Of a DNA stretch of 32,033 nt, positions 1 to 32,033 are shown piece by piece (the first letter of the stretch is position 1; each line of letters opens with the position of its first letter). The translations under genes were made by a program, and so were the position numbers. The stretch comes from Planctomyces sp. SH-PL62 (lineage in GTDB: Bacteria; Planctomycetota; Planctomycetia; Planctomycetales; Planctomycetaceae). Location of the stretch: contig CAMDDX010000044.1 in NCBI GenBank assembly GCA_945893075.1, positions 1-32,033 on the forward strand, read 5' to 3'. The notes below the pieces were generated by a model that saw only the letters and a list, made by a program, of their open reading frames with translations, ran no database searches and was not told the origin of the DNA.

Positions 1-254
1 ATCGAGCATCTCCCGCTCAAGCCGCGGCGCATTCCATCGCGATCGTGGCGCGAGCTGATCAAGCATGATCAAACATGATCAAACAAGTCTGGGAAGTTGA
101 TCCGCTGCTGTGTACCCAATGCCAGCACGAAATGCGCATCGTGTCGCTCATCAATGACGCACAGATCATCGAGTGCGGCCAACTCGTCATCGAGCCGTGG
201 CTTGACGATCCGATGCCGGACTATGACAGCAATCCACCGCTCTGGCAGGTGTGA
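1..254 (+). pseudogene. IS91-type transposase, 3' remnant with frameshift
   Basis: This is the C-terminal end of a transposase gene whose beginning lies outside the window. Frame 1 reads a Trp-Arg-Glu-Leu-Ile-Lys segment up to about base 64 and then hits a stop. From base 75 another frame reads KQVWEVDPLLCTQCQ, then EMRIVSLI, and ends ...DYDSNPPLWQV with TGA at 252-254. The VDPLLCxxC...EMRIVSLI pattern matches the zinc-ribbon tail of IS91/IS801-type (Y2) transposases. Three tandem 10-bp units (CTGATCAAGC, then ATGATCAAAC twice, 55-84) sit at the frame change. Removing the last two units (20 bp) restores one continuous frame through Leu-Ile-Lys-Gln-Val-Trp. The usual leucine-rich stretch after the Glu of DAQIIE also seems to be missing, which suggests a second deletion. 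The family call is from recall of motifs; the frame repair is seen directly. Confidence 0.72.
55..84 (+). repeat. Three tandem 10-bp units causing a frameshift
   Basis: CTGATCAAGC is followed by two identical ATGATCAAAC units. The 20 extra bases shift the transposase frame by two. The array looks like replication slippage on an already unconstrained gene. Confidence 0.85.
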
Positions 255-669
255 CACACGCGACATGAAACGACATGAAAAGTCGCCGTGGATGTCGTCT
301 GGGACTTTCCTGCTATTGCCCGCCACACGACCACCTCCGAGAGCAGGGGAATGAGCGGAAACTGCTCCGCGGCGAGAGCGAAGGGTGCCAACGAGCCTGC
401 CATTTGTGTTTCAGGACCGCGGTGCAACATGAAACGCATGAAACCGCCGCTTCGCAGTGGATTTGTCGGGCACTCGCCCGCGACATCCGAAAAGCGAATT
501 CCTATCAATTGACGACGGCCGACACCGACGACCGCGTCGTGCCCGGCCACTCCTTCAAGTTCGCGGCGCGCCTGAATCAGCAATCGAGTCCTTGACCGGT
601 CGCAGATCAGGCGCGTCATTGAGGAAGTCCTCGGTTGAGAAGGCTTGGGCCACACGTGCAATCGTCGGC
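255..669. other. Non-coding stretch between transposase remnant and Uma2 gene
   Basis: No convincing gene was found on either strand. Open frames here show no recognisable motif and mirror one another. Two more short tandem duplications occur: CGACATGAAA twice at 261-280, and CATGAAACG/CATGAAACC at 428-445. The stretch probably contains the outer end of the IS91-type element plus debris, but I cannot define its terminus. Confidence 0.5.
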
Positions 670-1326
670 TCAAGCCAACAGCCGGCGCAGCGTTTCGAGG
701 TTGGTTGCTGAGTCGAAGATGGCTCGAATCGGGATGCGAAAGCCGGTGACGACGCGGCTTTCGATGTCTCCGGAACCGGACTTCAGCAGCAGGCGAAAGG
801 CACCTTCTTCGAGCACATATTGTTCGACGGACTCGGCCTCCGCATCCACGATCCAATACTCGCGGACGCCGTGAGCCTCGTAGTCCTCAAACTTCACGCC
901 GCGATCATATTTTTCTGTGGTCGGCGACAAGACCTCCACGACGAAATCCGGCACCGGAAACTTCATCGTGTCGGGAGTGAACGCCGCAGCGTTCTCGCGA
1001 CTGAAGAACACGACGTCTGGCTCGTAGTCATTACGAGGAAAAACACACAGGCACTTCTCATGGCGGACTTCGCCGAGTTGATGATGATTGACGAAATACT
1101 TCAGCAAGGCGACGAGTTCCAGTTGCGCACACAGATGACGGTTTCGAGCCGGTGAATGCACGATGACTTCTCCCTCAATGAATTCGACTTTCTGATCGTC
1201 CGACATCTCATCGTAAAAACGCTCGCGTCGTTCGGTCTCGTCGCGCAGACGATTGACGAGCGTGGCCGTGATGTCGGGCAGTCGCGGAGATTTCAGTATC
1301 GGCGAGAGGTCAAGTGTGGCAGTCAT
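670..1326 (-). CDS. Uma2 family (DUF820) PD-(D/E)XK nuclease-like protein
   Basis: The 218-residue protein has the layout of the Uma2/DUF820 family, predicted restriction-endonuclease-fold proteins of unknown role that are expanded in Planctomycetota and Cyanobacteria. Visible landmarks are VEFIEGEVI (about residues 47-55), EPDVVFF (102-108), PDFVVEVLSPTT (126-137) and the C-terminal KFEDYEAHGVREYWIVD block (145-161). The EPDV and EVLSP acidic residues fit the PD-(D/E)XK active site. An in-frame TTG at 1359 would extend it by 11 residues. I chose the ATG at 1326 because a CATAAT -10-like box lies 9 bases upstream and would be inside the longer frame. It is transcribed in the same direction as ispG, 92 bp downstream of it. 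Biological role unknown. Confidence 0.85.
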   Translation of the reverse strand: MTATLDLSPILKSPRLPDITATLVNRLRDETERRERFYDEMSDDQKVEFIEGEVIVHSPARNRHLCAQLELVALLKYFVNHHQLGEVRHEKCLCVFPRNDYEPDVVFFSRENAAAFTPDTMKFPVPDFVVEVLSPTTEKYDRGVKFEDYEAHGVREYWIVDAEAESVEQYVLEEGAFRLLLKSGSGDIESRVVTGFRIPIRAIFDSATNLETLRRLLA

Positions 1327-1335
1327 GGTGCTGAG

Positions 1336-1363
1336 ATTATGCCAGACGACTCGCGGCAAACAA
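1336..1363 (-). promoter_or_regulatory. Candidate promoter close to the Uma2 start
   Basis: On the minus strand, TTGTTT (1358-1363) and CATAAT (1336-1341) are separated by 16 bp. The -10-like box is only 9 bases from the ATG, so the transcript would be leaderless or nearly so. No Shine-Dalgarno is visible. Judged by eye only. Confidence 0.35.
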
Positions 1364-1418
1364 GCAGCGTCTCGCCAAACCGGCCGAAACTTCCGAAGTC
1401 TTCGGAGAGTCGCGTGTG

Positions 1419-2555
1419 CTACGACTTGGCGGCGATCAACTGGTCGAGTTGTTGTTTGAGTTGCGGGAGGATCGCGTCATACGGAAACGCTCCCAGCGAC
1501 TCCGTCCGGCGTTTGAGATTCACGTGCGTTGGTCCGCACCAGAGGCCGAGGTCGGCGTCGTCGGTTTCGCCGGGGCCGTTCACTCGGCAGCCCATGACGG
1601 CGATCGTGATGGCGTGCTCTTTCGCGTAGGCGGTCATCTCTTTGACTTGCTGAGCTAGTTCGACGAACGCTTCGTTTTCGACGCGCGAGCAACTGGGGCA
1701 ACTGATGATGTTGAGTTGCTTGAGGCCGAAGTCCACGAACGTGCGGACTCGGCCGGCGGCGATGTCTGCGAGAATTTGGCGGCCGACGGTGATCTCTTCC
1801 CCCTTGCGAGGATTCGGCACGGTCAGCGAGACGCGGATCGTGTCGCCGATCCCTTTGCTGATGAGCTGCTCGAAGGCGATGCGGGTTTTGATGATGCCGT
1901 CGGGAGGCATCCCGGCTTCGGTGACGCCCAGGTGCAGCGGGACGTCGGGACGACGCTCGGCGAAGCGGCGGTTGACTTCGATGACTTTGCTCGGATCGCT
2001 GTCCTTCAGAGAGACGGCGTACCGCGTGAAGCCGAGCGAATCGAGGAAGTCGCAGTGCTCCCACGCGCTTTCGAGCATCGGCGTGATCGAGTCGGCCGGA
2101 TCGAATTTCTCTTTCTTGTCGGGATCGACGCTGCCGCAGTTCACGCCGACGCGGATCGCGCAGTCGTTGTCGCGAGCGACGTCGGCGAGGTAGCGGACCT
2201 TGTCCTGCCACGGCTTCTCGCGTTCGTGGTGATAAAGATGTCCGGGGTTGTAGCGGACCTTGTCCACATGCGGGGCGACGAGTTCGGCGAGGCGATAGTT
2301 CTCCTGTAAATCGACGGAGAGATTTGCTGTTGTCTGCTTGCGAATCTCGGCGAGAGCGGCGGCGTCCTGCTTGCTGTCCACGGCGATGCGGATGACGTCG
2401 GCACCGGCGGCGGCGATCGCGTTGACCTGTTGGACGGTCGCGCCGATGTTGGTGGTGTGCGTGGCCGTCATGCTCTGCACGGCGATGGGGTGCTCTTGGC
2501 CGATGGTGATCGAGCCGATTCGCACGGCTCGCGTGGGATTGCGGGGCAGGTCCAA
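1419..2555 (-). CDS. ispG: 4-hydroxy-3-methylbut-2-en-1-yl diphosphate synthase (IspG/GcpE)
   Basis: The 378-residue protein is a full-length bacterial (short-form) IspG, the [4Fe-4S] enzyme that converts MEcPP to HMBPP in the MEP isoprenoid pathway in the cytoplasm. The N-terminal TIM-barrel part contains [13 protein letters not shown] (about residues 24-36) and [13 protein letters not shown]. The C-terminal cluster domain carries CPSC (C286, C289) and [10 protein letters not shown] (C323, E330), which are the three cluster cysteines and the conserved glutamate. The start is TTG at 2553-2555. AAGGAG (minus strand, 2563-2568) lies 7 bases upstream, which strongly supports this non-ATG start. 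The gene is divergent from the large beta-propeller gene and upstream of the Uma2 gene. Nothing is missing, so it is very likely functional. Confidence 0.97.
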
Positions 2556-2627
2556 GGGGAGACTCCTTTATGTGATGACCTCGTAAAGACCGGCGAATGA
2601 TAGCGGAGATTCATGGGGCGTGGAGTC

Positions 2628-2722
2628 GGGGTCGGGTGTGCGAATTTCAGAATTTGCCGACATAGGTTTGGGAGATTGGAAAGACGATGACGGCAAATTC
2701 TGAAATTCGCACACCCGACCCC
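2628..2722. repeat. Perfect 32-bp inverted repeat, GGGGTCGGG-ended
   Basis: Arms 2628-2659 and 2691-2722 are perfect reverse complements (32/32) around a 31-base loop. The outer ends read GGGGTCGGG...CCCGACCCC. Two other elements with the same ends occur at 15292-15375 and 19470-19572. It lies in the divergent region between ispG and the large beta-propeller gene and ends 7 bases before that gene's candidate -35 box. Confidence 0.95.
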
Positions 2723-2728
2723 TTCGCG

Positions 2729-2757
2729 TTGCCGCTCTTCGTGAACCGTGACAGAAT
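2729..2757 (+). promoter_or_regulatory. Candidate promoter for the large beta-propeller gene
   Basis: TTGCCG (2729-2734) and CAGAAT (2752-2757) are 17 bp apart. The -10-like box is 8 bases before the ATG at 2766, which implies a nearly leaderless transcript. No Shine-Dalgarno is seen. Inference from spacing only. Confidence 0.35.
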
Positions 2758-2765
2758 GGTCGGCC

Positions 2766-5700
2766 ATGAGAGTTCGCTGGTTCGGATTTTTGATCGTTCT
2801 CACGTTGGGCTCGGTGAGCTTCGCGCAGGATGCGTCGTCGAAGTCGGAGCATGAGCCGTTTCCGCAGTCGGCGAAATTGGCTCGTGATCGGCGGGCGGAG
2901 TTGGTGTTGGAGACGGCGCGGGCGCAGCTTCGGCAGAAGGACGACGCGTCGGCGATGGTGGCGCTGCAAGAGTTGCTCGATGGGCCGAATGCTTTCGGCC
3001 GTGGCGACACGACTGTGCCCAGTCTTGTGGAAGAGGCGACTCGGCTGCTGCGTGAGATGCCGACTTCGGCACGCGAGGCTTATGAACGACAACACGGTGC
3101 GGAAGCGAATCGGCTGTGGCAAGCGGCTCGGCAAAGTGATCGGCCGGAGGCGTTGCGAGAGGTAGCGGTACGATTCGGCGTGACGAAGGCGGGGTGGTCC
3201 GCGTTGCGAGATTTGGCGGGTCGGGCTCTGGATCGGGGCGAGTGGCGATTGGCGTCGGCGGCCTCGGCGGCGTTGGCGCGACATCCGCATTCGGCAGACT
3301 CGACAGAGACGGGGTGGATCACGGGCTGGATTCTGGCAGAGTCTCGCGCAGCATCGGATGGTCCATCGGCTCGCGAGTTGTGGGAGCGATACCGGACGTT
3401 GCTGGAACGCTCGCCCGCGCCGGCCACATCGGACAACAAGAACTTGGCGGAATGGTTGCAGAGACAATTGCCTCTGACAGCGCCCGCGGTGACAGATGAG
3501 CGAACTGCGTTCGGCCTCGCACCGTCTGGGCACAATGTTTGGCAGCACGCCGCGAAGACGAATGGCGTTTGGTTGGAGGAGATCTTCAACGAGTGGGGCC
3601 ACTACGACGTGCTGGCTTTGCCGAGCGTTCAGCCGTTGGTGATCGGTGATGTGGTGGTGGCGCGATTCGTGCATCCGGCGAAAGTCGTGGCCGTTGATGC
3701 TCGGCGCGGGAAGTTACTTTGGGAGCAATCGTTCGCGAAGGAACCGCTGGCTCCGACCTTCACGGACTTGGAGCGGCATCCGGGAATTCGCTCGTCGTTG
3801 ATGGACGAGTTACAGCGGCGTTGGTTCGGCGATTCGGTGCGCGGCCGCATGACCAGCGACGGTCGGCGGCTGTTTCTGGTGAATGACTTGGACGATCTCG
3901 ACCTGAAACCGGGCGCTGGCGGACGGCTGCGGAATCATCTGGAAGCGTGGGACTTGGCGACGGGCGAGCGGCGTTGGCGCATCGGCAGCTCGGTCAACGA
4001 ACCGCCGACGGGATTTGAAGGTGTGTACTTTCTCGGCCCGCCGCTGGTGAGCGACCGATTGTTGTACGTTGTGGCGCAGCGCGAATTGCAGGTGGCGTTG
4101 TGGGTGCTGCGGGCGAGCGATGGACAACTCGAATGGACGCTGCCGTTGGCGGAGACTGATCGGCAGCAATTCAAAGAGACTGGCTGGCGTCACGTCGCGT
4201 GCCCGGTGACGTGGGCTGGCGGCCGATTGATTTGCCCCACGGCAGCCGGCTGCTTCGTGGCGGTCGATCCGACGACGCGATCGCTGGCGTGGAGCGCGCG
4301 GTTTGAGCGTGACGACATCAAGAATGCGACCGGTTTCTTCGCGGCGGATCGTGATCGACCTTTACCGGTGCGGTGGTGGGAATCGTGGCGTGAGGTGACG
4401 AGTCGTCAGGTGAAAGTCGAGAGTCGCGAGTCGGACGGCAACTCTGTGTTACTCATCGCGACTCCGGAATCGCGCAGCTTACGAGCGTTGGATTCGCGGA
4501 CGGGTGAACTCGTCTGGCGTGTGAAGTTCGCGGAGCCGTTGTTTTTCGCCAGCGGACCGTCTGGAGTTTTGGTTTTTGAACGACAAGGGGTCACGGCCGT
4601 GGACCCAGCCACCGGTCGCGAGCGCTGGCATACGCCACTTTCAGCACCGGCCGGGCCGGGAGATTGGATCAGCGGACATTACGTCTGTCCGTTGCTGGCT
4701 GGCGGATGCGCGGTGATCGACGCGGCGTCAGGAAGTGTGCGCCGGACTGACGACCATTTCTGGGGGGATTTGGATTCCAAGGAATTGGCGTCGAAGGAAC
4801 TCTTCTCATTGTCGACAGGCCGCATCGTGCGTGCCGGTGAGCGATGGGCGGTGCTGACTCCCAGCCACCTGGGGTTGTTCGAGTCCGCTGCCAATCGGCC
4901 GTCCGAGATCACCAAGCGACCACCGTCGAAGCCAGACGAAATCGAGAGTGCCCAGCGCCGCGGCGATCTGCTCACTGCATTGCGTGACACGCTCGATTGG
5001 CTGGACCTGCACCCCGACGGCGAGCGGACGATTTCGGAGCCAGCCACTGCCGATTCCAGATCGCGATCGGAGGTGCCTCGATCGGCCTCCACGCGGACCG
5101 TGCGGCTCGATCGTTGGGCACAGGGAATGATTCTCGACCTGTTCGCGAAAGCCGACGCAGTGACTCGGCCAAAGATGGATGCCGTGCTGATCGAGCGACG
5201 ACAACGAGCGAACGACAGCCCGGATGCCTTCGCCTTAAAGACGCTGGCGGACAAGCTGGCTGGCTTGCCAATGGGACGCGACTTGCGACTCCAGTTGTCG
5301 GGACGGTCCAGCGTTGGTGTCGGTTATCTGCCGACGAGTCTCGCGCTCCGCGAAATCGCTCAGGGGAATGATCGTGCGGCGGCGGCTCAGGCGTGGTATC
5401 GACTGGCGCTGCTGCATGATTTTCGGAGTGAGCCGCAGGAAGCGGCCGACTGCTATCGCGAGCTGCGCGACCGCTTCGCCGACGTGAAGCTGGCGGACGG
5501 ACGCAGTTCCTCGGAATGGCTGGCCGAAGTCATGCCCGATTCGCTGATTGGCCGTGCGTTGTCCGAGGGGCCGCGCGACCCGTGGCCCGATCGGCTGCCG
5601 AAGATCACGCCTCAAGACGAACCGCACGATGACATCTATTACTTTCCGATTCCGTTCCAAAGCCGCGATCCGAATTGGCGACGGATGACGGTCGCCGTAG

Positions 5701-6971
5701 ACCGCCAAGGACGCAAGGTTCGTTTTCATGGAGCGGGACAACGCGGGTTCTGGGACTTGCCGCTGCCGAAATCGAACTCTCCCCTCCGACACAATTGGCT
5801 GATGTACCACGGCTGGGGACTCGGACCACTGCTGGTGTTGCAAGTCGGCGAAGATTTGTTTGGCATTCAGCCGCTCGACGAGCGCGGCGAGACCAACGCC
5901 AAGTTGCTGTGGACGATCACGGTCGGGCCTTATGAAGAAGTCGCGGCGCACCAGTTCCTGCCAGGTCGGTTGGGAGTTCGCCCGGACGACTATCTCTTGT
6001 TGGATCGGTACGAGCAGCCGGTGCTCGACGTCGTCCACGCGAGTCCGGGGTTGCTGTGCTATCGCTCTCGCAATCGGTTGATCGCGCTTGATCCGGCAAC
6101 CGGCTCGCGCTTGTGGATGCGACATCATCTGCCGCCGCTGGTCTCCGTCACAGGCGATGGCGAGCACGTCGTCCTGCGGTTGATCGCCACGCGCGAACTC
6201 GAGGTGCGGCGCGGCTTCGACGGACGGTTGCTGTCGCGGCGTGAAGAGACCGCCGATCCGAATTCGGTGGTGCTGGAACTCGGCACGCGGCGTCTGTTGC
6301 TTGAAGTGGAGAAACCGGACGATGCGTCGTCCGCACTGCGGTTACGTTTCCAGGATCTCGTCAGCGGCGAGACACGTTGGGAACGCGCGCTGCCGCCGCA
6401 CAGTGTTCCGCTGGCGGTGGATGAATCGCGCTGCGCCATCGTCGAGCCGACCGGGACGTTACGTTTTCTATCGCTGGTTGATGGTCAAGAATTGGCGAAA
6501 CAGGACGTCACGCTGCCGAAGTCGCTCGCCACCGCGCACGTTTTCGGCGACGACCTGCGGCTGTTCGTGATCCTCGCGGGCCCAGTGACGGAGCAAAGTT
6601 GGCTGGCAACTCAGCAAGACCGCGGCAATTTTCGCAAGCCGCTGTTGAATGGCTGGCTGCACGCGTTCGATCGTCGCACTCTGCGTTTACTCTGGACGAT
6701 CCCCACGAAGAATCTGCCGCTGGCGATCGACCAACCATCCGACGCTCCATTCTTGTTGTTGACCTATAAACGCCCCAGCGACGACTCGACCGATGGCCAA
6801 AACTCGGACGGCGTGCTGCACCTCATCGACAAACGCACGGGCAAGGAAGTCTTGTACGAAGCCGGTCTTCAGCAAACCGTCTACGTGTCACTGGAGCCTG
6901 ATCCGCTGCAACATCACATCGACCTGCTGACGCCGAAACGCCGCATTCGGCTGGATTACGCCAGCGAATGA
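2766..6971 (+). CDS. Very large secreted PQQ-type beta-propeller protein
   Basis: The protein is about 1401 residues. The frame opens at a GTG at 2748. The ATG at 2766 is preferred because it begins a clear signal peptide (MRVRWFGFLIVLTLGSVSFA, cleavage likely near AQD). Residues of about 25-190 look helical and may contain TPR-like repeats. PQQ/BamB-type blades of the form aVDxxTGxxxW recur near residues 308, 392, 444, 496, 571, 608, 1103, 1297 and 1351, giving two propeller regions with an alpha-helical insert between them (about 690-900). PQQ itself need not be bound, since the motif is used in BamB-like scaffolds and kinases too. No cofactor-ligand residues were identified. It appears to be transcribed alone. 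The family is common in Planctomycetota and its substrate is unknown. It is likely periplasmic or surface-exposed. Confidence 0.88.
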   Translation: MRVRWFGFLIVLTLGSVSFAQDASSKSEHEPFPQSAKLARDRRAELVLETARAQLRQKDDASAMVALQELLDGPNAFGRGDTTVPSLVEEATRLLREMPTSAREAYERQHGAEANRLWQAARQSDRPEALREVAVRFGVTKAGWSALRDLAGRALDRGEWRLASAASAALARHPHSADSTETGWITGWILAESRAASDGPSARELWERYRTLLERSPAPATSDNKNLAEWLQRQLPLTAPAVTDERTAFGLAPSGHNVWQHAAKTNGVWLEEIFNEWGHYDVLALPSVQPLVIGDVVVARFVHPAKVVAVDARRGKLLWEQSFAKEPLAPTFTDLERHPGIRSSLMDELQRRWFGDSVRGRMTSDGRRLFLVNDLDDLDLKPGAGGRLRNHLEAWDLATGERRWRIGSSVNEPPTGFEGVYFLGPPLVSDRLLYVVAQRELQVALWVLRASDGQLEWTLPLAETDRQQFKETGWRHVACPVTWAGGRLICPTAAGCFVAVDPTTRSLAWSARFERDDIKNATGFFAADRDRPLPVRWWESWREVTSRQVKVESRESDGNSVLLIATPESRSLRALDSRTGELVWRVKFAEPLFFASGPSGVLVFERQGVTAVDPATGRERWHTPLSAPAGPGDWISGHYVCPLLAGGCAVIDAASGSVRRTDDHFWGDLDSKELASKELFSLSTGRIVRAGERWAVLTPSHLGLFESAANRPSEITKRPPSKPDEIESAQRRGDLLTALRDTLDWLDLHPDGERTISEPATADSRSRSEVPRSASTRTVRLDRWAQGMILDLFAKADAVTRPKMDAVLIERRQRANDSPDAFALKTLADKLAGLPMGRDLRLQLSGRSSVGVGYLPTSLALREIAQGNDRAAAAQAWYRLALLHDFRSEPQEAADCYRELRDRFADVKLADGRSSSEWLAEVMPDSLIGRALSEGPRDPWPDRLPKITPQDEPHDDIYYFPIPFQSRDPNWRRMTVAVDRQGRKVRFHGAGQRGFWDLPLPKSNSPLRHNWLMYHGWGLGPLLVLQVGEDLFGIQPLDERGETNAKLLWTITVGPYEEVAAHQFLPGRLGVRPDDYLLLDRYEQPVLDVVHASPGLLCYRSRNRLIALDPATGSRLWMRHHLPPLVSVTGDGEHVVLRLIATRELEVRRGFDGRLLSRREETADPNSVVLELGTRRLLLEVEKPDDASSALRLRFQDLVSGETRWERALPPHSVPLAVDESRCAIVEPTGTLRFLSLVDGQELAKQDVTLPKSLATAHVFGDDLRLFVILAGPVTEQSWLATQQDRGNFRKPLLNGWLHAFDRRTLRLLWTIPTKNLPLAIDQPSDAPFLLLTYKRPSDDSTDGQNSDGVLHLIDKRTGKEVLYEAGLQQTVYVSLEPDPLQHHIDLLTPKRRIRLDYASE

Positions 6972-6999
6972 CTGGCCAATTCCTCGTGTTAGAGACAAT

Positions 7000-7094
7000 G
7001 TAGGGTGGGTCGAGTCATCGAGACCCACCACGAACCTCGGCCCCATAGTCATGAGAAACATTTTGGTGGGTCTCGATGACTTGACCCACCCTAC
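7000..7094. repeat. 31-bp inverted repeat, GTAG...CTAC type
   Basis: Arms 7000-7030 and 7064-7094 match at 30 of 31 positions around a 33-base loop. The ends are GTAGGGTGGGTC and GACCCACCCTAC. It fills most of the 162-bp gap between the beta-propeller gene and the DUF1553 gene and could act as a transcript-end hairpin, although no T-run follows. Confidence 0.93.
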
Positions 7095-7133
7095 GATTAA
7101 GAACTTCGTTGCACCGCCGCTGGACTTTCGCAA

Positions 7134-9713
7134 ATGCTGACTCGCCTCATCACGATCATCGAGCGCTGCACAGCGCTGGCGGTCGCGAGTGTGTGGTTCA
7201 TGGCCACCGTCGTCGCGTCATTCGCCGAGGAACCCGCGCCGGCGAAGCCCTCAAAGCTCGACTTTCGCCGTGACGTGTTTCCAATCCTCTCGCGACGCTG
7301 CTGGGAATGTCATCTCGGTGGCGATGCGTCGTCAGGAATTCGGCTGGATGTTCGGGAGGAGTGGCTTGGCGAGACGACTGGTCGGCCGCTGGTCGTCATC
7401 GGCAAAAGCGCTCGCAGCCGAGTCATCGAAGTGCTGGAAGGCCGAGACGCCAAAATCGTCATGCCCGCCGAAGGGGATCGGCTCAAGCCGGCGGAGATCA
7501 AACTTCTGCGCAAGTGGATCGATGACGGCTTTGATTGGGACGATGAGTTCCTGCCGACGCCGAAAGTGAAGTCGGATCATTGGGCGTTTCAGCCATTCGT
7601 TCGTAGGTTGGGCACTCTTGCCCGACCTTTGCACGGCGAGAAGACAAAGACGGGCAAGAGTGCCCGTCCTACGAATTCGATCGACGCTTTCATCGGTGCG
7701 ACAGCCGATGAAGCCGACCGCCGCACGCTCATTCGCCGGCTTTCGCTCGATCTGCTCGGCCTGCCTCCGAGCCGCGACGACGTCGAAGAGTTCGTCGCCG
7801 ACACGCGGCCGGACTCTTACGAACAACTCGTGGATCGGCTGCTCGCGTCGCCCGCTTACGGCGAACGCTGGGCACGGCATTGGCTGGATGTCGCGCGCTG
7901 GGCCGAGTCCGAAGGCTACGAGAGCAATCATCCTCGCCCGTTCGCCTGGCGATACCGCGATTACGTCATCAACAGTTTCAACAGCGACAAGCCGTTCGAC
8001 GAATTCGTGCGTCAACAAATCGCCGGTGATGAATTGCAGCCTTACTCGGACGAGAACTTGATCGCGACCGGCTTCCTGGCGGCAGCTCGCATCAGCAGCA
8101 ACGAAGAGGACAAGTGGCGGCAACGCAACGACGTGCTCGTGGACATCACCAACGCGACGGCAAATGCGTTTCTCGGACTGACGATGCAGTGTGCTCAGTG
8201 CCATAACCACAAGACCGATCCGATTTCGACGCGGGACTATTACCGTCTGCAAGCGTACTTCGTCACCGGCCAGCCGATTGATGTGGCGTTACGCGATCCG
8301 TTGTTGCGACGAGAATTCGAGTCCCGCCGACCACCCGAATACGAACCGGCTCTCGCGTTGCGTGAATCTGTGCTGGAATCGGCTCGGCGACAGTTCCATG
8401 ACGAAGTACGACGTTCGCTGACCCACGAGGAACGCTCGGCCTACGACACACCGGCCGAGCAACGCGACGTCGAACAAGAACGGCTCGCCCGGTTGGTGGA
8501 CCTCAAGTTTCAAGCGTCGGTGAATGTGCTCGATCGGTATATCTCCGTCGCGAACCGACCTCTTTACGACGGGGTCAAAAAGCGAATTGCTGAGATTGAA
8601 CAGACTTCGCCACGCATCCCGCAGACGTTCGTGTTCTACTCGCCAGCGACCAGCCCGCATCGGCTGGACGTGTTGCCGAGCATCGGCTTCTATCCGTTGC
8701 CGTTTAGCCGAGAGGCACTCCCTCGTGAGCGCGGCTCCGTGAAAGTTCGCGGCGACGTTCACAACATCGGGCCAACCGTCACAGCGGGAGTGCCGGCGGT
8801 CGTGAGGCAGGTTTTCAACCTGCCCGGCCCCCAACGGCTCGAAAGCAGTCGTCACGGGCAGGTTGAAAACCTGCCCCACGGCCGCACAGCACTCGCCAAC
8901 TGGCTGACCGATCCGCGTCATCCGCTGACGGCCCGCGTGTGGGTCAATCGAATCTGGCAATGGCATTTCGGAACGGGTCTCGTGGCCACGTCCGATGACT
9001 TCGGTGTGCGAGGTGCGAAGCCGACGCACCCGGAATTGCTCGATTGGCTCGCCAGCGAATTGATCGACTCCGGCTGGAGTACGAAGCACGTTCAGCGACT
9101 GATCGTGACGTCGCGGACTTATCGGATGAGTTCTGTAGCTGGGACGCCTACGTCCGAGCGCCCGGACGTAGGCGTCCGGGCTACGTTCCCGCGTCACCGC
9201 GTCGAAGCCGAAGTCCTGCGCGACACACAACTCGCCGTCGCGGGATTGCTCGAACGCCATATCGGCGGGCCGAGTGTCTCGATGGACTCCCGCGAGTCCT
9301 CGAACCGCCGCAACCTGTACCTGTTCCAAAAGCGAGGCAATCCGCCGTCGATGCAAGGCTTGTTCGATGGCCCGAATGAAGCCTCCGAAAGCTGCCCGCA
9401 GCGGCACGTCTCGACGACGCCATTGCACGCTTTGTTTCTGCTCAACAACGAATTCGCGCTGAGATGTGCGATCGTGCTGGCTCAGCGGATCGAATTGCAG
9501 GCTGGCCCCGACCGCGAGCGGCAAAACGACCTGCTGTTCCGCGAAGTCCTCAGCCGCCCTGCCACCGAAACCGAACGCCTCGCGCTGCTCAAATTCCTCG
9601 ACGAAGAAACCGCGAAACGCTCCGGCGGTTCAGCGACGCCGAACGCCCCGACGCCACTCCAGTTGTTGTGTCATGTGATGATGAGCCTCAGCGAGTTGTC
9701 TTCGTTGGAGTGA
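7134..9713 (+). CDS. Planctomycete cytochrome c / DUF1549 / DUF1553 protein
   Basis: The 859-residue exported protein has an N-terminal hydrophobic segment (about 12-31), then a PSCyt1-type c-haem domain with CWECH (C56, C59, H60). DUF1549 (about 185-395) contains [24 protein letters not shown] and a second CxxCH, CAQCH, near residue 352. DUF1553 (about 580-830) contains [19 protein letters not shown] and the conserved tail. It would be a multihaem or haem-containing envelope protein of unknown substrate, often proposed to act in degradation of complex substrates. It is encoded with DUF1501 two genes downstream, as is usual. Oddly, three different palindromic elements lie inside the frame, at residues of about 156-180, 556-582 and 667-684, and are translated as linker peptides. 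There is no strong Shine-Dalgarno. A 6-base gap separates it from the next gene. Confidence 0.93.
7602..7673. repeat. In-frame palindromic element inside the DUF1553 gene (1)
   Basis: Arms 7602-7624 and 7651-7673 (23 bp, 21 matching) flank a 26-base loop; the ends are CGTAGG...CCTACG. The full 72 bp equals 24 codons, so the frame is kept. It is translated as [12 protein letters not shown] followed by [12 protein letters not shown]. It lies in the linker between the cytochrome domain and DUF1549. Confidence 0.92.
8802..8879. repeat. In-frame palindromic element inside the DUF1553 gene (2)
   Basis: Arms 8802-8826 and 8855-8879 (25 bp, 24 matching) flank a 28-base loop; the core is GGCAGGTTTTCAACCTGCC. 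The 78 bp equals 26 codons. It is translated as RQVFNLPG... and ...GQVENLPH, directly before the GRTALANWL start of DUF1553. Confidence 0.93.
9135..9184. repeat. In-frame palindromic element inside the DUF1553 gene (3)
   Basis: Arms 9135-9156 and 9163-9184 (22 bp, 20 matching) flank a 6-base loop; the ends are GTAG...CTAC. The inner arm sequence GGACGCCTACGTCCG recurs in the intergenic element at 27141-27200. It is translated as [16 protein letters not shown] in a DUF1553 segment where the paralogue in this window has an ordinary sequence of nearly equal length. Confidence 0.92.
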
Positions 9714-9719
9714 TTTCTG

Positions 9720-10349
9720 ATGTCCGACCTATTCCCATTCATTGATCTTTCGACGGCGTTTTGGCCGCTGTCGCGGGGAACAGTATGCGAGAACATTGCG
9801 TTCGCGATCATCACTTCGGTGATGCTCCCTTTCGCTCTGAATGCTGCCGTGGTGACTGCTCCAATTTCGCAACTTTTTTTTCGAGGAGTTGTTTCACATC
9901 GAGAGACCCGATTGAGATTGGCGTTACGGGCCAACGCGCTGGGCAGTGTCGCGAGTTTGGCGGCAGCCTTTTTTTCCTTGGTTCTACTAACTACGGGACT
10001 TGGAGACGGCGCGATCCCAGCGTTGTTTTTGCTCATCTTTGTTTGTCCATTTCTGGTGCCAGGGCTTTGCGAGGGATTTCTGTGGAGCTTCTGGACGCAG
10101 CGCCCCGTGGTGATGCGAGCGATGGCAGCTCACGTCACCGGTCGCTGCTCTTTCGCCGCGATGATTCTGGGGGTTCGATGGATTCGCGAACGCATGACGG
10201 GCACATGTATGGAACGATATTGCCAAGCGGCGATCCCTCATTTGCATGTAGTCGGCTTCTTTTGTCTTGGCGTCTTGATTCTGGCGTGGCTGCGTAGTCC
10301 CAAAATCCTCAATTCGCCAAACTCAGTCGCAAAGGAGACTGTGACTTGA
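9720..10349 (+). CDS. Polytopic membrane protein of unknown function
   Basis: The 209-residue protein has about five hydrophobic segments: ITSVMLPFALNAAVV, ASLAAAFFSLVLLTTG, ALFLLIFVCPFLVPGL, a weaker one near AAHVTGRCSFAAMIL, and VVGFFCLGVLILAWL. I recognise no family motif. It starts 6 bases after the DUF1553 stop, and its TGA overlaps the TTG start of the DUF1501 gene (TTGA), so it is probably co-translated. Position suggests a role linked to the exported cytochrome/DUF1501 pair, but that is inference. Confidence 0.72.
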   Translation: MSDLFPFIDLSTAFWPLSRGTVCENIAFAIITSVMLPFALNAAVVTAPISQLFFRGVVSHRETRLRLALRANALGSVASLAAAFFSLVLLTTGLGDGAIPALFLLIFVCPFLVPGLCEGFLWSFWTQRPVVMRAMAAHVTGRCSFAAMILGVRWIRERMTGTCMERYCQAAIPHLHVVGFFCLGVLILAWLRSPKILNSPNSVAKETVT

Positions 10350-11797
10350 TCACGCGCCGTTCGATGCTGCAACGATCCACTCTCGGCTTTGGGGCTATCG
10401 CTCTGGCGGAGTTGCTTCGCGCAGATGGACGGCTGGTGGCAGACTCAGTCAATCGGTCGGCTGCCAACGCGGTGTTGCGGCCACATTCACCCGCGACTGC
10501 TCGCTCCACCATCTTCATTTTTCAAGGTGGTGGTCCAAGTCAGGTGGATACGCTGGATCCAAAACCGTTGCTGCAAGAACTGCATGGGAAAGATGTGCCG
10601 GAGTCGATTGGGAAAGGGATTCCGAAGATCGCGCGGTGTCCCCTCAATAATTTGCTGGCCAGTCCGTGGAAGTTTCGGCAGTACGGCGAGAGCGGGATTC
10701 CGGTGTCGGAGTTGCATCCGAAGTTGGGGCATTGCGTCGATGACTTATGCGTGATTCGGAGTTGCCAGCATGACTCACCGATTCATGCTCCGGCGGAGTT
10801 CATCGCGACGACCGGCACGCAAGTCGGCGATCGGCCGAGCCTCGGCGCGTGGCTGACCTATGGATTGGGGAGCGAGAACTCGGACCTGCCCGGCTTCGTC
10901 GTGTTCAAGACGGGCGAGACGATTCGGCCGCCAGCGATCGGGACGGGCTTCTTGCCGGCTCGGTTTCAGGGAGTGCCGGTTGATTCTGAGAAGGGGATTC
11001 CGAACCTCACGCTGCCGGCCGGGTTCACTCGCGCTGATCGTGAGTCGCAGTTGAGATTGCTGGAGATGCTTAATCGCGAGCATTTGAGGAAGGGGCGAGC
11101 GGAGTTACAGATTTCAAATTTCAAATCTCAAATCACCAATTCCGACCCTTTCAATTCCGAACTCGAAGCGCGGATCAAGTCGTATGAGCTGGCGTATCGG
11201 ATGCAGGTTTCGGCTCCGGCGATCTTCGACCTCTCGCAAGAATCGGCCGAGACGCAAACGCTGTACGGACTCGATCAGAAAGAGACCGCTGAGTATGGCC
11301 GCATCTGTTTGCTGACTCGGCGATTGGTCGAGCGGGGCGTGCGGTTCATTCAAATTCGCTCCGGCGGCTGGGACGCTCACAGCGATATCGAGGACAACCA
11401 CGGCAAGAAGTGCCGCGCGATCGACAAGCCACTCGCCGCGCTGCTGATCGACCTCAAGCGCCGTGGATTGCTCGACGAAACGCTGGTCATCTGCGGCGGC
11501 GAGTTCGGCCGCACTCCGACCAGCCAACGCGGAGCCTCGAAACCCGGCCGAGATCATTCGCCGTCCGGCTATACGACATGGCTCGCCGGTGGCGGAGTCC
11601 GCGGAGGTCAGATCATCGGCAAGACCGATGACGTCGGTTACGCCGCGATCGAACGGCCGGTGCATCCGAATGATTTGCACGCGACGATTTTGCACGCGCT
11701 GGGACTCGACCAGCACGAACTTTTCTACGAACATCACAACCGCCGCGAGTTGGTCACGGTCAATGGCGGACAAGTTGTCCAAGAAGTATTTGGCTGA
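10346..11797 (+). CDS. DUF1501 protein with Tat signal
   Basis: The 483-residue protein begins TRRSMLQRSTLGFGAIALAE, a twin-arginine signal followed by a hydrophobic stretch, so it should be exported folded. The DUF1501 (alkaline-phosphatase/sulfatase-like fold) landmarks are FIFQGGGPSQVDTLDPKP (about 52-69), GGWDAHSD (about 344) and CGGEFGRTP (about 382). The start is TTG at 10346. AGGAG (10333-10337) lies 8 bases upstream, and the start overlaps the preceding stop. An ATG at 10364 would remove the twin arginines, so it is rejected. Residues of about 255-264 (ISNFKSQITN) come from an AT-rich repeat shared with the membrane protein at 15402-16970. The protein pairs with the DUF1553 protein in the same operon; its enzymatic activity is not established. 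Confidence 0.92.
   Translation: MITRRSMLQRSTLGFGAIALAELLRADGRLVADSVNRSAANAVLRPHSPATARSTIFIFQGGGPSQVDTLDPKPLLQELHGKDVPESIGKGIPKIARCPLNNLLASPWKFRQYGESGIPVSELHPKLGHCVDDLCVIRSCQHDSPIHAPAEFIATTGTQVGDRPSLGAWLTYGLGSENSDLPGFVVFKTGETIRPPAIGTGFLPARFQGVPVDSEKGIPNLTLPAGFTRADRESQLRLLEMLNREHLRKGRAELQISNFKSQITNSDPFNSELEARIKSYELAYRMQVSAPAIFDLSQESAETQTLYGLDQKETAEYGRICLLTRRLVERGVRFIQIRSGGWDAHSDIEDNHGKKCRAIDKPLAALLIDLKRRGLLDETLVICGGEFGRTPTSQRGASKPGRDHSPSGYTTWLAGGGVRGGQIIGKTDDVGYAAIERPVHPNDLHATILHALGLDQHELFYEHHNRRELVTVNGGQVVQEVFG
11111..11134 (+). repeat. AT-rich coding repeat (ISNFKSQI) in the DUF1501 gene
   Basis: A 24-base AT-rich stretch is identical to 15981-16004 and is read in the same frame in both genes (Ile-Ser-Asn-Phe-Lys-Ser-Gln-Ile). 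Its composition is far lower in GC than its surroundings. Confidence 0.9.
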
Positions 11798-11825
11798 GCC
11801 GCCGCTCGCACACGAGGAGAACGAC

Positions 11826-12152
11826 ATGAGTTCTACGGTCTCTCCCACCAAGCGCGTGCCCATGTCGCCTGTGCTGAGAGCGGGCCTGATGCAGATCGGT
11901 CTCACGTTTTTCACCCTCCTCATTCTGGATGGCGGCGTTGTGTGTAACGTTTTCTTGCGTGCCTCGGTGGGGTTTTGGTGTGGTGTCCTGCTGATTGTCT
12001 TGAGGCGTTCCAATTCGCCGACGAAGTTGGACTTGGTTTATCTGCGTCACGGTTTGTGGGGAGCCTTGTTGCTTTCGTTTCCGATCGCGGAACAAGTCAC
12101 GGAGCTTTCGGGTGGAATGCAGTATCTCATGCAAGCGTTGCGGCAGCGGTAA
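11826..12152 (+). CDS. Small membrane protein of unknown function
   Basis: The 108-residue protein starts at ATG 11826, with GAGGAG (11814-11819) six bases upstream. The frame is open further upstream, but that part overlaps the DUF1501 gene antiparallel in frame and is not coding. Three hydrophobic segments are visible: LMQIGLTFFTLLILDGGVVC, VGFWCGVLLIVL and LWGALLLSFPIAEQV. I know no matching family. It lies 28 bp after the DUF1501 stop and is probably the last gene of that operon. Confidence 0.7.
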   Translation: MSSTVSPTKRVPMSPVLRAGLMQIGLTFFTLLILDGGVVCNVFLRASVGFWCGVLLIVLRRSNSPTKLDLVYLRHGLWGALLLSFPIAEQVTELSGGMQYLMQALRQR

Positions 12153-12492
12153 TCAGCCGAGCCCGTCGTCGGTAAATTCAGCGACAAATTGACTCGGCAA
12201 CTGACTTGACGGTCGCGGAGCGAGCCACGAAAGTCCCGCCCTCTTCGGCGTGTCCGTTGTGAGCCACAGGGTCAGGCTTCGCGGTGCGTCGGTTGCGAGC
12301 AAACGGATTTGATTCGTCGGTGGTCGCGCAGATGAGAGCCTTCGTGGCTCGCAGGCTGGCTGGGAACTCAGCCTGAGCGGCACCGCCTCTTACGAAGTCG
12401 TCAGCGGAGACGCTGCGCGCTTCGTGGCCGGTTCGGTCGTGAATCGTGCAGACGACTCGCGCCCAACGGCACGACAAAGGAGTCTTGATCCC
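12153..12492. other. Intergenic stretch with a long-range 12-bp inverted repeat
   Basis: No convincing gene was found. GCGAGCCACGAA (12220-12231) is perfectly complementary to TTCGTGGCTCGC (12341-12352), 109 bases apart. This could be the eroded remains of one of the palindromic elements. The last 20 bases carry the Shine-Dalgarno for the next gene. Confidence 0.5.
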
Positions 12493-12966
12493 ATGCTTTA
12501 CCATTTGACTCTCATGCTGGCCGTGTTGGATCCGTCCGTCGGCATACAAGCTCAGCAAGTGGCGGCGGTGGCCAGTCAGCCTACGCACTTCACGAATTAC
12601 GCCGCGGCCTATCGAGAAGCTCAGCGGGAGAAAAAGCCGCTGCTGGTCATCCTCAATCCCGCGGAAGAGTCCTCGGCCGTGAAAGTCGATGAGGTTCGCA
12701 AGACGCAGCAACGCCGGGATCTGCTCCAAAAGTTTGTCGTCGTCGTGATCGATACCTCGACGGACCAGGGCGAAACGGTCAACAAACTCTTCAATGAAAA
12801 GTCGCTGCCGCATGTGTCGGTCATCGACCGCGACCAACAATGGCAGCTCTTTCGCACCAGCAAGAAGCTGCAAGGAGATGATTGGAACCGCGTGCTCGAA
12901 ACGTTTCAGAACGGCGAGCAAACCGCCAGGCTGAACCTGGACGTGAAGTTGCCCTGCTTCACCTGA
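12493..12966 (+). CDS. Secreted thioredoxin-fold protein lacking the CxxC
   Basis: The 157-residue protein starts at ATG 12493, with AAGGAG (12477-12482) ten bases upstream. The N-terminal 20-28 residues form a short signal-like hydrophobic stretch. NYAAAYREAQREKKPLLVIL followed by NPAEESSAV resembles the start of thioredoxin-like (DUF255/thioredoxin_7) domains, where a WCxxC motif normally follows the first strand. Here that position reads NPAEESS. FVVVVIDTSTDQG and LPHVSVIDRD fit the later strands, including the cis-Pro loop (LPHVSV). The only cysteine is near the C-terminus (LPCFT). Redox catalysis is therefore unlikely; a binding or chaperone-like role is possible. The upstream extension to 12424 lacks a start signal. 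Confidence 0.7.
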   Translation: MLYHLTLMLAVLDPSVGIQAQQVAAVASQPTHFTNYAAAYREAQREKKPLLVILNPAEESSAVKVDEVRKTQQRRDLLQKFVVVVIDTSTDQGETVNKLFNEKSLPHVSVIDRDQQWQLFRTSKKLQGDDWNRVLETFQNGEQTARLNLDVKLPCFT

Positions 12967-13069
12967 CTGTGAACCTATCGCTCGCCCGTGCGGCGAGCTG
13001 CAACGACCAAAAGCGAACACGGAGGAATTGCCGCGGAAGGAGTCTGCGGTGGGTGAAGGGAGTCACCGA

Positions 13070-13096
13070 GGGGAGGCGGCTGCGCCTCCCCTTTTT
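13070..13096 (+). terminator. Rho-independent terminator
   Basis: A 9-bp stem GGGGAGGCG/CGCCTCCCC (13070-13078 and 13083-13091) with loop GCTG is followed by TTTTT (13092-13096). It closes the transcript of the thioredoxin-fold gene. Confidence 0.9.
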
Positions 13097-13132
13097 GTTG
13101 CGCGGTCGGTTCGCTGATGGTGATGATGCCCC

Positions 13133-13160
13133 TAGAATCTGTCTGTTGTCAGACAGATTC
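13133..13160 (+). promoter_or_regulatory. -10 box overlapped by an 11-bp palindrome (candidate operator)
   Basis: TAGAAT (13133-13138) resembles a -10 box; a -35 at the right distance is weak (TTCGCT, 13110-13115). The perfect palindrome GAATCTGTCTG/CAGACAGATTC (13135-13145 and 13150-13160, loop TTGT) overlaps it and ends 13 bases before the ATG at 13174. It could be a repressor site or a 5'-leader hairpin. Confidence 0.5.
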
Positions 13161-13173
13161 CTTGGGTCAGACC

Positions 13174-13746
13174 ATGCCGCGACCGTTCCGAGCCAGAATC
13201 CTCACGCTCCCAATCGCAGCGATGATCATTGTCGGACTGGTGGTTTGGAAATCCCGTCAACCACCGCAGGCACGCTCTTCGGCGGCGTTGATCGAGCGAC
13301 GACCGGCTCCGAAATTCATGGGGCTCGACAGCAATAACCAGTTGGTGAAGATCGAACGCTATCTGGGACGCCACGAAATCCTGTTGATCTTCTTTGACGG
13401 CGAAGCGAGTGCCGATCACGATCCGGTCTTGATGCGTGTCCGTCAGCGGTTCGACGAACTCCATCGGCGCGGCGTGAAAGTTGTCGGAGTCAGTGCCGCG
13501 ATCCCGCAATTCAATCGGCAGGCGGCCGAGCGTTCGGGGCCATTTCCATTTCCGCTATTGTCCGACCCTGAGTTCTACATGCACCGCATGTGGGGTCGTT
13601 ACGACGAAGATCAACTCCAAACTCAAACCGGTGTGTTCTGGATCGACCGCGCGGGCCAAGTCGCCTGGTCGGGAAACTATCCTCTGCCTGAGGCCAACCT
13701 CGATCGAATCCTGCCGACCAACCAGTCTCCGTCCGAAACGAAGTGA
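13174..13746 (+). CDS. Membrane-anchored AhpC/TSA-like (redoxin-fold) protein without cysteines
   Basis: The 190-residue protein has an N-terminal membrane segment (ILTLPIAAMIIVGLVVW, about 9-25), then a periplasmic redoxin-like domain. PAPKFMGLDSNNQLVKIERYLGRHEILLIFF matches the first strands of AhpC/TSA domains. VKVVGVSAA and GPFPFPLLSDPEF match the later region that precedes the typical trans-Pro segment. The peroxidatic-cysteine position reads FDGEASAD, and the entire protein contains no cysteine. It cannot be a thiol peroxidase. The ATG at 13174 is chosen because an upstream start (13117) would translate through the promoter palindrome. The next gene starts 1 base after the stop, so they are coupled. 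Confidence 0.78.
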   Translation: MPRPFRARILTLPIAAMIIVGLVVWKSRQPPQARSSAALIERRPAPKFMGLDSNNQLVKIERYLGRHEILLIFFDGEASADHDPVLMRVRQRFDELHRRGVKVVGVSAAIPQFNRQAAERSGPFPFPLLSDPEFYMHRMWGRYDEDQLQTQTGVFWIDRAGQVAWSGNYPLPEANLDRILPTNQSPSETK

Positions 13747-13747
13747 G

Positions 13748-14200
13748 ATGTCTGAGCCAACTCCACCCACCTCTGATCCGTCGTTAGTGCCGCGTGAGTT
13801 CTCCGGGACGAAGCTGATCATTGGCCTGTTTGTGTTCGCAACGGCGATGTCCAGCGGGTTGTGGATCTTCTGGTATCTGCACGCGCGGCCGTTTCAGCCG
13901 CTGCAGTTGGCGATCCATCAAGCGTTCCCCAAGTCGTACCCGCAGGTTCAAGGGGGGCAACGCAAGATGCACAAGAACACGCCGCGCATCTTGCGCATCA
14001 CGCTGAAAGTTCCCTTCGATCCGCAGCCTCGTGATGCGGACGAGCAGGTCGCGGCGATGGTTGAGCGGCTGGAAGAGCTGGCTCGGCAGCATATCGACTT
14101 CGACAGCTACGAATTGCTCGAAATCCACTTGGTGCAGCGGCGGCCGGAGCACGATTCGCAAACTCGGACTGTGACGCGTGAGATCGGACATCATCCGTGA
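13748..14200 (+). CDS. Single-pass membrane protein of unknown function
   Basis: The 150-residue protein starts at the ATG one base after the preceding TGA. It has one membrane segment (LIIGLFVFATAMSSGLWIFWYL, about 24-45, quoted in part by position) and a soluble C-terminal part (LRITLKVPFDPQP..., LVQRRPEHDSQT) with no recognised motif. It is translationally coupled to the cysteine-free redoxin-fold gene, so the two probably act together. Confidence 0.7.
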   Translation: MSEPTPPTSDPSLVPREFSGTKLIIGLFVFATAMSSGLWIFWYLHARPFQPLQLAIHQAFPKSYPQVQGGQRKMHKNTPRILRITLKVPFDPQPRDADEQVAAMVERLEELARQHIDFDSYELLEIHLVQRRPEHDSQTRTVTREIGHHP

Positions 14201-14202
14201 TA

Positions 14203-14228
14203 TAGGACGGGCAAAAGTGCCCATCCTA
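14203..14228. repeat. Short palindrome between convergent genes, overlapping a stop codon
   Basis: TAGGACGGGCA (14203-14213) and TGCCCATCCTA (14218-14228) pair at 10 of 11 positions around a 4-base loop. The sequence is a short relative of the element at 7602-7673. Its right end supplies the TAG stop of the minus-strand gene (14226-14228). It may terminate transcription from both sides. Confidence 0.85.
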
Positions 14229-14855
14229 CGACGGCAAGAACCCGCGCTCGCGCAGCTCTTGGACGTTATCCGGTGCGCTGGCGATGACTCGCTCGGTCGT
14301 GTAGCGCAGCAGCGCGACTCCGCCGAGTTTTGGCGGAGCGGTCAGAATCGCCACGCGGTCTTCGTCCTGGCTATCGAGCTGCTTGTTGAGCTTCTCGACG
14401 ATCTCTTCGATGCTGTCGCTGACCAGCTTCTTCTCGCTGGACGTGTTCCGAATCTTGAGGTTCGAGAACGCAGCTGTCCGAGCCAGTAAGAATTGCACGA
14501 GGTCTTCTTCGTCGTGTTCCTCGAAAAAGTCCTCGAAGTCAGGTCGCAAGTTGTCGGGAGTGATGATCAGCGGTCGGCTGATTTTGACTTCCCCCTTCGT
14601 CACGCTGACGGTGGCTCCCGGCTTACGGCCGCCGCAAACCAAGATGTACGGCAAGTCGGAAACGTCGAACGTGAACAGTCCCTGATGCACTGGCCGAGCA
14701 ATCTCGACCGCGTGCCAGGCCCGCATGAATCGGGCTTCGTCATCGAATGGCGGAAACAACATCGTTTGACTCCGTTGGGGAGCAACCAACCCCGGCGGCA
14801 ACAATCGTGGACCGGGAGCCGACAGCAATACGCGATAGTTGAGTTTGACGGCCAT
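14226..14855 (-). CDS. Acidic conserved-looking protein of unknown function
   Basis: The 209-residue protein starts at ATG 14855, with GGAGGG eleven bases upstream on the minus strand. There is no signal peptide or membrane segment. Landmarks are LLPPGLVAPQRSQTMLFPPF near the N-terminus, a strand-rich middle (LFTFDVSDLPYILVCGGRKP), a strongly acidic stretch (DFEDFFEEHDEEDLVQFL) and a helical C-terminal third ending RERGFLPS. I do not recognise the family. The open frame runs on upstream to 15713, but that part crosses two other genes and a palindromic element and is not coding. It is divergent from the small basic gene at 15077. Confidence 0.75.
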   Translation of the reverse strand: MAVKLNYRVLLSAPGPRLLPPGLVAPQRSQTMLFPPFDDEARFMRAWHAVEIARPVHQGLFTFDVSDLPYILVCGGRKPGATVSVTKGEVKISRPLIITPDNLRPDFEDFFEEHDEEDLVQFLLARTAAFSNLKIRNTSSEKKLVSDSIEEIVEKLNKQLDSQDEDRVAILTAPPKLGGVALLRYTTERVIASAPDNVQELRERGFLPS

Positions 14856-15076
14856 GATCTGACAAGCCCTCCGACTGCCGTTTGATTGCTGGCCCGATCT
14901 GGCAGTGGACCACTGCAATTGGCAAAGCTCGTGCCCGGATGAGCCACATTGGGCGAACTCCTTGACAACAAAACGGAATGTAAGACACAGTGCGTCCGCT
15001 CGAACCCCCGGCCAAGATCGCCGACGGTCATTCGAGTTGACCGTGTACGAGTTGCAAACCAAGGAGTCAGCAGAGC

Positions 15077-15268
15077 ATGAGTGGACCAATCGTTCGGACA
15101 GGCACGACGCCAGAATTCTGGAAGAACTGGGATCAAGTATTCGGAGGCGCAGCGAAGGGCAAGTCGACCGCGAAGCCCAAGGCCGCGAAGAAGACCGCTG
15201 CAAAAAAAGCCGCCGCGCCGAAAAAAGCGGCAAAGAAGTCCGCCAAAAAGGCAGCAAAAAAGAAGTAG
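15077..15268 (+). CDS. Small protein with Lys/Ala-rich histone H1-like tail
   Basis: The 63-residue protein starts at ATG 15077, with AAGGAG (15061-15066) ten bases upstream. The N-terminal half (MSGPIVRTGTTPEFWKNWD) looks like a compact conserved head. From residue of about 27 it is almost only Lys, Ala and Pro (TAKPKAAKKTAAKK, then AKKSAKKAAKKK), like the tails of bacterial histone H1-like and other nucleic-acid-binding proteins. Binding to DNA or RNA is inferred from charge only. It appears monocistronic and is followed by a long palindrome that could end the transcript. Confidence 0.8.
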   Translation: MSGPIVRTGTTPEFWKNWDQVFGGAAKGKSTAKPKAAKKTAAKKAAAPKKAAKKSAKKAAKKK

Positions 15269-15291
15269 AGTCGCGTGGCGAGTTGAGTGAC

Positions 15292-15375
15292 GGGGTCGGG
15301 AGTCTTTTTCTCGTGCCCGTCGATTGCGGAACCAACTCAGTTTCCTCAGGGCACGAGAAAAAGACTCCCGACCCC
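15292..15375. repeat. Perfect 27-bp inverted repeat, GGGGTCGGG-ended
   Basis: Arms 15292-15318 and 15349-15375 are perfect complements (27/27) with a 30-base loop. The outer 20 bases (GGGGTCGGGAGTCTTTTTC plus one) match the element at 19470; the inner arm differs but is still matched by its partner arm. It lies between the small basic gene and the membrane-protein gene. Confidence 0.95.
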
Positions 15376-15401
15376 TTCTCGCGTGGAAATCTGAACGCAT
15401 C

Positions 15402-16970
15402 GTGACCGAGCGTCGTTCCAAGTTGCTCGTCGTCGCGGCTGTGTGGCTCAGCTTTTTGGCAGTGTCGTTGGTCTCCGCACCAATCCCAGCGGTCAACGAG
15501 CCGCACTACCTCGCGATGGCGCGGCATTACTGGGACTCGTCTTGGTGCGCGGGAGATCAGTTTCTCCAATCGTTTCCCGCGCATCGAGTTTTTTATCAGA
15601 CGTTCGGCTGGCTGACGCTGTGGTTGGATCTCGCGACCGTCGCGTTCATCGGACGTGCCGTCAGCCTCGCGATGCTCGCGGCGAGTTGGACTGCGTTGGC
15701 CATGCGGCTGCAACGCGTTGACTCAGCCAAACCGTCTCCTGCGATGGCAGTGCTGCTTTCCGCGTGGCTGTTTCTTGGCCTGCAAGCGATTGGCAATTTG
15801 TCGGGCGAGTGGCTGATCGGCGGCTTTGAGTCGAAGGTCATCGCGTATGCCTGTGTCTTCTGGGCCGTCGCCGCGATGCTCGAACGACGGATCGTTGCCG
15901 CTGCGGTGTTCAGCGGAGTCGCGATCAGCTTTCATCCGATCGTCGGACTGTGGCACGTCACCGCGATGGGAATCGCGGAAATTTCAAATTTCAAATCTCA
16001 AATCTCAGATTTGAAATCTCAATTCTCAAACGGCCACTCATATCGACGTTGGATTTTGGCCGCTGCGTTATTGGCCGTGACGGCCGTGCCCGGTCTGTTG
16101 CCGGCCGTGCAGATGTTGGACGCCGGGAATGCACGCACCGCATTCGCGGCGAACTTCATCCAAGTGCATTACCGGCTGAAGCACCATCTTGATCCGATGG
16201 ATTTTGATCGCATGAACTGCATCGGGTACGGGTCGATTGCCGTTTTGTGGTTGGCGATCGTTATCGTCATGAAGCGGCGGCAGAAGTTGGCTCAGCCGGA
16301 TCGCTGGTGGGTCAGTTACGTTCTCGCGGCAGCGTTGTTCGCCTTGGCCGGGTGGGCCGTGGGATTTGGTCCGCGTCCGATTCAATCCATGCCCGGCTAT
16401 CAATGGCGGATCGCCTTATTGAAATTCTATCCGTTCCGTTTGTTCGACCTGCTGCTGCCGATCGCGCTCGCGATGCTGATGCCGACACTCGTCAGACAGC
16501 GCTGGCTGTGGCTGGCGGGAACCATCGGCCTGATTTGGGCGTTGATTTCAACTCATGCCTTTCCGCCGTCGAATCAGTTGCCGTCGGCGATGCGAGCCGA
16601 TTGGCGGGACGCCTGTCGCTGGATCGCGGCGAACACTCCGGCGGACGCGCTGTTTCACACACCCGACGAAGCCGAGGCGTTCAAGTGGTTCGCTCAGCGC
16701 GGCGAATTCGTCAACCGCAAAGACTGCCCGCAGGATGCGGCGGGCATCGTCGAATGGAATGACCGTCTCCGGAAGATCACGAAATGGAGTGAGACGAGCT
16801 TCGCCGGAGACCAAGCCTACTCCACCGAGGAGTTGCGCGAATTAGTGCGTCAATCCGCTGGCGTCCGCTACGCGATCGTCCGCGCCGTTGTTCGCTATGA
16901 CGCGGACTTGCTGTACGCGAACAACAGCTACAAGATTCTGCGCCTGCCGGAAGCGGGTTCAAGACCGTAG
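15402..16970 (+). CDS. Polytopic membrane protein (DUF6798-like)
   Basis: The 522-residue protein has roughly ten hydrophobic segments, beginning LLVVAAVWLSFLAVSLV. The conserved-looking soluble C-terminal third contains WRDACRWIAANTPADALF (about 403-420), EAFKWFAQRGEFVNRKDCPQ and DAAGIVEWNDRL. From memory these resemble the planctomycete DUF6798 membrane proteins, of unknown function and glycosyltransferase-like topology; I cannot verify that. I start at GTG 15402. The frame opens at TTG 15324, but that lies inside the palindrome at 15292-15375. Residues of about 193-210 (EISNFKSQISDLKSQFSN) come from an AT-rich repeat shared with the DUF1501 gene. Confidence 0.8.
   Translation: MTERRSKLLVVAAVWLSFLAVSLVSAPIPAVNEPHYLAMARHYWDSSWCAGDQFLQSFPAHRVFYQTFGWLTLWLDLATVAFIGRAVSLAMLAASWTALAMRLQRVDSAKPSPAMAVLLSAWLFLGLQAIGNLSGEWLIGGFESKVIAYACVFWAVAAMLERRIVAAAVFSGVAISFHPIVGLWHVTAMGIAEISNFKSQISDLKSQFSNGHSYRRWILAAALLAVTAVPGLLPAVQMLDAGNARTAFAANFIQVHYRLKHHLDPMDFDRMNCIGYGSIAVLWLAIVIVMKRRQKLAQPDRWWVSYVLAAALFALAGWAVGFGPRPIQSMPGYQWRIALLKFYPFRLFDLLLPIALAMLMPTLVRQRWLWLAGTIGLIWALISTHAFPPSNQLPSAMRADWRDACRWIAANTPADALFHTPDEAEAFKWFAQRGEFVNRKDCPQDAAGIVEWNDRLRKITKWSETSFAGDQAYSTEELRELVRQSAGVRYAIVRAVVRYDADLLYANNSYKILRLPEAGSRP
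15981..16030 (+). repeat. AT-rich coding repeat (ISNFKSQI) in the membrane-protein gene
   Basis: A 50-base AT-rich stretch of near-tandem TCAAAT units; its first 24 bases are identical to 11111-11134 and are in the same reading frame. It falls in a loop between predicted membrane segments. Confidence 0.9.
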
Positions 16971-16989
16971 AAATGATCGCCGCACTCAA

Positions 16990-17051
16990 GTAGCCTGACT
17001 CTCCGAGTCGGGACTCCAATGCAAAACTCCCGACTCGGAGAGTCAGGCTAC
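16990..17051. repeat. Perfect 24-bp inverted repeat, GTAG...CTAC type
   Basis: Arms 16990-17013 and 17028-17051 are perfect (24/24) around a 14-base loop. The ends are GTAGCCTGACTC and GAGTCAGGCTAC. The same arm sequence recurs at 18579-18641, on the other side of the beta-propeller gene. It ends 22 bases before that gene's ATG. Confidence 0.95.
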
Positions 17052-17073
17052 TGAACTACAAGAGAGCAATCGC

Positions 17074-18582
17074 ATGACAGGCCGATGGACAGTGTCGAGC
17101 GTGGCCGCCGCGTTGGTTCTGATGTCACTCGGAATCACCGCTGCCGCCGATCCAAAACCGCCGAGTGGCCGCGCGGCTTTGACCGGAACAACCTCCGAGA
17201 AGCCGGTCACGGATGTGCCGGCTCCGGATCGCAAAGGGGAGGACTGGTCGTCCTTCTTGGGGCCGCTCGGTACTGGGGTCTGCAATGAGACCAACTGGCT
17301 GAAGAGTTGGCCGGAAGGCGGATTGAAGACGGCGTGGTCGAAACGTGTCGGCACCGGATACAGCGCACCGTCAGTGATGGGGAATCGGCTGGTCGTCTTT
17401 CATCGGCCGCGCGGCAACGAGGAGATCATCGAGTGTCTGCGATCCGACACGGGCGAGCCGTTGTGGAAGTTCACCTACGCGACGGAGTACGAAGATCGTT
17501 ACGCCTACAACAACGGCCCGCGCTGCACTCCGCTGCTGACGAAGACACGCCTCTTTACGCTCAATCCCGAAGGGAAACTCTTCTGCCTCGACCTCGTGAC
17601 CGGAAAGCAAGTTTGGGCGCGAGACTGCTCGAAAGACTTTCGCATTCCGGACGAGGAGAACTTTTTCGGCGTCGGCTGTACTCCGATTTTGGAAGGGAAC
17701 TTGTTGATCGTGTTGGTCGGCGGGCAACCGAACTCCGGCGTGGTCGCGTTCAATTCGGAGACCGGCGATACCGTCTGGCAATCGGTCGGCAAGAAGACTT
17801 GGAACGGCGTCGAGACCGGCGGTTCGATCAAACCGAAGTACGAGTGGACTGGCACCGAGTCGCTTTACAGCTATTCGTCGCCAATCGCTGCGACGATTCA
17901 TGGACGCCGTCAGGTGCTCTGTCTGATGCGGCAAGGTCTCGTGTCGCTCGATCCGAAAGATGGTTCGGAGAACTTCAAGTTCTGGTTTCGACCGAAGGAG
18001 CGCGACTCGGTCAATGCAGCTCGGCCGGTGGTCGTCGGTGACAAGATTTTTCTGTCGGCCGCGTACAAAGCCGGTTCGGCACTGTTGCAGGTGCAGGCAT
18101 CGGATCAGGACGTCAAAGTTCTCTGGCAAGACCCGCGGAACATGCTGACGCACTGGTCCACGACGATTCACGTTGACGGCCACTTATACGGCTTTAGTGG
18201 AAGACACGAAGAGGAAGGTGAGTTGCGCTGCCTCGACCTCGAAACCGGAAAAGTGTTGTGGCAGTCGACCGGCTACGAGGGAGACACCTCGAAGCTCTCG
18301 CAAAGTCCGGTCACCGGTGAGATCAAAGACGGGACCGGCAAAATTATCCCGTTCCCGTTCTTGGGCCGAGGGTCGAAGATTCAAATCGGCGACCGCTTCT
18401 TGGCACTTGGCGAGCGTGGCACGCTGTCGCTGATGAAGATCAATCCTGACAAGTTTGAGGAACTCGGCCGCATGTCGGTGAGCGGAATTAAATATCCGGC
18501 GTGGGCCGCACCGGTGCTGTCTCGCGGCCGCGTGTATCTGCGCAGCGAGACGCATCTCGTTTGTTTGGATTTGGCTCCGTAG
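17074..18582 (+). CDS. Secreted PQQ-type beta-propeller protein
   Basis: The 502-residue protein has a signal peptide (about 1-25, ...VLMSLGITAAADP) and a low-complexity linker, then WSSFLGPLGTGVCNE, the usual entry (xWPxFRGPxGxG) of planctomycete PQQ-like propellers. Blade motifs follow: LFCLDLVTGKQVWARD (about 168-183), VVAFNSETGDTVWQS, LVSLDPKDGSENFKFW, LRCLDLETGKVLWQS and the closing THLVCLDLAP. It is a single eight-blade-sized propeller. PQQ binding is not implied. A weak AAGAGAG lies upstream of the ATG. The TAG stop (18580-18582) is part of the palindrome at 18579. The gene is bracketed by two copies of the same palindrome. Confidence 0.9.
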   Translation: MTGRWTVSSVAAALVLMSLGITAAADPKPPSGRAALTGTTSEKPVTDVPAPDRKGEDWSSFLGPLGTGVCNETNWLKSWPEGGLKTAWSKRVGTGYSAPSVMGNRLVVFHRPRGNEEIIECLRSDTGEPLWKFTYATEYEDRYAYNNGPRCTPLLTKTRLFTLNPEGKLFCLDLVTGKQVWARDCSKDFRIPDEENFFGVGCTPILEGNLLIVLVGGQPNSGVVAFNSETGDTVWQSVGKKTWNGVETGGSIKPKYEWTGTESLYSYSSPIAATIHGRRQVLCLMRQGLVSLDPKDGSENFKFWFRPKERDSVNAARPVVVGDKIFLSAAYKAGSALLQVQASDQDVKVLWQDPRNMLTHWSTTIHVDGHLYGFSGRHEEEGELRCLDLETGKVLWQSTGYEGDTSKLSQSPVTGEIKDGTGKIIPFPFLGRGSKIQIGDRFLALGERGTLSLMKINPDKFEELGRMSVSGIKYPAWAAPVLSRGRVYLRSETHLVCLDLAP

Positions 18583-18641
18583 CCTGACTCTCCGAGTCGG
18601 GTGCCTTCGACGAACAGACCCGACTCGGAGAGTCGGGCTAC
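18579..18641. repeat. 24-bp inverted repeat supplying stop codons of both flanking genes
   Basis: Arms 18579-18602 and 18618-18641 match at 23 of 24 positions around a 15-base loop. The arm sequence is the same as at 16990-17051. The GTAG at the left end contains the stop of the beta-propeller gene, and the CTAC at the right end contains the stop (TAG, 18638-18640) of the convergent trmB-like gene. Confidence 0.95.
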
Positions 18642-19435
18642 GACTTGGCTTCGATTTCATCCAACTGGCGCAGGCGGCGGTCGGCGTTGAATGTCGGAGG
18701 GGGCAGCGAGTTCGCTAATCGCAGGGCTTCATCCACGCTGATTTCATCTCGGCGAATCGCTTCGCCCCGAAAGATCGGCAGGCCGTGATGGCGGGCGATG
18801 ATCTCGCGCCGAGTTCGCCCGCGAGGTGAATCTGGCCACGGGCCAGCGAGTGCGTGCATCTCGAAGAAGCACGGTACGACCGACTGCATGTAGGCCCAAT
18901 AGTTCGGATGATCCGTCTGCAACAGTAGCTTGCCGCCAGGGACAAGCGAGCGATGCGCCAGCGACAAGAACTCGGGCGTGATCAGCCGGCGATGAATTTG
19001 CGCGGGATCGTAGAACGGCTGCGGATGGTAAATGTGCAATTCGGCGACGGAGCCAGCGGCAACATGCTCGGACAGAAACTCGCGGCCGCCAATGACTGCG
19101 AAGCGAATGTTGCTCAGCCCGCGCTGGTTGGCTCGGCGAGTCGCATAGCGGATCACAACCGGCAGGATTTCGATGCCCAGATGATCGACCTCCGGCCGAG
19201 CGACCGCGCTGCCCAATGTCGAGCGTCCATTGCCGCAACCAATGTCGATCACGATCGGCGCTCGCCGGCCAAACAGAGCGTCCCAGTCCAACAAGCCTGG
19301 AGGCACTTTTTTGAGTGCCGTCTTCGCCCATTGTTCGGGCGGCAAGATGCGGCCGGGGATTGGCACGCCGAACTCAAGTTCAATGTCGCCTGGTTGTGGC
19401 TGCGGTTGCGGCGGTGAGCGACGAACGGGAGGCAT
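18638..19435 (-). CDS. trmB: tRNA (guanine-N7-)-methyltransferase-like protein (TrmB family)
   Basis: The 265-residue protein carries a Rossmann SAM site VIDIGCGNGRSTL (about 62-74), then HLGIEI (85-90), where the acidic residue binds the ribose. SNIRFAVIGGREFL and the late LLLQTDHPNYWAYM (about 171-183) match the TrmB layout. The hallmark segment, usually FPDPWxKxRHxKRR, reads HIYHPQPFYDPAQIHRR (134-150). It lacks the PDPW core but keeps the spacing and RLITPEFL. The protein is therefore a divergent TrmB, expected to make m7G46 in tRNA, with altered substrate handling possible. The N-terminal 15 residues are Pro/Gln-rich. It is convergent with the beta-propeller gene, and both stops lie in one palindrome. 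Confidence 0.82.
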   Translation of the reverse strand: MPPVRRSPPQPQPQPGDIELEFGVPIPGRILPPEQWAKTALKKVPPGLLDWDALFGRRAPIVIDIGCGNGRSTLGSAVARPEVDHLGIEILPVVIRYATRRANQRGLSNIRFAVIGGREFLSEHVAAGSVAELHIYHPQPFYDPAQIHRRLITPEFLSLAHRSLVPGGKLLLQTDHPNYWAYMQSVVPCFFEMHALAGPWPDSPRGRTRREIIARHHGLPIFRGEAIRRDEISVDEALRLANSLPPPTFNADRRLRQLDEIEAKS

Positions 19436-19469
19436 GAGGAGAGCGTCTCGAAAGAAGGTGCGACGCGAG

Positions 19470-19572
19470 GGGGTCGGGAGTCTTTTTCAGGTCGGACGAA
19501 TGGTCATTGGGTGTCTGATGGCAAGTCGACGGTCAAACTCATTCCGCCGACCTAAAAAAGACTCCCGACCCC
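19470..19572. repeat. 26-bp inverted repeat, GGGGTCGGG-ended
   Basis: Arms 19470-19495 and 19547-19572 match at 25 of 26 positions around a 51-base loop. The outer part matches the element at 15292-15375; the inner part differs from it but pairs with its own partner arm. It sits between the trmB-like gene and the DUF3467 gene, both on the minus strand. Confidence 0.94.
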
Positions 19573-19583
19573 GTTCCGTGGTC

Positions 19584-20273
19584 TCACAGCAAATCGTCGA
19601 GCGGCCTCTGTGGCGGCTCCTGCTGTTGTTGCTGAGCGGCGGCGATCTTGCGCTGAAACTGCTCGAACGAATGGACCAGCGATTCGAGCAAGCGCGGCAC
19701 GTTTGGAGCCGACATGTAGACTCGCGCCGACACCACCGAACGCGGAAAGAACGTCGTGATGAAGTCGAACAGGAATTCGGTCGCCGTGTGACCGATCATC
19801 ACGGCATTGGCATACGCGCCGCCGAGTTCGGTGTCTTTGATTTTCAATTGCTCGTACAGCTCTTGAGCCGAGCCTTGCTGCTGCGGTTGCTGCAACTGCT
19901 CCTGGTAGGCTTCGGCCGTCGCGGTGGGGCACATCGGGTGTGCCGGCGTCCCCGGCATGACCGGGCTGCCGAATCGCTGAGTGTAGTTGTTGAGGTTGTC
20001 CCGCAGTGCGGCGATGAATCTCGGCACGACGGCAGGGGGCAGGACGACTCGCGCCGCCACCTGCTGCGGCTTCGACATGCGGAGCAGGAAATCGAGGATG
20101 AACTCGTGCGGCCCGTTGAGCACGACCGCTCCGGTCGTGAACACTCCGGCGGCAATGCTTTCGGGCACCAGCGCCCCGATGTGCGTGTTCTGAACTTCCT
20201 GGCTGACGACCTCGCGGTTCTGCGGCGGCTGATCGGGATTGTCGTCGTTCGATTCAGGGAACATGTCGTTCAT
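19584..20273 (-). CDS. Tandem DUF3467 protein
   Basis: The 229-residue protein appears to contain two DUF3467 units. The first is GVFTTGAVVLNGPHEFILDF...ARVVLPPAVVPRFIAALRDN (about 43-93). The second is YANAVMIGHTATEFLFDFIT...ARVYMSAPNVPRLLESLVHS (about 153-203). Each has the pattern (Y/T)xN/GAVxxxxxxEFxxDF...ARVxxxPxxxPRxxxxL. The linker and C-terminus are Gln-rich (QEQLQQPQQQ, AAAQQQQQEPPQ). DUF3467 proteins are small bacterial proteins of unknown role. The ATG at 20273 has CGGAG seven bases upstream. A single-domain DUF3467 gene lies next upstream on the same strand. No signal peptide, so it is cytoplasmic. Confidence 0.85.
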   Translation of the reverse strand: MNDMFPESNDDNPDQPPQNREVVSQEVQNTHIGALVPESIAAGVFTTGAVVLNGPHEFILDFLLRMSKPQQVAARVVLPPAVVPRFIAALRDNLNNYTQRFGSPVMPGTPAHPMCPTATAEAYQEQLQQPQQQGSAQELYEQLKIKDTELGGAYANAVMIGHTATEFLFDFITTFFPRSVVSARVYMSAPNVPRLLESLVHSFEQFQRKIAAAQQQQQEPPQRPLDDLL

Positions 20274-20305
20274 GAGGCCACTCCGAATGGAAACTCGCCG
20301 GTGTG

Positions 20306-20370
20306 AGCCGGAACGCGCTAGCGTCCGGTTTCTGGATTCATCGAGAACCGGACGCTAGCGCGTTCCGGCT
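20306..20370. repeat. Perfect 25-bp inverted repeat, AGCCGG...CCGGCT type
   Basis: Arms 20306-20330 and 20346-20370 are perfect (25/25) with a 15-base loop. The core is CGCTAGCG. It is related to the element at 21323-21381 (shared CGCTAG core and CCGGTT...AACCGG inner ends). It lies just upstream of the tandem DUF3467 start. Confidence 0.95.
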
Positions 20371-20403
20371 GATTCTCATTCATCGCCGTGCGAGAGATAC
20401 GAA

Positions 20404-20437
20404 AACGTCGGTGGCGGAAATTCCGCTCACCGACGTT
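20404..20437 (-). terminator. Candidate terminator after the single DUF3467 gene
   Basis: AACGTCGGTG (20404-20413) and CACCGACGTT (20428-20437) pair perfectly, with an inner GCGGAA/TTCCGC extension. On the minus strand the hairpin is followed by TTTTCG. It lies 34 bases past the stop of the gene at 20471-20839. Confidence 0.65.
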
Positions 20438-20470
20438 CCACAGTTTCAAATCCGCCGATGTCTCAGGTGA

Positions 20471-20839
20471 TTAGGTTCCCGAGCGCAAGCGGCGCATCAC
20501 ATCGGTTTCGAGCGTGCCGAACGCCTGCTCGTGGCGTTGCAACGTCACCGCCAGGGCCTGCAACAGCCGCTTGGCCGTGAAGTGATTCATGATGATCCGC
20601 TGACCGACGTGAACCGTCACGCTGCCCTGAGCGAACGGATTCGGATTCAGACCCAGGTCGAGGATCAACTCTTCCGGGGTGCTCGACACTCGGCAAAAGT
20701 TCGCGTAGCTGGCCACGATGCGGGCGTCATCCACGGTCAACGTTTGCTGCCCGGCCGGTGCTGCGGCCGGCGCAACAGCCAGTCCCTCGGGGGCGGTGTC
20801 GGGGTCGAGCTTGAGGGTGTCGTTCTTGTCTTTCGCCAC
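20471..20839 (-). CDS. DUF3467 protein (single domain)
   Basis: The 122-residue protein has an Ala/Pro-rich N-terminal third and one DUF3467 unit: ARIVASYANFCRVSSTPEEL, then ILDLGLNPNP...VTVHVGQRIIMNHFTAKRLL (about 39-96). The YANFCRVSxTPEE pattern is the classical DUF3467 signature. I start at GTG 20839. AGGAG on the minus strand lies 8 bases upstream, whereas the longer frame from TTG 20857 would place that Shine-Dalgarno inside the gene. It probably works with the tandem DUF3467 gene downstream, although a likely terminator and a palindrome separate them. Confidence 0.88.
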   Translation of the reverse strand: MAKDKNDTLKLDPDTAPEGLAVAPAAAPAGQQTLTVDDARIVASYANFCRVSSTPEELILDLGLNPNPFAQGSVTVHVGQRIIMNHFTAKRLLQALAVTLQRHEQAFGTLETDVMRRLRSGT

Positions 20840-20964
20840 GATGCTTACTCCTGACAAATTAAGTGAGAGAGGTTTCCTTCACCGGCGATGAGGTTGCCGG
20901 CCACAAGCTCCAGACGAGGGCTTGTAGAGGGGCGTGAAGGTAGTGGGCTAACGACTTTGAAGCA

Positions 20965-20983
20965 ACGGCGCTTCAGCGCCGGT
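20965..20983. repeat. Short palindrome upstream of the small membrane protein
   Basis: A hairpin of the form GGCGCT-TC-AGCGCC, extended by AAC/GGTT flanks, lies in the region between the DUF3467 gene and the small membrane protein. It may be an eroded relative of the AACCGG-type elements. Confidence 0.5.
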
Positions 20984-21024
20984 TTACGCCTCCGCTCCGC
21001 TGGAGTTGCTGACCACGTCAGCTT

Positions 21025-21030
21025 TATACT
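21025..21030 (+). promoter_or_regulatory. Candidate -10 box for the small membrane protein
   Basis: TATACT lies 73 bases before the ATG at 21104. No good -35 is seen at 16-18 bp (TTGCTG is 13 bp away). Weak evidence. Confidence 0.25.
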
Positions 21031-21103
21031 CGCTCGCCGTTCGGCCACGTTCGCGGCCGCGTTCCCAGGCAATCCCTCAGTGTCCGAGAATCGAAAGTTT
21101 TCG

Positions 21104-21292
21104 ATGTCGAAGCAGATGAAACGCATGTTGATCGGGTCGATCGCGGCTTCTGGACTTGTCGCTGTGACTGCGGTCGTGGACATGGTGCTCAGCATTCCCT
21201 ATTCGGGAAGTATTGTCTTCGATGCACTGTTCCTGGTCACCGCAGGCATCGTGATCTACATGGGGTACGAAACCTTGAAGGAATCGACGTGA
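21104..21292 (+). CDS. Small two-segment membrane protein
   Basis: The 62-residue protein starts with a basic head (MSKQMKRM) and has two hydrophobic segments, IGSIAASGLVAVTAVVDMVL and IVFDALFLVTAGIVIYMGY, ending YETLKEST. The head-in topology with two helices is clear; the function is unknown. The frame is open upstream to 20888, but the Met at 21104 is the first position giving a sensible protein. There is no strong Shine-Dalgarno. It is probably monocistronic. Confidence 0.65.
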   Translation: MSKQMKRMLIGSIAASGLVAVTAVVDMVLSIPYSGSIVFDALFLVTAGIVIYMGYETLKEST

Positions 21293-21322
21293 CCGCGCGG
21301 CTCCGGCCTCGTAATTCGAATG

Positions 21323-21381
21323 AACCGCAGGGCGCTAGCCCCGGTTCTCGTCAGACAAACCGGGACTAGCGCCCTGCGGCT
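21323..21381. repeat. 24-bp inverted repeat, CGCTAG core
   Basis: Arms 21323-21346 and 21358-21381 match at 22 of 24 positions with an 11-base loop. The pattern AACCGCAGGGCGCTAG...CTAGCGCCCTGCGGCT relates it to the element at 20306-20370. It lies between the small membrane protein and the Dabb gene. Confidence 0.92.
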
Positions 21382-21426
21382 GATTCACGGGAAAGAGCCT
21401 AGCCTTTCGGCAGCAAGGAATCTGTA

Positions 21427-21840
21427 ATGCGACAGACGATTGGAACGGCGATCCTTTCCGCACTCATCGCGGTGGCCACCATGAGCTTGATGACCGGTGA
21501 TCAGACCTCGGCTCAGTCGAAGGACACTCCGCGGAAAATGCTGCGCCACGTCGTGCTTTTCAAATTCAAAGAGGGGACAACCAAGGAACAAGTCCAAGAA
21601 GTTGAAACAGGCTTCCGCGGTTTGCCCAGCAAGATCGACACGATCCGCGACTTCGAGTGGGGGACGGACATCAGCCCTGAAGGCAAATCGAAGGGCTTCA
21701 CGCACTGCTTCTTCGTGACGTTCGCCGATGAGAAGGGCCGCGACGCCTACCTGCCGCACGCGGCTCACAAAGACTTCGTTAAGCTCGTCGGCCCGCACGT
21801 CGACGACGTCTGCGTCGTGGACTACTGGACGCAGAAGTAA
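21427..21840 (+). CDS. Secreted Dabb (stress-responsive A/B barrel) protein
   Basis: The 137-residue protein has a signal peptide (about 1-30, ...LMTGDQTSAQS) and a Dabb domain (about 39-135): RHVVLFKFKEGTTKEQVQEV, FEWGTDISPEG, THCFFVTFADEKGRDAYLPH and HKDFVKLVGPHVDDVCVVDY. Dabb proteins are dimeric ferredoxin-like barrels, some with small-molecule or cyclase activity; the substrate here is unknown. The AAGGAA (21415-21420) lies 6 bases before the ATG. A long palindrome follows directly after the stop. Confidence 0.92.
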   Translation: MRQTIGTAILSALIAVATMSLMTGDQTSAQSKDTPRKMLRHVVLFKFKEGTTKEQVQEVETGFRGLPSKIDTIRDFEWGTDISPEGKSKGFTHCFFVTFADEKGRDAYLPHAAHKDFVKLVGPHVDDVCVVDYWTQK

Positions 21841-21843
21841 ATT

Positions 21844-21909
21844 CGTTTAACCGCACGCCGCAGGCACGCGCGTTTGGAAACGCGCGTGCCTGCGGCATGC
21901 GGTTAAACG
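21844..21909. repeat. 32-bp inverted repeat with 2-base loop between convergent genes
   Basis: Arms 21844-21875 and 21878-21909 match at 31 of 32 positions with only two unpaired bases between them. The ends are CGTTTAACCGC and GCGGTTAAACG. Its right arm contains the TAA stop (21903-21905) of the minus-strand oxidoreductase. It is probably a two-way terminator. Confidence 0.95.
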
Positions 21910-22907
21910 CTGACCGGCTGACGCGCCGTCAGTGACCGCTGCGCACCGTCCAAGAGCGCGACGACCGAGCAGGCTCGAACCTCTTCCTCCGCATCCGGCA
22001 CGCCGGAGCGAATCTGCCGAGCCAACCACTCGAATTGACCGGTGTCCTTGGGATTGTCCGTCGTTGTCACCGGTGAGTCGAAGACTTCCCCTTCGTCGGT
22101 CAGTGTGTATTGCCGGCCATTGGCGTATCCGCCGCGTTCGCCGGTCAGCATCCAACCGCTTTGATAGGGCGTGGGGCTGTCGAGCCGAATGTCGATTTCT
22201 GCCTGACAGCCTGACTCAAAGACAATTCGCAGTGCGAGCGAATCGCCGGCGAAGAGATCGGCGGCAATGGCACTTGAATCACCGACGGCCAACACGCTGA
22301 TCGGCCGGCTCGGAATGAGCAGCACCAGTTGATCCAGGGCGTGAGAGACAAAACGAATCTTCGTGGCACCCGGCTCAGCGTACTCGTCCCAGACAGACGG
22401 CTCGGTGCATCGAGTCGCTCCGCGAGGCGGTCGTCCATAACTCCACAACACAAATTTCGCCGCTCGAATCGCGCCGATCTTTTCATCGTGGGCAACGGCC
22501 AAAGCCTGACGGAATTCCGGATCGGCACGCCGAGGATGATGAATCAGCAACAGACGGCTTCGGCGAACCGCATCGGCAAACGCCTGCTCGGCCGCTTGAA
22601 GGCCGAGTGTGAACGGCGTCTCCACGATCAGGTGCTGGCCGTGGGACGCTGCGAGCGGCGAGCACTTGAATGGAAACTCCCAAAACGACGTGACCCACAA
22701 GACGTCAATGTCCGCGGACTGCGCGAGTTCAGACAGACTCATCAGCCGCACGCCAAACGGAGCTATCTGGCGGATCACATCCAATTCCTCAGACGCGGCG
22801 ACCACCTGAAACGGTCCCCCCACGGCGGATCGCTCAATCAAGTGCTGGCCGACGCGACCACATCCCACCAACCCGACTCGCAGCGGTGGCAAGGCGTCGC
22901 CAGCCAT
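21903..22907 (-). CDS. Gfo/Idh/MocA-family oxidoreductase
   Basis: The 334-residue protein begins with a Rossmann NAD(P)-binding motif, RVGLVGCGRVGQHL (about 10-23). SADIDVLWVTS and HLIVETPFTLGLQAAEQAF take the place of the usual EKP segment (here VETP). The C-terminal alpha/beta part has AEIDIRLDSPTPYQSGWMLT and GQFEWLARQI. Members are dehydrogenases or related enzymes on sugars and inositols; the substrate cannot be told. The missing Lys of EKP is notable, because it is catalytic in many members. Its ATG overlaps the TAA of the upstream gene (TAATG), so the two are coupled. The last residues and stop lie in a palindrome. Confidence 0.86.
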   Translation of the reverse strand: MAGDALPPLRVGLVGCGRVGQHLIERSAVGGPFQVVAASEELDVIRQIAPFGVRLMSLSELAQSADIDVLWVTSFWEFPFKCSPLAASHGQHLIVETPFTLGLQAAEQAFADAVRRSRLLLIHHPRRADPEFRQALAVAHDEKIGAIRAAKFVLWSYGRPPRGATRCTEPSVWDEYAEPGATKIRFVSHALDQLVLLIPSRPISVLAVGDSSAIAADLFAGDSLALRIVFESGCQAEIDIRLDSPTPYQSGWMLTGERGGYANGRQYTLTDEGEVFDSPVTTTDNPKDTGQFEWLARQIRSGVPDAEEEVRACSVVALLDGAQRSLTARQPVSV

Positions 22908-23698
22908 TACCGTGGTCCCTTCGCCAGGAGCTTGATGTGCCCGGAAACATGTACGCGCAGTTTTCCGGTGCTCTTGTGGCCGGCCGGCAGATTCACGTTG
23001 AGCAACAAGATGCCGTCTTCTTTCGGCGTGAACTCCTTGCTGGCTCCGACCTCAAACGGCTCGCCGACTTTGTCTTTGTCTTTATCGTTGGTGTTGGTGT
23101 TGCGGGCACCAGTTTTCGCGGCTCCGGATTCGGGGTCCGGTACGACAATCCCCATCAATGCTCCGCAGCGCACGCCGGCCGCCATGTCGGTGCGAGGGTC
23201 TTTGGTCGTCAAACCGTTTGCATCGCACGGTCCCGTCAGCGTGATTTTGTAATTGCCCTGAGCTTCGACCCGGACCGACTTCCCTTTGAAGACCTGCACC
23301 TGAGCTTTCCAACTGTCGGCGACATCCAAGTCCATGTCGAAGTCATTGGTCTCGAAGACCGCCTCGTTCAGCTTGTCGATCTTCTCTTTCAACCCCGGCA
23401 GTTCGGGCTTCAACCGAGCGACCGTCCGCAATTGGTCTTGAGCCTCTTCAAACAACTTCGCCTTCTCGTAGTCCTCGGCCAGCTTGATCGTGTCGGTGAT
23501 GAACCCTTCCAGATTCTTCTCCGCGCGCGAGTCGAGATCCTTGGCATCCCCCGACTTCTTCGTGGACCCGGTTTTCGGTTTGAGCTTGCTGGTCCCCGTC
23601 TGAGCGACCGCTCGCGAACCGTCCGACCAAACGATCGCTCCGCAAACGACAACGACCAATACCGACACTGACACCAAGAACCATTGGTTGCGCTGCAT
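22907..23698 (-). CDS. Secreted protein with helical region and beta-sandwich-like C-terminus
   Basis: The 263-residue protein has an N-terminal membrane or signal segment (FLVSVSVLVVVVCGAIVW, about 7-24) and a Lys/Ser/Gly-rich linker. The helical TPR-like stretch LAEDYEKAKLFEEAQDQLRT (about 73-92) is followed by a probable beta-rich C-terminal domain with VFKGKSVRVEAQGNYKITLT, GALMGIV and LNVNLPAGHKSTGKLRVHVS. That region recalls LecA/galactose-binding-like domains, but I cannot confirm it. An Asn/Asp/Lys-rich loop (NTNTNDKDKDK) interrupts it. CGGAG lies seven bases before the ATG. Likely periplasmic, and coupled to the oxidoreductase gene. Confidence 0.75.
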   Translation of the reverse strand: MQRNQWFLVSVSVLVVVVCGAIVWSDGSRAVAQTGTSKLKPKTGSTKKSGDAKDLDSRAEKNLEGFITDTIKLAEDYEKAKLFEEAQDQLRTVARLKPELPGLKEKIDKLNEAVFETNDFDMDLDVADSWKAQVQVFKGKSVRVEAQGNYKITLTGPCDANGLTTKDPRTDMAAGVRCGALMGIVVPDPESGAAKTGARNTNTNDKDKDKVGEPFEVGASKEFTPKEDGILLLNVNLPAGHKSTGKLRVHVSGHIKLLAKGPR

Positions 23699-23771
23699 GA
23701 CAATTCTCCGCGAGAACGGGATAACGTGTGGACGGCTATTAGAGCGCGGCCAGCGGGCGGAGGCAACCCGC

Positions 23772-23793
23772 AGCGTCAGCGAGGGCTGACGCT
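23772..23793. repeat. Short palindrome AGCGTCAGC/GCTGACGCT
   Basis: Nine-bp perfect arms (23772-23780 and 23785-23793) flank a GAGG loop in the divergent region upstream of the aldo/keto reductase. It may be a small member of the palindrome population. No clear promoter was found in this 239-bp gap. Confidence 0.7.
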
Positions 23794-23937
23794 CTGAACG
23801 GCAGCGTTGCTGTCATCGAATTTCTGGGAAGCGTCTGCCCTCGCTCACCCTTCAGGTGACTTGGACGCCTTGCAGCCCGATCCCGCATCTTTACGATCCG
23901 CCGCTCCCAACAGTCCTCTGGAACAACGAGTTTTCCC

Positions 23938-24903
23938 ATGATGCTGCGAACTCTCGGCCGAACCTCTCTGCCCATCACGCCGCTGGGGATGGGCTGCTGG
24001 CCGATCGCGGGGATCACCAGCATCGACGTCAACGAGGCCGATAGCCTCGCCACGATTCGAGCCGCGTTCGACGCCGGAATCAACTTCTTCGACACCGCCT
24101 ACTGCTACGGCTTTGAGGGCGAGAGCGAGCAAATGATCGCGCGCGTGCTGCGGCAAGACCGTGCGAAGATCGTCCTGGCGACTAAGGGAGGAATCCATTG
24201 GGTGGCCGGAAAACAGGCTCGCTGCGGCCGTCCGGAAACGTTGCGGCGCGAGTGCGACGAAAGCCTGCGACGCCTGCAAACCGATCGCATCGACCTCTAC
24301 TACCTGCACGCTCCAGACCCCAATGTCCCGATCGAAGAATCGGCAGGCGCGATTGGCGAACTCATTCAACAAGGCAAAGTGCTGAGCGCAGGACTCTCCA
24401 ACGCCAACATCGAATTGCTCGACCGCTTTCACCGAGCCTGCCCGCTGACTGCGTATCAACCGCACTTCAACATGCTGCAACGCGAGATCGAACACGCGCA
24501 GTTGCCGTGGTGCGTCGAACACGGCGTCGCGGCCATCGTCTATTGGCCGCTGATGAAAGGACTACTCGCCGGCCACCTGCCGCGCGAGCATGTCTTCGAC
24601 GCCAAAGACGGCCGCGGCAAGTATCCCATGTTCTCCGGCGACGAGTGGCAGAAGAACCAAGACTTCCTGGACGTACTGCGCGCGATGGCGGACGAGATCG
24701 AACGCCCAGTCTCGCAGATCGTGCTCAACTGGACGATCCAGCGCCCCGGCATCACCGCCGCGCTTTGCGGAGCCAAACGCCCCTATCAAATTCGCGAGAA
24801 TGCCGAGTCAATGAGTTGGTCGCTCACAGCCGACCAAATCACCCGCATCAACGCCGCGATTGCAGATCGAGGCCCAGTCGTCTCGAAAGCGGCCGTCGCG
24901 TAG
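23938..24903 (+). CDS. Aldo/keto reductase
   Basis: The 321-residue cytoplasmic protein is full length for the family. The catalytic tetrad is visible: D52 and Y57 (FFDTAYCYG), K83 (LATKGG) and H124 (YYLHAPD). The segment SAGLSNANIELLDRF is the usual SGVSN-type motif. AALCGAKRPYQIRENAESMSW is the NADP(H)-binding C-terminal loop. It reduces carbonyls with NADPH; the substrate cannot be predicted. Two Met codons are adjacent and I take the first. There is no strong Shine-Dalgarno. The TAG stop is inside the palindrome that starts at 24900. Confidence 0.94.
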   Translation: MMLRTLGRTSLPITPLGMGCWPIAGITSIDVNEADSLATIRAAFDAGINFFDTAYCYGFEGESEQMIARVLRQDRAKIVLATKGGIHWVAGKQARCGRPETLRRECDESLRRLQTDRIDLYYLHAPDPNVPIEESAGAIGELIQQGKVLSAGLSNANIELLDRFHRACPLTAYQPHFNMLQREIEHAQLPWCVEHGVAAIVYWPLMKGLLAGHLPREHVFDAKDGRGKYPMFSGDEWQKNQDFLDVLRAMADEIERPVSQIVLNWTIQRPGITAALCGAKRPYQIRENAESMSWSLTADQITRINAAIADRGPVVSKAAVA

Positions 24904-24960
24904 GTTGGGACTCCGTCCCGACCCTTCCTCGAAGACGGTCGGGACAGAGTCCCAACCTAC
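24900..24960. repeat. 24-bp inverted repeat, GTAG...CTAC type, overlapping a stop codon
   Basis: Arms 24900-24923 and 24937-24960 match at 23 of 24 positions around a 13-base loop. The ends are GTAGGTTGGGACTC and GAGTCCCAACCTAC. The left GTAG supplies the TAG of the aldo/keto reductase. It separates this gene from the convergent pseudouridine synthase. Confidence 0.95.
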
Positions 24961-24963
24961 CGT

Positions 24964-25650
24964 TCAAGAGATTACGAATCCGAACCGCTTCCATTCCGCC
25001 GGATGCGGTACCGACACATTGATCGACTCCCCGCGCGTCGGATGCTCAAACGTCAGCGACGCCGCATGCAGTGCCAGCCAACCATCGAGCTTCATCCGCG
25101 AGCCATACTTCACATCCCCACAAATCGGCATCCCGCGCGACGCGAGCTGCACCCGAATCTGATGACTCCGTCCCGTCAGCAATTCAATCTCCAACAAACT
25201 CAACCCCGCCTGCGATTGCAAACAACGATACCTCAAGCGTGATTCCTTGCCGTTGTCCGACCCCGGCCCCACCACTCGACTGACATTCGTGGCTTCGTCC
25301 TTCGCCAACCAATCCACGAACTCCCCTTCGCGCTGCTTCGGCCGCCCTGCGACGACGCATTGATAGACTTTCCGCACCGAATGCTTCCGAAACTGCTCCG
25401 ACAACCGCGCCGCCGCTTTACTCGTCCGAGCCAACAGCAACACTCCCGACACCGGCCGATCCAAGCGATGCACGACTCCGACAAACACCTTCCCTGGCTT
25501 GTCGTACTTCCGCCGCAGGTATTCACGAGCCAGATCGACCACCGAGACATCCTCGGTCCGATCCCCCATCGTCAGCGTCCCCGCCGGCTTGAGAACCGCG
25601 AGGCAATGGTTGTCTTCCAAGAGCACCAGCAGACGATGACGTTCAGTCAT
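24964..25650 (-). CDS. RluA-family pseudouridine synthase
   Basis: The 228-residue cytoplasmic protein has the catalytic HRLDRPVSGVLL motif (H61-D64, nucleophile D64), KPAGTLTM (about 21-28) and LLTGRSHQIRVQLASRGMPI (about 157-176, quoted in part), with GDVKYG following. There is no N-terminal S4 domain, so it resembles the shorter RluA/RluC-like enzymes that act on rRNA or tRNA; the exact target is unknown. It lies 25 bp downstream of the DUF1501 gene on the same strand and may be read through from it. There is no Shine-Dalgarno of note. Confidence 0.93.
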   Translation of the reverse strand: MTERHRLLVLLEDNHCLAVLKPAGTLTMGDRTEDVSVVDLAREYLRRKYDKPGKVFVGVVHRLDRPVSGVLLLARTSKAAARLSEQFRKHSVRKVYQCVVAGRPKQREGEFVDWLAKDEATNVSRVVGPGSDNGKESRLRYRCLQSQAGLSLLEIELLTGRSHQIRVQLASRGMPICGDVKYGSRMKLDGWLALHAASLTFEHPTRGESINVSVPHPAEWKRFGFVIS

Positions 25651-25675
25651 GGGATGTCAATTTCAGGATCGCAGC

Positions 25676-27115
25676 CTACGCCAGAATCTCGGTGGCAACG
25701 TTGCCGTACACATCGGTCAGGCGGAAGTCGCGACCGCCGTAGTTGAACGTCAGACGTTCGTGATCCAAGCCGAGCAAGTGCAGAATTGTGGCGTGCCAGT
25801 CGTGGATGTGCAGGGGCTTTTCGACCGCTTCGTAACCGAACTCGTCGGTGGCTCCGTAGGCGAGACCGGCTTTGACGCCGCCGCCGGCCATCCAGATGGA
25901 ATAGCCCTTATTGTTGTGATCGCGGCCGTTGCCGCTTTGAGCATAGGGCGTGCGGCCGAACTCGCCGGCCCAGACGACGAGCGTGTCGTGCAGCAGGCCG
26001 CGCTGTTTCAGATCCATCAGCAGCGCGGCGATGGGGCGATCGGTGGCGAGCGTGCTCTTCGTCAATTCATCCTTGAGCAGGAAGTGATGGTCCCAGCCGA
26101 CCGGCGCGGTGATCTCGATGAACCGCACGCCCGCCTCAGCCAGTCGGCGAGCGAGGATGCACTGCCGGCCGAAGCGATCCGTCGGCAGTCCCGAACCGAC
26201 ACCGTAGAGTTTTAAGATCGACTCCGGTTCCGAACGCAGATCGAGCACGTCGGGGACTTCGTCCTGCATTCGAAACGCCAGCTCGAACGATTCGATCGCC
26301 CCTTCGATTTCCGGGTGATGCACGTCCCGTTCGAGTTTGTGCCGATTGAGATTTCGCACGAGGTCAAGCTGTGCTCGTTGCTGCTCGCGCGAGAGGTTTT
26401 TGTTTTCGATATTCTTGAGCGGCGGCCCCGGCTCTTGGTCCTTGCGAAGAATCGCGGCGTAGAACGCGGGAATCTGGTTCGTACCGACTCGCGTCCCTTG
26501 GCTGATCGCCGGCAAGAATCCGCTGCCATAGTTTCTCGCGCCGCCATTGTCCGACGGTGGATTGATCGTGACGAAGCCGGGCAGGTTCGCGTTCTCGGTG
26601 CCGAGTCCGTACAGCGTCCACGCTCCGACCGACGGCCGCACAAATTGAAAGCTGCCGCTGTGCATCTGCAAAAACGCCTGCGAGTGATTCGGCAGATCGG
26701 TCTGCATACTGTTGATGACGCACAACTCATCCGCTTGCTTGCCCAGCTCCGGAAAGACTTCCGACATCCACAATCCCGACGCGCCGCGCCGAGTAAACTT
26801 GAACGGCGAACCAAGCAACTTGGCTCCGCCACGCCCGCGGCCGATCGGCGACGCCTCCCCCGATTGCTGATTGAGCGCCGGCTTGTAATCCAGCAGGTCC
26901 ACATGCGAAGGCCCACCGTTCATGCAGAGAAAGATCACGCGCTTGGCCCGTGCGGGGAAATGCGTCGCCTGCGGAACCAGCCCGCCATCGCGAGCCGCCG
27001 CCTCGTGAGCCAACCCGGCGAAGGCCAGATAGCCGAATCCCGAAGCACACGATTTCAAAACGTGCCGACGTGAGACGAGCGATGCTGAGCGATTGTCAGA
27101 ATGTGGAGTTGTCAT
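25676..27115 (-). CDS. DUF1501 protein with Tat signal (second copy)
   Basis: The 479-residue protein begins with a twin-arginine signal (SRRHVLKSCASGFGYLAFAG, about 15-34). DUF1501 landmarks are VIFLCMNGGPSHVDLLDYKP (about 60-79), VGWDHHFLL (about 340) and VVWAGEFGRTPYAQ (about 383-396). It ends GGRDFRLTDVYGNVATEILA. It is exported and of unknown activity. It is downstream of the second DUF1553 gene, with a palindrome in the 91-bp gap, the same partnership as in the first module. It lacks the ISNFKSQI insertion that is present in the other copy. Confidence 0.93.
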   Translation of the reverse strand: MTTPHSDNRSASLVSRRHVLKSCASGFGYLAFAGLAHEAAARDGGLVPQATHFPARAKRVIFLCMNGGPSHVDLLDYKPALNQQSGEASPIGRGRGGAKLLGSPFKFTRRGASGLWMSEVFPELGKQADELCVINSMQTDLPNHSQAFLQMHSGSFQFVRPSVGAWTLYGLGTENANLPGFVTINPPSDNGGARNYGSGFLPAISQGTRVGTNQIPAFYAAILRKDQEPGPPLKNIENKNLSREQQRAQLDLVRNLNRHKLERDVHHPEIEGAIESFELAFRMQDEVPDVLDLRSEPESILKLYGVGSGLPTDRFGRQCILARRLAEAGVRFIEITAPVGWDHHFLLKDELTKSTLATDRPIAALLMDLKQRGLLHDTLVVWAGEFGRTPYAQSGNGRDHNNKGYSIWMAGGGVKAGLAYGATDEFGYEAVEKPLHIHDWHATILHLLGLDHERLTFNYGGRDFRLTDVYGNVATEILA

Positions 27116-27140
27116 GGCGAATGGTTCCGATTGCGGGCTT

Positions 27141-27200
27141 CGTAGTTCGGACGCCTACGTCCGAACAATCGGGAGACCGGACGTGGGCGTCCGGACTACG
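27141..27200. repeat. 23-bp inverted repeat, CGTAG...CTACG type
   Basis: Arms 27141-27163 and 27178-27200 match at 21 of 23 positions around a 14-base loop. The inner sequence GGACGCCTACGTCCG is shared with the element inside the first DUF1553 gene (9135-9184). It lies between the second DUF1553 and DUF1501 genes. Confidence 0.94.
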
Positions 27201-27206
27201 AAAACA

Positions 27207-29714
27207 CTAATCCAAATTCCTGAACTCCGCCGTCGCTAGCAGTGCCTGGCAGTAGCTGGCAAGGAGTTTGCGGTATTGCTGATCGTTGTCGCTGTTGATT
27301 GGGTTCTGATCAAAGAACGCGGCGGCCAGTTTGGTTTCCTCGGCGTCGGGAGCGCGGCTGAAGCAGAGCACGAAGGCGTGGCGAAGTCGTTGCTCGTGGC
27401 TGTCGGCTTCGCGCTGCACGCGATTGGCGAGAGCGGTCGCTCGCGATTGCACGAAGGTGCTGTTCATCAAATAGAGAGCTTGGACCGGGACGTTCGTCGT
27501 TTCGCGGTCGCCGGTGACGAGGCTCGGTTCGGCAAAGTCGAACAAGTCCAGCACGTCGGGCAAGCGGTCGCGCAGCACGGGGAGATACACCGAACGATGT
27601 TTTGAGCCATCAAGGTCCGCGGGGATGTTCGGATCGAGACCGATGAGCGAGATCGGTCGGTCGCCGATCTTCGTGCCGACAAGCGAACCGACGGGCCGAG
27701 CGGTGTCGAGTTCTCCGGCGAAGACGAGCATCGCATCCCGAATCGCTTCGGCATCGAGCCGTCGTTTGGACGCTCGCCACAGCAACCGGTTTTCGGGATC
27801 GGTGCGGAAGGCGTCTTCGCGATACGCCGACGACTGACGATAGGTGCGTGACAGCACGATCTCGCGCACGAGTTTTTTGATTGACCAGCCGTCGGCCATG
27901 AATCGCACCGCCAACGTATCAAGCAGTTCCGGATGACTCGGCCGTTCGCCGCTGAAGCCGAAGTTGTCCATCGTGCGAACGAGGCCCGCTCCGAACAGAT
28001 GTCGCCACACGCGATTCGCCATCACCCGCGCGGTCAGCGGATGGTCGGGATGCGTCAGCCAGCGAGCGAACTCCAACCGCCCGCTGTGACGAGCGGGGAC
28101 TGTCGGTGCGTCGGCAATCTCGATGACGGCCGGGAAGCGACGCGGTACGGGGCGGCCGGGTTTGTTGATCTCGCCGCGTTCCAGCAATGGCGAGTTGATG
28201 ATCCGCTGCCGATCCTGCACTCCCATCGCGAGCGGCAGTGCTTGGCCCGACTCGTCCACTTTTTCGAGTTGCCCTTCAATCCCACCCGACGTCCAGAAGA
28301 TGCGGAGCGCATCGCGAATCGAAAACTCTTTTTCGGCATCACCGCCGCTCCTGCGAGCTTTCATCGAGGCGGCCATGCGGTCTTGCTGCTCCTTCTTGAG
28401 CGACGCGAGTTGAGTCTTCAATTGCTCGACCCGTTGCTTGCCGATGCTCGGATGCAGGATCGGCGCGTCCGCGCCGCGCGGCAGCACCAGCGGATCGCCG
28501 CCGATCCGATTCGACGGCGAGACCGCTGTGCCGAAATACGTCTTCGTGCTCGCGAAGACGCCGGAGAGCGCGTAGTAGTCCTGCATCGAGAACGGTTCGA
28601 GCTTGTGATCGTGACAGCGAGCACACGCGACCGAACTGGCCATCACCGCTCGCGTCACCGTATCGAGTTGCTCGTCCGCGACATCCGCCGCGAATTGGAA
28701 AGGATTCATCTCATCGAGATTCTTCGGCCCGATCGCCAGGAACCCGGTGGCGATCAACAGCCGCGCCCGTTCGGCATCGTTCTCAGACGGCAGCAAGTCC
28801 CCGGCGATCTGCTCGATTAGGAAGCGATCGAACGGCAGGTCGGCATTCACCGCGTCGATGACGTAATCGCGGAATCGCCACGCATACGGAAACGAGATGT
28901 TCGCCTCCTTGCCGCTCGATTCCGCGAAGCGAGCCACGTCCAACCAATGCCTCCCCCAGCGTTCGCCAAACTGCGGCGACGCGAGCAACGCATCCGCCTC
29001 CGCCGCCAGCGCCGAGTCGATGCCGTCAGACTCGATGCGCTTTTGAAACGCCGAGATCGAGTCCGGCGATGGAGGCAGTCCGACCAAATCGAAATGCAAT
29101 CGCCGCAGCAACGTCGCTGGCTCAGCATCGGGCGACGGGCTGAGTCCGCTCTCATTCAACTTCGCGAGGATGAAATGATCCAGCTCGCGCTTGGTCCAAT
29201 CGAGATTCTTCGTCGCTGACGGCGGCGGCTTGTGAGCCGTCGGTTTCTGATAGGCCCAGAACTTTCGTCCTGCTTCGATCGTGACTGGCGGAGTCGCCGC
29301 GTTTGCCGCGACCTCTTCGCGCGGATCGGCGGCTCCCGAATTGATCCACGTTTTGAAATCATTGATCACCGACTCCGGCAGCCGCTCCTTCTTCGGCGGC
29401 ATCTTGAGATCGGGATCGGTGTGCGAGATCGCCGTCAGCAGCACGCTCTTCTTCGCATCACCCGGCACGACGGCGGCACCTCGATCACCACCGGCTCGAA
29501 TCCCGCGTCGCGAATCGAGCCGCAAGCCACCTTCCGACTTCGCGGCCTTCGCCGAATGGCACTGATAACAATGCTGCACCAGCACAGGACGAATCTTGGA
29601 CTCAAAGAATGCGGCCGCTTCCGGAAACTCAGCGGCCATCGCCAGAGAGCCACTCATCATGAGTAGCACTCCGACGATCAACCACCTAACGCAGCTTCGA
29701 GCGACTCGCGGCAT
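27207..29714 (-). CDS. Planctomycete cytochrome c / DUF1549 / DUF1553 protein (second copy)
   Basis: The 835-residue exported protein has a signal segment (RWLIVGVLLMMSGSLAMA, about 10-27), then CYQCH (C49, C52, H53) in a PSCyt1 domain. DUF1549 contains [25 protein letters not shown] and CARCHDHK near residue 362. DUF1553 contains ARWLTHPDHPLTARVMANRVW and SRTYRQSS, with the tail ELDTARPVGSLVG. The ATG at 29714 is chosen because AAGGA lies 9 bases upstream. The frame extends to 29870, but that part translates a palindrome. Unlike the first copy, no palindromic element interrupts its coding sequence, so it is a useful reference. It is followed by its DUF1501 partner. Confidence 0.93.
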   Translation of the reverse strand: MPRVARSCVRWLIVGVLLMMSGSLAMAAEFPEAAAFFESKIRPVLVQHCYQCHSAKAAKSEGGLRLDSRRGIRAGGDRGAAVVPGDAKKSVLLTAISHTDPDLKMPPKKERLPESVINDFKTWINSGAADPREEVAANAATPPVTIEAGRKFWAYQKPTAHKPPPSATKNLDWTKRELDHFILAKLNESGLSPSPDAEPATLLRRLHFDLVGLPPSPDSISAFQKRIESDGIDSALAAEADALLASPQFGERWGRHWLDVARFAESSGKEANISFPYAWRFRDYVIDAVNADLPFDRFLIEQIAGDLLPSENDAERARLLIATGFLAIGPKNLDEMNPFQFAADVADEQLDTVTRAVMASSVACARCHDHKLEPFSMQDYYALSGVFASTKTYFGTAVSPSNRIGGDPLVLPRGADAPILHPSIGKQRVEQLKTQLASLKKEQQDRMAASMKARRSGGDAEKEFSIRDALRIFWTSGGIEGQLEKVDESGQALPLAMGVQDRQRIINSPLLERGEINKPGRPVPRRFPAVIEIADAPTVPARHSGRLEFARWLTHPDHPLTARVMANRVWRHLFGAGLVRTMDNFGFSGERPSHPELLDTLAVRFMADGWSIKKLVREIVLSRTYRQSSAYREDAFRTDPENRLLWRASKRRLDAEAIRDAMLVFAGELDTARPVGSLVGTKIGDRPISLIGLDPNIPADLDGSKHRSVYLPVLRDRLPDVLDLFDFAEPSLVTGDRETTNVPVQALYLMNSTFVQSRATALANRVQREADSHEQRLRHAFVLCFSRAPDAEETKLAAAFFDQNPINSDNDQQYRKLLASYCQALLATAEFRNLD

Positions 29715-29730
29715 AGCAATCATTCCTTGC

Positions 29731-29856
29731 ACGGCTGGCTCGTAGCCACGCTCGCCAAGAGCGTGGGGAACGCGGCCTAAACGTGGTTTTCCCACGCTCT
29801 TGGCGAGCGTGGCTACGACTGCAAACTCAACGCAAACCAAACTGCTCGCCAGCCGT
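29731..29856. mobile_element. MITE-like 126-bp insertion with 9-bp terminal inverted repeats
   Basis: The ends are ACGGCTGGC (29731-29739) and GCCAGCCGT (29848-29856), perfect reverse complements. ATCATTCCTTGC(A) flanks the segment directly on both sides (29719-29731 and 29857-29869), like a 12-13 bp target duplication. Inside is a perfect 27-bp inverted repeat (29741-29767 and 29791-29817) of CGTAG...CTACG type. It encodes no protein. Confidence 0.6.
29741..29817. repeat. Perfect 27-bp inverted repeat inside the MITE-like segment
   Basis: Arms 29741-29767 and 29791-29817 are perfect (27/27) with a 23-base loop. The ends are CGTAGCCACGC and GCGTGGCTACG. It is of the same GTAG...CTAC type as the other palindromes. 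Confidence 0.95.
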
Positions 29857-29857
29857 A

Positions 29858-30007
29858 TCATTCCTTGCAAACCGGCTCCTTCAGATACCGATCGGCGAAC
29901 TGCAAAAACGTCGGCCAGTTGGGACCGGCGATGTGGCCGCCGCTATGTTGACGGAAGGTGATCGTGCCGTCGATTGAAGTGAGATTCCAAGACCACAGGA
30001 TCAACAG
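29858..30007 (-). pseudogene. C-terminal fragment of a possible alpha/beta-hydrolase
   Basis: On the minus strand, 49 codons read LWSWNLTSIDGTITFRQHSG, then GHIAGPNWPTFLQFADRYL and KEPVCKE with TGA at 29858-29860. A stop (30008-30010) blocks the frame upstream. The FRQHSGGH...NWPTFLQFADRYL pattern resembles the histidine-containing C-terminus of alpha/beta-hydrolase or acetyl-xylan-esterase-like proteins of Planctomycetota, but that is a guess from memory. Before the MITE-like insertion, its last codons would have overlapped the Shine-Dalgarno of the DUF1553 gene, suggesting it once preceded that gene in an operon. Confidence 0.5.
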
Positions 30008-30010
30008 TCA

Positions 30011-30259
30011 CGAAGCCACCCGAATCACCGCCGAGTCGATCAACGCTCGGCAAGCCACCGGCCCGGCTTGGCAAGGGAATCCCAGAGTGCTCTTGGGTGA
30101 GTCAACGGCAAGAGGCAGTCGAATCGGATCGTCTCACCGAGCGAGCGTCCCCTCTCGTCATCGAGCGGTGTTTGCCGCTGCGCGGTGCTCGGGTGAGTTT
30201 CACGCTCCGCGCCGATTTGTCACTTGGTCGCGATCGTTCGAGCGGGTTAGACTCACGCC
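30011..30259. other. Intergenic region before the MNT/HEPN genes
   Basis: I see no gene here. The stretch contains the breakpoint of the hydrolase fragment and, at its right end, the candidate promoter of the nucleotidyltransferase gene. Confidence 0.5.
30224..30253 (+). promoter_or_regulatory. Candidate promoter of the MNT gene
   Basis: TTGGTC (30224-30229) and TAGACT (30248-30253) are 18 bp apart. The -10-like box ends 6 bases before the ATG at 30260, which implies a leaderless transcript. Confidence 0.4.
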
Positions 30260-30709
30260 ATGTCGCGCAACGCTCGTCAATCTGTCGCCGTGAAGCCGCT
30301 CCGCACGCTGTGGGGGACCGATGTGACTCTGCACGCGATCCGCCGCTACGCGCGAAAAATCGCCGAGCAATTCAATCCCGATCAAATCATCCTGTTTGGC
30401 TCGCACGCCTACGGAACGCCAACCGCCGACAGCGACGTCGATCTGCTCGTGGTGATGGACGCACGCAACCAGCACGATCAAGCCGTGCGGATTCGCTGGC
30501 GGCTTCCCGCTCCGTTTCCGATGGACCTCATCGTGCGAACTCCCAGAAACCTTCGCTGGCGGCTTGAGGAAGGGGAATCGTTTCACTCGGAGATTGTGAC
30601 GAAAGGAATCCTCCTGCATGAAAAGAGCAACTCGGGAGTGGCTGCGAAAAGCCGAAAACGATTGCCGCCTCGCCGCAACGATCAAAAACGTAAACGAGCC
30701 GTTTCATGA
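30260..30709 (+). CDS. MNT-type nucleotidyltransferase (partner of a HEPN protein)
   Basis: The 149-residue protein is a minimal nucleotidyltransferase. ILFGSHAYGTPTADSDVDLL (about 44-63) carries the GS motif (G47, S48) and the two metal-binding Asp residues (D59, D61); PMDLIV supplies the third (D89). In MNT/HEPN pairs this protein is usually the antitoxin, in some studied cases by adenylylating the HEPN toxin. The normal family end would fall near LLHEK, but the frame runs 28 further basic residues (KSRKRLPPRRNDQKRKRAVS) over the start of the HEPN gene, a 92-base overlap. The original stop may have been lost, or the extension may be functional. Confidence 0.88.
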   Translation: MSRNARQSVAVKPLRTLWGTDVTLHAIRRYARKIAEQFNPDQIILFGSHAYGTPTADSDVDLLVVMDARNQHDQAVRIRWRLPAPFPMDLIVRTPRNLRWRLEEGESFHSEIVTKGILLHEKSNSGVAAKSRKRLPPRRNDQKRKRAVS

Positions 30710-30998
30710 CCAGGTGTGTTTTCTGTGTCAGCAATCGGCTGAGAAATACTTGAAAGCACTGCTTGAGGAACTTGGCCAACATATCCCGAAAACGCATGAC
30801 CTGGAGCATCTCCTGAGCCTGTTGCTCCCGTCCCATCCAACGCTGCGATCACTGCGCCGCGGATTGCTATTCCTGACGGACTTCGCGGTCGATACGCGAT
30901 ATCCCGGCAACTGGTCAACCAAACGTCAGGCCACGTCCGCACTGCGTTGGGCCGAGCGTGTCCGGCAAGCAGTGCGATCGCTGCTGGGGATGCCGTAA
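30618..30998 (+). CDS. HEPN-domain protein (MNT/HEPN toxin-antitoxin partner)
   Basis: The 126-residue all-helical protein has the classic HEPN core: WLRKAENDCRLA (8-19), FHDQVCFLCQQSAEKYLKAL (about 29-48), HDLEHLL (60-66) and DTRYPGNW (92-99). The ATG is inside the MNT gene, with AAAGGAA about 10 bases upstream. The R-x4-6-H ribonuclease motif of toxic HEPN proteins is not evident; RYPGNW stands near where it might be. It may therefore be a non-nuclease COG2250/PF05168-type member. The pair could be a toxin-antitoxin module or only a nucleotidyltransferase with its substrate-binding partner. Confidence 0.87.
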   Translation: MKRATREWLRKAENDCRLAATIKNVNEPFHDQVCFLCQQSAEKYLKALLEELGQHIPKTHDLEHLLSLLLPSHPTLRSLRRGLLFLTDFAVDTRYPGNWSTKRQATSALRWAERVRQAVRSLLGMP

Positions 30999-31008
30999 TC
31001 GACTGAGA

Positions 31009-31305
31009 TCGCAGTGGTGGCAATCGGCGCGTGGTGTCTATTCCTTGCTCGGCAAGTACGTGCATCGCTACTTCGACGACATCAAGCGGCATCTCCAGAG
31101 CCTGCGAAAAGTCGTGACGCCCAAAGCTCGCTGCTTCTACATCGTGGGCAACTCAAAGTTCTACGACACGATGTTGCCCGTCGAAGAAATCTACGCCGCA
31201 CTGTTCGAGGACGCCGGCTTCCGCAACGTCGGCTGGAAAGCGATCCGCAAGCGGAACTCGAAGAAGGAACTCTTCGAGTTCGTCGTTCATGAGGTCGCGC
31301 CGTGA
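31009..31305 (+). pseudogene. 3' remnant of a DNA methyltransferase-like gene
   Basis: From about 31040 the frame reads YSLLGKYVHRYFDDIKRHLQ, then CFYIVGNSKFYDTMLPVEEI, AGFRNVGWKAIRKRNSKKEL and FEFVVHEVAP with TGA at 31303-31305. The (Y/F)IVGNSxFYxxxLPxEEIYA...IRKRNSKKELxEFVV pattern matches, from memory, the C-terminus of a family of DNA modification methylases. The catalytic and SAM motifs are absent: nothing resembling them lies upstream, where the HEPN gene ends at 30998. It is therefore a truncated remnant. Confidence 0.6.
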
Positions 31306-31460
31306 GAAGTTGGGGGAAACAAAACGGGACGCAGTTTATTTCGTAAATCGCGTTGCGTTGCCTTTCTCCCTCTACCCTTACCAGACTGTTCACCAGAGAA
31401 GTCAGAATCTGGCCATTGAACTCTTTTCGTTGTGCGGCGAAAGAAACGTCGAGATGAAAT

Positions 31461-32030
31461 ATGCTTGAAAGATTTGAAAGTGTAAACAAGGTTGGACTGT
31501 TCGAGGACTACTCCCATTCTCCCGGCCATGACTTCGGTGAGGTCACACTAATCTACGGGGAGAATGGCGTCGGCAAGTCCACGCTTGCCGCCATTCTCGA
31601 TTCGCTTCGCGAGCGGAATGCAAGGGAGATCATCAGGCGCAGAAGCCTTCCTGGAGATGTTGCCCCAACCGTCGCCATCAGCCTGGGCGGAAAGGTCTAC
31701 ACCTTCGACGAGACTAATTGGGACGACCAACCTCCGCATGACACAATTGAAGTCTTCTATCCCGGTTTCGTGACGCGCAACATTCATGCCGCGACCGCTG
31801 TCGATTCCGATCATCGCCGGAATCTCTGCGAGCTAGTCCTCGGGCGGAAAGCGGTTGAGAAAGTGACGAGACTGGCGCAGGCCGACAACCACGGCCAGCG
31901 CGTATCAAAGTTGTTGACCTGTGAGGACTTCCGCGAGGAAGTCGTCGTTCCAGCCGGCGATTTGCATCTTGCCTCGCAGACTTTCTTTGAGCGGATGATG
32001 CTTGAGTCGCGTGATGGCAAAGCGTCGTAG
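31461..32030 (+). pseudogene. Truncated AAA_13 / RloC-PrrC-like ATPase, N-terminal part
   Basis: The first 135 or so residues match the start of AAA_13 ATPases of the RloC/PrrC and related defence type. FESVNKVGLFEDY is the entry; LIYGENGVGKSTL holds the Walker A (G33-T41). EVFYPGFVTRNIHAATAVDS and HRRNLCELVLGRKAVE follow as in the family. The family should continue with a long coiled coil, Walker B and C-terminal region. Instead, after about residue 136 the sequence (KVTRLAQADNHGQRVSKLL...) no longer resembles it and stops at 189 residues. I infer truncation at about 31860-31905. The ATG has no good Shine-Dalgarno. Confidence 0.6.
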
Positions 32031-32033
32031 CCA
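31905..32033 (-). CDS. Possible C-terminus of a minus-strand gene entering from the right
   Basis: The minus-strand frame is open from the window edge to a TGA at 31905-31907. It reads LRRFAITRLKHHPLKESLRG, then KMQIAGWNDDFLAEVLTGQQ and one Leu (42 residues within the window). It looks as protein-like as the overlapping tail of the ATPase frame, and would place the end of a convergent gene at the point where the ATPase similarity fades. I do not recognise the family. Confidence 0.3.
   Translation of the reverse strand, partial: WLRRFAITRLKHHPLKESLRGKMQIAGWNDDFLAEVLTGQQL

Follow-up and report, generated by a model that had tools for sequence, protein, structure and literature searches.

A probable MITE family with conserved ends around unrelated hairpin dimers in Planctomyces

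The window, the whole 32,033-nucleotide stretch of DNA analysed here, very probably contains a member of a MITE family that belongs to the host genus. The core of this copy is a REP-like dimer. The segment had been read from its sequence alone as a non-autonomous, MITE-like transposon, and that reading is supported by further copies, a duplication of fixed length, and an empty site. Homologous arms surround several unrelated hairpin dimers in other members of the family, and the core is thus replaceable. MITEs and GTAG-tagged REPs are each well known already.

The inserted unit and its empty site

The unit is bounded by 9-bp terminal inverted repeats, ACGGCTGGC and GCCAGCCGT, whose sequence and coordinates were confirmed as first reported (Table 1). 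Between them is a 75-bp inverted-repeat core. The internal hairpin that had been claimed is present, with 31-bp arms, and the unit folded as single-stranded DNA is far more stable than its shuffles (z = -10.6). Direct repeats of ATCATTCCTTGC(A) lie on both sides. The claim that they exceed chance is borne out by a flanking-repeat score of 13, against a maximum of 12 in 598 pairings of flanks from different hairpin copies. Relative to a sister unit, L210, approximately 17 bp of the left arm have been lost, and the last base of the window unit is A, not G as in the family.

The unit is missing from the orthologous site in two relatives, G006 and G004. In G006, the sequences on either side of the unit are joined with a single copy of the repeat, forming an empty site. 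The reverse-strand query maps there in two parts, 727-844 and 971-3500, to positions 1391-1508 and 1497-4020, with a 12-base overlap. The same arrangement is observed in G004, again with the repeat in single copy. These are the empty sites in close strains that the sequence-only reading had called for. It had also predicted that removing the unit with one repeat would leave the hydrolase and DUF1553 genes overlapping, and in G006 and G004 alike the stop codon of the upstream frame either overlaps the DUF1553 start or lies directly against it. The comparison was made for the window unit alone and is informative in these two genomes only; the other congeners examined are uninformative on the empty site because their upstream DNA differs.

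Orthologues of the DUF1553 gene are present in the genus, and the PSD1/PSCyt genes mark the host as a planctomycete. The "hydrolase fragment" upstream is what remains of a truncated gene, and a long open hydrolase-like frame is kept in G004. The insertion adds 138 bp (46 codons) without a stop in the DUF1553 frame, which makes an N-terminal extension of the protein possible. From the duplication and the gene overlap, we infer a gain here rather than losses in both relatives.

Table 1. Features of the unit, its flanking genes, and other inverted repeats in the window
Feature	Position	Strand	Remarks
PSD1/PSCyt2 gene (DUF1553, DUF1549) with planctomycete cytochrome C domain	27207..29723	-	Start duplicated by the insertion
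Truncated hydrolase-like gene, tail	29858..29974	-	TGA stop overlaps the duplicated ATG
Whole MITE unit, family definition C-ACGGCTGGC ... GCCAGCCGT-A	29730..29857	.	128 bp; missing from the orthologous site in G006 and G004
Same unit, 126-bp definition of the sequence-only reading	29731-29856
9-bp ends, ACGGCTGGC / GCCAGCCGT	29731-29739 / 29848-29856
Direct repeats ATCATTCCTTGC(A)	29719-29731 and 29857-29869		100% identity
Target-site duplication, left copy TCATTCCTTG	29720..29729	.	10 bp; identity extends to 12-13 bp; one copy in empty sites
Target-site duplication, right copy TCATTCCTTG	29858..29867	.	One copy in empty sites
Left terminal inverted repeat CACGGCTGGC	29730..29739	+
Right terminal inverted repeat	29848..29857	-	TACGGCTGGC on this strand; consensus CACGGCTGGC
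Left arm, shortened	29730..29741	+	29 nt in L210, with ~17 more bases before the core
Core, inverted dimer of GTAG-tagged palindrome	29742..29816	.	Half-sites 29742-29766 (+) and 29792-29816 (-)
Inverted arms of the hairpin, 31 bp	29740-29770 / 29788-29818
Right arm, 41 nt	29817..29857	-	Homologous to arms of units with other cores; matches the arm model
Other inverted repeats	7000-7094, 8796-8885, 15289-15378, 16989-17052, 18578-18642, 19463-19579, 20306-20370, 21844-21909, 24900-24960		7000-7094 is a core type of other MITE units

Copies of the family and the 10-bp duplication

The segment is not unique. Further segments of about 126 bp with the same ends, which the sequence-only reading had proposed to look for, were found in the own genome and in congeners. 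A listing of ACGGCTGGC in the own genome gave a second unit with identical 9-bp ends at C14:31820-31963. A pattern with an inner gap of 90-120 recovers the window unit alone, the C14 unit falling 6 bp outside those limits. A wider pattern, applied across the genus, recovered twelve units from five genomes: the C14 and window units, and ten more in four congeners. ACGGCTGGC is almost always preceded by C and GCCAGCCGT almost always followed by G, which makes CACGGCTGGC/GCCAGCCGTG the ends of the family. The 9-mer alone is not enriched in the genome (counts of 144 and 150 versus 215 and 178 for the control). It is the paired arrangement of ACGGCTGGC ends, not the 9-mer itself, that counts.

Looser matching with an arm requirement, applied to the fetched loci, gave 31 two-ended candidates, most of them 128-159 bp long. 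These were gathered by way of their own ends and arms and show the existence and the rules of the family, not its abundance. Identity between their flanks is 67% at a length of 10 and 22-30% at lengths of 5-9 and 11-14. Strong duplications are present in 16 of the 31, versus 0.63 expected and a maximum of 4 in 300 shuffles. Given the peak at 10, the 12-13 bp in the window represents a 10-bp duplication with identical neighbouring bases. The flanking duplication first described is therefore real, but its true length is 10 bp. Likewise, the 12-13 bp duplications anticipated at each copy are found at a fixed length in about half or more of the copies, but that length is 10 bp. The remaining 15 candidates lack a strong duplication, for which age, chance pairs, or recombination are offered as causes.

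The constant length also bears on an origin by repair, in which the segment would be filler DNA captured at a staggered break, the flanks duplicated alongside, and the matching ends accidental. Two standalone hairpins, L023 and L055, have duplications of other lengths (20 and ~26-28 bp), as such repair might leave. Independent sites in several genomes share identical ends and the same 10-bp length of duplication. This constancy refutes the origin by repair for the window unit, leaving it almost no probability. Filler-DNA repair may still apply to L023 and L055.

Members of the MITE family are spread through the genus. The arm sequence model, R1, has matches in 12 of 12 genus genomes, with 4 to 43 in each at E <= 3. 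Further or partial members in the own genome lie on C14, C343, and C104, and three ends lie near the edges of contigs C274, C168, and C272. The genus genomes are fragmented drafts, and several units are located at contig ends. In the collection of named genomes, two real members were found among the listed matches that were inspected, and their sequences match units of G010 and G006 exactly. Many of the matches listed share a single length of 116 bp (Pseudomonas, Sphingomonas, and others) and were kept out of the inspected set. Rfam returned nothing above threshold near the window unit.

Two loci have unusual architectures. L368 (G003:C51:21366-21602) is a 237-bp unit with a perfect 10-bp duplication and a second T2-type hairpin seemingly inside the first. 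At L396 (G001:C301:5279-7395), two T2-type half units face each other around a gene of 553 codons, as if the gene were in the middle of a MITE.

Exchangeable hairpin cores

The core of the window unit, designated T1, is an inverted dimer of GTAGCCACGCTCGCCAAGAGCGTGG with GTAG at both outer edges. It agrees with the description of a REP dimer, in which GTAG and an imperfect palindrome form an inverted dimer able to fold into a larger hairpin. The half-site occurs in 12 of 12 genus genomes and in 0 of 47 other genomes examined. The own genome has 28 matches per strand and 41 catalogued dimers, with many copies between genes, and the window's copy is the only one of the 41 that bears MITE ends.

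The units that were fetched carry at least five unrelated dimers, four of them GTAG-tagged, plus some others. T1 is found in the window unit and L210. The remaining types are T2 (GGTGGCACGTCCTGACCATCGGG...), T3 (GTAGCCCGACCCCTTGTGGGTCGG), T4 (GTAGGGTGGGTCGAGTC...), and T6 (GTAGGGTGGGACCAGCG...). The arms, about 25-44 nt long, are homologous across these core types, and the arm-core junction is often exactly at GTAG. In T3, T4, and T6 units, the arms often measure exactly 33 nt up to GTAG and are up to 74-78% identical past the first 10 bases. The arms of L210 (T1) and L213 (T2), counted by eye, agree at ~33/37 and 24/26 positions. Cores of types T1, T2, T4, and T6 were also found without arms among the fetched loci, and an armless T4 lies within the window at 7000-7094. 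For T3, few copies were observed away from the arm-selected loci, and each of these had arms. The finding of homologous arms around several unrelated dimers shows that the core is replaceable. A broader proposal is a modular vehicle: a single set of MITE ends would pick up one unrelated REP dimer after another at its centre and pass them around, so that DDE-type MITEs and REPs would form composites and exchange parts. The chances of this proposal are about even.

The GTAG...CTAC palindrome had been linked to a wider hairpin population, and the link holds: the same hairpin occurs about 40 more times in the genome without MITE ends, and other units carry other hairpin families. The unit may be a minor route of hairpin spread, as had been suggested, but it is not the main one, since the other own-genome copies of the window hairpin lack the ends. 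T1 hairpins thus spread mostly in some other way. Two general explanations were rejected. The first, that all hairpin copies are worn MITEs, fails because the flanks of the catalogued copies outside the window unit hold no more MITE-like ends than shuffles. The second, that flanking repeats are a general mark of hairpin insertion, fails because only 3 of 41 copies have them, at lengths of 13, 20, and ~26-28.

Other hairpins were observed at several sites. The window has many strong inverted repeats of several families, a number of them of the GTAG...CTAC form. L023 (own genome, C39:11918-11984) is a standalone T1 hairpin between 20-bp direct repeats. L055 (own genome, C191:7338-7401) is another, located between direct repeats of ~26-28 bp; at its site, three congeners (L123, L112, and L113) lack the hairpin and carry the repeat in single copy, pointing to a separate insertion mechanism of variable length. 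At the sites of L013, L058, and L023, congeners (L145, L159, L160, L111, and L124) carry different hairpin families at one intergenic spot, as if these were hotspots or the hairpins had been replaced. L025 (own genome, C8:17577-17642) is a T1 hairpin within a seemingly conserved coding region; a related hairpin is present at this site in G007, and a shorter sequence in four other congeners.

Candidate transposases, mechanism, and known systems

The sequence-only reading had proposed looking for a transposase gene with the same termini. Among the IS4-family and Y1 loci fetched from the draft genomes, no intact transposase gene was found with family arms on both sides.

The Y1 loci bear on a rival reading, in which a RAYT/Y1 transposase moved the window unit as an ordinary REPIN (REP dimer) and the ends and flanking repeats belong to the insertion site. 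The GTAG-tagged inverted dimer at its core, with ~40 further copies alone in the genome, is as expected of a REPIN, as are eight Y1_Tnp matches in the own genome. Flanking repeats are also present at two of the standalone copies (20 and ~26-28 bp). However, the ends and the 10-bp duplications are common to units with other cores, and both the ends and the core are missing from the empty site. No unoccupied site with arms but no hairpin was seen. The Y1 loci examined have neither T1 repeats nor MITE arms; no T1 repeat lies near those of the own genome, and 30 Y1 loci of the genus, from incomplete genomes, have one GTAG dimer nearby, of another family. A RAYT (Y1) gene flanked by the repeat of the window unit was not found in the available loci of these incomplete genomes. 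In addition, target duplications are not known for Y1 transposases of the IS200/IS605 type. An ordinary REPIN is accordingly highly improbable. Among rejected candidates, no Y1 genes were found inside the arms, and a loose pair of ends bracketing the Y1 gene of L173 did not withstand closer examination.

A parent of the IS4 family (PF01609), of which the MITEs would be deletion derivatives, is suggested by a relic in G001 (L397/L398). This DDE_Tnp_1 relic lies between CACGGCTGGCCAGTTTTTGAATTTGGGCGGCGCG and CACGCCTGGGTAAATTTTGAATTTGGGTGCCACG, both of which resemble the MITE arm, and known IS4-family relatives make target duplications of about 9-12 bp. However, many intact relatives across the class end like CAACGCCGTTAACC, and other IS4-family loci have no arms. 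Where duplications are detected in the relatives, they are 9 bp long, e.g., GGTGGCACT or AGTGGCACC, and are similar to the GGTGGCAC palindrome found where arm and core meet in T2 units. Because of these different ends and GGTGGCAC-like duplications, the relic looks like a later insertion into a MITE, and IS4-family parentage is unlikely. The class-wide IS4-family transposases (L437-L465), whose elements end in sequences such as CAACGCCGTTAACC and have 9-bp duplications similar to GGTGGCAC(C/T), may prefer hairpin palindromes as targets.

For the MITE family, a DDE transposase would have been supplied in trans by an autonomous relative, now lost, absent from the assemblies, or diverged beyond recognition; since no autonomous element with these ends was found, the transposase class is only an inference. 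The unit would have inserted into TCATTCCTTG at the junction of the hydrolase stop and the DUF1553 start, and filling in of a 10-bp stagger would have produced the target duplication. REP-like dimers may have entered the MITE or been swapped between MITEs by recombination. The dimers would then be carried along by the MITE as a minor second route of hairpin spread.

Known bacterial MITEs include NEMIS, ERIC, RUP, Bcr1, and Nezha (PMC3733652). Like them, the window family is short, non-coding, and gene-adjacent, with terminal inverted repeats, a target duplication, and a strong hairpin. Unlike them, it has at its centre a REP-like dimer that can be replaced and comes in at least five unrelated types, and its parent transposon was not found here.

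GTAG REPs have been reported from Planctomycetes, with RAYTs proposed as their movers (PMC3733652; see also PMC3116915 and PMC2817692). GTAG-tagged REP dimers or REPINs (PMC3733652, PMC3116915, PMC2817692) resemble the core of the window unit in having GTAG followed by a palindrome, two inverted copies, and many occurrences between genes. Unlike REPINs, the dimer here lies within TIR-bearing arms with a 10-bp target duplication, and no RAYT flanked by the window repeat was found.

The closest precedent, noted in 2013, is that of REP dimers in long palindromes of Anabaena variabilis and Halothiobacillus neapolitanus (PMC3733652). There, as here, a REP dimer is central in a conserved longer palindrome that is not found without the dimer, and these cases are probably the same kind of composite. 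They were described as REPs inserted in palindromes, with one REP family each, and the term "target site" is absent from PMC3733652. Beyond that description, the present family shows duplication of the target, a site still empty in relatives, and homologous arms around several core families. A small search of open-access papers gave no fuller precedent, which is weak evidence of absence.

IS elements that target REP sequences are known (PMC1525189). The IS4-family relatives that appear to insert at GGTGGCAC-like palindromes perhaps have a similar habit. The difference is that a full IS inserts into hairpins there, not the MITE itself.

A MITE with a repeatedly different REP centre bears on how REP-type hairpins found new families and reach new sites. 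The family offers a natural experiment: the MITE can be followed by its arms and the swaps by its cores, and every event is marked by 10-bp duplications and empty sites. As a caution, more than one mechanism may have brought a hairpin repeat into a genome of this kind. A MITE with swapped REP cores would be a concrete second route for hairpin spread, and conserved ends around unrelated hairpins suggest one way in which such hairpins move around genomes.
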